DNA of 50,005 bases from Clostridiales bacterium. Its GTDB lineage: Bacteria > Bacillota > Clostridia > Caldicoprobacterales > DTU083. The DNA lies in NCBI GenBank assembly GCA_012838915.1, contig DUOI01000004.1:1-50005 (forward strand). The letters are read 5' to 3'. Position 1 is the first letter of the stretch. Each line of letters starts with the position of its first letter. Below the pieces are notes generated by a model. The model ran no database searches and had not been told where the DNA came from. It was given only the letters and a program-made list of their open reading frames with translations. The position numbers and the translations under genes are program-made. Shown in pieces: positions 1 through 50,005 of the stretch.

Positions 1-13
1 AAGGAGGATTCAC

Positions 14-1240
14 ATGAGCGAAGAAATCAATAACCGGGAATATCGTCAAAAGGTGCTGAAGGAAATTATAATGGAATTGCATGAAGGTAAAACCGTAGAC
101 CAGGTCAAAGAACGGTTTGACCGGTTGATACAGGGCGTTTCAGCTTCAGAAATATCTCAGATGGAACAAAACCTGATCATGGAAGGTCTGCCGGTAGAGG
201 AAGTCCAGAGGCTGTGCGATGTCCATGCAGCTGTTTTCAAGGGCTCCATTGAAGATATTCACAAGCCACAGGAAGCTTATGAGATGCCGGGCCATCCCAT
301 CCACACATTTAAATTGGAAAACCGGGCACTGGAGCGGCTTATGGATAATAATATCCTGCCTGCACTAAAGCAATTTGAAGCCGATGATGGAAGTAAGGCC
401 GGTGAAGCATTGCTGCAGCATCTTAAGAAGCTGATGGAAATCGAACAGCACTACAGCAGAAAAGAGAATATTCTGTTTCCCTTTTTGGAAAAGTACGGTA
501 TTACAGGGCCGCCCCAGGTTATGTGGGGTGTGGATGACGAAATACGCGCTGAAATCCGGGAGAGCATCAATAAGATTCAGCGCTATGACGGCAACAGGAA
601 AGAGGCTGCGGAATCGGTGCGCCGGACAGTACACCGGGTAAAAGAAATGATTTTTAAGGAGGAAAACATCCTGTTCCCCATGGCACTGGAGACCCTGACT
701 GAGGATGAATGGCTTAAGATAGCTGAGGACAGCAATGAGATCGGCTATACCCTGGTTCAGCCTGCAGGAAAATGGCAGCCGAAAAGGCAGGAGGCAGGTG
801 CGTCCCAGTCTGAACAACCTGTAATTAAAGACAGGGGTACTATTCGACTGAAAACCGGTGTGTTTACCGTTGAAGAACTGGAAGCCATGCTCAATACTCT
901 TCCCGTGGATATAACCTTTGTTGACAGGAATAATACTGTAAAATATTTCAGCCAGGGAAAAGAGCGTATTTTCCCGAGAACCAAGGCTGTAATAGGCCGC
1001 AGCGTGCAAAACTGCCATCCACCGGCCAGCGTACATATTGTAGATAAAATTGTTGAAGATCTCCGCTCCGGTAAAAAGGATCACGAGGATTTTTGGATTC
1101 AAAAAGGAGAAACCTTTGTGCATATTCGCTATTTTGCTGTACGTAATGCAGCGGGCGAATACCTGGGGACGATGGAATTTACTCAGAATATCAAACCTCT
1201 CCGAGAATTGACCGGTGAAAAACGGCTGCTGGAAGAGTAA
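14..1240 (+). CDS. DUF438 / hemerythrin / PAS domain protein
   Basis: Cytoplasmic protein of 408 aa, probably a redox- or oxygen-linked sensor. Three parts are visible: an N-terminal helical DUF438 region (about residues 15-85), a hemerythrin-type four-helix HHE domain (about 90-230, with GHPIHTFKLEN, HYSRKENILFP and HRVKEMIFKEENILFP supplying the His/Glu metal ligands), and a C-terminal PAS domain (about 290-400, with ITFVDRNNTVKYFS and the CHPP motif). This order is the usual one in anaerobic Firmicutes. The start is fixed by AAGGAGG at bases 1-7. It has no output domain, so it probably acts through protein contacts or direct ligand binding. The ligand is unknown. The domain assignment is firm and the function is inferred. 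Confidence 0.9.
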   Translation: MSEEINNREYRQKVLKEIIMELHEGKTVDQVKERFDRLIQGVSASEISQMEQNLIMEGLPVEEVQRLCDVHAAVFKGSIEDIHKPQEAYEMPGHPIHTFKLENRALERLMDNNILPALKQFEADDGSKAGEALLQHLKKLMEIEQHYSRKENILFPFLEKYGITGPPQVMWGVDDEIRAEIRESINKIQRYDGNRKEAAESVRRTVHRVKEMIFKEENILFPMALETLTEDEWLKIAEDSNEIGYTLVQPAGKWQPKRQEAGASQSEQPVIKDRGTIRLKTGVFTVEELEAMLNTLPVDITFVDRNNTVKYFSQGKERIFPRTKAVIGRSVQNCHPPASVHIVDKIVEDLRSGKKDHEDFWIQKGETFVHIRYFAVRNAAGEYLGTMEFTQNIKPLRELTGEKRLLEE

Positions 1241-1300
1241 ATATATTCAAAACAATGCAGGCAAAACTTCATTAGACGGACAAGTCCCTTCAGATTCCAT

Positions 1301-1329
1301 TTGCATATATATGGGAAATAAGATATAAT
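1301..1329 (+). promoter_or_regulatory. Candidate sigma-A promoter before darA
   Basis: TTGCAT, 17 bases, then a perfect TATAAT at 1324-1329. The -35 matches only three of six positions. It lies in the 156-base gap before darA and would serve the darA-holB-ricT group. Confidence 0.45.
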
Positions 1330-1396
1330 TAAACTCACAAATGGGACAAATGAGGCGCTGTCATGGCTGCCAAATCCTTTGAAGGAGGTTCGGCAA

Positions 1397-1726
1397 ATGA
1401 AGTTGATTATCGCCATTGTACAGGATGAAGATGCCCAAAAGCTCACATCTACCTTGATGAATGACGGTTATAGCGTCACCAAGCTTGCAACAACAGGTGG
1501 TTTTTTAAGAGCCGGTAACACAACCTTTCTTATAGGAGTGGACGAGGAAAGGCTGGAACATGCCATGGAGCTCATAGAAAAGGTCTGCAAGAGCAGAAAG
1601 CAGATTGCCACCGCGCCTTCGCCGGTAGCCGGGGCAACGGGTGTATATGTACCCTATCCCATTGAGGTTACAGTAGGCGGCGCCACGGTTTTTGTAGTTG
1701 ATGTGAAGGATTTCCGGAAAATTTGA
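1397..1726 (+). CDS. darA: Cyclic-di-AMP receptor, PII-like (DarA/YaaQ)
   Basis: PII-like signal protein of 109 aa, the same length as B. subtilis DarA (YaaQ/PstA). It binds c-di-AMP as a trimer and is thought to relay osmotic and potassium status. The family pattern is clear: MKLIIAIVQDEDA at the N-terminus, then LATTGGFLRAGNTTFLIGV, which forms the nucleotide-binding loop region. AAGGAGG at 1382-1388 selects ATG 1397; an upstream in-frame start at 1379 would lie before this site. It is followed by holB, as in the yaaQ-yaaR-holB-yaaT region of B. subtilis, although yaaR is missing here. Confidence 0.93.
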   Translation: MKLIIAIVQDEDAQKLTSTLMNDGYSVTKLATTGGFLRAGNTTFLIGVDEERLEHAMELIEKVCKSRKQIATAPSPVAGATGVYVPYPIEVTVGGATVFVVDVKDFRKI

Positions 1727-1768
1727 CCCATTTGGAAAGTTTGAATATACGGAGAGGGTTAACCCTAT

Positions 1769-2749
1769 ATGAATACCAGCAATATCATTGGACAATCACC
1801 GCTTATCGCCAGTATGGAACGAATTCTGGCAAGCGGAAGGATTGTCCATGCTTATTTATTCACAGGTCCTGCCGGTGCCGGTAAAAAGACTATGAGCAGC
1901 CTTTTTGCTCAAGCACTGCTGTGCACCAATATAGAAGACAAGCCCTGTTATACCTGCAGGACATGCAGGCAATTTGCCTCAGGCAATCATCCGGATGTAT
2001 TTTGGGTTCGCCGTCAGGAGGACAAAACAGCTATAGTTGTAGATCAAATACGGGACTTGCAGGCTGCCATAAAAGTAAAAACCTATCAGGCGGGTAAGAG
2101 AATCTGCTTTATTGAAAATGCACACCTTTTAACGCAACAGGCACAAAATGCGCTTTTGAAAACACTGGAGGAGCCCCCTCCTGATACCTTGTTTTTATTA
2201 TTGGCGGAAAACACCAGCGCCCTGTTACCCACCATTCTTTCCCGGTGCCAGGTGTTCAGAATTGGCAGCTTATCCGGGGAAGACATTATTGAAATACTGA
2301 GCAGCCGCCTTTCTGTTAAAAAAGAGGATGCAGCGGTTATTGCTGCCTTGTCGCAGGGAAATCCGGGCAAGGCTTTGGCACTGGCAGAGGATGAAACCTT
2401 TCAAAGCTGCCGTAAGATATTGATAGAAGGCCTGTCACAGGCAGGTTCTGTGAGAATTTTGGACCTCTACGGGGTTTTTGCCGACAACAGAGACAGGGTA
2501 GAGGATTTATTCAATATACTGCAGCTTTGGATTCGTGATCTGCTGATTTTTAAAGAAACCGGAAAATGGAAATTGATAATAAATCTGGACCAGACAGCCT
2601 TACTCAGAATGCAGGTTTCCCACTTTACAAGTGCTGCATTAAAGGATATGATAGAAAAGGTTGAAGAAAGCAGAACTATGCTTAAAAGAAACAGCAATTA
2701 CCAAATAACCATAGAAAACATGCTTTTAAGTTTCCAGGGAGGAGCATAA
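1769..2749 (+). CDS. holB: DNA polymerase III subunit delta'
   Basis: Clamp-loader delta' subunit, 326 aa, normal length. It helps load the sliding clamp at the replication fork. Features: N-terminal AAA+ core with a P-loop-like GPAGAGKKT near residue 34, a zinc-binding cysteine cluster (CTNIEDKPCYTCRTC) and the family motif LLKTLEEPPPDT. GGAGAGG at 1751-1757 precedes the start. It ends two bases before ricT, so the two are probably cotranscribed and translationally coupled. Confidence 0.95.
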   Translation: MNTSNIIGQSPLIASMERILASGRIVHAYLFTGPAGAGKKTMSSLFAQALLCTNIEDKPCYTCRTCRQFASGNHPDVFWVRRQEDKTAIVVDQIRDLQAAIKVKTYQAGKRICFIENAHLLTQQAQNALLKTLEEPPPDTLFLLLAENTSALLPTILSRCQVFRIGSLSGEDIIEILSSRLSVKKEDAAVIAALSQGNPGKALALAEDETFQSCRKILIEGLSQAGSVRILDLYGVFADNRDRVEDLFNILQLWIRDLLIFKETGKWKLIINLDQTALLRMQVSHFTSAALKDMIEKVEESRTMLKRNSNYQITIENMLLSFQGGA

Positions 2750-2751
2750 AA

Positions 2752-3645
2752 ATGCAGCTTGTAGTAGGAGTCCGGTTTAAAAAAGCCGGTAAAATATATT
2801 ATTTTGGCCCGAATGATTTCGACTTGAAAGTGGATGATCATGTTATTGTTGAAACCGCCCGCGGCATTGAATACGGGGATGTGGTGGTGCCTCCCAAGAT
2901 GGTTCCCGATGAGGAAATCGTATCCCCCCTGAAACCAGTGATTCGAAAGGCCAATGAGGAGGATGAAAGGCAGGTAATTGAGAATAAGAAGAAAGAAGAG
3001 GAAGCCTTTCAAATAGGGGAGGAGAAAATTGCTGCTCATCAGCTTCCCATGAATTTGGTAGATGTGGAGCTTACTTTTGATAACAGCAAATTGATTTTTT
3101 ACTTTACAGCAGACGGGCGAATTGATTTCAGAGAACTGGTGAAGGATCTGGCATCAGTTTTCAAAACCCGTATTGAATTGCGTCAGATCGGAGTTCGGGA
3201 TGAAGCCAAAATGCTGGGAGGAATGGGGCCCTGTGGTCTGTCCCTGTGCTGCAGTACCTTCATGGGTGATTTCCATCCGGTTTCCATTAAGATGGCCAAG
3301 GAGCAAAACCTTTCCCTCAATCCCGCAAAAATTTCCGGGCTTTGCGGAAGGCTGATGTGTTGCCTGAAGTACGAGCAGGATTATTATGAATGTGTCAGAG
3401 GAATTATGCCCAAGGCCGGCAGGGAAGTGCTGACACCGGAAGGTCCTGCGGTGGTATTGGAAACCAATTTATTAACTCAAAAGGTGAAGGTAAAGCTGAC
3501 TTCAGATGACGGAACCGTTGACTTGAAAGAGTTTTCTGTAAGTGATTTACAGTACGGAGAAAGTCAAAACGAAGAGGAAGGGCACCAGGAAGAAGAGAAT
3601 GAAGAAATTCATGATGAAGAGCTGAAAAATCTGATGGAAGACTAG
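2752..3645 (+). CDS. ricT: PSP1-domain Fe-S regulatory protein RicT (YaaT)
   Basis: PSP1-domain protein of 297 aa. In B. subtilis RicT joins RicA and RicF in an Fe-S complex that assists RNase Y-dependent mRNA maturation and speeds Spo0A phosphorylation. Conserved cysteines occur in GPCGLSLCCSTF and SGLCGRLMCCLKYEQDYY. The C-terminal 30 residues are almost entirely Glu/Asp/Asn. The SD GGGAGGA lies in the end of holB. A role in feeding the phosphorelay would suit the spo0A gene 20 kb downstream, but that is inference from the family. Confidence 0.93.
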   Translation: MQLVVGVRFKKAGKIYYFGPNDFDLKVDDHVIVETARGIEYGDVVVPPKMVPDEEIVSPLKPVIRKANEEDERQVIENKKKEEEAFQIGEEKIAAHQLPMNLVDVELTFDNSKLIFYFTADGRIDFRELVKDLASVFKTRIELRQIGVRDEAKMLGGMGPCGLSLCCSTFMGDFHPVSIKMAKEQNLSLNPAKISGLCGRLMCCLKYEQDYYECVRGIMPKAGREVLTPEGPAVVLETNLLTQKVKVKLTSDDGTVDLKEFSVSDLQYGESQNEEEGHQEEENEEIHDEELKNLMED

Positions 3646-3692
3646 TTCTGCTTAAGTAAATAATACTTTTCTTTTATAACAAAAAGTGATAA

Positions 3693-3911
<219 letters not shown>

Positions 3912-3921
3912 GGAAATACAG

Positions 3922-3959
3922 AAAGAGACTTGATCACAATGCTGACCAGGTCTTTTTTT
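3922..3959 (+). terminator. Rho-independent terminator after ferredoxin
   Basis: Arms AGACTTG (3926-3932) and CAGGTCT (3947-3953) with one G:T pair, followed by a run of seven T. Confidence 0.8.
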
Positions 3960-4002
3960 GTTTCCATTTTTTATAGTATTCTGTAATAATTTAATGAAAG
4001 TG

Positions 4003-4031
4003 GCAGGAATTCGACAATATATGGCGAATAG
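4003..4031 (+). promoter_or_regulatory. Sigma-H-type promoter overlapped by a perfect 0A box
   Basis: GCAGGAATT (4003-4011) fits the sigma-H -35 consensus RnAGGAwWW at every position. After 11 bases comes GGCGAATAG (4023-4031), matching RnnGAATww except the last base. The 0A box TTCGACAA, the inverse of TTGTCGAA, sits at 4010-4017 and overlaps the -35. The start codon of the SpoIID-like gene is 43 bases downstream. Spo0A would control this gene directly, but activation or repression cannot be read from position alone. Confidence 0.65.
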
Positions 4032-4073
4032 TTGTACTAAGGTATATGTTTGTATTTTAAAGGTGGTGAGCGA

Positions 4074-6371
4074 ATGCGCCGATTATTGTCTGTTCTTGTC
4101 AGCTTTCTGGTAGCACTGAATTTCGTATGGGTCAAACCGGCCCCGGCATATGCAGCAGTTGATTATAGTACCATTCGTGTCAAATTAAGTTCCATGGGCA
4201 CGAAGACGTCCATACCCGTCACTGTCCAAGGCAGCTACACCATTAAGGAAAATCCATCTGTTCAGCTGGAGCAGAGGACATATACTGTCCGCCTGGAAAA
4301 CGGTAAATTAATCCTAACCGACGGTTCCAAAAGTTGGAGTTTTGGAACAAAGATTACCTTTCAGCGGAATTATGGCACTCTCAAAATTAACAATACCAGC
4401 TATAAATCAGTCAACTATCTGGGAGATATGGAATTCAGGGTGGATGGCAGCAGCATCATCCTGATTAATCATGTTCATCTCGAATTGTACCTGTACGGAG
4501 TTGTGCCAAATGAAATGCCTGACAGCTGGCATATGGAAGCCTTAAAGGCACAGGCGATTGCTGCCCGTACCTATGCTGTAGACAAAATTCATGTCAGAAC
4601 CAAGTATACATACGACCTGGTCGACACCCAAAGCAGTCAGGTATATATAGGTTATAATAAGAGCAGAAGCAGATCCATTCAGGCTGTTGACGCCACCATG
4701 GGTCAGGTGCTTAAGTATGGCAGCAGCTTTGCACAAACCTTTTACTCTTCAAGCAATGGCGGGATGACAGAGAGCTCCGCCAACATCTTTTCGCAGGATC
4801 TTCCATATTTGATTGTCAAGGAGGATCCCTATGATGTGAAGAATACTTCAAACTCCAAGGCAACCTGGACGGAGTCATTTAAAAAATCACCGGTTGACCC
4901 CGGCCTGCAAAAGAAAATTATAGAGAAAATTAAAAGTTCCTTAAAGAGCAAAGGATACAGCACGGCTGATGCCGATATTATAATAAAAAGCTTGAAAGAA
5001 CTCACTGTAGACCATAATGAAAGCGGCCGCCTTGACAAAGGCAGACTTGTGGTTATACTGGACGCTAAAAAACCGGACGGTAAAGTGGAAACCATAGAAG
5101 AGACAGTCAGCCTGACAAAAACAAATGCTAAGTCTTTCTTGAATTTATACAGCCTGCTGTTCGAAGTTGAGGATACAGGGGATGAAATTGTTCTCAAGGG
5201 CGGGGGCTTTGGTCATGGCGTAGGTATGAGTCAGTATGGCGCATATCAAATGGCCAAAGAAGGGAATTCCTTCGAGGATATACTGAACTTCTATTATCCG
5301 GGAACCAATCTTGCATCACTGGGCATAAAGGCCCCACAGGATCCCGATTATGTGCCGTCGGAACCTTCCCAACCGGATCCACCCAAACCCGATCCTACAA
5401 CTCCGCCCACAGATCCGGCATTGCCTCCTGATCAGGAAAAGACAGGCATTGTTACTGCGTCTAAATTGAATATTCGCAGCGGCCCCGGTACCAAGAATCA
5501 TGTAGTGGGCATGGTTGTCAAAGGAAAACGGGTTACCGTGCATGAAAAAATCGGAGACTGGTACAGGATTACCTATAACGGAATAAATGGTTATGTACAT
5601 GGTTCTTATATACAAATAGAGCAAAGTCAAACGCCGGCACCCTCTGATATGATTACGGTCACGTTGAGGAAGGGAAGCAAGGGCAGCCAGGTAAAGATAT
5701 TGCAGAGAAGGCTGAATGAGTTGGGCTTTAACTGCGGTGCAGTAGACGGCAGCTTCGGCTCCAAAACACTGAGTGCAGTCCGGGCTTTTCAAAAGAGCCG
5801 CGGTCTTGAAGTCGATGGAGTGGTAGGGCCAAAAACCAGGGCTGCGCTGAATTCCGGTCAACCGCCGGTTGATGAGGGCTCAAACAATCAGCTGCCGGAT
5901 CGGGGAGGCTCAACCGATAAGATAACGGTTACGTTAAGGAAGGGAAGCAAGGGCAGCCAGGTTAAGATATTACAGAGAAGGCTGAATGAGTTGGGCTTTA
6001 ACTGCGGTGCAGTAGACGGCAGCTTCGGCTCAAAAACACTGAGTGCGGTCAGGGCTTTTCAAAAGAGCCGCGGTCTTGAAGTCGATGGGGTGGTAGGGCC
6101 AAAAACCAGGGCCGCACTGAATTCCGGTCAGCTGCCGGATCAGGGAAGCTCAACCGATAAGATAACGGTTACGTTAAGGAAGGGAAGCAAGGGAAGCCAG
6201 GTTAAGATATTGCAGAGAAGGCTGAATGAGTTGGGCTTTAACTGCGGTGCAGTAGACGGCAGCTTCGGCTCAAAAACACTGAGTGCAGTCCGGGCTTTTC
6301 AAAAAAGCCGCGGTCTTGCAGTTGATGGGGTGGTAGGGCCAAAAACCAGGGCTGCACTTAATGCAGGTTAA
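4074..6371 (+). CDS. SpoIID/LytB-domain wall protein with SH3b and three PG-binding repeats
   Basis: Exported cell-wall protein of 765 aa, probably a peptidoglycan lytic transglycosylase of the SpoIID type. In order: signal peptide (about 1-28, ending PAYA), SpoIID/LytB catalytic domain (about 110-400, with the essential Glu expected at E147 in PNEMPDSWHMEALKAQ, and GGGFGHGVGMSQYGA), Pro/Asp-rich linker, bacterial SH3 domain (about 457-518, SKLNIRSGPG), then three PG_binding_1 domains (about 527-596, 617-686, 697-765). AGGTGGTGAG at 4061-4070 selects ATG 4074 rather than TTG 4050. It is a paralogue of the genuine spoIID at 48288. The upstream sigma-H/0A promoter points to early sporulation or stationary phase. 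Domains are firm; substrate and timing are inferred. Confidence 0.9.
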   Translation: MRRLLSVLVSFLVALNFVWVKPAPAYAAVDYSTIRVKLSSMGTKTSIPVTVQGSYTIKENPSVQLEQRTYTVRLENGKLILTDGSKSWSFGTKITFQRNYGTLKINNTSYKSVNYLGDMEFRVDGSSIILINHVHLELYLYGVVPNEMPDSWHMEALKAQAIAARTYAVDKIHVRTKYTYDLVDTQSSQVYIGYNKSRSRSIQAVDATMGQVLKYGSSFAQTFYSSSNGGMTESSANIFSQDLPYLIVKEDPYDVKNTSNSKATWTESFKKSPVDPGLQKKIIEKIKSSLKSKGYSTADADIIIKSLKELTVDHNESGRLDKGRLVVILDAKKPDGKVETIEETVSLTKTNAKSFLNLYSLLFEVEDTGDEIVLKGGGFGHGVGMSQYGAYQMAKEGNSFEDILNFYYPGTNLASLGIKAPQDPDYVPSEPSQPDPPKPDPTTPPTDPALPPDQEKTGIVTASKLNIRSGPGTKNHVVGMVVKGKRVTVHEKIGDWYRITYNGINGYVHGSYIQIEQSQTPAPSDMITVTLRKGSKGSQVKILQRRLNELGFNCGAVDGSFGSKTLSAVRAFQKSRGLEVDGVVGPKTRAALNSGQPPVDEGSNNQLPDRGGSTDKITVTLRKGSKGSQVKILQRRLNELGFNCGAVDGSFGSKTLSAVRAFQKSRGLEVDGVVGPKTRAALNSGQLPDQGSSTDKITVTLRKGSKGSQVKILQRRLNELGFNCGAVDGSFGSKTLSAVRAFQKSRGLAVDGVVGPKTRAALNAG
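5652..6371 (+). repeat. Three near-identical ~209-bp tandem repeats (PG-binding domains)
   Basis: Units start at 5652, 5922 and 6162, each about 209 bases, separated by Pro/Gly/Ser-rich linkers of about 61 and 31 bases. The units differ at only a handful of bases, many of them silent, which suggests recent duplication or gene conversion. Each encodes one PG_binding_1 domain starting ITVTLRKGSKGSQVKILQRR. Confidence 0.95.
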
Positions 6372-6464
6372 CTGACGGTCTGGGGGAGGCTTCTCCAGGT
6401 AGCAGCAATATAATAGGTGAAAACTCAATTTGAAAGTTATTTACACATATACTAAGACAAGGCA

Positions 6465-6491
6465 AGGCCGGGAAATTCCCGGTCTTTTTTT
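6465..6491 (+). terminator. Rho-independent terminator after SpoIID-like gene
   Basis: Near-perfect stem GGCCGGGAA / TTCCCGGTC with a minimal loop, then seven T. It separates the wall protein gene from the rhamnose genes. Confidence 0.88.
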
Positions 6492-6609
6492 GTATTCTAT
6501 TATGTATCAGCGCATATGTTTATATAGACGACTGAAGAGCTGCTCATTCTTTTCCATTAAGATTGCCATGAGAAAAGGAAGATTACCCGGAAGGTGGAGA
6601 GTAAGGGCC

Positions 6610-7479
6610 ATGAAAACCATCCTGGTTACCGGTGGAACAGGCCAACTGGGGCAGGCTTTGAGACAGCAGGCTGCAGCTTATCGTGACCTGCAATTTGTAT
6701 TCGCCGGTTCCGTACAAGCGGATATTACAAAATGGAGCGAGGTAAAGCAGCTGGTATATATGGTAAAACCGGATGCAATTATCAATTGTGCTGCCTATAC
6801 CAATGTTGATGCGGCTCAAGCCGATGAAGACGGGGCTTTTCTGGTCAATACGGCAGGAGCGGGTTACCTTTCCATGGCAGCCTATGAAATAGGAATACCC
6901 ATCGTCTACCCGTCCACTGACTATGTATTCGATGGACGGGGCATCAACAATGATAATGGAAATATCAGGCCTTACAGGGAGTATGATCCGACCAATCCCT
7001 GTACAGTCTACGGCAGAACCAAAATGATGGGGGAACAATTAACCGCAAGGCATAACCCGAGGCATTACATTATCCGTACCGCATGGCTGTATGGAAAAGG
7101 GAATAATTTTGTCAGGAAGATACTGAAAGCATCCAGGCAGGATACGGTAAGAGTAGTGGCGGATCAAACAGGCAGTCCGACCAGTGCCATGGAATTGGCG
7201 AAAGCTATCCTTGCTCTGCTGAAATCAGGCCAATATGGCCTTTATCATTGCGTTTGCGAGGGAAGCTGCAGCAGGTATGAGCTGGCTTGTGAGATATACT
7301 GTCAGCTCGGAATCCGAACTAAAGTTATACCCGTTACAACGGAGGAATATCCTACTGCTGTCGTGCGGCCCCGTTATTCAGTCCTGGACAATTACATGCT
7401 GAGGCTGACCACTTCCATCAGGTGTAGTCATTGGAGAGATGCTTTGGCTGAATACCTGGCAAGTAATAAGGTATGGTAA
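6610..7479 (+). CDS. rfbD: dTDP-4-dehydrorhamnose reductase
   Basis: NAD(P)H-dependent reductase for the last step of dTDP-L-rhamnose synthesis, 289 aa. It shows the Rossmann motif GGTGQLGQAL at the N-terminus, PSTDYVFDG, and the catalytic Tyr-Lys pair in VYGRTKMMGE. AAGGTGGAG at 6591-6599 selects ATG 6610; longer in-frame starts back to 6430 run through the terminator and lack an SD. It is first in a four-gene rhamnose set, only 27 bases ahead of rfbA. Confidence 0.94.
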   Translation: MKTILVTGGTGQLGQALRQQAAAYRDLQFVFAGSVQADITKWSEVKQLVYMVKPDAIINCAAYTNVDAAQADEDGAFLVNTAGAGYLSMAAYEIGIPIVYPSTDYVFDGRGINNDNGNIRPYREYDPTNPCTVYGRTKMMGEQLTARHNPRHYIIRTAWLYGKGNNFVRKILKASRQDTVRVVADQTGSPTSAMELAKAILALLKSGQYGLYHCVCEGSCSRYELACEIYCQLGIRTKVIPVTTEEYPTAVVRPRYSVLDNYMLRLTTSIRCSHWRDALAEYLASNKVW

Positions 7480-7506
7480 CCAAGAAAGCTTTAGGGAGAA
7501 CGAGGG

Positions 7507-8235
7507 ATGGAAGTGAAGGGGGTAGTATTGGCAGGAGGAACCGGTTCCAGACTGTTTCCTCTGACCAGGGCGATAAATAAGCATTTATTACCCGTCGGCA
7601 GGTATCCGATGATCCTGCATCCCATTGCCAGGTTGAAACAGGCGGGGATATATAAAATTTTAATAGTAACAGGCAGGGAGGATATGGGCAGCATGGTTAA
7701 ACTGCTGGGCAGCGGGCGGGAATATGGTTTGGAATTTACCTTTCGGGTACAGGAAGAGGCGGGAGGAATTGCTCAAGCCCTTGGTTTGGCGGAGGATTTT
7801 ATTCAACACCATCGTCTGATAGCAATTTTAGGAGATAATATTTTTTCCGAAGACATTTCGCCTTTCATTGCCGGCTACCTGCGCCAGGAAACCGGAGCAA
7901 AAATTCTGCTTAAGCAGGTAGAGCAGCCCCAAAGGTTTGGCGTAGTAGAGTTGGAAGGCAATAGAATAACAGGTATTGAAGAAAAGCCCTTGGTATCCAA
8001 GTCCAGTTTTGCTGTAACCGGTATCTATATGTATGACAAACATGTTTTTGAAGTGATTCGCAGTTTGAAACCGTCGGACAGGGGAGAGCTGGAAATAACC
8101 GATGTTAACAACCACTACATCCACTTAGGACAGATGACTTATGATATTCTTGAGGGCTGGTGGACGGATGCCGGTACCTTTTCATCCTGGAAGGATGCCT
8201 GCCGGATGACCTGGGATTGGGAGCTTCCTTTATAA
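7507..8235 (+). CDS. rfbA: Glucose-1-phosphate thymidylyltransferase, short form
   Basis: Nucleotidyltransferase of 242 aa making dTDP-glucose from dTTP and glucose-1-phosphate. The N-terminal signature LAGGTGSRLFPLT, the invariant Lys in INKHLLPV, GDNIF and the EEKP motif are present. It is about 50 residues shorter than typical RmlA (about 290 aa) and lacks the C-terminal helical region that forms the regulatory dTDP-rhamnose site. The B. subtilis spore-polysaccharide enzyme SpsI is similarly short, as I recall. SD AGGGAG at 7493-7498. Activity is very likely; feedback control may be absent. Confidence 0.9.
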   Translation: MEVKGVVLAGGTGSRLFPLTRAINKHLLPVGRYPMILHPIARLKQAGIYKILIVTGREDMGSMVKLLGSGREYGLEFTFRVQEEAGGIAQALGLAEDFIQHHRLIAILGDNIFSEDISPFIAGYLRQETGAKILLKQVEQPQRFGVVELEGNRITGIEEKPLVSKSSFAVTGIYMYDKHVFEVIRSLKPSDRGELEITDVNNHYIHLGQMTYDILEGWWTDAGTFSSWKDACRMTWDWELPL

Positions 8236-8327
8236 CCGTTCTATCGCCGCAAAATGACAGGTTTCACATTTTTCTTATCTGCCGCAGCATATTTTGTTAG
8301 GCATATCCGTGTTAAGGGGGAATGGTG

Positions 8328-8906
8328 TTGGGACAATTTCACTTTATCAAGGGACCAATGGAAGGATTGTGGATAATAGAGCCCAGACCTCATACCGATA
8401 TCAGGGGCAGCTTTATGGAGGTTTATCATTATCGGGAATTTAAGCAGGCAGGAATACCCACCCAATTCGTACAGGATAATGAGTCCGTTTCCCATAAGGG
8501 CGTATTGCGCGGCCTCCACTTTCAGGATAGATTTCCTCAAGGCAAACTGATCCGTGTTTCGCAGGGGAAAATTTTTGATGTGGCGGTGGATATCCGCCCG
8601 GATTCCAATACTTTCGGACAATGGTTCGGCCTTGAGTTAAATTCGGTTAATAAGAGGATGCTATTTATCCCACCCTGTTTCGCCCATGGGTTTCTGGCCA
8701 TGTCAGAGCCTGCCTGCGTTGTATACAAGTGTACGGATTATTATCATTCAAAAGATCAGAGCGGCATCCTATGGAGTGATCCTGATCTAGGGATAGACTG
8801 GCCGGATATCGGCATGGGTGAATATATTCTTTCCGAAAAGGATAAGCAACTGCCGTATTTTAAAGACATCAAAAAAGGAATATGGGGTAATAGAATGCAA
8901 ATCTAA
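8328..8906 (+). CDS. rfbC: dTDP-4-dehydrorhamnose 3,5-epimerase
   Basis: Cupin-fold epimerase of about 192 aa, third step of dTDP-L-rhamnose synthesis. Active-site region KGVLRGLHFQ, DVAVDIRPDSNTFGQW and the PPCFAHGFLAMSE segment are all intact, as is the terminal DPDLGIDWP. AAGGGGG at 8314-8320 is one base from ATG 8322, too close to work, so TTG 8328 (spacing 7) is preferred; the two starts differ by two residues. It lies 92 bases after rfbA with no terminator between. Confidence 0.93.
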   Translation: MGQFHFIKGPMEGLWIIEPRPHTDIRGSFMEVYHYREFKQAGIPTQFVQDNESVSHKGVLRGLHFQDRFPQGKLIRVSQGKIFDVAVDIRPDSNTFGQWFGLELNSVNKRMLFIPPCFAHGFLAMSEPACVVYKCTDYYHSKDQSGILWSDPDLGIDWPDIGMGEYILSEKDKQLPYFKDIKKGIWGNRMQI

Positions 8907-8942
8907 TTACTTACAACCGGTTTTAAACAGGGAGCGTGAGCC

Positions 8943-9896
8943 ATGAATTTAAAAAAAATACTGGTAACTGGCGGCTGCGGTTTCATCGGCAGCAATTTTA
9001 TTAGATACATGTTTCAAAACTATCCGGATATGGAAATCATTAATCTGGATGCTTTAACCTATGCCGGAAACAGGCGTAATCTGGCGGGATTCACTCAAAA
9101 GTTTCGATATTCGTTCTATCATGGGGATATTACTGACAAGGAAACGGTTAACCTGATAGCAGAAAAGGGTGTGGATGCAATTATCAACTTTGCGGCACAA
9201 TCTCATGTAGACAGGAGCATTGTACAGCCCGACTTATTTGTACATACCAATGTAGTGGGTGCTCATGTATTGCTGGAGGCTGCCCGTCGGTGGGGCATTC
9301 AAAAAATGCTGCAGATTTCCACTGACGAAGTATATGGTTCCCTGGATGAGGAAGGCCTGTTTACAGAAGAATCTCCTTTGGCGCCAAACAATCCCTACTC
9401 AGCCAGTAAGGCCGGGGCAGACTTGCTGGCCCGGGCGTATTATAAGACCTATGGGCTGCATATTAATATTATTCGATGCTGCAATAATTTCGGACCTCGG
9501 CAGTTTCCTGAAAAGCTCATTCCCCTAATGATATTGCGTGCCATGGCGGGGAAAAGCCTTCCTGTATACGGGGACGGACTGTATGTAAGGGATTGGATAT
9601 ACGTGGAGGACCATTGCAGCGCAATCGATTTGATTCTACGTAAGGGCAGGAAGGGTGAAGTTTACAATGTGGGAGGTTTTCATCAGAAAACCAATCTGGA
9701 AGTAGTAAAGCAGATTCTTGTCAAGTTGGAACAATCAACTTACTTGATTAACTTTGTACATGACAGGCCCGGTCATGACAGGAGATATGCCGTTGATTCA
9801 AGTAAAATACAAAGGGAATTGGGCTGGAAGCCCAGGTACAGCTTTGAAGAAGGGCTGGATCTGACAATTGCGTGGTATCAGAAGAATCTATTTTAA
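8943..9896 (+). CDS. rfbB: dTDP-glucose 4,6-dehydratase
   Basis: Short-chain dehydrogenase-type enzyme of 317 aa, second step of dTDP-L-rhamnose synthesis. Motifs: NAD site GGCGFIGSNF, ISTDEVYGSL with the catalytic Asp-Glu pair, and the Tyr-Lys pair in NPYSASKAGAD. It is slightly shorter than RmlB of Gram-negative bacteria and close to the length I recall for B. subtilis SpsJ. SD GGGAGCG. It closes the rhamnose set and is followed by a strong terminator. Confidence 0.94.
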   Translation: MNLKKILVTGGCGFIGSNFIRYMFQNYPDMEIINLDALTYAGNRRNLAGFTQKFRYSFYHGDITDKETVNLIAEKGVDAIINFAAQSHVDRSIVQPDLFVHTNVVGAHVLLEAARRWGIQKMLQISTDEVYGSLDEEGLFTEESPLAPNNPYSASKAGADLLARAYYKTYGLHINIIRCCNNFGPRQFPEKLIPLMILRAMAGKSLPVYGDGLYVRDWIYVEDHCSAIDLILRKGRKGEVYNVGGFHQKTNLEVVKQILVKLEQSTYLINFVHDRPGHDRRYAVDSSKIQRELGWKPRYSFEEGLDLTIAWYQKNLF

Positions 9897-9936
9897 TTAA
9901 ACCGGTATATGAGTAATCAAGAATACGGGCTTATCC

Positions 9937-9976
9937 AATCTGTCGATATATTCAATTATCGACAGGTTTGTTTTTA
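9937..9976 (+). terminator. Rho-independent terminator of the rhamnose operon
   Basis: Arms AATCTGTCGATA (9937-9948) and TATCGACAGGTT (9957-9968) with one G:T pair, 8-base loop, then a T-rich tail. Confidence 0.85.
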
Positions 9977-10030
9977 TCATATAAAATCGGGTTAATTATT
10001 AGAAAGAGCATCAGCAAGGGAGGTGACTTT

Positions 10031-10723
10031 TTGCACGGCTATTATTATTTCATACCTGTATTCCTGGAAGGGCTGGCATCTTTTTTGTCCCCCTGTGTAC
10101 TCCCTCTCATTCCGGCATACATGACCTATCTGACGGGCCGGTCTGCAGAAGCCATGTCGCGGGACAGAAAAACCCATAGGATTCTGATTATCAATTCCAT
10201 GGCCTTTATACTGGGATTCACCATTATTTTTGTTATCATGGGGGCAGCGGCTACCGGGCTTGGTTCGTATTTGTTGGAGCATCAGCATTTAATCAGACGC
10301 ATAAGCGGTATTCTAATTATATTGTTCGGGCTGTTCCACACCGGGTGGATTCCCATACCTTTTCTGAATTATGAAAGGCGGCTGAAGATATTGCCGGAAA
10401 GCCGGGGGCTGCTGTCTTCACTGCTGATTGGCATGGGCTTCAGCATTGGCTGGACTCCCTGCATCGGGCCGATACTGACATCCGTATTAATCCTTGCAGC
10501 CAATACCCAGACACTGATTGTTGGGATGCTGCTCCTGGCAGTATATGCTTTGGGGCTGGGTCTTCCATTTCTGGTTCTGGCTGTTGGAATACGCTATCTC
10601 TGGGGATATCTGAATATATTAAACAAGCATATGGGTACGATAAAAAAGGTCAGCGGGATCATTCTGATTGTTATAGGTATCATGATATACTTTAATTTAT
10701 TTGCCGTTCTGGCTTATTTATGA
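10031..10723 (+). CDS. ccdA: Cytochrome c biogenesis protein CcdA (thiol-disulfide carrier)
   Basis: Six-helix membrane protein of about 230 aa of the DsbD/CcdA family, which moves reducing power from cytoplasmic thioredoxin to extracytoplasmic thiol proteins. The two conserved Cys-Pro motifs are present: FLSPCVLPLIPAY and GFSIGWTPCIGPIL. AAGGGAGGTGA at 10016-10026 selects TTG 10031; an earlier start overlaps the upstream terminator. The next gene, 21 bases on, is its likely partner. No cytochrome c genes are in view. In spore formers CcdA with StoA supports cortex synthesis, which would suit this setting, but that is inference. Confidence 0.93.
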   Translation: MHGYYYFIPVFLEGLASFLSPCVLPLIPAYMTYLTGRSAEAMSRDRKTHRILIINSMAFILGFTIIFVIMGAAATGLGSYLLEHQHLIRRISGILIILFGLFHTGWIPIPFLNYERRLKILPESRGLLSSLLIGMGFSIGWTPCIGPILTSVLILAANTQTLIVGMLLLAVYALGLGLPFLVLAVGIRYLWGYLNILNKHMGTIKKVSGIILIVIGIMIYFNLFAVLAYL

Positions 10724-10744
10724 CAAAAAGAAAGGTGTGACGGA

Positions 10745-11494
10745 ATGCTGCTCAGGCTTATTAAAAAGAAAACCGGCATCGCATTACTGGTTGCCATGCT
10801 GCTCTTTATACTATCTGCCTGCTCTGATTTATTACAAGGCGGAGAAGAAGCAGAGAATCCGGCTGATACCCCGGATACGGAGCATGCTGAAAACAATGGA
10901 GATAATAATGACAATAACAATAAAATTGACGACTTGAATACAAAGCAGGATAATGAAGAGGATATCCCGGGCAACGCTTCAGACAGTCAAGCAGATTCGG
11001 ATCCGGAAGATATTCTGAAGAATTATTACTATGGCATTGTGGATAAGCCCATAGTGGATTTTGAGCTGGAAGATTTGCAGGGAAACAAGGTACGCTTATC
11101 TGATTTTAAGGGCAAGGTTGTGTTTTTGAATTTCTGGGCTACCTGGTGCCCGTCCTGTCGGGAGGAAATGCCCTATAAGCAGGAGTTTCATGAAAACTAC
11201 GGGGATGAAGTGATATTGTTGTCAGTTAACCCCAGCGGAACGGAAACTTTCGGTGCCGGCAACAGCAAACAAGCTGAAAAAAAGGTAAGGGAGTTCATTG
11301 AGCAAGGGGGCTATACCTTCCCCATCCTGCTTGATCGGGATGATGCTGTTTGGAGTATATACCGGCAAAGAGGCATACCGGCTAATTATATGATAGACAA
11401 GGAAGGTATTGTAAAATACCTGAAGCCGGGTCCTTTTATAAGCCTGCAGGAAATGGAGGACTTCGCCAGGGTATTGGGCGCAAACATGGATTAG
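10745..11494 (+). CDS. TlpA/ResA-like thioredoxin-fold lipoprotein
   Basis: Membrane-anchored thiol-disulfide oxidoreductase of 249 aa. It has a lipoprotein signal with lipobox LSAC (Cys26), an Asp/Asn-rich linker (about 35-90), then a thioredoxin fold with the active site FWATWCPSCREEMP and the cis-Pro region RGIPANYMID. The CPSC active site differs from ResA (CEPC). It lies directly after ccdA, so CcdA probably reduces it. Candidate roles are cortex formation (StoA-like) or redox repair of exported proteins. Confidence 0.9.
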   Translation: MLLRLIKKKTGIALLVAMLLFILSACSDLLQGGEEAENPADTPDTEHAENNGDNNDNNNKIDDLNTKQDNEEDIPGNASDSQADSDPEDILKNYYYGIVDKPIVDFELEDLQGNKVRLSDFKGKVVFLNFWATWCPSCREEMPYKQEFHENYGDEVILLSVNPSGTETFGAGNSKQAEKKVREFIEQGGYTFPILLDRDDAVWSIYRQRGIPANYMIDKEGIVKYLKPGPFISLQEMEDFARVLGANMD

Positions 11495-11592
11495 CTGCAG
11501 CTTTAGTGAAAATTTGGGGATTCGGGTTGATATTTTATGATAGAATAATATAAGTAAGTGAAAAAAGGTAACAAAATTCAGGAGAACGGGGC

Positions 11593-12333
11593 ATGGAAAT
11601 AAGGCTGAAAGAGTTTGAGAGAATTGACGATCTCCAGTTCAAGGGGCTTCGAATCATACAAAATACCAAAAAGTTTTGCTTTGGGACAGATGCCGTATTG
11701 CTGTCCCATTTTGCCGGAATTCGAAAAAAGGACAAGGTAGTGGATTTAGGGACGGGAACCGGTATTATACCCATTCTTCTGGCCGGACGGGAGCAAGACG
11801 CCTGTTTTTACGGAGTGGAAATTCAGTCCGACATGGTTGAAATGGCCAACAGGAGCGTACGGCTGAACAATCTGGAATCCCGTATGAGAATTTTAAAAGC
11901 AGATCTTAAGGAGGCACCGGAAATACTGGGTAAAGGCAGGTTTACCCTGGTAGTTTCCAATCCCCCTTACAAAAAGGCGAACAGCGGAATTCGCAACAGT
12001 CAGGAAAACAAGGCCATAGCCAGGCATGAAATTCTCTGTGTTTTGGAGGATATACTTGCATCCGCTTCAAAACTGCTTTGCACCGGCGGCCGTTTCGCCA
12101 TGGTACATCGACCGGATAGGATGATGGACATTCTTATGGGCATGCGTCAGTATCGTCTGGAGCCCAAGAGAATACGTATGGTGCATCCACAAGCGCACAA
12201 GGCGCCGATACTGGTTTTGATAGAAGGAGTTCTTAACGGAAAGCCTTATTTGAACTGGATGCCGCCTCTCATTGTCTATGATCAGAATATGCAGTATACG
12301 AATGAATTGAAGGAAATCTATCATTTGAGATAG
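11593..12333 (+). CDS. trmN6: tRNA1(Val) (adenine(37)-N6)-methyltransferase family (TrmN6/YabB)
   Basis: Class I SAM-dependent methyltransferase of 246 aa, probably modifying A37 of a tRNA. It shows N-terminal KFCFGTDAVLLSHFA, SAM motif DLGTGTGIIPILLAG and the adenine-methyltransferase motif SNPPYKK. SD AGGAG at 11580-11584. It precedes rsmI as yabB precedes yabC in B. subtilis; the small yazA gene between them is absent. The exact tRNA target is assigned by family only. Confidence 0.88.
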   Translation: MEIRLKEFERIDDLQFKGLRIIQNTKKFCFGTDAVLLSHFAGIRKKDKVVDLGTGTGIIPILLAGREQDACFYGVEIQSDMVEMANRSVRLNNLESRMRILKADLKEAPEILGKGRFTLVVSNPPYKKANSGIRNSQENKAIARHEILCVLEDILASASKLLCTGGRFAMVHRPDRMMDILMGMRQYRLEPKRIRMVHPQAHKAPILVLIEGVLNGKPYLNWMPPLIVYDQNMQYTNELKEIYHLR

Positions 12334-12389
12334 CCCGTTCTCGGCCGGTCCTGGTTGATTGTCAGAGTTGTAGGAAAGGGAGGATGCGT

Positions 12390-13241
12390 GTGTCTGATAC
12401 AGGCAAGGGATGTTTATACCTTTGTGCTACACCTATTGGGAATCTGGAAGATATTACCCTGCGCTGTCTGAGAATATTAAAGGAGGCGGATTATATCGCT
12501 GCGGAAGACACCCGGCATACATTGAAGCTGTTGAATCACTATGGTATTTCCAAGCCTCTGATCAGTTATCATGAACATAACCGCAGAGAAAAGGGAGCGG
12601 ATATCATCGCTTTGGTAAAGCAGGGGAATCAGGTGGCCTTGGTTTCCGATGCAGGGATGCCTGCTATCTCCGATCCCGGGGCCGACTTGGTACAGTTGGC
12701 TTATGAAGCCGGGGCGGATGTAACGATTGTCCCCGGGCCTTCGGCTGCCTTGTCGGCATTGGCTGTTTCCACTCTTTCCACAGAACGTTTTATTTTTGAA
12801 GGTTTTCTGCCCCGGGATAAAAAACAGCGGCAGGCGCGTATCCGTGGGCTGCAAACCGAGGAGCGTACCGTGATTCTTTATGAAGCACCCCACCGATTAA
12901 CTTCGCTGCTCCGGGACATGCTGGATATATTGGGGAATCGCAGAATATCCATAGTGAGAGAATTGACCAAGATTTATGAAGAAGTGTTGCCCATGACGTT
13001 GCAGGAAGCGGTGGATTATTATCTGAATCGAACTCCTAAAGGCGAGTTTGTGGTCATTCTGGAAGGTATGCGGCAAAGTTCCCAAAAGAGGGATTTCAGC
13101 CGGATCAGCATTGAGGATCATTTGAAGGAGTATCTGGCAGCCGGATTGAACAAAAAAGAGGCAGTAAAACAGGTTGCCAAAGACAGAAACATTCCCAAAT
13201 CCCAGGTTTATCCTTTCAGCATTGGGCTGGATACAAATTAA
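12390..13241 (+). CDS. rsmI: 16S rRNA (cytidine(1402)-2'-O)-methyltransferase RsmI
   Basis: SAM-dependent tetrapyrrole-methylase-fold enzyme of 283 aa that 2'-O-methylates C1402 in the 16S decoding centre. Motifs: LCATPIGNLEDITLR, AAEDTRHT, LVSDAGMPAISDPG and VPGPSAALSALAVS. AAAGGGAGG at 12375-12383 directly abuts ATG 12384, so GTG 12390 with six-base spacing is the more likely start. It is convergent with abrB, with a terminator between. Confidence 0.94.
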   Translation: MSDTGKGCLYLCATPIGNLEDITLRCLRILKEADYIAAEDTRHTLKLLNHYGISKPLISYHEHNRREKGADIIALVKQGNQVALVSDAGMPAISDPGADLVQLAYEAGADVTIVPGPSAALSALAVSTLSTERFIFEGFLPRDKKQRQARIRGLQTEERTVILYEAPHRLTSLLRDMLDILGNRRISIVRELTKIYEEVLPMTLQEAVDYYLNRTPKGEFVVILEGMRQSSQKRDFSRISIEDHLKEYLAAGLNKKEAVKQVAKDRNIPKSQVYPFSIGLDTN

Positions 13242-13292
13242 TTAACCTTGCATGCAAAAATTAGAAGTGAAATGAATAACAACTTCTGAAAG

Positions 13293-13330
13293 AATCAAAA
13301 ACAGCAGCCAAGGGGCTGCCGTTCTTGATT
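13293..13330 (-). terminator. Terminator of abrB, possibly bidirectional
   Basis: Inner stem GCAGCC / GGCTGC (13304-13309, 13314-13319) extended by AATCAA / TTGATT. On the - strand it is followed by TGTTTTTG, a good T-run for abrB; the + strand tail is weaker. A second small inverted repeat, AGAAGT / ACTTCT, lies at 13263-13287 next to rsmI. Confidence 0.75.
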
Positions 13331-13363
13331 ACAAAATATACGCTGTGTAATGTATAGACAATA

Positions 13364-13606
13364 TTATTTATTACACATATCTGCAAGACAATTCTTGCAA
13401 ATATTTTTGCCTTTATACTGGGTAACATCTCTTGCATCATCGCAGAAAATGCAGGCAGGGGCATATTTTTTCAGAATAATATGTTCACCGTCCACATAGA
13501 TCTCCAGGGCATCTTTTTCTTCAATGTCAAGAGTTCTGCGAAGCTCGATAGGAATAACAACTCTGCCTAATTCGTCAACTTTTCTTACAATGCCAGTAGA
13601 TTTCAA
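13364..13606 (-). CDS. abrB: Transition-state regulator AbrB
   Basis: AbrB-type DNA-binding protein of 80 aa. It represses stationary-phase and sporulation genes during growth. The N-terminal swapped-hairpin domain is canonical (STGIVRKVDELGRVVIPIEL, RRTLDIEEKDALEIYVDGE). The C-terminus carries CIFC and CKNC, a zinc-ribbon-like tail common in clostridial AbrB and absent from B. subtilis AbrB. The start is TTG at 13606-13604 with SD AGGAGGGC. It is the only gene here on the - strand. The promoter carries a Spo0A box (see 13633-13683). Confidence 0.94.
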   Translation of the reverse strand: MKSTGIVRKVDELGRVVIPIELRRTLDIEEKDALEIYVDGEHIILKKYAPACIFCDDARDVTQYKGKNICKNCLADMCNK

Positions 13607-13632
13607 TCTTTAGCCCTCCTCTTATTGCAAAA

Positions 13633-13683
13633 TTCGACATCTTATAACATAAGTATTTTACCAGTAATTGAAATAATAGTCAA
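13633..13683 (-). promoter_or_regulatory. abrB sigma-A promoter with downstream 0A box
   Basis: Read on the - strand: TTGACT (13683-13678), 17 bases, TAAAAT (13660-13655), then a perfect 0A heptamer TGTCGAA at 13639-13633. The box falls at about +9 to +15 of the predicted transcript, the position from which Spo0A represses abrB in B. subtilis. Confidence 0.75.
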
Positions 13684-13807
13684 CACACCACGCGCAAATT
13701 TTTGCATTGTTTTTTACTGCTGCCGGTCCGGTTCAAACTCGTTCTATTGGACAACGCTTTGGACATATTTATTTAATTATAGCAGCGAAACAGGCAGGTG
13801 ACGATGG

Positions 13808-14383
13808 ATGGTAAATATAGTTTGGCTGATTCTGATAGTGGGCGGTTTTCTGGTATCGGTGTTTACCGGGCAGGTGGAGCAAACCTCCCAATCAGCATTT
13901 GGCAGTGCAAAATACGCGGTGGAGCTTGGAATCGGCCTAATTGGAATTTATTCGCTTTGGCTGGGATTAATGCGAGTTGCGGAAAAATCAGGGTTGGTGA
14001 ATGCCTTTTCAAAAAAAATTGCCCCGGTTTTAAGGCTGATCTTTCGGGAAGTACCGGCCGGAAGCCCTGCTATGGGTGCCATGTCAATGAACATCATTGC
14101 CAATATGCTTGGTTTGGGCAATGCCGCAACCCCGTTGGGAATAAAGGCGATGAAGGAACTGGAAAAGCTGAACAGGAACAAAAAATCCCCCTCTGATGCC
14201 ATGTGTTTGTTTCTGATAATAAATACCGCCTCGGTACAGCTCATTCCCACAACGGTAATTGCTCTGCGCAGCGCTGCCGCTTCTTCCGATCCTGCGGAAA
14301 TTGTCGGTACCACATTAATTGCCACCATTTGCGCTGCAACAGCAGGAATAGTATTCGCGAAGTTGCTGAAACGGTATTATTGA
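13808..14383 (+). CDS. spmA: Spore maturation protein A
   Basis: Integral membrane protein of 191 aa needed, with SpmB, for proper dehydration of the spore core. Several hydrophobic helices of nucleoside-recognition (Gate) type are visible, with the family segment SPAMGAMSMNIIANMLGLGN and PLGIKAMKEL. Of the two close ATGs, 13808 is the one in frame; SD GGCAGGTGA. spmB follows 20 bases later. Confidence 0.94.
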   Translation: MVNIVWLILIVGGFLVSVFTGQVEQTSQSAFGSAKYAVELGIGLIGIYSLWLGLMRVAEKSGLVNAFSKKIAPVLRLIFREVPAGSPAMGAMSMNIIANMLGLGNAATPLGIKAMKELEKLNRNKKSPSDAMCLFLIINTASVQLIPTTVIALRSAAASSDPAEIVGTTLIATICAATAGIVFAKLLKRYY

Positions 14384-14403
14384 TATATGACAAGGAGGTA
14401 AAC

Positions 14404-14940
14404 ATGATTGAAATATTACAAGGGCTGTCCCGATTTGCCATACCGGTGTTCATTGTGTTCATTCTGGGCTATGGTTTTTTTAAGAGAGTACCGGTATACG
14501 AAGCTTTTATTGAGGGGGCAAAGGAAGGCCTGAATACGGCTGTTCGCATTCTGCCCTATTTGGTAGCCATGATTGTTGCTATTGGTGTGTTTCGCACCTC
14601 AGGTGCCATGGAATTGCTGACATACGCTCTTTCCCCGGTAACCAACTGGCTGGGAGTCCCGTCGGAATTATTACCCCTTGTTATTATGCGACCTATGTCA
14701 GGTTCAGCCTCCCTGGGTATTCTGGCCGAATTGCTGAAAACACATGGAGCGGATACCTTTATAGGCAGAGCGGCATCCACCATGATGGGGTCAACGGAGA
14801 CTACTTTTTATACTGTCAGCATTTATTTGGGCTCCGTTGGATATAAGGATACCCGCTATGTACTGGCAGCAGGTTTACTGGCTGACTTGACGGGCTTTAT
14901 TGCTTCCGTTGTCATTTGCGCCATTGTTTTCGGAAACTGA
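14404..14940 (+). CDS. spmB: Spore maturation protein B
   Basis: Membrane protein of 178 aa, partner of SpmA in spore core dehydration. Helices include AIPVFIVFILGYGFF and LPYLVAMIVAIGVFR, with the conserved MRPMSGSASLGILAELL and STMMGSTETTFYT. AAGGAGG at 14392-14398 sets ATG 14404; a longer frame reaching back into spmA has no SD. No terminator is seen after it. Confidence 0.94.
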   Translation: MIEILQGLSRFAIPVFIVFILGYGFFKRVPVYEAFIEGAKEGLNTAVRILPYLVAMIVAIGVFRTSGAMELLTYALSPVTNWLGVPSELLPLVIMRPMSGSASLGILAELLKTHGADTFIGRAASTMMGSTETTFYTVSIYLGSVGYKDTRYVLAAGLLADLTGFIASVVICAIVFGN

Positions 14941-14963
14941 ACAGCATCTCTGAATTTGAAATC

Positions 14964-14993
14964 TCGACATAAATACCGGTTCCATGCTATAAT
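14964..14993 (+). promoter_or_regulatory. Candidate sigma-A promoter before comB
   Basis: TCGACA (14964-14969), 18 bases, perfect TATAAT (14988-14993). The start codon is 30 bases downstream. CTCGACA here is one base off a 0A box. Confidence 0.55.
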
Positions 14994-15022
14994 TAGGTAA
15001 ATAAAAATTTGGAGGCCAGTAT

Positions 15023-15757
15023 ATGAAGCTGAATGTATATGCGACGCCAGACAATTTAGCAGATAAGGAACTGAGGGACAAGGTCGTCGTTGTAATTGAT
15101 GTTCTGAGGGCAACCAGCACAATACTAACGGCCTTATTCAATGGCTGTAAAGAGGTGATACCGGCAATTGAGATTGAAGAAGTAATAAATATGTCCAAGA
15201 ATTATGAGAAGGATTCCTTTCTGCTGTGCGGTGAAAGGAATATTCATGCTATTGACGGGTTTCACCTTTCCAATTCACCTTTAGAGTATACTGCTGAACG
15301 GGTTTCGGACAAAACTCTGCTCTTAACCACAACAAACGGCACGCGGGCAATCAGAAGGGCGATTGATGCAAGGGAGGTGATTATGTGCAGCATGACCAAC
15401 GTTGACGTGGTGGCAGAACATATCGCCCAACAACAGGATGATACTGTTTTTATCTGTGCCGGAACCGATGGACAATTTTCAATGGATGACGTTGTTACAG
15501 CCGGAGCGGTAATCAACAGGCTGAAAGCCATGATGGATGATCTTGATATGGGTGATCTGGCAGTGGTATCCGAAGCCATGTACAGATCCTGTAATGGCGA
15601 TTTTCACAGCTTGCTGAAGGATAGTGTCCACTATAAGCGAATGATGGCTGCAGGGCTTAAGGAGGACATTGACTACTGTCTGACTTTAAATACCGCTCCG
15701 GTAGTAGGAGTTTACAAGGATGGTGTTATCAAAAAACTGGACAAGTCAGAGAATTAA
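15023..15757 (+). CDS. comB: 2-phosphosulfolactate phosphatase family protein (ComB)
   Basis: ComB-family phosphatase of 244 aa. The archetype dephosphorylates 2-phosphosulfolactate in coenzyme M synthesis. Motifs: VVVIDVLRATSTILTAL, LCGERN, LSNSPLEY and TTTNGTRAI. No other coenzyme M genes are in the window and clostridia generally lack that pathway, so the true substrate is unknown. SD GGAGG at 15012-15016. It may be cotranscribed with the next gene, 23 bases on. Confidence 0.9.
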   Translation: MKLNVYATPDNLADKELRDKVVVVIDVLRATSTILTALFNGCKEVIPAIEIEEVINMSKNYEKDSFLLCGERNIHAIDGFHLSNSPLEYTAERVSDKTLLLTTTNGTRAIRRAIDAREVIMCSMTNVDVVAEHIAQQQDDTVFICAGTDGQFSMDDVVTAGAVINRLKAMMDDLDMGDLAVVSEAMYRSCNGDFHSLLKDSVHYKRMMAAGLKEDIDYCLTLNTAPVVGVYKDGVIKKLDKSEN

Positions 15758-15780
15758 AGAGAGCATAGGGGGTATGTACA

Positions 15781-16908
15781 ATGCTCAAGGTTGTCGAAGT
15801 AAAAACAAAAAAACAGCTCAAGAAATTTGTATTATTTCCATTTAAGCTGTACGGTAACAACCCTTATTGGATCCCGCCTTTACGTGCGGATGAGATGACC
15901 ACCCTCAGGTGGGATAAAAATCCGGCTTTTTCCTATTGCAAAGCCAGGTACTGGCTTGTATACAAGGATAATAAGCCGGCAGGGCGGATTGCAGGCATTA
16001 TCAATCAACGTGCCATAGAGAAGTGGGGCAAAAAATATGCCAGGTTTGGATGGTTTGATTTTATCGATGATCCGGATGTGGTAAAATGCCTTCTCAAACT
16101 GGTTGAGGACTGGGCCAGACAGGAAGGGATGACCGGTATACAAGGCCCCATGGGCTTTAGTGACCTGGACAGGGAAGGAATGCTCATAGATGGGTTTGAT
16201 GAGCCCGGTACCTTTACTACTTTGTACAATTATCCCTATTACCCGAAGTATATGGAGATGATGGGTTATACAAAGGATGTAGATTGGTATGAATATATTT
16301 TGGAGGTGCCCGACCGGCTGAACGACAGCATCATAAAGGTTGCTGAAGCGGTAAAGGAGCGCAATCAGCTCAGAACCATCACTTTTAAAAAATCAAAACA
16401 GATTCTGCCGTATGCCAAATCGATTTTCAATATGATCAACGAGACATATAAAGACCTGTACAATGTTGTTCCCTTAAGTGACGAGCAGATAGACTTTTAT
16501 GTAAAGCAGTACTTCAGTGTAGTGAATCCGGACTTTGTCAAAATAGTCCTGGACAAGAATGACCGGTTGGCTGCTTTCAGCATTGGGTTTCCTTCCCTTG
16601 CCAAAACCCTGCAAAAAACCAAGGGAAAGCTGTTACCCCTGGGGTTTATCCGCCTGCTTAAAGCCTTGAAGGTAAACAACAGCGTTGATATGCTCCTGGT
16701 GGCAGTCCGGCCCGATCTGCAGGGCAAGGGTGTCAATTCCCTGCTGATGAAAGCCATGGCAGAAGCATGCTGGAAAAACGGTATCAGAGTAGCTCATTTG
16801 AATCCCCAGCTGGAAAACAATCTCAAGGTACGTTCTCAGTGGAAACATTTTACCGGGCAGCAAAATAAAAAGCGTCGCTGCTATTTCAAGGATCTTCAGG
16901 CTCAATAA
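15781..16908 (+). CDS. GNAT-fold acyltransferase-like protein (YghO type), function unknown
   Basis: Protein of 375 aa. The N-terminal half has FPFKLYGNNPYWIPPL and IQGPMGFSDLDREGMLIDGF, the pattern of the YghO-like family found in many bacteria. The C-terminal region contains LLVAVRPDLQGKGVNSLLM, an acetyl-CoA-binding GNAT motif A. No substrate can be named. SD AGGGGGT. A 0A-box octamer TTGTCGAA occurs at 15791-15798 inside the first codons, probably chance. Confidence 0.75.
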   Translation: MLKVVEVKTKKQLKKFVLFPFKLYGNNPYWIPPLRADEMTTLRWDKNPAFSYCKARYWLVYKDNKPAGRIAGIINQRAIEKWGKKYARFGWFDFIDDPDVVKCLLKLVEDWARQEGMTGIQGPMGFSDLDREGMLIDGFDEPGTFTTLYNYPYYPKYMEMMGYTKDVDWYEYILEVPDRLNDSIIKVAEAVKERNQLRTITFKKSKQILPYAKSIFNMINETYKDLYNVVPLSDEQIDFYVKQYFSVVNPDFVKIVLDKNDRLAAFSIGFPSLAKTLQKTKGKLLPLGFIRLLKALKVNNSVDMLLVAVRPDLQGKGVNSLLMKAMAEACWKNGIRVAHLNPQLENNLKVRSQWKHFTGQQNKKRRCYFKDLQAQ

Positions 16909-16938
16909 TTCAGAGTGAAAAGGGTTTCAATCCATCCA

Positions 16939-16968
16939 TTGACAATTGCAATTATTTTTGTTTATAAT
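16939..16968 (+). promoter_or_regulatory. Sigma-A promoter for the metG leader
   Basis: Perfect TTGACA (16939-16944), 18 bases, perfect TATAAT (16963-16968). Transcription would begin near 16975, giving a leader of about 325 bases before metG. Confidence 0.85.
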
Positions 16969-16974
16969 TAAATA

Positions 16975-17247
16975 AAATAAATATTGGAAACACGATGAAG
17001 GGAAGAGTAGGTAAAAGGAAACTGCTGACAGAGAGCCGGCGGCGGCTGAGAGCCGGCAGCAGGGAGATTTACTGAACATGGCCCCTGAGTGAAGCAGCTG
17101 AAAGAAGGTTGGACCAAGTAGGCTGTTGCGGAAGATTCCGTTATCGAATCAGGTGATGACAGTCACTGTAATAAGGCTTCGGTTTTCCGAAGTGAATTAG
17201 GGTGGTACCGCGTGCCCCTCGCCCCTATCGGTGTGAGGGGCTTTTAT
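16975..17247 (+). promoter_or_regulatory. T-box leader, methionine specifier, controlling metG
   Basis: The 393-base gap between the GNAT gene and metG holds this tRNA-sensing leader. The diagnostic T-box sequence AGGGTGGTACCGCG is complete at 17199-17212 and would form the antiterminator bulge pairing with the uncharged tRNA acceptor end. Stem I starts near 16995 with an AGTA element. The specifier appears to be ATG (Met) at 17078-17080 in the context GAACATGG. The competing terminator is 17214-17247. Low charged tRNA-Met should allow read-through into metG. Specifier assignment is by position and context. Confidence 0.9.
17214..17247 (+). terminator. Regulatory terminator of the T-box
   Basis: Arms GCCCCTC (17214-17220) and GAGGGGC (17235-17241), 14-base loop, then TTTTATT. 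It begins two bases after the T-box, as expected for mutually exclusive structures. Confidence 0.88.
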
Positions 17248-17301
17248 TATGATTGAAAGATAAACTGCAGGGCAGGCTATAAGAGAAAGGAAGATAAGAA
17301 G

Positions 17302-19287
17302 ATGAGTGAAAAACCCACCTATTATATCACTACCCCTATTTATTACCCCAGCGACAAGCTGCACATAGGTCATTCCTATACCACTGTGGCGGCTGATGCC
17401 ATGGCCCGTTTCAAAAGAATGACGGGTTATGACGTAATGTTCCTGACAGGAACCGACGAGCACGGGCAGAAAATTGAACAGATAGCAAAGGAGCATCAAG
17501 TTTCCCCGAAACAATATGTGGACAAGATAGTAGCGGGCATTAAGGAACTATGGAAGCTGATGGATATATCCTACGATGATTTCATCCGCACTACCGACAA
17601 AAGGCATGAAAAGGTGGTGCAGAAAATCTTCAAGAAGTTGTATGACCAGGGCGACATCTATAAAAGCGAATATGAGGGCTGGTATTGCACCCCCTGTGAA
17701 TCCTTTTGGACGGAACATCAGCTGCAGGAAGGAAATTGCCCCGACTGCGGGAGGAGCGTCGAGCTGTTAAAGGAGGAAAGCTATTTTTTCCGCTTGTCCA
17801 AATACCAGGATCGTCTTATTAAACATATTGAAGAAAATCCTGACTTTATCCAGCCTCAATCCCGTCAGAACGAGATGCTTAACAATTTCCTGCGTCCCGG
17901 CCTGGAGGATCTTTGTGTGTCCCGCACCTCATTTAAATGGGGTATACCGGTTACCTTTGACGACAAGCACGTAATTTATGTATGGATTGATGCCTTGTCA
18001 AATTATATTACTGCACTGGGTTATATGACTGACAAGCCGGAAAAGTTTCACCGTTACTGGCCCGCCGATGTGCACCTGGTGGGCAAGGAAATTGTAAGGT
18101 TCCATACAATTATCTGGCCTATTATGCTGATGGCCTTGGGCGAGCCGCTTCCCAAGCGGGTTTTCGGTCATGGATGGCTGATATTGGAAGGAGGCAAGAT
18201 GTCCAAGTCCAAAGGCAATGTGGTGGATCCGGCAGTATTGGTGCACCGCTACGGACTGGATGCTCTGCGCTACTTCCTGTTAAGAGAAGTGCCCTTTGGT
18301 GCCGACGGCGTTTTTTCCAATGAGTCCCTGATCAACCGGATCAATTCCGACTTGGCCAACGATTTAGGAAACCTGCTGAGCCGCACCACGGCCATGATTG
18401 AGAAGTATTTTGACGGTAAGCTTCCTCCCTGCGGAGAAATAACCGGATTGGACAGGGAGCTGCAACAGCTGGCTTTGGGAACTCCGGGCAAGGTAGAAAA
18501 TCTTATGAATGATTTGCTGTTCAGCAATGCACTGGCTGAAATATGGAAACTGGTGTCCAGAAGCAATAAATATATTGATGAAACAAGCCCCTGGGTACTG
18601 GCAAAATCCGATTCCCAACGGCCTCGGCTGGGTACTGTCCTGTACCACCTGGCGGAAGCCCTTCGTTTTATATCCGTACTTGTATCACCCTTTATGCCTG
18701 CTACCCCCGCCCGAATACAGGAGCAGCTGGGGATTGCGGAAGAAGACCTTACCTGGAGCAGTCTGGAAGAGTTTGGACGTTTGAAATCAGGTACGCAAAC
18801 CGCTAAAGGGCCTGTTATTTTCCCCAGGCTGGACCCGGCCAAGGAATTGGAGGCTTTGGAAGCTTTGAAGGTTGAAGCAGCGAAAGAGCAGCCGGTTGCT
18901 TCAGAGGTCAGTAAATCAAAAGAAAAAAATCAGGAGACAGAGCAAGCTTCGGATAGACTGCCGGAGATCACAATAGATGAATTTGCCAGGCTGGATTTGA
19001 GAGTGGCTAAAGTAACTGCCGCAGAGCGTGTGAAAAAAGCCGACAAATTGTTGAAGCTGACCTTGGATGTAGGCGGTAAACCCCGTCAGGTGGTGTCCGG
19101 CATTGCTCAATATTACAGTCCCGAGGAATTAGTCGGGAGAAGTGTCATTATTGTGGCAAACCTTAAGCCGGTGAAACTGAGAGGAATTCTGTCTGAGGGA
19201 ATGATTCTGGCTGCTTCCGATGACAGCGGTAAGCTGGTCCTGGCAACAGTTTCCGAGGAAATCGACAGTGGTGCTAAGATTCAATAG
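17302..19287 (+). CDS. metG: Methionyl-tRNA synthetase
   Basis: Class I aminoacyl-tRNA synthetase charging tRNA-Met, 661 aa. HIGH motif at 21-24 (KLHIGHSYTT), zinc-knuckle cysteines in CTPCESF and CPDCG, and KMSKS at 299-303. A charged linker leads to a C-terminal EMAP/Trbp111-type tRNA-binding domain (about residues 560-661, FARLDLRVAKV), which also dimerises the enzyme. SD AAAGGAAGA. It is regulated by the T-box leader and followed closely by tatD. Confidence 0.97.
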   Translation: MSEKPTYYITTPIYYPSDKLHIGHSYTTVAADAMARFKRMTGYDVMFLTGTDEHGQKIEQIAKEHQVSPKQYVDKIVAGIKELWKLMDISYDDFIRTTDKRHEKVVQKIFKKLYDQGDIYKSEYEGWYCTPCESFWTEHQLQEGNCPDCGRSVELLKEESYFFRLSKYQDRLIKHIEENPDFIQPQSRQNEMLNNFLRPGLEDLCVSRTSFKWGIPVTFDDKHVIYVWIDALSNYITALGYMTDKPEKFHRYWPADVHLVGKEIVRFHTIIWPIMLMALGEPLPKRVFGHGWLILEGGKMSKSKGNVVDPAVLVHRYGLDALRYFLLREVPFGADGVFSNESLINRINSDLANDLGNLLSRTTAMIEKYFDGKLPPCGEITGLDRELQQLALGTPGKVENLMNDLLFSNALAEIWKLVSRSNKYIDETSPWVLAKSDSQRPRLGTVLYHLAEALRFISVLVSPFMPATPARIQEQLGIAEEDLTWSSLEEFGRLKSGTQTAKGPVIFPRLDPAKELEALEALKVEAAKEQPVASEVSKSKEKNQETEQASDRLPEITIDEFARLDLRVAKVTAAERVKKADKLLKLTLDVGGKPRQVVSGIAQYYSPEELVGRSVIIVANLKPVKLRGILSEGMILAASDDSGKLVLATVSEEIDSGAKIQ

Positions 19288-19298
19288 GAGTGAAAATG

Positions 19299-20072
19299 AT
19301 GTTGTTTGACAGTCATGCCCACCTGGACGATGAACAATTTGATCCGGATCGGCAGTCTCTGATTGACAGCCTGCCGAAACGTGGGATATCTTATGTAGTA
19401 AATGCAGGAGCGGATCTGGATTCCTCCGGACGCTCCATTGAATTATCTGAGCAGCACTCCTTTATCTATGCAGCTGTAGGAGTTCATCCCCATGATGCCC
19501 GGGAGATGAGGGACAGTGACCTGGACACCCTTCTGAAGCTGGCGGCACATTCGAAGGTAGTTGCCATCGGGGAAATTGGATTGGACTATTACTATGATAA
19601 TTCGCCAAGGGAAGTCCAACGAAAACGGTTTGAAGATCAGCTGAATCTGGCACTGAAAGCTGATCTTCCCGTTATTATTCACAGCAGGGATGCCCATAAC
19701 GATACTATGGATATTCTTAAAGCATACAGCTCAGGATTAAAAGGTTGTGTCCTGCATTGCTACTCAGGCAGCTGGGAGATGGCGAAAATTTATGTAAATA
19801 TGGGTTTTATGATCTCCCTGGGCGGGCCGGTTACATTCAGGAATGCAGTAAAGGCCGTGGAAGTGGCCCAAAAAATCGATATGAACTATATGATGATTGA
19901 AACCGACTGCCCTTACCTTGCTCCCCATCCTCACAGAGGGAAACGCAATGATCCAGGCCTTCTGTATTTGATTGCAGAGCGGATTGCGGAAATCCGGGGA
20001 ATGAAGGCGGAAGAGGTGGCCCAAATTACATTGAAAAACGCTTGCCGGTTTTTCGGCATATCCAACAATTAA
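19299..20072 (+). CDS. tatD: TatD-family metal-dependent hydrolase
   Basis: TIM-barrel hydrolase or deoxyribonuclease of 257 aa (YabD in B. subtilis). Metal ligands: SHAHLDD at the N-terminus, the Glu in GEIGLDYYYD, VIIHSRDA, HCYSG and ETDCPYLAPHPHRGKRN. AGGAG at 19286-19290 overlaps the metG stop; ATG 19299 gives good spacing and the usual MLFD start, though ATG 19296 is possible. It forms an operon with metG, as in B. subtilis. Confidence 0.94.
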   Translation: MLFDSHAHLDDEQFDPDRQSLIDSLPKRGISYVVNAGADLDSSGRSIELSEQHSFIYAAVGVHPHDAREMRDSDLDTLLKLAAHSKVVAIGEIGLDYYYDNSPREVQRKRFEDQLNLALKADLPVIIHSRDAHNDTMDILKAYSSGLKGCVLHCYSGSWEMAKIYVNMGFMISLGGPVTFRNAVKAVEVAQKIDMNYMMIETDCPYLAPHPHRGKRNDPGLLYLIAERIAEIRGMKAEEVAQITLKNACRFFGISNN

Positions 20073-20155
20073 AAATGCATATCGAAAAATGGTATAAAAG
20101 CCTCCAAATTTTGGAATAATATCATTTGTTGAAACTTAAAAATTATTAAAAAGGT

Positions 20156-20184
20156 TTGACAAATTGTTAAGTTTATATTACAAT
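20156..20184 (+). promoter_or_regulatory. Sigma-A promoter for yabE
   Basis: Perfect TTGACA (20156-20161), 17 bases, TACAAT (20179-20184). It lies 48 bases ahead of the yabE start. Confidence 0.7.
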
Positions 20185-20231
20185 TACCCCATCCACTCCG
20201 TGAATTCCAAAAATTAAGGAGGAGGCTGAAT

Positions 20232-21293
20232 ATGAACTCACACAAGGGGAGCATCCGGAGTAGGTTTTTTATCGCACTCCTGATACTCCTGGCCATTGCC
20301 ACAGCGGCAACAGCCATACTAACCCATTACGTGCGGGATTCAATCAAACATGTAATCCTGGATGATGATGGGTACCGTGTTGAGATTACCACATATGACA
20401 GCAGTGTAGAAGAACTACTTAAAAGATATGAAATCACGTTAGGACCAGGGGACGAAATTGCGCCGGCCCCGGAAGAGTCCTTACAGGATAACACGGAGAT
20501 AAAAATCACCCGAGCTATGCCCGTAACGGTGGAAGCAGACGGCAGGAAACAAGTGCTTCATGTTACCAGGGGAACCATACGGGATATGCTGGAAAAGGCA
20601 GATGTGAAGCTGCGCGAAAAGGATTTAATCAATTATCCCCTGACACAGCCGGTGAGGCCTTATGATCATATTAAGGTCACCCGTATGGATGAAGAAGTCC
20701 TGGTGGAGAAGGAAGCAATACCTTACCAGGTGGTTACCAAAAAGAACAACCAAATGGATGAAGGAGTCAGCAAGGTAGTACAGGAAGGCCGACAGGGCGA
20801 ACTGGAAAGAAGAGTGCTGGTTACCTATCAAGACGGAGTGGAAATTGATCGCAGACTGGTGAGCGAACAAGTAGTTAAGGAGCCGGTAGACCGTGTAGTA
20901 GAAAAAGGTACAGTCAAGAGGATAAAAACTTCCCGTGGAGATTATGTCAGATACTCCAAATCCAAGAAAATGACTGCTACTGCTTATACAGCCGGTTATG
21001 AATCAACAGGAAAAAGGCCGGGAGACAAAAACTATGGAATAACATCCAGCGGAAAAAAGGCAAAGCCCTATCATACTATTGCAGCACCACGTAATATTCC
21101 CATCGGTACCAAGGTATATATTCCCGAACTGGTAAAGTTTTGGGCTAAGCGCGGGGTATCCATAAGCGGCATTTTTACAGTGGAAGACCGGGGCGGAGCC
21201 GTTAAGGGTAATATAATCGACATCTACATGGAGAGTACCAGTCAAACGAAAAGCTGGGGCAGACGAAGTGTTACAGTCTATTTCGTCAAATAA
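20232..21293 (+). CDS. yabE: DUF348 / G5 / 3D-domain cell-wall protein (YabE-like)
   Basis: Secreted or membrane-anchored protein of 353 aa related to B. subtilis YabE and resuscitation-promoting factors. One N-terminal transmembrane segment (about 12-35), two DUF348 ubiquitin-like repeats (about 40-140), a G5 domain (about 145-225, ending VVEKGTVKRI) and a C-terminal 3D domain (about 240-353) with TATAYTAG, ITSSGKKAK and VEDRGGAVKGNIIDIYM, which holds the catalytic aspartates of MltA-type lytic enzymes. SD AAGGAGGAGG. It has its own promoter and terminator. Confidence 0.92.
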   Translation: MNSHKGSIRSRFFIALLILLAIATAATAILTHYVRDSIKHVILDDDGYRVEITTYDSSVEELLKRYEITLGPGDEIAPAPEESLQDNTEIKITRAMPVTVEADGRKQVLHVTRGTIRDMLEKADVKLREKDLINYPLTQPVRPYDHIKVTRMDEEVLVEKEAIPYQVVTKKNNQMDEGVSKVVQEGRQGELERRVLVTYQDGVEIDRRLVSEQVVKEPVDRVVEKGTVKRIKTSRGDYVRYSKSKKMTATAYTAGYESTGKRPGDKNYGITSSGKKAKPYHTIAAPRNIPIGTKVYIPELVKFWAKRGVSISGIFTVEDRGGAVKGNIIDIYMESTSQTKSWGRRSVTVYFVK

Positions 21294-21312
21294 GCAACTT
21301 AAGAAACAGAAG

Positions 21313-21336
21313 GGCAGATGCAAGTCTGCCTTTTTT
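21313..21336 (+). terminator. Rho-independent terminator after yabE
   Basis: Perfect stem GGCAGA / TCTGCC with a six-base loop, then six T. Confidence 0.85.
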
Positions 21337-21413
21337 ATTTGATTTGTTTTGCTATAATTAACATATACAAAAGGGTGACGGTTTTGATGTCGGAAACAGA
21401 GGGGAGGCGGAGC

Positions 21414-22268
21414 ATGCATACATTGACATCTCCCAGGTATCTGAAGAATTTACTGGCTCGTCATGGCTTTCAGTTCAGTAAGAGCCTGGGCCAGAATTTT
21501 TTGATTGATGAAAACATCCTGAAAAAAATAATAAGAGGGGCAAAACTTTCTCCGGGAGATATTGTTCTGGAAATTGGACCGGGCGTAGGCACCTTGACCA
21601 CGGCCCTGGCTGATCTGGCAGCAAAAGTGATTGCCGTGGAGATTGACAATTCTCTTAAGCCCATATTGGAAGAAACCCTGGAAGGGCTTGATAATGTGGA
21701 AGTGATTTACGAAGATATACTCAGATTGAATCTGGACGAGCTGATACAAGGCAGGCTGTTCAACCGGCCTTTCAAGGTTATTGCCAACCTTCCATATTAT
21801 ATTACCACCCCAATAATCATGCGTTTTTTGGAGAAAGGATGCTCCTATGTCTCCCTTACCGTTATGATTCAAAAGGAAGTCGCCGCACGGATGACTGCCC
21901 GGCCGGGAAGTAAGGAATATGGCGCTCTCAGCGTTGTGGTTCAGTATTATACCCTGCCCCGGGTAATCTGCAAAGTACCGGCAAGCGTTTTTATTCCTCC
22001 ACCCAAGGTGGACTCCACGGTTATTACCCTGGAAAAACGAAGTAAACCTGCAGTTGATGTAGATAATCCTGCACATTTTTTTCAGGTGACAAAGGCGGTA
22101 TTTGCTCAGCGGCGAAAAACTCTGCCAAATACCCTGATCGCTGCTCATATCACCGATTTGGATAAAGCAGCTCTAAACGAAAAACTCATAAGTCTGGGCA
22201 TAGATCCCAGACGGAGGGGAGAGACCCTCACCCTGGAGGAATTGGCATCTATCAGTAATCACATATAA
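21414..22268 (+). CDS. rsmA: 16S rRNA dimethyladenosine transferase RsmA/KsgA
   Basis: Dimethylates A1518 and A1519 in the 3' hairpin of 16S rRNA, 284 aa. Motifs: KSLGQNFLID, SAM motif LEIGPGVGTLTTAL and catalytic ANLPYYITTPI. GGGGAGG at 21401-21407 selects ATG 21414; an alternative ATG at 21387 would add nine residues. The rnmV gene that separates yabE and ksgA in B. subtilis is missing here. Confidence 0.95.
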   Translation: MHTLTSPRYLKNLLARHGFQFSKSLGQNFLIDENILKKIIRGAKLSPGDIVLEIGPGVGTLTTALADLAAKVIAVEIDNSLKPILEETLEGLDNVEVIYEDILRLNLDELIQGRLFNRPFKVIANLPYYITTPIIMRFLEKGCSYVSLTVMIQKEVAARMTARPGSKEYGALSVVVQYYTLPRVICKVPASVFIPPPKVDSTVITLEKRSKPAVDVDNPAHFFQVTKAVFAQRRKTLPNTLIAAHITDLDKAALNEKLISLGIDPRRRGETLTLEELASISNHI

Positions 22269-22280
22269 TAGCCAACAGTA

Positions 22281-22307
22281 CGCCGGCATAGTCGGCGGCT
22301 TTTTTTA
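22281..22307 (+). terminator. Rho-independent terminator after rsmA
   Basis: Stem CGCCG / CGGCG with a seven-base loop, then GC and eight T. Confidence 0.75.
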
Positions 22308-22394
22308 TACAATTTCCTGACAATATTCAGGGTACTTTTTCCCATCAGTCACATATATTAGTATGGATAAGTTTATGCGCTAATGGCATGGGTT

Positions 22395-22401
22395 TTCGAC
22401 A
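22395..22401 (+). promoter_or_regulatory. 0A box (Spo0A site) upstream of hypothetical gene
   Basis: Perfect inverse heptamer TTCGACA, 36 bases before the predicted TTG start at 22437. A sequence CATATATTA at 22352-22360 fits the sigma-K -10 pattern CATAnnnTA, but its -35 is not convincing. Confidence 0.45.
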
Positions 22402-22436
22402 TCGGAAACCATAAAACGGGAAAGGAGAGGGTTTCG

Positions 22437-23738
22437 TTGTTAAGAAATCGTCAGTTCCATCGATCTTTTATCATATTAAAGAATCAGGACAGCGGATACA
22501 GCCTGCGTGACGGTAAAGAGCCTGCCGGGTATGTTAAATTGGAAATCAGAAAAAACAACGGGAAAATGCAGCTTTACATACAGGATATGAAGCCGGCAAA
22601 GCCCCAAAAGGCCATATATGATGTTGTCCTGGTTTCAAATATGGAAGAGGTGGAACCGGTCAAGCTTACCAGTATTCAGGTGCCGGACAGCGGAAGGGGA
22701 GAATATGAGATTACCTTTGATCCGGCTGATGTAGCAGAAACCGGACACGGCATCGGGGATTATCATGCATTGGCAGTGGTGGAAAGACCGTTAAACAAGA
22801 GCGGTGTTCTTCATTATCCCCTGGTGGGTTATTCGGACAAGAGGGTTGTACTGGATTGGTCCAAAGAGGTAACCGACCGATTGGCACATATGTATAGGGC
22901 ATCCCGGGGCAATATGATGGGGGGATTGTACTCGCTGGATGGAGAAGCAAATCAGCATTTGGAAGAAGGTGCAGGTTCGGACACATTGCCAAGGCAAATT
23001 CCGGATACAGAAGCCGCTGTGTTCCAGGAAGGGGTAACAGGTGATGATGAATTTTCGGAAGAACAGCAAAATGACGTGGCAGGTGACAATAATGAGCGCT
23101 ATCAGGATAAGGAGGAAGGAGTAATTGAAGGAAACCGGACTGATAATACGGAAGATCAGATTAATCCGGAAATACTGAATTTCATCCCGCCGGATATCAG
23201 TTACATTTACCGGAATAAAGTTAGCAAGAACGGTGAAGAAACCAATTTTCCTCAAACGGAAGGTTTGCCCGACAAATCAGCTGCTATGCAGGAGGATACG
23301 GATATGGATGCAGCACCTCGGGATTTCTACAGCATGCAATTGGGAAGTACTCCTTATTGGAGCAAGGTGGAGGAATATTATTACAGGCTGTTCGACAATC
23401 ATAAAAGGGTAACGCCCTTTGATGATGCAATCGGTGAGGTGGACTGGATCAGGGTGGAAAACAGAAATGAGCCTGTTTATCCGCAGCACGGCGTGTATGA
23501 TCACTGCTATCCATACCGTAATAATGGCGGCGGTTTGGATCACTATCTGATAGGGTTAATGCGAAATCGAGGAAAAGTGCAATATGTTATATACGGGGTA
23601 CCGGGTATCTACAGTGCAGCCCCCCCCATGTCCATGCATGGATTTTCTCGGTGGCTGCCTGTCAAAAATGGATATGGAGCGGGCTACTGGCTTTTATATA
23701 TCGACGCAGTTACCGGAAATATTGCATATCCCTATTGA
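22437..23738 (+). CDS. Conserved hypothetical protein, two domains with acidic linker
   Basis: Protein of 433 aa that I do not recognise as a characterised family. The N-terminal part (about 1-150) is beta-rich (RSFIILKNQDSGYSLRDG, GYVKLEIRKNNGKMQLYIQD, YDVVLVSN) and resembles a carbohydrate- or coat-protein-like sandwich. Residues about 180-290 are a low-complexity acidic linker. The C-terminus (about 300-433) is rich in Tyr, Trp and Gly (YGVPGIYSAAPPMSMHGFSRW, here in parts) and starts with YYYRLFDNHKRVTPF. No signal peptide or membrane helix is visible. AAAGGAGAGG at 22421-22430 selects TTG 22437; ATG 22383 lacks an SD. Its place before spo0A with an upstream 0A box suggests a sporulation role. 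Confidence 0.7.
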   Translation: MLRNRQFHRSFIILKNQDSGYSLRDGKEPAGYVKLEIRKNNGKMQLYIQDMKPAKPQKAIYDVVLVSNMEEVEPVKLTSIQVPDSGRGEYEITFDPADVAETGHGIGDYHALAVVERPLNKSGVLHYPLVGYSDKRVVLDWSKEVTDRLAHMYRASRGNMMGGLYSLDGEANQHLEEGAGSDTLPRQIPDTEAAVFQEGVTGDDEFSEEQQNDVAGDNNERYQDKEEGVIEGNRTDNTEDQINPEILNFIPPDISYIYRNKVSKNGEETNFPQTEGLPDKSAAMQEDTDMDAAPRDFYSMQLGSTPYWSKVEEYYYRLFDNHKRVTPFDDAIGEVDWIRVENRNEPVYPQHGVYDHCYPYRNNGGGLDHYLIGLMRNRGKVQYVIYGVPGIYSAAPPMSMHGFSRWLPVKNGYGAGYWLLYIDAVTGNIAYPY

Positions 23739-23826
23739 TTTTTTTCAAATTATCCCTTTAAATATTCCCTTCGATATGCTAAGATAATATAAGTGGTAGT
23801 ACCAGTAAATGTTAAATTTTACAGTG

Positions 23827-23834
23827 TTCGACAA
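23827..23834 (+). promoter_or_regulatory. 0A box in the spo0A upstream region
   Basis: Perfect TTCGACAA, the inverse of TTGTCGAA, 80 bases before the spo0A start codon. This would allow autoregulation by Spo0A~P as in B. subtilis. I could not place a convincing sigma-H promoter beside it; a possible sigma-A -10 (GATAAT at 23783-23788) lacks a good -35. Confidence 0.7.
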
Positions 23835-23877
23835 TTTATCATTTTCTTTAGCGAAGGCAGTCTAAAGATGAAAGAAC

Positions 23878-23896
23878 ATGTAAACAAATGTAAACA
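23878..23896 (+). repeat. Two 9-bp direct repeats just before the spo0A SD
   Basis: ATGTAAACA occurs at 23878-23886 and again at 23888-23896, a period of exactly 10 bases (one helical turn). It sits immediately upstream of the SD GAGGAGG at 23900-23906. Confidence 0.8.
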
Positions 23897-23913
23897 TATG
23901 AGGAGGAAAATAA

Positions 23914-24693
23914 ATGACCGGTAAGACAACAGTAGTAATTATTGATGACAATCCCCATATACGGGAAATCATATCTTCCCTGATCTCTATGGAAGATGAT
24001 ATGCAGGTTGCAGGCGCAACCGGCGACGGACGCAGGGGGCTGGAACTGATTCAGGCCGTCAAGCCTGATGTTGTATTGCTGGATATGATTATGCCGTATA
24101 TGGACGGTTTGGGCGTATTGGAATATCTTAATCGAAACAATCAGGAGCACCAGCCTTCTGTAATCTGCCTGTCCGCTGTAGGGCAGGAAGAATTAATACG
24201 AAAAGCAATTGATCTGGGAGCTAAATACTACATGGTCAAGCCCTTCGATTTTGAAATGATTCTCAACCGAATTCGCGAATTGTCCGGTGCCTCTACTTTA
24301 ACAGGCCAGAAGAGTGTGGCATCTTCGGCTAAGAATACAGAGAGAAACCTGGAGGAAAGAATTACAAATATATTTCTGACTATAGGCATTCCGGCCCATA
24401 TCAAGGGCTATCATTTCCTGCGGGAAGCCATTAAAATGGTTGTACAGGACAATGATATTATCAACCGCATAACCAAAGAGCTGTATCCCAGCATTGCCAA
24501 GAAGTTCAACACCACGCCCAGTAAAGTGGAAAGGGCGATCCGGCATTCCATAGACGTGGCATGGAGCCGCGGCAAGGTGGAAAATATCAATCAACTCTTT
24601 GGCTATGTTGTTTACGATAAAAATGATAAGCCCACCAACGGGGAGTTTATTGCGCTGGTAGCCGACAAGCTTTCCATGGAACGTATCGCCTAG
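23914..24693 (+). CDS. spo0A: Sporulation master regulator Spo0A
   Basis: Response regulator of 259 aa that starts sporulation when phosphorylated. Receiver domain 1-125 with acidic pair D11/D12, phosphoacceptor D57 in [13 protein letters not shown], switch Ser86 (CLSAVG) and K109 (YYMVKPFDF). A linker (about 125-147) leads to the Spo0A_C DNA-binding domain (about 150-259) with the nearly invariant recognition region [29 protein letters not shown] at 23900-23906. In B. subtilis spo0A follows spoIVB; here it follows a hypothetical gene instead. Upstream 0A box at 23827. Confidence 0.98.
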
Positions 24694-24701
24694 CAGTAAG
24701 A

Positions 24702-24738
24702 GGGATATGTCAGCTGACATGCAGAAATGACATATCCC
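24702..24738 (+). repeat. Perfect inverted repeat with nested palindrome after spo0A
   Basis: Arms GGGATATGTCA (24702-24712) and TGACATATCCC (24728-24738) are perfect over 11 bases with a 15-base loop. A 14-base perfect palindrome ATGTCAGCTGACAT (24707-24720) overlaps the left arm, so the two structures exclude one another. There is no T-run after it, so it is not a standard terminator. Confidence 0.85.
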
Positions 24739-24958
24739 ATAACTTTAATATCATATCTTTATTACTAATCATATTTTGAATACTTCTTCCCTGCCGAATG
24801 CGGCATCATTCCATTTCCACCGTGATAACCATATGCAGTATCGGTATATGTTACCCCATTATCAATTCCATATCAAATCATTCGAAGGGCTTCATCCGTT
24901 TTTTCTTTTTCATTGTTAATATTGCCATCCGAGTTCTTCAAAAATCTCAGGAAGTAAC

Positions 24959-25092
24959 TTGTCCATGTACAGGTTTTAACATGGTTGTGGACAAGGTCAG
25001 GTTTTTCCACACAAACGGAATCCATATATTTCAATGGCTTGGGGATAAACATGTGGAATTTGTGGATAAGTTCAGGACAATCATGTGGATAA
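24959..25092 (+). promoter_or_regulatory. DnaA-box cluster
   Basis: Two perfect DnaA boxes, TGTGGATAA (inverse of TTATCCACA), at 25061-25069 and 25084-25092. Three single-mismatch boxes: TGTGGACAA (24986-24994), TTTTCCACA (25003-25011, opposite orientation) and TGGGGATAA (25040-25048). A weaker TTGTCCATG lies at 24959-24967. Four of the five strong boxes point the same way. No dnaA or dnaN is nearby. Confidence 0.7.
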
Positions 25093-25167
25093 CAGGCTGT
25101 TACCCGTAAGTTGATATTACACAGAATATCTTTTGCCTGCATACAATGTAGGGAGGAGGTGACGGTC

Positions 25168-26550
25168 TTGATCACATTCAGTGAAACCGGATGGCATGGT
25201 GTAATCAGTGATGAAATCGGATTTGAAACCATCAGCATTGTTGCCCAGGCTGTTGCGGACTGCCTCAATGATGAGTTCCCATCGGATCCGGTGGTATTGG
25301 CATACGATACCCGTTTTCTTTCCAGAGAATATGCATGGTCCATACAACGGGTGCTGACCGCCAACCGAATCAAGGTATTTATGCATAAAAAGCCTGTACC
25401 TACTTCCTTTCTGAGTATGTCGGTTTCTTCATGTAATGCTGCTCTGGGGATAATGGTAACCGGTGAAGGCCGTCCCGCAAGATATTCCGGGTTGATATTC
25501 CGGTTTCCCTCCGGCTGTCCGGTATCCGGGGAATGGATGGACAGGTTGTTTCACTATCTATACAGAAGATATCCAAGAAGTTCGGAAGACAGCAGGCATT
25601 TACTCCAATATATCGATTACTTCTCCGAGTATGCGGCTGAGCTGGCAAAAAACGTGGATGTAGAAAGTATTCGCAAAGCAAATCCTTATATAACCAGTGA
25701 CAGTTTTTTTGGAAGTGTAGGTACTTATATGCAGGATCTGATGAAATTCATGGGATTGGAAGGAATTCATATCCGTACCAAGCCCAACCCCGGTTTTATG
25801 GATTGTGTTCCCCAGCCAAATGAGAGGAATATGTCTCCGGTATCCAGGCTGACGGTACAAAAGAATGGCGATATCGGATTATTCTTCAATGGGGATGGCA
25901 GTGTTATGGGAGCGGTATCCCCTCAGGGGCAGATTATTCGAAATGAATGGGCTATGGCTGTTATTTTGGACGAATGGCTGCAATTCAAGGGAAAGGATTT
26001 TGATTTTTATACTGAGATTTTCACACCGGAGCTGGCCCACCTGCTGCTCAAACATCACGGATTGGAGGCATTACCCCTGCATAAGCTGAAAGAGCGGAAC
26101 AGACCATTGGACAAGGCTGTCATTTGGGACAGAAAAGGTCTGCGTTTCGGGAGTTTTTTACCGGACTGGGATGCCATATTTCAGGGTACGCTGCTATTGC
26201 AGGCACTTTGCAGATATGATTTGAATTGGCAGCGGTTTTCAAAACATATGGAAGTCCTGACGGCAAAAAAAATTCAAGAACAAAAATTAATTAACATAGA
26301 TGTTGATCTCTGGGAGGAAAAGAAAAAAAGCCTATTGGAAAGGGTGGAGGAAATAACCCCGGCGGGGCTGGACCAAGTCATAGAGCAGGGCCGGGAAATA
26401 AAGCTGGTGCTTCAGGACGCCGGCTGGCTGGGCTTTCATTATAATGAATGCGAGAAAAACCTGTTCTTGTATTATGATGCTGAACTTGGACAATATGCTG
26501 AAAATTTGCTTGTCCAACTCATTGGCTGGCTGACAGCAGAAGACTTGTAA
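25168..26550 (+). CDS. Degenerate phosphoglucomutase/phosphomannomutase homologue, probably non-catalytic
   Basis: Protein of 460 aa with the alpha-D-phosphohexomutase fold: N-terminal TGWHGVISDEIGFETI and LAYDTRFLSREYA align with normal enzymes. The catalytic loop, normally TASHNP, reads VTGEGRP, so the phosphoserine position is Glu100. The metal loop DGDxDR is NGDGSV (241-246), keeping one Asp of three. The sugar loop GGExSGH is replaced by WDRKGLRFG (320-328). All key motifs are lost while the fold is kept, so a regulatory or binding role is likely rather than catalysis. GGGAGGAGGTGA at 25151-25162 selects TTG 25168. It directly follows the DnaA-box cluster. Confidence 0.8.
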   Translation: MITFSETGWHGVISDEIGFETISIVAQAVADCLNDEFPSDPVVLAYDTRFLSREYAWSIQRVLTANRIKVFMHKKPVPTSFLSMSVSSCNAALGIMVTGEGRPARYSGLIFRFPSGCPVSGEWMDRLFHYLYRRYPRSSEDSRHLLQYIDYFSEYAAELAKNVDVESIRKANPYITSDSFFGSVGTYMQDLMKFMGLEGIHIRTKPNPGFMDCVPQPNERNMSPVSRLTVQKNGDIGLFFNGDGSVMGAVSPQGQIIRNEWAMAVILDEWLQFKGKDFDFYTEIFTPELAHLLLKHHGLEALPLHKLKERNRPLDKAVIWDRKGLRFGSFLPDWDAIFQGTLLLQALCRYDLNWQRFSKHMEVLTAKKIQEQKLINIDVDLWEEKKKSLLERVEEITPAGLDQVIEQGREIKLVLQDAGWLGFHYNECEKNLFLYYDAELGQYAENLLVQLIGWLTAEDL

Positions 26551-26573
26551 AAAAATAAGGAGGAATCAGCGAA

Positions 26574-26609
26574 TTGATGTCGAAAACAAATCCTTGTCAT
26601 TATGAATAA
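26574..26609 (+). CDS. Possible 11-codon mini-ORF with strong SD
   Basis: AAGGAGG at 26557-26563 precedes TTG 26574 and ATG 26577, giving a peptide of 10 or 11 residues ending CHYE, then TAA. It could be a leader peptide for the zinc-ribbon gene or chance. The SD-like run also resembles a sigma-H -35. Confidence 0.2.
   Translation: MMSKTNPCHYE
26578..26584 (+). promoter_or_regulatory. 0A box upstream of zinc-ribbon gene, with weak sigma-H match
   Basis: Perfect heptamer TGTCGAA. GGAGGAATC (26559-26567) fits a sigma-H -35 but for the last base; 11 bases later GTCGAAAAC only partly fits the -10. A sigma-A -10 TATAAT lies at 26639-26644 without a clear -35. Confidence 0.4.
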
Positions 26610-26697
26610 CATATGGTTTTATTTTATTGAATTGGGTATATAATAGCTATTAAAAATCCGGTCATAAAATGTAGCATTATATGTGGAGGGATCATAT

Positions 26698-27051
26698 ATG
26701 GCTTATAAAAAATGTCCGCGTTGCAGCCTCAATTATATCATAAGTACCGATATACTCTGCAGGATTTGTCTTGAAGAGGTTGGCAATGCCTTACGGAGCA
26801 ATGACGAGGAGGAGGAATATGATTTTTGCCCGGAATGCGGAGAAAATATAATAAAGGCCGGGGAAGAAATGTGTTACCAATGCATGATAGAGCAAAACAA
26901 AGAAGAAGCTGATTTAGAAAGTAACAAGGATGATGACTGGGACAAAATACAAAACCATGATACGGATGATGAGCTTTATGGCGAAGACGAGGAGGAATCT
27001 GAAGAATTAACGGTGGTGGATCTGGACGAGGAAACCGAGGAAGAAGAATAA
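26698..27051 (+). CDS. Small twin zinc-ribbon protein with acidic tail, function unknown
   Basis: Protein of 117 aa. Eight cysteines form two CxxC...CxxC ribbons: C6/C9 with C21/C24 and C44/C47 with C59/C62. Residues from about 66 to the end are mostly Glu and Asp. Such a layout suggests a metal-binding adaptor that contacts basic partners, but no family function is known to me. GGAGGG at 26685-26690 selects ATG 26698. It sits between the degenerate phosphohexomutase gene and veg, with a 0A box upstream. Confidence 0.8.
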   Translation: MAYKKCPRCSLNYIISTDILCRICLEEVGNALRSNDEEEEYDFCPECGENIIKAGEEMCYQCMIEQNKEEADLESNKDDDWDKIQNHDTDDELYGEDEEESEELTVVDLDEETEEEE

Positions 27052-27109
27052 TAAAAATGGATGGCGGTTAAACTAATCCCAATTAACATACTGGACGGGA
27101 TGTGATGCC

Positions 27110-27376
27110 GTGATTGATGCAAAAGCTTTGGCTGATATTAAAAAGGTTGTGGAATCCAATGTCGGGCAGAAGGTGAGGCTGAAAGCCAACCGCGGACGCA
27201 AAAGATGCTACATCAAAGAAGGCGTGATTGCCGATACCTATCATAATCTTTTTACGGTGCAGGTAGATATTGATACAAAATCCGTACAAACCCTTTCCTA
27301 TACCTATTCGGATGTTCTCACATCCAACGTTGAGCTGGTTGTTTGCAGCAATAATCAAAAAATATGTGTCGGCTGA
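27110..27376 (+). CDS. veg: Veg family protein
   Basis: Small protein of 88 aa homologous to B. subtilis Veg, linked there to biofilm gene control and spore outgrowth. The central block KVRLKANRGRKRCYIKEGVI, then ADTYHNLFTVQVD and LSYTYSDVLTSNVEL, matches the family. It starts at GTG 27110 with a weak SD (GGGATGTGA). In B. subtilis veg lies between yabG and sspF-ispE; here a DUF3794 gene takes the place of sspF. Confidence 0.92.
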   Translation: MIDAKALADIKKVVESNVGQKVRLKANRGRKRCYIKEGVIADTYHNLFTVQVDIDTKSVQTLSYTYSDVLTSNVELVVCSNNQKICVG

Positions 27377-27399
27377 AGGGCCGATCATTCTGACAGAAT

Positions 27400-27425
27400 A
27401 AAAAAGAAGGCGTGCCTTCTTTTTT
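27400..27425 (+). terminator. Strong bidirectional terminator after veg
   Basis: AAAAAAGAAGGC (27400-27411) and GCCTTCTTTTTT (27414-27425) are perfectly complementary over 12 bases with T-runs on both strands. Confidence 0.9.
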
Positions 27426-27506
27426 AATCATATTTTTCCTTCTCCCCTACTATTATATAATATGAAAATTTTATGGACAAATAATGTTAGGGGAGGAGGA
27501 ACAACA

Positions 27507-29072
27507 TTGGCGATAGAATACAGAAGGGACTTGCTGAGGCTGGACCAGGTAGTCAGTGAAGAATCATCCCAGGCGCTGGTCGAAGGAGAAATCAGCATAC
27601 CGGAAAACAAGATACCCATTGCCAGAATACTGGATATAAGCGCAGAGGCTATCGTTTCCAGTCGTGAAGTCATTCAGGACAAGGTAATGGTAGAAGGGAT
27701 TCTTCGCTATGACGTTTTGTACATTCCGGAGGATGACACGGTTATCGATTCCCTGGATGCCGAGATTGGCTTTACGCAATATCTTGACCTGCCGGGGGCT
27801 AAACCCAGGATGGCATCCCGTATCAAATTAAATGTGGAGCATGTGGATTATGAATTGGTATCCGGCAGAAAGATTAATGTCAAATCCGTACTGGATCTTT
27901 CCGGTCAGGTAAGCCAGGTAGCAGAAATGGAAGCAGTTACCGAATTTTCCGGTGTTGAGGATGTGGAGGTTCTGCGGGACAGCATACGGGTAACGGCCAT
28001 TGCAGGAACGGGTTATTCCCAGACCATGATTCGGGAGGATCTGGAGCTTGCTGATTCCATGCCTACCATCCGGAAAATTCTAAGGAAGAATGCCAGGGTA
28101 AGGATTAATGAAAAGAAAGCGGCTGACAACAAGGTAGTGGTTCACGGAGAAGTGGATTTAAAGCTGCTTTACCTTTGCGGGGACGAAGATGAGCCCATTC
28201 AATATCTGTCCCACAGCATCCCCTTCAGTCATGCTGTGGAAATTGAAGGGGCATATCAGGGAATGGAATGTTGGGCAGATGTTGCCGTATCGGAATTTTA
28301 TGCAGATGCCAGGGAAAACATCAACAATGAATTAAGAATCATAGACACCGAGTTGGTACTGGGACTGGATGCCCAGGTATTTGAAGCCCAGGAAGGGGAA
28401 ATACTGGTTGATGCATACAGCCCCAGCCTGGCCATCACCCTGAAAAAAAGAAAAATCAAGATGAAGCAGCTTATGGGGGAGGGCCAGGGTCAAACCATTT
28501 TAAAGGAAAGCATTTCTTTTCCCGAGGGTGTACCCAAGGCAAGGAGAATTCTTTATGTAGAAGTCAGACCTGCCATAACCGACGACAGAACTGAGGAGGG
28601 CAGGGTTATTGTAGAAGGCATCTTTACAGCTCAGGTTTATTATCAGACTAATGATCCGACTCTGCCTGTGGGAAGCTTTCAGGAGGATTTTCCTTTCCGT
28701 CACACAATGGAGATAGACGGCGTGCAGGCGGACATGGATTGTGAGAGCGAAGCCGTTGTGGAGAATGTCAGCTACACACTGCTTGCTCAGGATGAAGCTG
28801 AACTGAAAATTCCCATCCTGTGCCGTACTTCGGTTTTTCAGACTATAGAGAAGGATGTCATTATCAGTGCGGAGGAAGTGGAAGAGGTGATGGGCCGGGA
28901 AGCAGGAATTTATATTTACTATGTTCAGCCCGATGATACGCTTTGGGCTATAGCCAAGAAATACAATACCACCATTTCGGGTATTTTGAAATACAATGCT
29001 TTGGAGGGCGATGTCCTGACTCCGGGGACCAGGCTTCTCATTTATAAGAAACTGGAATCCTCCATAATTTAG
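27507..29072 (+). CDS. DUF3794 (SPOCS) and LysM spore-coat-type protein
   Basis: Protein of 521 aa with repeated SPOCS/DUF3794 domains (about 20-140, 165-290, 320-450) and a C-terminal LysM domain (about 470-520, VQPDDTLWAIAKKYNTTISG). Clostridial proteins of this layout are spore coat or cortex-associated morphogenetic proteins, comparable in role to SafA. No signal peptide, as expected for mother-cell coat proteins. GGGGAGGAGG at 27490-27499 selects TTG 27507, not ATG 27462. It has a terminator on both sides, so it is monocistronic. Confidence 0.9.
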   Translation: MAIEYRRDLLRLDQVVSEESSQALVEGEISIPENKIPIARILDISAEAIVSSREVIQDKVMVEGILRYDVLYIPEDDTVIDSLDAEIGFTQYLDLPGAKPRMASRIKLNVEHVDYELVSGRKINVKSVLDLSGQVSQVAEMEAVTEFSGVEDVEVLRDSIRVTAIAGTGYSQTMIREDLELADSMPTIRKILRKNARVRINEKKAADNKVVVHGEVDLKLLYLCGDEDEPIQYLSHSIPFSHAVEIEGAYQGMECWADVAVSEFYADARENINNELRIIDTELVLGLDAQVFEAQEGEILVDAYSPSLAITLKKRKIKMKQLMGEGQGQTILKESISFPEGVPKARRILYVEVRPAITDDRTEEGRVIVEGIFTAQVYYQTNDPTLPVGSFQEDFPFRHTMEIDGVQADMDCESEAVVENVSYTLLAQDEAELKIPILCRTSVFQTIEKDVIISAEEVEEVMGREAGIYIYYVQPDDTLWAIAKKYNTTISGILKYNALEGDVLTPGTRLLIYKKLESSII

Positions 29073-29095
29073 TCTTATTATCTGATATGGAATAG

Positions 29096-29134
29096 AGAAG
29101 GCTGCAGGCTGCCTGTGGCCTTCTTAATTTTTTC
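29096..29134 (+). terminator. Rho-independent terminator after DUF3794 gene
   Basis: Outer arms AGAAGGC / GCCTTCT and inner arms CAGGC / GCCTG, then a T-rich tail. Confidence 0.85.
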
Positions 29135-29150
29135 TTTACAATACTGTTCC

Positions 29151-29179
29151 TTGGATGGTATGGAGATAATACGGATAAT
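29151..29179 (+). promoter_or_regulatory. Candidate sigma-A promoter for ispE
   Basis: TTGGAT (29151-29156), 17 bases, GATAAT (29174-29179). A perfect TATAAT at 29184-29189 lies just downstream but has no suitable -35. Confidence 0.4.
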
Positions 29180-29236
29180 ATTGTATAATATACTATAACC
29201 TTAATTTGGAAGCATCTTCTTCAATTGGGAGGAATA

Positions 29237-30124
29237 ATGGGCAGAATCAGGCTCAGGGCACCGGCAAAAATTAATTGGACCCTGGATGTAAAAGGCAGGC
29301 GGGCGGACGGTTACCATGAGGTGGAAATGCTGATGCAGTCCATCAGCTTCTGGGACGATATTGTATTAACGGAATATGATAATGGAATACAGGTATTCAG
29401 CAATTCTGCAGGGATGCCTTTGGATGAAAACAATCTGGCTGCAAAAGCAGCAAGACTGGTTAAGGATTATTTCGGTATCACTACCGGAATTCATATTCAC
29501 ATCCAAAAGAACATACCAATTGCAGCAGGGCTGGCCGGAGGCAGCACTGATGCAGCGGCGGTACTGGTTGGTTTAAACGTCCTGTGGAAGCTGGGTCTTA
29601 CACGCTCCGGGCTGGCTGAACTGGGCGCCGTTCTGGGAGCGGATGTGCCATTTTGTATTCACGGAGGCACGGCAATCGCCCGGGGGATCGGGGAAAAGCT
29701 TACTCCTCTGCCTGATCTGGAAGCAATTCCATTGGTACTGATTAAGCCTCCCTTTGGGGTATCCACCGCATCGGTTTACAATGGCCTGGATATCGAACAG
29801 ATTCCCTTTCATCCTGATTGGAAAACAGTTTATGATTTGCTGGCACAGGGCAACCTGCGTCTCCTCCGCTGCCATATGGGCAATGTGCTGGAATCTGTAA
29901 CTACAAACATTCATCCTGAAATCAATGAGATCAAGGCCCGTCTTGATGAAACCGGTGCGGCAGCTGCAATGATGACCGGAAGCGGCCCGGCCGTATTCGG
30001 TGTATTTGAAACTATTTCTGATGCGCAGCAGGCAGCAGAAATACTAAAGAGGCATTATTCACAGGTATTTGTCGCTTCATCCCATGGCAGGGGAGTGGAA
30101 ATAACAAAAGGAGGAAGCCTATGA
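29237..30124 (+). CDS. ispE: 4-diphosphocytidyl-2-C-methyl-D-erythritol kinase
   Basis: GHMP-family kinase of the MEP isoprenoid pathway, 295 aa. Motifs: RAPAKINWTLDV with catalytic Lys, GRRADGYHEVEMLMQ, the ATP-binding loop PIAAGLAGGSTDAAAVL, and MMTGSGPAVFG near the C-terminus. GGGAGG at 29227-29232 selects ATG 29237. Its stop overlaps the next start as ATGA, so the two are translationally coupled. Confidence 0.96.
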   Translation: MGRIRLRAPAKINWTLDVKGRRADGYHEVEMLMQSISFWDDIVLTEYDNGIQVFSNSAGMPLDENNLAAKAARLVKDYFGITTGIHIHIQKNIPIAAGLAGGSTDAAAVLVGLNVLWKLGLTRSGLAELGAVLGADVPFCIHGGTAIARGIGEKLTPLPDLEAIPLVLIKPPFGVSTASVYNGLDIEQIPFHPDWKTVYDLLAQGNLRLLRCHMGNVLESVTTNIHPEINEIKARLDETGAAAAMMTGSGPAVFGVFETISDAQQAAEILKRHYSQVFVASSHGRGVEITKGGSL

Positions 30125-30882
30125 CCGGGATCAGTGCAATTGTATTAGCCGGAGACAGCAGGAAAGTGTTTATTAAGGAAGGTGTGGACAATAAGTCGCT
30201 GCTTTCCATAAGCGGGAAACCGATGGTGGAATATGTGATAGATGCGCTTCGGGATTCTCCGCTGATAAACAAAATTTCAGCTGTAGGGCCGTCAGATCTT
30301 CTCAAAAAGCATCTTGGCGATAAAGTGGATTATTACATGAAGGAAAGGGAATCCCTCTTTGAAAATGTAAAGGCAGGCATGGAACCTTTTATCAATGACA
30401 TGGCGGTACTTATCGTAACCTCTGATATTCCCATGATTACCGGATGGATGATAACCGACTTCATTCAACGCTGTGTTCAGCAAGGGGGAGACTTCTGCTA
30501 TCCAATAGTGGAAAAAAGGCTGAATGAGGAGCGTTTTCCGGGGGCAGAACGGACCTATGTCCGCCTGAGGGAGGGCACATATACAGGCGGCAATGCTATT
30601 TATTTGAATCCGGCAGTAATGGAATCTTGTGAAGAATTTGCAAAAAAAATCATTGCATTCAGAAAGCAGCCTTTGAAAACCGGCAGGCTGCTGGGGGTAA
30701 AATTTCTGGTGGGGCTGATGCTGGGCATGCTGACCATACCTGAGGTGGAAGAGCGTTTTTGCAGGCTGCTGGACATACAGGCTTCGGCAATGATCGTGCC
30801 CTACCCGGAAATCAGCAATGACGTGGATAAGCCCAGTGACCTGGAAATGGTGGTGAGATATTTTCGCATGCAAAGTGCATAG
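30121..30882 (+). CDS. MobA-like NTP-transferase-domain protein
   Basis: Nucleotidyltransferase-fold protein of 253 aa. The N-terminus SAIVLAGDSRKVF aligns with the LAGGxGxR loop of this superfamily but lacks the GxGxR signature; KSLLSISGKPMVEYVIDAL and the metal-binding VTSDIPM are conserved. It cannot be assigned as IspD, GlmU or MobA. The four-base overlap with ispE implies linked expression and perhaps a related substrate. Function unknown. Confidence 0.8.
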   Translation: MTGISAIVLAGDSRKVFIKEGVDNKSLLSISGKPMVEYVIDALRDSPLINKISAVGPSDLLKKHLGDKVDYYMKERESLFENVKAGMEPFINDMAVLIVTSDIPMITGWMITDFIQRCVQQGGDFCYPIVEKRLNEERFPGAERTYVRLREGTYTGGNAIYLNPAVMESCEEFAKKIIAFRKQPLKTGRLLGVKFLVGLMLGMLTIPEVEERFCRLLDIQASAMIVPYPEISNDVDKPSDLEMVVRYFRMQSA

Positions 30883-30921
30883 CAGAGCGGTAGATATTTA
30901 TACTTTATCTATATTATTTAT

Positions 30922-30949
30922 GTATAAATTTCCGTATCCTGTCAATACT
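30922..30949 (+). promoter_or_regulatory. Sigma-F-type promoter for spoIIR
   Basis: -35 GTATA (30922-30926), 14 bases, -10 GTCAATACT (30941-30949), one mismatch to GGnnAnAnT. The spoIIR start codon is 34 bases downstream. spoIIR is sigma-F dependent in known spore formers. Confidence 0.65.
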
Positions 30950-30983
30950 CCTTAATAGGAAATTGAGATACGGGGGTATACAA

Positions 30984-31601
30984 ATGAAGAGATATGAATG
31001 GATTTTTACGGCAGCGGCACTTGTTATGCTGATTATCTCAGCCTGTACCGGGCTGGTGCAGCCAATCAGGAGTGATGATTTGATCCGCCTGCACGTTATC
31101 GCCAACAGCGATTCACCTGAAGATCAGGCATTAAAACTACATGTCCGGGATCGTCTGCTTTTAACCTTTGGAGAGAAGTTTAAAGAATTCCCGTCTATTG
31201 AACAAGCCCGACATACCATTCAGGCCAATCTGTCAGAGCTGGAGAAAGTAGCTGCTTCAGAGATAAACAGCCGGGGCTTTTCTTATAAGGTGAAAGCTCA
31301 ACTGGGTACCTACCCCTTCCCCACCAGGGTTTATGGTGATCTGGTTTATCCGGCAGGCAACTATGAGGCTCTGCGGCTGGTCATAGGGGAGGGACAGGGT
31401 GCCAACTGGTGGTGTGTTATGTTTCCACCCCTCTGTTTTGTAGACGTTTCATCAGGGATAGCTGAGCAGCCCGTGGAAGACAGCAGCTGGGAGGCGGTTC
31501 AGAACAGCTCACCGATTGAAGAGCAAAAAACCGTAATATATACTTTCAAGGCTGCCGGGTTATGGAAAAGGCTTAAGGAATGGATCAATGGCCTTTTTTA
31601 G
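30984..31601 (+). CDS. spoIIR: Stage II sporulation protein R
   Basis: Forespore-secreted signal protein of 205 aa that triggers SpoIIGA to process pro-sigma-E in the mother cell. It has an N-terminal hydrophobic export segment (about 5-30), then the family core DDLIRLHVIANSDSPEDQALKLHVRD (given here in part), GTYPFPTRVYGD, YPAGNYEALRLVIGEG and NWWCVMFPPLCF. The start is ATG 30984 with SD ACGGGGG. It carries its own sigma-F-type promoter and a terminator. Confidence 0.96.
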   Translation: MKRYEWIFTAAALVMLIISACTGLVQPIRSDDLIRLHVIANSDSPEDQALKLHVRDRLLLTFGEKFKEFPSIEQARHTIQANLSELEKVAASEINSRGFSYKVKAQLGTYPFPTRVYGDLVYPAGNYEALRLVIGEGQGANWWCVMFPPLCFVDVSSGIAEQPVEDSSWEAVQNSSPIEEQKTVIYTFKAAGLWKRLKEWINGLF

Positions 31602-31685
31602 TAGCCAGGCTTTACTGCAAAACCAGGCGCATCTTGAATCAAATCGATACAGGCTGAATAATAAAATTTTATATACAATAAATAC

Positions 31686-31708
31686 AGAAGGGCACCCCTT
31701 CTTTTTTT
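31686..31708 (+). terminator. Rho-independent terminator after spoIIR
   Basis: AGAAGGG / CCCTTCT with a three-base loop, then a run of seven T. Confidence 0.85.
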
Positions 31709-31735
31709 ATGTAAAAAGTTGGAATGCCTTCGTAT

Positions 31736-31765
31736 GAATATCCTGCTTAGGGCTGGCAAAAAATA
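31736..31765 (+). promoter_or_regulatory. Candidate sigma-G promoter for sleB
   Basis: GAATA (31736-31740) fits the sigma-G -35 pattern. After 18 bases AAAAATA fits the -10 CATnHTA at five of seven positions. The start codon is 35 bases downstream. Confidence 0.3.
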
Positions 31766-31799
31766 CATTCAAAGCCATGGGAAAGAAGGGAAGAAAAAT

Positions 31800-32519
31800 A
31801 TGGGATATAAACGAAGGCTTATTTTTGTTTCCATACTTGCAACCTTGTTCATTTGTACAGGTATGGTGATTCAATTTCATTTTGGTGACAAACAGACTGC
31901 GCAAGCAGCCAGTCTGTATTGGGGCTCCACAGGAAACAAGGTATCTGAAGTACAAAGAAAGCTCAAACAATGGGGCTACTACGACGGTCCGATTGACGGA
32001 GTATTCGGACAGGCTACCTATAATGCTGTTGTTTGGTTTCAGAGAAAACATGGTTTGAAGCAGGATGGTGTGATTGGGACCCAGACAGCCAATGCCTTGG
32101 GGATTCGGCTCACCTCCGGCACAGCAGCCTCTGCACCGGCCCCCTCAAGGCAAGGCACAAATACCGGCTCCAATGATGTCTATCTTTTGGCAGCTGCAAT
32201 ACACGGAGAAGCTCGGGGTGAACCTTATATTGGCAAGGTTGCCGTCGGAGCCGTTATCTTGAATCGAGTCAGACATCCGGATTTTCCCAACACAATTGCC
32301 GGTGTTATTTATCAGCCTCTGGCCTTTACAGCTGTTGCTGACGGACAGATCAACCTGGCACCGGATGAGGAATCAATACGGGCAGCACGGGATGCTTTGA
32401 ACGGCTGGGATCCCACCTATGGAGCCATATATTATTACAACCCTGCAAAAGCTACCAGTAAGTGGATATGGAGCAGACCTGTTCATATTGTAATTGGGAA
32501 ACACAGGTTTGCTACTTGA
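31800..32519 (+). CDS. sleB: Spore cortex-lytic enzyme SleB
   Basis: Germination-specific lytic transglycosylase of 239 aa that degrades muramic-lactam cortex. It has a signal peptide (about 1-37, ending AQAA), a PG_binding_1 domain (about 40-100, GSTGNKVSEVQRKLKQWGYY) and a hydrolase_2 catalytic domain (about 125-239) with the catalytic Glu in IHGEARGEP and VAVGAVILNRV. The start is ATG 31800 with SD AGAAGGG. ypeB follows 14 bases later, the standard operon. Confidence 0.96.
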   Translation: MGYKRRLIFVSILATLFICTGMVIQFHFGDKQTAQAASLYWGSTGNKVSEVQRKLKQWGYYDGPIDGVFGQATYNAVVWFQRKHGLKQDGVIGTQTANALGIRLTSGTAASAPAPSRQGTNTGSNDVYLLAAAIHGEARGEPYIGKVAVGAVILNRVRHPDFPNTIAGVIYQPLAFTAVADGQINLAPDEESIRAARDALNGWDPTYGAIYYYNPAKATSKWIWSRPVHIVIGKHRFAT

Positions 32520-32532
32520 AAGGAAGGTTGTT

Positions 32533-33882
32533 ATGAGGAAATGGATATTGCCTGCAATTTTAGCCATTGCTCTTGCTTTTACCGGAGCCTGGGGTTACCA
32601 GCAATATAAATTGAATCAAAAATATAGCAGGCATATGGATAATATGTATCAAAAATCCTTTTATGAATTGGTCGGAAATGTGGGAAACGTGGAAAACGGG
32701 TTGTCCAAGCTGATGGTCAGCGGTGATCGAAGTCAGCATATGATGCTGCTGTCTGATATCAGCAGGCAGGCAGAAGCGGCCCAGTTGGACCTGGGACAGC
32801 TGCCGGTTTCCCATATTGCCCTGGATAAGACGTCAAAATTTCTGAATCAACTGTCCGATTATACCTATTATTTGAACAAAAAAATTTCCGGCGGAAAAAC
32901 CATTAATTTAAAGGAAATGGAAAATCTGCAGCATCTTCATGAGAATGCTGTCAAACTCAATGAGGAACTGACAAAATTGACCACTGAAACACTGAAGAAC
33001 CAAATGAATTGGGGAGAGCTGATGCGTTCTGCCAAAGCAAGTTTTTATGAAGCATCGGACGATATCTATACCAAAAAATTTGTGAATATACAAAAAACCG
33101 GTATGGAATATCCCTCCCTTATTTACGACGGGCCTTTTTCCGAGGCATTGGATCAGCATACGGGAACCGAGTTGAAAGGTGCTGCCGTTACTGAACAACA
33201 GGCCAGGGATATTGCCTTGAAGTTCATCGGTACCGGCAGAGCAGTCAAGATTGAAAAAGCATCAGACAGCAGCAACGGCATACTGGATACCTGGGGATTT
33301 CAGGTGTGGGTTAAAGGCAAACCTGACCTGCCTTTTAATATTTCCGTCAGTAAAAAGGGTGGAAAGGTTGTTAACTTAATCTGCCCGTATGTTGCAGAAA
33401 AAGAGACGATTTCCATAAAGCAGGCCATGGAAAAGGCAGGCAAATTTCTCGAAGATAATGGATATGAGGGTATGGTGCCTACCTATCAGCAAAACTTCGA
33501 TGGGATATCCACCATTAATTTTGCATATGTTCAGGATGATATCATAATATATCCTGATTTGATTAAGGTTAAAATTGCATTGGATGACGGCAATATCTAC
33601 GGGTTGGAAGCAAGAAATTACCTCCTGTCTCACAGGGACAGGAAGTTTAAGGAGCCTGCCCTTTCCATGGAGGAAGCGCAAAAACTGGTAAATCCCAATT
33701 TGGAAATTATATCCTCCCGCAAAGCGGTAATTCCAACAGAGGGAAAACGTGAGCGTTTATGCTATGAATTCAAGGGGAAATTAGGCGAAAAGAACTTCAT
33801 CGTTTATATTGATGCCAACAGCGGGCAAGAGGCAGATATTCTTCAGATTATCGATACCGAAAATGGTTCATTGACAATGTAA
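32533..33882 (+). CDS. ypeB: Germination protein YpeB
   Basis: Protein of 449 aa required for SleB stability and localisation in the spore. It has one N-terminal transmembrane segment (about 4-22), a helical region (about 30-200), then PepSY-type repeats (about 205-449; VTEQQARDIALKFIGTG and SIKQAMEKAGKFLEDNGY). AAAGGAAGG selects ATG 32533. It is probably cotranscribed with sleB from a late forespore promoter. Confidence 0.95.
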   Translation: MRKWILPAILAIALAFTGAWGYQQYKLNQKYSRHMDNMYQKSFYELVGNVGNVENGLSKLMVSGDRSQHMMLLSDISRQAEAAQLDLGQLPVSHIALDKTSKFLNQLSDYTYYLNKKISGGKTINLKEMENLQHLHENAVKLNEELTKLTTETLKNQMNWGELMRSAKASFYEASDDIYTKKFVNIQKTGMEYPSLIYDGPFSEALDQHTGTELKGAAVTEQQARDIALKFIGTGRAVKIEKASDSSNGILDTWGFQVWVKGKPDLPFNISVSKKGGKVVNLICPYVAEKETISIKQAMEKAGKFLEDNGYEGMVPTYQQNFDGISTINFAYVQDDIIIYPDLIKVKIALDDGNIYGLEARNYLLSHRDRKFKEPALSMEEAQKLVNPNLEIISSRKAVIPTEGKRERLCYEFKGKLGEKNFIVYIDANSGQEADILQIIDTENGSLTM

Positions 33883-33896
33883 CCAGGATTTGTTGA

Positions 33897-33924
33897 TTAT
33901 ATTTCATTTTGATCAGGACAAAAT
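33897..33924 (+). promoter_or_regulatory. Candidate sigma-F/sigma-G promoter for sspF
   Basis: TTATA (33897-33901, one mismatch to GTATA), 14 bases, GGACAAAAT (33916-33924), a full match to GGnnAnAnT. Same spacing as the spoIIR and spoIIQ promoters. The start codon is 50 bases on. Confidence 0.45.
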
Positions 33925-33974
33925 AAGATCAGCATCGAAATGATTTTCGGTGCAATTATAGAGGAGGTATCGAT

Positions 33975-34157
33975 GTGGCTGCACGGAATCGCAGAATGAT
34001 GTCTGAGAACCTGAAGGCAGAAATCGCCAAAGAGCTCGGTGTATACGATGTGGTCAGGAACGAGGGCTGGGGAAGCGTGTCCTCCCGGGATTGCGGCCGA
34101 ATCGTACAAAAAGCCATAGAGTTTGCCGAGCGATCCGTCAACAATCAGCAGAAATAA
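33975..34157 (+). CDS. sspF: Small acid-soluble spore protein, SspF type
   Basis: Alpha/beta-type SASP of 60 aa that coats and protects spore DNA. It matches the SspF pattern: MMSENLKAEIAKELGVYDVV, NEGWGS and CGRIVQKAIEFAE. The start is GTG 33975 with SD GAGGAGGTAT. In B. subtilis sspF lies between veg and ispE; here it is about 4 kb further on. It has its own terminator. Confidence 0.93.
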   Translation: MAARNRRMMSENLKAEIAKELGVYDVVRNEGWGSVSSRDCGRIVQKAIEFAERSVNNQQK

Positions 34158-34190
34158 CCAGAAGCAGAAATATCGATATTGTCCTGTCCG

Positions 34191-34222
34191 GAAAGCAGAG
34201 GTAAACCCTCTGCTTTCTTTTT
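34191..34222 (+). terminator. Rho-independent terminator after sspF
   Basis: Perfect 11-base stem GAAAGCAGAGG / CCTCTGCTTTC, five-base loop, then five T. Confidence 0.92.
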
Positions 34223-34271
34223 AACGTGCAGATATGTGCAGCTTTTATGAAAGCAAAAAATAATCATATGG

Positions 34272-34300
34272 TTGTTTTCCTGAAATCATCATAGTAGAAT
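34272..34300 (+). promoter_or_regulatory. Candidate sigma-A promoter for murI
   Basis: TTGTTT (34272-34277), 17 bases, TAGAAT (34295-34300); the start codon is 26 bases downstream. Confidence 0.55.
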
Positions 34301-34325
34301 AGAGCTGGAGAAGGAGGTATACTGC

Positions 34326-35129
34326 ATGGACAACCGCCCCATTGGTGTATTTGATTCCGGCCTTGGAGGGCTGACTGTTGTAATAGAGATAATAAAAGAG
34401 CTTCCCGGGGAAAACATCGTCTATTTCGGAGATACGGCCCGCATACCTTACGGTACCCGATCCAGGGAAATTGTAACCAGATACTCCTCCCAAAGTATCC
34501 GGTTTTTATTGAGTAAAAATGTAAAAATAGCTGTAATTGCATGCAATACCGTCAGTGCATGCTGTTTTGAGATATTATCCGATTCATTTAATCTGCCTCT
34601 TGTAAGCGTCATACAGCCGGGTGCCCGGGCTGCCGCGGAAGCAACCCGTAACGGCAGAGTGGGGGTAATCGGTACCAGCGGCACCATACGCAGCAAAGCC
34701 TATCCCGATGCCATTAGAGCCATCAACCCGGATATCAAGGTATTTGATCAGGCCTGTACCCTGTTTGTTCCCATTGCAGAGGAAGGATGGAGCAATACGG
34801 AAGTGGCCCGTTATACCGCTGAACGCTATTTGCAGGTATTCAAGCAGCAAAAGGTAGATACTCTGGTTCTGGGCTGCACCCACTATCCTCTTTTGGAGAA
34901 AACCATAGCATCCGTTCTTAATTCCGATGTCCGCCTGGTAAATCCCGCGGTTAATACTGCCCGCCGGGTAAAAGAAATATTGAAAAGCTCCAATCAGTTA
35001 AATAACGGACAGGAGCACCCAGGCATTGAGTTCTATGTCAGTGATTTTGGCCAGGGTTTCCAGACAATAGGTGGCCGTTTTCTGGGCAGGGAAATTCAGG
35101 CAAAGTGTATTGATATTGAGGAATATTAG
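34326..35129 (+). CDS. murI: Glutamate racemase
   Basis: Makes D-glutamate for peptidoglycan, 267 aa. The two catalytic cysteines lie in VIACNTVSA and LGCTHYPLL, with FDSGLGGLTV at the N-terminus. SD AAGGAGGTAT. It appears monocistronic, with a promoter just upstream and a 362-base gap before rho. Confidence 0.96.
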   Translation: MDNRPIGVFDSGLGGLTVVIEIIKELPGENIVYFGDTARIPYGTRSREIVTRYSSQSIRFLLSKNVKIAVIACNTVSACCFEILSDSFNLPLVSVIQPGARAAAEATRNGRVGVIGTSGTIRSKAYPDAIRAINPDIKVFDQACTLFVPIAEEGWSNTEVARYTAERYLQVFKQQKVDTLVLGCTHYPLLEKTIASVLNSDVRLVNPAVNTARRVKEILKSSNQLNNGQEHPGIEFYVSDFGQGFQTIGGRFLGREIQAKCIDIEEY

Positions 35130-35491
35130 GTTGCAATCCAATTTTTTTCAAAATTGTTGGTTTTGGTTGACGAATATTCGTTTATATATTAACATAAAAC
35201 ATAAAAGGAGTAACAGGCACAAAGGCACTGAAAAACCTTTCCGTTGTATGCACTGCTCTATTCACTTTTCTTTTTTGTTTCCGATTTTTATAAGAAAACG
35301 GATGAAACCAAAAGATCAGGCAATAATACTAAGGACATGATACCAAAGACATGTATGACAAGCGCATGCTAATCTTTTCATGAAAACGCATGGTAGAAAA
35401 ACAAGTAAGAGTAAGTATAATTAGTACAGTCCAGTTGCGTACAAATAGAAAAAATAACAAATCAGATCAACACATTGTTTTTGTGGTGTAA
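35130..35491 (+). other. 362-base intergenic region / rho leader
   Basis: AT-rich region with no convincing gene. A possible promoter is TTGACG (35167-35172), 17 bases, TAACAT (35190-35195), which would leave a leader of nearly 300 bases before rho. The leader contains a pyrimidine-rich tract (about 35247-35275) of the kind Rho binds, so autoregulation is possible. An SD-like AAAGGAG near 35204 has no start codon at a useful distance. Confidence 0.45.
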
Positions 35492-37327
35492 ATGATTCTA
35501 TTAAAGAAAGTGGGGAAAGAAGATTTGGATTTGAATTTAAATGACTTAAGTAAGAACACCATTCTCCAATTGAGAGAATTTGGAAAGGAGATAGGTGTTA
35601 AAGGTGTAACCAGGTATAAAAAGAGTCAGCTGATTGAAAAGATTCAGGAAAGACTCACAGAAATGTCCAAAAGCCAAATGAATCAGTTAACAGCAGAGCA
35701 GCCTTCCTCAGAGGATGTAATACAACAGGATCAAGCGCAGCCTGAGCCTGCGCCGCCGGTAAAGAGAAGGAGAGGACGACCCAGAAAGTCTGAATCCGCT
35801 CAACAGGCAAAAGCACAACCAAAGGAGACTGCAGAAATCGGGAGTGTTGCAGACCTGGTTACTCAACCGCCTGATCGAACCGAGGCTGCCGACACCGCGA
35901 CCCCTGTCCAGCTTCAAATTGATGATGAGCCCATTAAAGATTCTGTCCCGGATGTACAAAGCGATACTTCGGAAGAGGAAACAGACGAATCCATACACAC
36001 AAGGAGCAGCGATTCGGAAGGCGATACAGAAGATGCAGAAGCACAGGCAGACCAGGAGGAATATGAGAGAAAGGTTGCATATGCAAGAAAGTTTTACAAC
36101 ACATCCAATCCTGCTATACCGGAATTGCTGAGCAACAGTGACGTAGGCAATGTTGAAGGCATACTGGAAATACTCCCCGACGGATACGGATTTTTACGCT
36201 GCGAGAACTATATGCCGGGAAACAAGGATGTTTATATTTCTCAATCCCAGATTCGGCGTTTCAGCTTGAAAACAGGGGACCTGGTGTCCGGTAAAACCAG
36301 ACGAACCAAAGAAGGAGAAAAGTTCAGAGCACTTCTGTATGTAACAGCCGTCAACGGACAGGATCCGGAAAAGGCACCGCTGCGCCGTCCCTTTGAGGAA
36401 TTGACTCCAATCTATCCCAATAAGAGAATCACATTGGAAAACAAGAAACACAGCAAGGATCTTGCAACCCGCATTATTGATTTGGTTTCTCCCATCGGTA
36501 AGGGACAGAGGGGTTTGATTGTTTCGCCGCCCAAGGCTGGAAAAACCACCTTACTGAAGAAAATAGCCAACAGCATATCCATGAACTATCCTGAGATTCA
36601 TCTCATAGTTCTGCTGATTGATGAACGGCCGGAGGAAGTAACAGATATGCAGAGATCCATCAACGGTGATATTGTATATTCCACTTTTGACGAATTGCCG
36701 GATCATCACATTAAGGTAGCGGAAATGGTACTGGAGCGGGCACAGCGTCTGGTAGAGCATGGCCGCGACGTCGTAATCCTGTTGGACAGCATCACACGCC
36801 TGGCACGGGCATACAACCAGGTGGTACCATCTACCGGCAGAATTCTATCCGGCGGCTTGGATTCTTCAGCCCTGCACAAGCCCAAAAGGTTCTTCGGCAG
36901 TGCACGTAACATTGAAGAAGGGGGAAGCCTGACCATAATAGCTACTGCCCTGGTAGAGACCGGCAGCCGTATGGACGACGTAATTTATGAGGAATTCAAA
37001 GGCACAGGGAATATGGAAATCCATCTTGATCGAAAACTGTCTGAAAAACGAATCTTCCCTGCAGTAGACCTGTACAAATCCGGCACCCGGCGCGAAGATC
37101 TGCTCATGAACCAAAAGGAATTGGAAGGCGTCTGGGCTATTCGAAAAAACCTAAGTGAAGGACGGCCGGATCAGATCATGGAAATTATAATCAATGATTT
37201 AATGCGAACCAATTCCAATGACGAGTTCATTGACCTCATGATGGAGCATTTTGCCATAGTCGAAAAGGAAGGCTATATTGATCGTAATGATCGATATGAC
37301 CGATCCAATTATACCAGCTACCGCTAG
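35492..37327 (+). CDS. rho: Transcription termination factor Rho with long N-terminal insert
   Basis: Hexameric RNA helicase of 611 aa, about 190 longer than E. coli Rho. Rho_N helical domain (about 15-55), an acidic, Gln/Glu-rich low-complexity region (about 60-205) with the AT-hook-like KRRRGRPRK at 91-99, the cold-shock-type RNA-binding domain (about 218-290, [10 protein letters not shown]), then the ATPase core with Walker A PPKAGKTT (346-353) and Walker [17 protein letters not shown]. Such inserts occur in some clostridial and actinobacterial Rho. ATG 35492 has a poor SD; TTG 35525 is an alternative. Confidence 0.95.
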
Positions 37328-37389
37328 CATAGCCGGTAAAAATATGCATTATTTTTATTTATCCGATATGGGTTTGCAAGGAGCAGGTT

Positions 37390-38469
37390 ATGACTTGGCT
37401 TAATGAGAGACATAAAAAAATGATAAAAACGGTACTGCAGATAGTTTTGGTGCTGCTGATCCTTTATCTGCTTCTGACAAAGCTGCTCTTGTTTTTCGCT
37501 CCCTTTATAATTGCATTTCTTATCGCCTGCATTATAGAAAAGCCTGCCGGTTTTATGCAAAAAAGGTTTGGTTTTTCCAGGGGGGCAGCATCAGCCGTTT
37601 CCATTTTTATTTTTGTAGTATTGGCCGGCGGTTTAATCGGCTTTCTTTTCTATCGCCTCTTAATGGAGGTATGGGAGCTTACAAAGATAAGCACCGGTTA
37701 TGAGAATATTTTGCTCCGTATACGCCGGTGGATTGATTTAGGCGGAGTTTGGTATGCCGCTTTGCCCCGGGAAGCGGTGCTGGCAATTGAATCCAGTCTG
37801 GACGGGATTCTGGCTAAAATTGGGGACACCGTTACATTAGGAATCAATAATTTGCTGAAAGCCATGATAAAGGTGCTTACATCACTGCCCCAAGCCCTTT
37901 TGTATACGGTCATTACCCTTGTGGCGGCTTTTTTCATCAGCCGGGACAGGGAACGGATCTCGCGCTTTGTATTCAGCCAAATACCCGACAGCTGGGGCAT
38001 CAAGTTCAGGAGCATCAAAAATGATCTGTTTGCCGCTATGACCGGGTATATCAAGGCACTTCTAATTTTGGTTACTATTGGTTTTTTTGAGGTATTGCTG
38101 GGTTATACCATTCTGGGTATCAGGTATTCCCTGTTTCTTGCCATATTAACTGCAGCAGCAGATTTATTGCCCATCCTGGGGCCTGGTACCGTACTTGTAC
38201 CCGGAGCAATTATATTTTTAATCAATGGCAGTTATTTTCAGGCTGCCGGTTTTCTTATATTATATATGATAGTTACAGTTGTCCGGCAATTTCTTGAACC
38301 CAGAATCGTAGGAGGAAATATCGGGATTCACCCCCTTGTTACCCTGATTTTTATATACCTGGGATATCGCCTGTTTGGATTTGCCGGATTGATTCTTGGG
38401 CCTGTATTTGCCATTATGCTCAAGTCCGCTCAGAAAGCCGGTATCCTGCCGCCTTGGAAGTCCTATTGA
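37390..38469 (+). CDS. ytvI: Sporulation membrane protein YtvI (AI-2E transporter family)
   Basis: Polytopic membrane protein of 359 aa in the AI-2E exporter superfamily, YtvI subgroup. Helices near 15-50 and 60-85, a soluble loop, then five or so helices after about 160. Family motifs: PFIIAFLIACIIEKP, ADLLPILGPGTVLVPGAI and FLEPRIVGGNIGIHPLV. SD AAGGAG. The subgroup is mother-cell expressed in sporulation, but its substrate is unknown. Confidence 0.9.
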   Translation: MTWLNERHKKMIKTVLQIVLVLLILYLLLTKLLLFFAPFIIAFLIACIIEKPAGFMQKRFGFSRGAASAVSIFIFVVLAGGLIGFLFYRLLMEVWELTKISTGYENILLRIRRWIDLGGVWYAALPREAVLAIESSLDGILAKIGDTVTLGINNLLKAMIKVLTSLPQALLYTVITLVAAFFISRDRERISRFVFSQIPDSWGIKFRSIKNDLFAAMTGYIKALLILVTIGFFEVLLGYTILGIRYSLFLAILTAAADLLPILGPGTVLVPGAIIFLINGSYFQAAGFLILYMIVTVVRQFLEPRIVGGNIGIHPLVTLIFIYLGYRLFGFAGLILGPVFAIMLKSAQKAGILPPWKSY

Positions 38470-38507
38470 CCCTTGTCATTTGGAAGAATCACTTTAAAAA
38501 ATCAATC

Positions 38508-38536
38508 TTGTTTTATGAATAGCCATATGTTATACT
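38508..38536 (+). promoter_or_regulatory. Sigma-A promoter for rpmE
   Basis: TTGTTT (38508-38513), 17 bases, TATACT (38531-38536), 92 bases before the rpmE start. Confidence 0.6.
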
Positions 38537-38627
38537 GTAAAAGTTAAAGAATAGATTCTTTCTCAACAGAACGGAATTAACTTTAAATGAAAATCATTGC
38601 ACAAAGATCACGAAAGAGGTGAAAAAG

Positions 38628-38837
38628 TTGAAGGAAAACATCCATCCGAAATATGGTGAAGCAGTGGTCAGGTGTGCATGTGGGGAAACTTTTACAACCG
38701 GCTCCACGCAGAAAGAGCTTCGGGTTGAAATATGCTCCAAGTGTCACCCATTCTTTACCGGAAAACAGAAGCTGGTTGATACCGGCGGACGTGTGGAACG
38801 ATTCCGGAAGAGATATGGGATGACAGGTGAAAAATAA
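38628..38837 (+). CDS. rpmE: 50S ribosomal protein L31 (zinc form)
   Basis: Ribosomal protein of 69 aa. Zinc ligands CAC and CSKC place it in the Cys-containing C+ type. Typical sequence KENIHPKY and [29 protein letters not shown] at 38613-38621 selects TTG 38628; the GTG at 38619 lies inside the SD. The order rho, rpmE, yqhQ, prmC, prfA is widespread in Clostridia. Confidence 0.95.
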
Positions 38838-38853
38838 CATCCTGTTGACCGGC

Positions 38854-38889
38854 AATACAGATTAGGGTTCCCCTGGTCTGTATTTTTTT
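38854..38889 (+). terminator. Rho-independent terminator after rpmE
   Basis: Outer arms AATACAGA (38854-38861) and TCTGTATT (38877-38884) with a short inner AGGG/CCCT pairing, then a T-run. Read-through into yqhQ remains possible. Confidence 0.7.
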
Positions 38890-38902
38890 AGAGGGAGGAA
38901 AG

Positions 38903-39916
38903 ATGAAGAAAAGTACAATCGGCGGTCAGGCCGTTATGGAAGGAGTCATGATGAAGGCTCCTGAATGTATGGCCATAGCTGTAAGGCAGCCTAATGGAAC
39001 CATCCAGGTCAAAAAGCAGACCCTGACCACTGTCAGGAATAAGTATCCCATATTGAAATTACCCGTTCTCAGAGGTATCGTAACCTTTGCCGAAACCATG
39101 GCTCTGGGGGTCAGATCTTTGATGACTTCCGCTGAATTAATCGGGGATACGGAAGAATATAAGCCTTCCAGGTTTGAAGCATTCTTGGCCGACAAGCTTG
39201 GCAAGGAGGCGGAAGAAGTAGTTCTATACTCAGCCGTTGTGTTGGCTGCTGCCTTTGCCATTGGGCTGTTTATTCTGCTCCCCGCTTTGCTTTCGGGTTT
39301 GATCCGGCCTCTCATTCACAGCAATGTGGTTGTCAACCTTATGGAAGGGTTTATCCGCTTGGGCATATTCCTGATTTATCTTGTCCTGATATCCAAAATG
39401 AAGGATATCCGCAGGGTATTTGAATATCACGGTGCCGAGCATAAGACCATCCACTGCTATGAACATGATGAGGAATTGACGGTGGAAAATGCACGAAAGT
39501 ATTCCACTCTTCATCCCAGATGCGGGACGGCATTTTTACTCATTGTCATGGTAATCAGTATTGTTATTTATTCCTTTATGGGGTGGCAGAATATATTCAT
39601 ACGGGTACTGGCTCGTCTGCTTCTGCTTCCGCTGATCGCCGGTTTATCCTATGAGGTTACCCGGGCAGCTGGGAAGAGCGATGCCCGTTTTATCCGTGCT
39701 GTTATGTATCCGGGGATGATGCTGCAAAAGCTGACCACCCGTGAACCGGATGACTCTCAGTTGGAGGTTGCCATCCGGGCTTTTCAGGAAGCAGCCGGCG
39801 ACATAGCTGAGGAAGAGAGGGATCTCAAGATTGAAACCGGTGCTGATGGATGCGCTGACAGCAGGATGTCAGATGCTGCAGGCAAAGGGAGTGGAATCTC
39901 CCAGGCTGGATTGTGA
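38903..39916 (+). CDS. yqhQ: DUF1385 membrane protein YqhQ
   Basis: Conserved membrane protein of 337 aa, function unknown. The signature STIGGQAVMEGVMMKAPE opens it; FEYHGAEHKTIHCYEH and LHPRCGTAFLL carry conserved His/Cys that may bind metal. About four to five transmembrane helices between residues 100 and 255. SD GAGGGAGG. Its end overlaps prmC by 86 bases. Confidence 0.92.
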   Translation: MKKSTIGGQAVMEGVMMKAPECMAIAVRQPNGTIQVKKQTLTTVRNKYPILKLPVLRGIVTFAETMALGVRSLMTSAELIGDTEEYKPSRFEAFLADKLGKEAEEVVLYSAVVLAAAFAIGLFILLPALLSGLIRPLIHSNVVVNLMEGFIRLGIFLIYLVLISKMKDIRRVFEYHGAEHKTIHCYEHDEELTVENARKYSTLHPRCGTAFLLIVMVISIVIYSFMGWQNIFIRVLARLLLLPLIAGLSYEVTRAAGKSDARFIRAVMYPGMMLQKLTTREPDDSQLEVAIRAFQEAAGDIAEEERDLKIETGADGCADSRMSDAAGKGSGISQAGL

Positions 39917-40697
39917 GATATTATTGTCGAATATTCTCGGATGGCAGCGGCATGAGTTATACTTAAACAGAGATTATCCCCTGACTTCGGAGCAAATGCA
40001 TGTCTTTAACGGCATGCTGCAAAGAAGGTTGGCAGGAGAACCCATTCAATATATAACAGGTACCAAATATTTTATGGGGCTGCCCTTTCATGTGGATCCA
40101 AGGGTGCTGATTCCCAGATGGGAAACAGAGCTGCTCACGGAATATGTGCTGAGAATTGCGAAGAAAATGCTTCAGCCGGCGGCTGTTCTGGATCTGGGTA
40201 CGGGAAGCGGAGCTATTGCAGTCAGCCTGGCGGTTTACCTGAAAGCGGATATCACAGCAGTGGATATTCAGGAAAAGGCCCTGGAGGTTGCAAAAAAGAA
40301 TGCAAAAGACAACGGGGTGTTCCATCAGATTAACTTTTATCATGGAGACTTGTTTTCATCCCTTGATTCTGCTCATTTCCGTGAGTATTTTGATGTGATT
40401 GTTTCAAACCCGCCCTATATTCCTACCGGTGAAATCCCCGAATTGATGCCGGAGGTCAGTAAGTATGAACCCGTCACAGCCCTGGATGGCGGTACTGACG
40501 GCCTGGACTTCTATCGCAGGATAGCCCGGGAGGCATGTGGGTATATGAAGGATGGCGGGCTTATTGCAATGGAAATAGGATATGGGCAAAGCAAATCAGT
40601 ACAGGATATTTTTATGGAAACCGGATTATATCACAGGCAGGAAGTACACAAGGACTTAGCCGGCATTGAGCGGTTTGTAGTCTTTCATAAAAAATAG
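39831..40697 (+). CDS. prmC: Release factor glutamine methyltransferase
   Basis: Methylates the Gln of the GGQ motif in release factors, here the product of the next gene. 288 aa. An N-terminal helical domain binds the release factor ([28 protein letters not shown]); SAM motif [15 protein letters not shown] and catalytic SNPPYIP follow. TTG 39831 is preferred because GAGAGGGA precedes it; ATG 39846 has no SD. It overlaps yqhQ by 86 bases, so translation is probably coupled. Confidence 0.94.
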
Positions 40698-40708
40698 GGA
40701 GAATCAAT

Positions 40709-41797
40709 ATGCTGGAGAAATTGGATCTCATAGAAGAACGTTATGAGGAGTTAGCGAAGGTCATTGCGGATCCTGAGGTAATAAACCGTCAGGAGGAGTG
40801 GCAGGCGCTGGTTAAGGAACATGCTTCGCTGGAGGATATTGTAACCCGCTACAGGGAATTGAAAGGTATTAATAAGGAAGTCGAAGAAGCACAAGGATTG
40901 CTGCGGGAAACTGACGACAGGGAATTCCGCCAGTTGGTTGAACAGGAGCTGGACGAATTGAAGCAGAAGCAGGAATCCCTTGTCAAAGAGATAAAGCTGC
41001 TGCTGCTTCCCAAGGATCCCATGGATGAGAAAAACGTGGTCATGGAAATACGCAGCGGGGCCGGCGGGGAAGAAGCGGCTCTTTTTGGTGCGGTATTATT
41101 TCGTATGTACAGCCGGTACGCAGAGCGGCAGGGTTGGAATATTGAAGTGATGAGCTCCAATTTTACCGAATTGGGCGGGGTTAAGGAGCTAATCTTTACC
41201 ATAGAAGGAAAAGGCGCATACAGCCGCCTGAAATATGAAAGCGGTGTGCATCGGGTGCAGCGGGTACCCACAACGGAATCCGGGGGAAGAATTCACACTT
41301 CCACTGCTACTGTAGCGGTGCTTCCGGAAGCGGAAGATGTGGATATTGAAATTAGCCCCAATGATCTGCGTATTGATGTATTCCGTTCTTCCGGTCATGG
41401 AGGGCAAAGTGTCAACACAACGGATTCTGCCGTACGGGTAACCCATCTACCCACAGGTATGGTGGTTACCTGCCAGGACGAGAAATCGCAGCTTAAGAAC
41501 AAGGAAAAGGCTCTTAAGGTGTTGAAATCCAGGCTGCTGGATATTGCCCGCAAAGAAATGGAAGAGGAGTATGCGCAAAACCGAAAGAGTCAGGTGGGTA
41601 CCGGTGATCGCAGTGAACGCATTCGAACTTATAACTATCCACAGAGCCGGGTAACCGATCATCGTATCGGGCTGACCATTCATCAGCTGGAGGACTTTCT
41701 GGACGGCAACCTGACGGAAGTACTGCAAAGTCTGGCACAAGCGGAGCAAGCCGAAAGGCTGCAGACCTTGGAGGCCGGATTACGGTTTTCTGATTGA
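40709..41797 (+). CDS. prfA: Peptide chain release factor 1
   Basis: Reads UAA and UAG stop codons, 362 aa. It has the GGQ peptidyl-hydrolysis motif ([17 protein letters not shown]) and the codon-reading PTT tripeptide ([14 protein letters not shown]), the Firmicute version of PxT. SD GGGAG. It follows prmC by 12 bases and so sits next to its own modifying enzyme. Confidence 0.97.
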
Positions 41798-41889
41798 ACT
41801 GCAGATATATAACTCAATCATATGTGAATACAGCGGAAATCCTCGAATACAATGGTATTGGCCATATTGTATTTGAAGGGGATGATCAG

Positions 41890-42639
41890 TTGGATAATTT
41901 GGTGCTTGGCACAGTTACGGGTACTGCAGCAGGAATCATCGGTACCGGACTGGGCGGAGCCTTCGGGTTTTTACTCAATCAACCGGGTAAACGCATGCTG
42001 AGCACAATACTCAGCATGTCAGCAGGATTAATGATGGCGGTGGTTTGTTTTGATCTTCTGCCCCGCTCCTTTGAGCTGGGAGGGCTTGGCATCGGCTTAT
42101 TGGGTACGATAATCGGAGTAGCTGTTATTGCAGCTCTTCAAAAACTCCTGTCAAAAAAGCGGAACAGAGGCAGAAGTTTAAGGAATAATCGCCGTAAGAG
42201 CTATGTCAGTACTGGAATTTTAATTGGAATCGGGATCGCCATACATAACTTTCCGGAAGGTTTGGCCATTGGCGTAGGCTTTACATCCTTCCAGAATTTT
42301 GGCGCCAGTTTGAGCTTAATAATTGCACTGCATGACATACCGGAGGGTATAGCCATGGCAACCCCTATGCGTATGGGCGGCATGCATCCGATGAAAATTG
42401 TACTGGCTGCCCTTTTGGCGGGCATTCCAACGGGAATCGGTGCATTGATAGGCTATATACTGGGGGAAATCTCCATGGTTTTTATCAGCCTGTGCCTTGG
42501 ATTTGCCGGTGGTGCCATGTTATATATCACATGCAGCGAACTGATACCTGAATCCAGGGACCTGTATCCGGGCAGAATCTCAGGTGTCGGCCTGATTCTG
42601 GGCATACTGCTGGGCATCATTATGACAAAATTGATTTAA
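41890..42639 (+). CDS. ZIP-family metal transporter
   Basis: Membrane transporter of 249 aa, probably for zinc or other divalent metal. Helices IV and V hold the metal path: IHNFPEGLAIGVGF and ALHDIPEGIAMATP. A His-free basic loop (KKRNRGRSLRNNRRKS) separates the halves. AAGGGG at 41876-41881 selects TTG 41890; a frame open from 41794 overlaps prfA without an SD. In the matching B. subtilis region the transporter is MntP, so a metal gene is kept but of another family. Confidence 0.88.
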   Translation: MDNLVLGTVTGTAAGIIGTGLGGAFGFLLNQPGKRMLSTILSMSAGLMMAVVCFDLLPRSFELGGLGIGLLGTIIGVAVIAALQKLLSKKRNRGRSLRNNRRKSYVSTGILIGIGIAIHNFPEGLAIGVGFTSFQNFGASLSLIIALHDIPEGIAMATPMRMGGMHPMKIVLAALLAGIPTGIGALIGYILGEISMVFISLCLGFAGGAMLYITCSELIPESRDLYPGRISGVGLILGILLGIIMTKLI

Positions 42640-42662
42640 TATGACAAAAGGAGAATACACAA

Positions 42663-43715
42663 ATGAAGACCAGGGTCATATCCATAACTGACCCGCTGAA
42701 GCAGGAGAAGGAAATCATGGAAGCCGCGCAATTGATACGCAGTGGTGAAGTGGTTGCTTTTCCGACCGAAACTGTGTACGGCCTGGGTGCGAATGCACTG
42801 GATTCCCGGGCGGTAGGCAGAATATTCGAAGCAAAAGGCAGACCGGGAGACAATCCCCTGATTATACATATTCACGACGTTTCCGAATGGAGTAGGCTGG
42901 CAGAGAATATTCCGAAACAGGCTTATCTCCTGGCTGACCGGTTTTGGCCGGGGCCTCTAACCATGATTCTGAATAAAACCAGGCTGGTGCCTATGGGAGT
43001 AACAGCCGGCCTGGATACGGTAGGTGTACGAATGCCGGCTCATCCGGTGGCTATTAAGCTTATCTCCCTGTCAAGAGTACCAATAGCTGCACCCAGCGCC
43101 AACATATCGGGGCGGCCCAGTCCGACCTTAGCACAACATGTAGTTGAGGACATGGATGGACGCATACCTTTGATCCTGGACGGGGGCAGGACTGATATTG
43201 GAGTGGAATCCACCGTATTGGATCTGACCGGATCCGTACCCCTTGTTTTAAGGCCCGGCGGGGTAACTGTTGAAATGCTGCAATCAATAGTCGGGCAGGT
43301 ACGCATTCATCCCAATGTCATGAAACCCTTACGGGAAGGACAAAGAGTACGATCTCCGGGGATGAAATATACACATTATGCGCCCAATGCTCCGGTAACT
43401 TTGGTTCGCGGTAATTTGCACAGGCAGGTGACATATATCAATACGGAAGCCTGCAAAGGGGAGCGCGAAGGTTATCGGGCAGGTATACTGGCTACGGATC
43501 AGACCATTTCCCACTATCAGACAGGCATAAGGCTGTCCATGGGAGACAGGAGACAACCTGCAGAACTGGCGGGGAATCTTTTTTTGCGATTAAGGGAATT
43601 TGACGGCTTGAATGTGGATTTTATATTGGCGGAGGGAGTAGATGAGAAGGGCGAGGGTTTGGCGGTTATGAATCGCATAGCCCGTGCTGCCGGATTTCAT
43701 ATCATCGATCTGTAG
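42663..43715 (+). CDS. ywlC: L-threonylcarbamoyladenylate synthase (Sua5/YwlC)
   Basis: Makes threonylcarbamoyl-AMP for the t6A37 tRNA modification. 350 aa: YrdC domain (about 15-205, with AFPTETVYGLGANA, KGRPGDNPLI and APSANISGRPSPT) plus the C-terminal Sua5 domain (about 225-350), so this is the long Sua5 form. SD AAAAGGAG at 42646-42653. It precedes ywlE as in B. subtilis. Confidence 0.95.
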   Translation: MKTRVISITDPLKQEKEIMEAAQLIRSGEVVAFPTETVYGLGANALDSRAVGRIFEAKGRPGDNPLIIHIHDVSEWSRLAENIPKQAYLLADRFWPGPLTMILNKTRLVPMGVTAGLDTVGVRMPAHPVAIKLISLSRVPIAAPSANISGRPSPTLAQHVVEDMDGRIPLILDGGRTDIGVESTVLDLTGSVPLVLRPGGVTVEMLQSIVGQVRIHPNVMKPLREGQRVRSPGMKYTHYAPNAPVTLVRGNLHRQVTYINTEACKGEREGYRAGILATDQTISHYQTGIRLSMGDRRQPAELAGNLFLRLREFDGLNVDFILAEGVDEKGEGLAVMNRIARAAGFHIIDL

Positions 43716-43774
43716 CAGGCTATACTGCAGTCATATTTCGCATACAGGCAAAACTGGACTGGAGGGTGTAAGAA

Positions 43775-44224
43775 GTGCGCATACTCTTTGTTTGTACGGG
43801 TAATACATGCAGAAGTCCCATGGCGGAAGCTCTATTTAATGATATGGTGCAAAAAGCCGGGTTGAAAGGGCTGAAGGCAGATTCAGCCGGAATAGCAGCT
43901 TCATTCGGCCAGAAGGCCAGCAGGCAGGCCGGCCTGATTATGGAGGAGCTGGGAATAAGCCTGAAGGATCATAGAACCAGGCCCATCGATGACAAGCTCC
44001 TGGATCAGGCTGACCTGATTCTTACTATGACAGACCGGCATAAAAGGTTCATACAAACGCTGCATCCTTCTGTATGGAAAAAGATTCATACCCTGAAGGA
44101 ATTTGCGAAAATGGAAAACAAGGATATTTCCGATCCCTTTGGTCAGTCGGATGAGGCATACCGCAAAACGGCAGAGGAAATTCAGCAAGCTTTGAAAAAA
44201 GTATTGGACAAGCTGAAAGAATGA
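43775..44224 (+). CDS. ywlE: Low-molecular-weight protein arginine phosphatase YwlE
   Basis: Phosphatase of 149 aa. P-loop CTGNTCRSP (C7, R13) and general-acid Asp in ISDPFG. Thr11 replaces the Ile or similar residue of tyrosine phosphatases; in B. subtilis YwlE this Thr gives phosphoarginine specificity. Its kinase partner McsB is not in the window. The start is GTG 43775 with SD GGAGGGTG. Confidence 0.93.
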   Translation: MRILFVCTGNTCRSPMAEALFNDMVQKAGLKGLKADSAGIAASFGQKASRQAGLIMEELGISLKDHRTRPIDDKLLDQADLILTMTDRHKRFIQTLHPSVWKKIHTLKEFAKMENKDISDPFGQSDEAYRKTAEEIQQALKKVLDKLKE

Positions 44225-44254
44225 GCAGTTTTTACAAGAATTATTGTCTTTCGG

Positions 44255-44284
44255 TAGACTTCGACAGAAAAGATGTTATATAAT
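44255..44284 (+). promoter_or_regulatory. rpiA promoter with 0A box between -35 and -10
   Basis: TAGACT (44255-44260), 18 bases, perfect TATAAT (44279-44284). A perfect 0A heptamer TTCGACA at 44260-44266 touches the -35 and lies in the spacer, where Spo0A~P would block RNA polymerase. Confidence 0.5.
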
Positions 44285-44336
44285 ATGAAATTGAATTGAG
44301 CGGTTGTTAATGGAATGGAAGAAGGAGGGTTTTTTT

Positions 44337-45044
44337 TTGAAATCGGTTTCCAGTAATAAAGAATTAAAAAAAATGGTAGGCTTACGCGCAGCAGATTTGG
44401 TGAAGGACGGTATGAAGATCGGAATCGGTACCGGTTCCACCGTTGCTTTTTTTATCGAGGAGCTTGGCAGAAGGGTAAAGGAAGAAGGTTTACGCATCCA
44501 AGGAGTACCTACATCCCTCGGAACCAGGCTGCTTTGCCTTGAACAGGGTATTCCGTTGATGGATGTCACCCGATGTGATCATTTGGATTTGACAATTGAC
44601 GGAGCTGATGAAATTGACCCTTCCCTCAATGCCATTAAAGGCGGGGGAGCTGCTCATACCAGTGAGAAGATTATTGCCTCCATGGCAGACCAATTTATCC
44701 TGATAGCAGATAAAACCAAGATGGTCTCCTCCCTTTGCAGAAAATTTCCATTACCTGTTGAAGTAATCCCTGCTGCCCTTTCATTTGCAAAGAAGCAAAT
44801 CCGCCTATTGGGCGGTATTCCGGAAATCCGCGATGCTGCACGCAAGGATGGTCCTGTCATAACCGACAATGGCAATTTAATACTGGATATTAAATTTCCC
44901 CATCCTCCCAATGATTTGGAATTGTTGGATGCCCAGTTGAAAAAGATACCCGGCCTTCTTGAGACCGGGCTGTTTTTGGGAATTGCTAAAAAAGCTTTAA
45001 TTGGTTATCAGGATACCGTTGAAGTAGTGTCTCCCAAAGGATAA
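44337..45044 (+). CDS. rpiA: Ribose-5-phosphate isomerase A
   Basis: Interconverts ribose-5-phosphate and ribulose-5-phosphate, 235 aa. Motifs: IGIGTGSTVAFFIEEL, LDLTIDGADEIDP, IKGGGAAHTSEKI and ADKTKMV. AAGGAGGG at 44322-44329 selects TTG 44337, after a run of eight T. B. subtilis has the unrelated RpiB at this place in the ywl cluster, so this is a non-homologous replacement. Confidence 0.95.
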   Translation: MKSVSSNKELKKMVGLRAADLVKDGMKIGIGTGSTVAFFIEELGRRVKEEGLRIQGVPTSLGTRLLCLEQGIPLMDVTRCDHLDLTIDGADEIDPSLNAIKGGGAAHTSEKIIASMADQFILIADKTKMVSSLCRKFPLPVEVIPAALSFAKKQIRLLGGIPEIRDAARKDGPVITDNGNLILDIKFPHPPNDLELLDAQLKKIPGLLETGLFLGIAKKALIGYQDTVEVVSPKG

Positions 45045-45152
45045 TTTTCACACAAGTGCTTCATACTAAATAAAGGTATCTCTACTGAGAACAATTGCTT
45101 AAGGGCATTATTTATGATAAATCCATATATTCCAGACAAGGGGGAAAACTAG

Positions 45153-45782
<630 letters not shown>

Positions 45783-46102
45783 ATCTGTTTTATCAGCTAA
45801 GCTTCGAATATTCAAATAGAGGATTAATCCACCATAATCAGTAAAGGTGAACAGATTGCTTTTTGAAGTGGACTTCAATATGAGAATAAGCGCTCTGCCA
45901 TATAATTGGCAGAGCTTTTTTTTGTGCATCCGGCGTTGAAAAAATTCCTATCCACAAAACTCATTTGAGAATCCAATCGTACAAATATGTATACAGCAGC
46001 TGATGTATATCCTGTAAAAATCCATTGATGAACCTTATTCATGTATACATGACAGAAAATCAGGCAATAATTTGGTTAGATGACAGAACAAAGAGGTGCA
46101 AT
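45783..46102 (+). other. 320-base intergenic region between upp and ywmB
   Basis: It contains an inverted repeat TTGAAGT-GG-ACTTCAA (45863-45878), the terminator at 45892-45923, a single one-mismatch DnaA box CTATCCACA (45948-45956) and a palindromic ATGTATACAT near 46040. No gene and no clear promoter for ywmB is visible. Confidence 0.55.
45892..45923 (+). terminator. Rho-independent terminator after upp
   Basis: Perfect stem GCTCTGCCA / TGGCAGAGC, six-base loop, then eight T. Confidence 0.92.
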
Positions 46103-46882
46103 ATGAAAAATCATTCAAAGTTTTTTTCGGCTTTATTATTGATAATGCTATTATTGATATCTGTTTTTGTTTTCCTGTTGGAAAACGCTTCTGCTGCAAC
46201 AGCTGCTCCTTTGGATGCATTAAGGAATGAAATCAGGCAGCATTTCAGCAAAGTGGAAGGAAGGCTGGTGGAAACCCGGATCAGTGGATGGGTCAAGGTA
46301 CAGCACAGTGGGATTCAACTGCCGGTATTGCTGGAAAAGGCCCGGGATCTGCTGTCCCTTTTAGGGCAGGATGTGCAGGCCCAAATTCATTCGGAGGAAA
46401 CAGCAAATTATCGCCGGGTAAAGGTATCTGCTCAAACAGATGGCGTGGAATACATTATTCACTTATACAACAGCGCAACGGATGAAAGTGAAAATCATAC
46501 CTATGTTATAGCAGAGGCGTATACGGATTCCGGCTCTATAGACTGTGAAAGCGCGGCATATGCAAAAGTAGAGGAAATGCTGAGTAAATATGATAAATCT
46601 CCCCTTATTGGAACGACCTATTCTGCTGCCGTTCCTGGGAAGCTGAAGGGTAAGCGGATGGAGCAAATTGCCAGGCAGCTTTTTGACAGCCTGGATGCAG
46701 ACATTGTAGAGTTAAGCCGGGATACAGACTGGATCAGCCTGACGGGTTACAGCAATCGGATTGGCGGCGGACTGGATTCAATAAATGGGAGGTTTAATCT
46801 GAATATTGCGCTTCGCTATCATTCTTATGAGGATAAAACTTATATCTGTCTGGGCACTCCTGTCATCTCCATTCCCTATTAA
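46103..46882 (+). CDS. ywmB: YwmB family (DUF1779) secreted protein
   Basis: Exported protein of 259 aa, function unknown. It has an N-terminal signal or anchor (about 8-33, LLLIMLLLISVFVFLL) and a YwmB/DUF1779 fold with the terminal ISLTGYSNRI and LNIALRYHSYEDKTYICLG. AAAGAGGTG selects ATG 46103. It lies directly before murA and spoIID, the same order as ywmB-murAA-spoIID in B. subtilis, which suggests a wall-related role. Confidence 0.88.
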   Translation: MKNHSKFFSALLLIMLLLISVFVFLLENASAATAAPLDALRNEIRQHFSKVEGRLVETRISGWVKVQHSGIQLPVLLEKARDLLSLLGQDVQAQIHSEETANYRRVKVSAQTDGVEYIIHLYNSATDESENHTYVIAEAYTDSGSIDCESAAYAKVEEMLSKYDKSPLIGTTYSAAVPGKLKGKRMEQIARQLFDSLDADIVELSRDTDWISLTGYSNRIGGGLDSINGRFNLNIALRYHSYEDKTYICLGTPVISIPY

Positions 46883-46944
46883 GCACCTGAATTTAATATC
46901 CACAAGGCAGTAACACGTAAAATGGAAATGCAGGAGGCATTGGT

Positions 46945-48195
46945 ATGGCAAGTTTTTTGGTTACAAACAGCGGTCCATTGAAGGGAAAGGTCACTATCAA
47001 TGGAGCGAAAAATTCAGTTCTTCCGATTATGGCAGCTTCTCTGCTCTCAGACGGCATCATCACATTGGAAGATGTTCCCTTGCTGGAAGATGTTAATGTA
47101 ATGTGCCGGTTGCTGGAACATTTCGGCATATGCTTAAAATGGGATAATAAAACACTTTACATAGATAACAGCCAAATCAAACCTAAACCGGCTCCCTATG
47201 AGCTGGTCAGGAAAATGCGGGCTTCTTTTTTGATTATGGGCCCCATATTAACCCGTTTTGGAAATGTGAAAATCTCCCTGCCCGGGGGCTGTGCCATCGG
47301 AACACGGCCGATTGATCTTCACCTGAAAGGACTTGCTGCCATCGGGGCGGATATTACATTGGGGCATGGCTATATAGAAGCCAGGGCCCAAAGATTGGTC
47401 GGAAGCAGGATATATCTGGATTTCCCCAGTGTAGGGGCAACTGAAAACATAATCATGGCCGCTGCTTTGGCAGACGGACTTACCATCATAGAGAACGCAG
47501 CTGAAGAACCGGAAATCATAGATTTAGCCAATTTTATCAATGCTATGGGCGGGCGTGTAAGGGGAGCAGGCACGGACACGATAAAAATAGAAGGTGTAGG
47601 CAGGCTTTCCGGTTGTACTCATACCATTATCCCGGACAGGATAGAGGCAGGTACATTTATGGTAGCAGCTGCTATCACGGGTGGAGATATAATTTTAACC
47701 AATGTGATAAGTGATCATTTGAGACCGGTGGAAGCCAAATTAAAAGAGGCGGGAATACAAATTGAATCAGTGGAAGAAGGAATCCGGGTTTATAAAAATG
47801 GTCCTCTGAATACACTGGACTTAAAGACACTTCCATATCCGGGTTTTCCGACAGACATGCAGGCCCAGATGATGGCTCTTATGTGTACTTTGCCGGGAAC
47901 CAGCATGATCACCGAAACCGTATTTGAAAACCGGTATATGCATGTCAGTGAGTTGAAGCGGCTGGGTGCCAAAATAAAAATCGAGGGAAGAAGTGCGATA
48001 ATAGAAGGCGTGGACCGGCTTCAAGGTGCCCAGGTAAAGTCAACAGACCTTCGGGCAGGAGCTGCCCTTTTGCTGGCAGGGATGTTTGCAGACGGCACCA
48101 CGGAGGTATCGGACATTCACCACATTGACCGAGGATATGAAAGAATTGATGAAAAATTGCGATCCTTGGGCGCAAACATCAAGCGGCTGAATTAG
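46945..48195 (+). CDS. murA: UDP-N-acetylglucosamine 1-carboxyvinyltransferase
   Basis: First committed step of peptidoglycan synthesis, 416 aa. NGAKNSVLPIMAASLL at the N-terminus and the active-site loop LPGGCAIGTRPIDLHL with Cys116, the residue alkylated by fosfomycin, so the enzyme should be sensitive. SD CAGGAGG. A one-mismatch DnaA box ATATCCACA lies at 46896-46904 upstream. Confidence 0.96.
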   Translation: MASFLVTNSGPLKGKVTINGAKNSVLPIMAASLLSDGIITLEDVPLLEDVNVMCRLLEHFGICLKWDNKTLYIDNSQIKPKPAPYELVRKMRASFLIMGPILTRFGNVKISLPGGCAIGTRPIDLHLKGLAAIGADITLGHGYIEARAQRLVGSRIYLDFPSVGATENIIMAAALADGLTIIENAAEEPEIIDLANFINAMGGRVRGAGTDTIKIEGVGRLSGCTHTIIPDRIEAGTFMVAAAITGGDIILTNVISDHLRPVEAKLKEAGIQIESVEEGIRVYKNGPLNTLDLKTLPYPGFPTDMQAQMMALMCTLPGTSMITETVFENRYMHVSELKRLGAKIKIEGRSAIIEGVDRLQGAQVKSTDLRAGAALLLAGMFADGTTEVSDIHHIDRGYERIDEKLRSLGANIKRLN

Positions 48196-48287
48196 GCTGA
48201 TATGTTATGATTAAATATACATGTTCTAAAGGCAGCGATCCCTTCATAAAATGATTAAGTACATTCAGAGAAAAGAGGGATCGGCAT

Positions 48288-49298
48288 ATGAGGCTGACGC
48301 CAAAAGGTATCTTGTTTGCGGCTTTGATACTGCTGCTGTTCATTTCTGTTCTGACTAGATTAAATTCCAAAGAAAATCCTGCCGACTATCAGGAATACGG
48401 ACAACCGGCAGAGCCGAATGAAATCATAATTATAACCGACACAAAAGAAGAAGTGATTTCGATGTATAATCATCGGGATAAGAAGCTGGTAAAAATGCCC
48501 ATGGAGGAATATTTGACAGGCGTAATAGCGGGTGAAATGCCGGCTTCATATGAATTGGAAGCATTGAAGGCTCAGACGGTAGCAGCCAGAACCCTGGTGG
48601 TTCATCAGATGCCTGAATACGGAGGCAGGGGCTGCAACAAGCATCCGGATGCTGATGTTTGCAGCTCATATGCCCATTGTCAGGAGTGGATATCCCGGGA
48701 TCAGATGCGGAAGAACTGGGGAGAGGATTTTGAGAATAATCTTATTAAAATCCAGCAGGCGGTCCAGCAAACCAAGGGGTTAATTATGACATATAATGAA
48801 AAAGCCATTGAGGTCTTTTATCATTCTACCAGCAACGGAAAAACTGAAGAAGTAAGCGAGGTGTTCTCCAACCCACTGCCCTATTATACTTCCGTGGACA
48901 GTACAGGCGATGAGAACGCTCCCATGTTTGAAGGCAGTGTAACCCTGACAAACAGAAAATTCTCAGAAATATTTGAATCCAGGTATGGTGTTAAGCTGGA
49001 TTCTGACAATCTGGCGTCCCAGATAAAAATAAACAGCTATACCGACAGCGGAAGAATCCGGGATATTACCGTAGGAGGAAAGAAAATGCGGGCAACGGAG
49101 TTTCGGCTGCTTTATGGTTTAAATTCCACCGACATCACCTTTGTTTTTGGAAAGGACAGCATCACCATGAAAACCAAGGGATTCGGGCATGGTGTCGGAA
49201 TGAGCCAGGCAGGAGCGAACCGAATGGCTCAGCAGGGATACAGCTATAAGGAAATACTTCAGCACTACTATAAAGGTGTGGAAATAACCCATTATTAA
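48288..49298 (+). CDS. spoIID: Stage II sporulation protein D
   Basis: Membrane-anchored lytic transglycosylase of the engulfment machinery, acting with SpoIIM and SpoIIP, 336 aa. It has an N-terminal transmembrane segment (about 7-24), the catalytic Glu in GVIAGEMPASYELEALKAQ, the Cys/His insert GCNKHPDADVCSSYAHC typical of zinc-binding clostridial SpoIID, and GFGHGVGMSQAGANRMA. SD AAAAGAGGG. A sigma-E promoter is expected upstream, but I found only a weak -10 (CATAAAAT at 48245-48252). Confidence 0.96.
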   Translation: MRLTPKGILFAALILLLFISVLTRLNSKENPADYQEYGQPAEPNEIIIITDTKEEVISMYNHRDKKLVKMPMEEYLTGVIAGEMPASYELEALKAQTVAARTLVVHQMPEYGGRGCNKHPDADVCSSYAHCQEWISRDQMRKNWGEDFENNLIKIQQAVQQTKGLIMTYNEKAIEVFYHSTSNGKTEEVSEVFSNPLPYYTSVDSTGDENAPMFEGSVTLTNRKFSEIFESRYGVKLDSDNLASQIKINSYTDSGRIRDITVGGKKMRATEFRLLYGLNSTDITFVFGKDSITMKTKGFGHGVGMSQAGANRMAQQGYSYKEILQHYYKGVEITHY

Positions 49299-49320
49299 CG
49301 GTATAAAACCGGCTCTGCCT

Positions 49321-49348
49321 GTATAAATGCCCAAAAAGTGGCAACAAT
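49321..49348 (+). promoter_or_regulatory. Sigma-F-type promoter for spoIIQ
   Basis: GTATA (49321-49325), 14 bases, GGCAACAAT (49340-49348), a full match to GGnnAnAnT. Transcription would start almost at the SD, so the leader would be very short. Confidence 0.7.
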
Positions 49349-49369
49349 ACAGGTGGAGGTGTACTGATA

Positions 49370-50005
49370 ATGGAAAAAGAAACCTGGAGACAAAGGCTGA
49401 AAAAGGTATTCAATAAAAAAAGACTGATTGTATTAATGGATAAATTTGGTTTTTATTTAATTCTGCTTATATGTCTGGGGATAATCGGTGTGACTGCGAT
49501 TTTGACCCGGGGAGGCAGAGGAAACCAGCCCATCACCGGCGAGGAGCAAAGCCCGCCAAATGTCCGGATGGAAGACGAGGCTTTAGACAATGCGTCTGAG
49601 AACGATATTGATATTATAATTACTGATATTTCGGATGAGGAATCTGCTCCTGCCAATACAGCAGAGGAATTGGAGGCAGGAGCCAAGGATACACCCAAAG
49701 AAGACTATAAGGAGCCGCCTTCCCAAACTGAAGATGATGCAGAAAATTCGAAAGATAACCCCGAAGACACCGGCAAAAAGACGGAAGAAGAGGATGTTCC
49801 CGCTTCTGCCACGGATCAGTCCGGTTCACTGATTGAAATGGCTATGCCCGTTAACGGACAGCTTATTCGGCCTTATTCTGCCGAGGAATTGGTATATTCC
49901 CCGACCTTGAAGGAGTGGACCACTCATACAGGTATTGATATTGCAGGTCCGTTGGGCGGAGAAGTGAGAGCGGCGCTGGACGGTGTGGTAGACAGAATAA
50001 TAGAA
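49370..50005 (+). CDS. spoIIQ: Stage II sporulation protein Q / M23-family protein, cut by window end
   Basis: The first 212 residues of a membrane-anchored LytM/M23 protein; the stop is outside the window. One transmembrane segment (about 27-47), a long acidic linker (about 50-155), then the start of the peptidase domain with HTGIDIAGPLGGEVRAALDG. In known sporulators SpoIIQ on the forespore side binds SpoIIIAH. The first metal motif HxxxD is intact, as in clostridial SpoIIQ and unlike B. subtilis SpoIIQ, which lacks key zinc ligands. SD GGTGGAGGTG. Assignment rests on the fold, spoIID next door and the sigma-F promoter. Confidence 0.88.
   Translation, partial: MEKETWRQRLKKVFNKKRLIVLMDKFGFYLILLICLGIIGVTAILTRGGRGNQPITGEEQSPPNVRMEDEALDNASENDIDIIITDISDEESAPANTAEELEAGAKDTPKEDYKEPPSQTEDDAENSKDNPEDTGKKTEEEDVPASATDQSGSLIEMAMPVNGQLIRPYSAEELVYSPTLKEWTTHTGIDIAGPLGGEVRAALDGVVDRIIE

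Follow-up and report, generated by a model that had tools for sequence, protein, structure and literature searches.

The window analysed here, the whole 50,005-nucleotide stretch from a Clostridiales bacterium, contains a forward-strand open reading frame of 460 codons (25168-26550, TTG start) that is free of frameshifts and stops and encodes a phosphohexomutase-like protein, hereafter pseudo-PGM. A ribosome-binding site, AGGGAGGAGGTG (25150-25161, +), precedes the start codon, and the purine-rich stretch at this place is conserved in all orthologues. Further upstream lies a putative promoter, TTACAC-N19-TACAAT (25117-25147, +), which is a consensus match only, with TTACAC and GCATA[CA]AAT largely conserved in the family. 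The gene is part of a conserved order, metG-tatD-3D-ksgA-u451-spo0A-pseudoPGM-zinc ribbon-SPOCS-ispE-NTP transferase-spoIIR-cell wall hydrolase-ypeB-murI. Its upstream neighbour encodes a second Spo0A, Spo0A2 (23914-24693, +; TIGR02875, 338 bits), and the next gene downstream is zinc-ribbon-like (26683-27051, +), as judged from weak zinc-ribbon matches and synteny. Between ksgA and spo0A2, a 451-amino-acid open reading frame (22383-23738) is conserved across the order and gave no match in Pfam or NCBIfam.

Domains I and II of phosphohexomutases were detected above the Pfam cut-offs (PF02878, 63.6 bits; PF02879, 34.4 bits), and none of the NCBIfam equivalogues GlmM, PgmG and pgm exceeded its curated cut-off, the best reaching 87.8 bits versus 439 for TIGR03990. 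Sequence matches in the PDB were phosphomannomutases, phosphoglucomutases and GlmM, the best ones being prokaryotic PMM/PGM proteins. An AlphaFold2 model built from 11 orthologues adopts a full-length PGM fold (pLDDT 83.0, pTM 0.83), with pLDDT below 50 at the N terminus, at residues 101-104 in loop 1 and at residues 208-212. The best structural match, 1tuo, covers the whole length (Z 34.0, 407 residues, 2.9 Å). The claim of a first-pass annotation that all 460 residues align with this fold, with no stop or frameshift, is borne out by the open frame, and the structural comparison with phosphoglucomutases that it proposed agrees. By descent and by its predicted four-domain, heart-shaped fold, pseudo-PGM is a member of the alpha-D-phosphohexomutase superfamily. 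Canonical PMM/PGM enzymes (1tuo of Thermus thermophilus, 1wqa of Pyrococcus and 9du5 of Thermococcus) have the same fold over the whole length at ~19% identity, and share with it a GxR-type motif, YDTRF, and many structural glycines. Pseudo-PGM departs from these enzymes in each of the four active-site loops and in the acid/base residues, all of which are replaced.

Orthologues were recovered with an alignment query, whereas a single-protein query of the contigs had given no match. They are present in 11 of 13 genomes of the family, which consists of uncultured spore-forming bacteria (both genomes of genus g8 lack the gene), on contigs that include those of Clostridiales bacterium DTU083, UBA3906 and UBA5454, and are 44-73% identical. 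Searches of 30 genomes from the order and 391 from the class revealed no other close homologue, E-values falling from 1e-214 to 2e-51. The first-pass annotation had held that orthologues with intact motifs would expose a sequencing or annotation error; we found none, and the 11 orthologues share the same active-site replacements. The next matches, outside the family, are ~21-28% identical and resemble ordinary mutases. In a pattern search most of them show all four motifs, the misses being partial rows (L053), divergent rows (L042, L044, L045, L048 and L049) and long PGMs, which were missed because the third-loop pattern did not fit them. In the phylogenetic tree the family members group in a single clade with 100/100 support, whose stem, at 2.75 changes per site, is the longest; given the long-branch warning raised for this tree, the placement of the clade among canonical mutases is unsure.

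An alignment of the orthologues with 17 canonical relatives places the loop equivalents at residues 97-108 (loop 1), 239-246 (loop 2), 317-336 (loop 3) and 418-430 (loop 4), and in 11 of 11 orthologues all four canonical active-site loops are gone. The phosphorylated, catalytic Ser of TASHNP is replaced by Glu in ten orthologues and by Gln in one, and the His and Asn of this loop are likewise lost. The metal-binding DGDxDR has become [NS]GDGSx, which retains one of three metal Asp residues and has lost the Arg; in the sugar-specificity loop GGExSG, the GGE is deleted in the alignment and the Ser replaced; and the phosphate-binding RxSGTEP keeps its Glu alone. This comparison reproduces the changes read earlier from the single sequence (TASHNP to TGEGRP, DGDxDR to NGDGSV, and GGExSG deleted or replaced) and adds three that had gone unnoticed: RxSGTEP, here HYNECEK; the loop-0 Arg of GTGGWR, which is His, Phe or Tyr at position 10; and the Lys of GFK, here Leu307. 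We take this Arg and Lys to match the catalytic acid and base of PGM1 and PGM5. Canonical positions that are retained include F4, G8, W9, D47, R49, T98, Y106, G108, D243, W420 and E429.

A phosphohexomutase still working through an unusual active site would fit the full-length predicted fold with all four domains, but we consider this very improbable: every orthologue lacks at once the phosphorylated Ser, two metal Asp residues, the acid/base residues and the phosphate loop, and a canonical PGM (C59), matching TASHNP, DPDxDR and RPSGTEP, is encoded elsewhere in the genome. Judged from these residues, pseudo-PGM almost certainly has no mutase activity.

Loss of every catalytic motif, together with a weakly conserved domain 4 (7 of 94 columns invariant) and the absence of the gene from g8, is also what a decaying pseudogene might look like. 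Pairwise dN/dS values, however, lie at about 0.08-0.17, pointing to purifying selection, with most of the underlying dS values high; in the sole pair with modest dS (L037/L041), dN/dS is 0.12 compared with 0.23 for ispE, and selection on pseudo-PGM is similar to or stronger than that on ispE. The same replacements recur in metagenome-assembled genomes of several projects, stops are absent, and the start and ribosome-binding site are conserved. We ruled out a pseudogene or a sequencing error on the strength of the 11 concordant orthologues, the dN/dS values and the conserved start and ribosome-binding site, and regard decay, or an error of sequencing or annotation, as extremely improbable. The sequences indicate one origin, vertical inheritance and purifying selection.

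The replacements are also not randomly distributed. In loops 1 and 2, 13 of 20 columns do not vary within the family, as against 112 of 460 overall (hypergeometric p ~1e-4). Because these two loops exceed the remainder in conservation, and decay should favour no particular loop, the pattern in the aligned sequences looks like repurposing. One form of repurposing would be a cleft rebuilt for another reaction, with which the strong conservation of the altered loop 1 (TG[EQ]xRPA) and loop 2 (FxGDGS) is consistent. We nevertheless think a new enzyme improbable: neither a candidate nucleophile nor a metal triad is conserved without exception, the single carboxylate in loop 1 gives way to Gln in one genus, and the Arg and Lys proposed as acid and base have been lost.

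Another form would be a ligand sensor: a sugar phosphate, or some other small phosphorylated molecule, would occupy the rebuilt cleft, where Glu100 would take the place of phosphoserine, and pseudo-PGM would convey the metabolic state to a partner protein. In keeping with such a role, conservation among the replaced loops is highest in loops 1 and 2, and a precedent exists in PGM5 (aciculin), a conserved inactive animal phosphoglucomutase of the same superfamily that still binds glucose 1-phosphate (PMC7761743). Herring PGM5 (6y8x) is among the structural matches of our model (Z 30.8). PGM5, a structural muscle protein of animals, differs in that its loops are largely intact: it retains the active-site Ser and still binds substrate, and a catalytic acid and base have been named for it as for PGM1 (PMC7761743), whereas pseudo-PGM is without the sugar and phosphate loops. 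By sequence, pseudo-PGM is not a PGM5-like relative of PGM1 and is best described as having arisen independently, in bacteria. The idea of the first-pass annotation that the Glu mimics phosphoserine is weakened by genus g7 (L012), in which Glu100 is Gln. With GGExSG and RxSGTEP both lost, classical sugar-phosphate sensing is unlikely, and as two of three metal Asp residues are missing as well, we rate a ligand sensor of any kind as unlikely, if less so than a new enzyme.

For action by protein contact, this fold offers precedents. GlmM, an active enzyme with the phosphohexomutase fold, inhibits the c-di-AMP cyclase CdaA by contact through domain 2 (PMC8573169), and the inactive PGM5 is a further example (PMC7761743). 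Of the earlier suggestion of a sensor or scaffold rather than an enzyme, the non-enzyme part holds up (the loops are gone in 11 of 11 orthologues under purifying selection), an ordinary sugar-phosphate sensor is weakened, and a scaffold would fit. We give slightly more credence than doubt to pseudo-PGM being a catalytically dead phosphohexomutase that one clostridial family has put to new use as a regulator or scaffold without catalysis. Counting against a regulator, the gene is dispensable for the family, as its absence from g8 indicates.

The neighbouring Spo0A2 is ~55% identical to the other Spo0A of the genome (G000:C35:47157-47942), and its recognition helix reads TTPSKVER rather than TTPSRVER, with Lys for Arg. 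Genes with Spo0A_C were found in 30 of 30 genomes of the order, with at least two in all except G001, G007 and G009, and three families of the order carry Spo0A2 without the mutase-like gene. Clostridium thermocellum also has a second Spo0A, 56% identical to its first (PMC4890492). The link to spo0A drawn in the first-pass annotation therefore stands as adjacency, and the gene order around pseudo-PGM is conserved in the family, but the neighbour is not the only spo0A of the genome; it is an order-wide paralogue that also occurs where pseudo-PGM is absent.

Five putative DnaA boxes lie 84-182 bases upstream of the pseudo-PGM start codon. Two have one mismatch (TTGTCCACA, 24986-24994, -; TTTTCCACA, 25003-25011, +); a DnaA-like box, TTATCCCCA (25040-25048, -), opens a triplet at 12- and 9-base steps (25040, 25052 and 25061); and two are exact copies of TTATCCACA, at 25061-25069 (-) and, closest to the gene, at 25084-25092 (-). 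The sequence GGGGATAA at the triplet is nearly invariant across the order. The window as a whole contains 32 matches to the DnaA box with at most one mismatch, against 14.6 expected, and no shuffle reached that number. Box order and spacing are identical in 9 of 10 family loci examined, so that the DnaA cluster first seen in one sequence proves real and conserved, and stronger than that sequence could reveal. A 103-codon open reading frame across this region (24798-25109) was rejected as a gene, since relatives match only intergenic fragments, mostly over the box cluster. We also rejected the cluster as oriC: GC skew is positive across the entire window, with no switch at the cluster; dnaA is accompanied by a separate set of clustered boxes; and g8 is without the spo0A2 cluster.

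The order's three other families, which have no mutase-like gene, also keep the cluster (for example, L140 10160-10288 and L143 6255-6454). In UBA5454, an insertion of ~5.3 kb separates spo0A from the cluster, and cluster and gene remain together. In genus g6 (L036 308-369), the mutase-like gene starts 62 bases after spo0A2 and the box cluster is absent, so the link between gene and cluster is not strict. In g8, the zinc-ribbon gene follows spo0A2 directly, with neither boxes nor mutase-like gene between. The phylogeny of Spo0A2, the SPOCS protein and IspE nests g8 within the family, with supports of 97 and 99, so gene and cluster were most simply lost together there. As the cluster is older than the gene, their link is possibly positional only; the gene may have fallen under a DnaA site already in place, or may simply adjoin one.

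Other Clostridia, too, carry box triplets with 9- and 12-base steps, in their case next to tsaD (gcp), which was recognised from sequence without a family search; tandem TGTGGATAA triplets adjoin tsaD in many Clostridia (L199, L204, L206, L209, L210, L217, L218, L221, L223, L226 and L227) and match the DnaA-binding region at gcp of B. subtilis. In that species, ATP-DnaA binds with high affinity to the gcp (tsaD) and sda regions, which are among the tightest DnaA sites (PMC4447404). By its tandem 9- and 12-base-step boxes and conserved position, the putative cluster is of the gcp type, although, unlike the gcp and sda clusters, it sits between spo0A2 and the next gene. Spo0A2, in place of DnaA, might bind these boxes, given that TGTGGA resembles the Spo0A box TGTCGAA, but the occurrence of the same triplet at tsaD favours DnaA. 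In boxes of the spo0A2 clusters, bases 1 and 3 vary and base 5 is C, whereas in the dnaA cluster (L084 7344-7709) base 5 varies most; this difference may reflect another affinity class or another binding protein.

Returning to the repurposed, non-catalytic protein, we can outline how it might work. DnaA at the cluster would control transcription of pseudo-PGM, a proposal that follows from the placement of the boxes ahead of the putative -35 element of the promoter-like TTACAC...TACAAT; we find the case for a transcriptional response to DnaA evenly balanced. Pseudo-PGM would then bind a partner through its conserved domains 1-2 and the cleft rebuilt from loops 1 and 2, a mode of action we consider on balance probable. 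From the position of the gene we tentatively guess that the partner belongs to the circuit of Spo0A2, of sporulation or of replication. More specifically, cluster-bound DnaA could alter transcription of the gene, and pseudo-PGM could bind Spo0A2 or its kinase, tuning Spo0A2 as a checkpoint on replication status. In B. subtilis, DnaA activates sda and thereby restrains Spo0A (PMC4447404); pseudo-PGM, unrelated to Sda in sequence, would do Sda's job by other means. We view this checkpoint as a long shot.

We found no report of a bacterial phosphohexomutase pseudoenzyme in the open-access papers searched. Pseudo-PGM appears to be one, with every loop replaced and the gene under selection, for which PGM5 is a precedent, though far less altered. 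Annotation based on Pfam would label the gene a phosphoglucomutase, and metabolic models of these Clostridia would then include a spurious step. Its position beside a second Spo0A and an ancient DnaA-box cluster offers a handle on a possible coupling of replication and sporulation in Clostridia.
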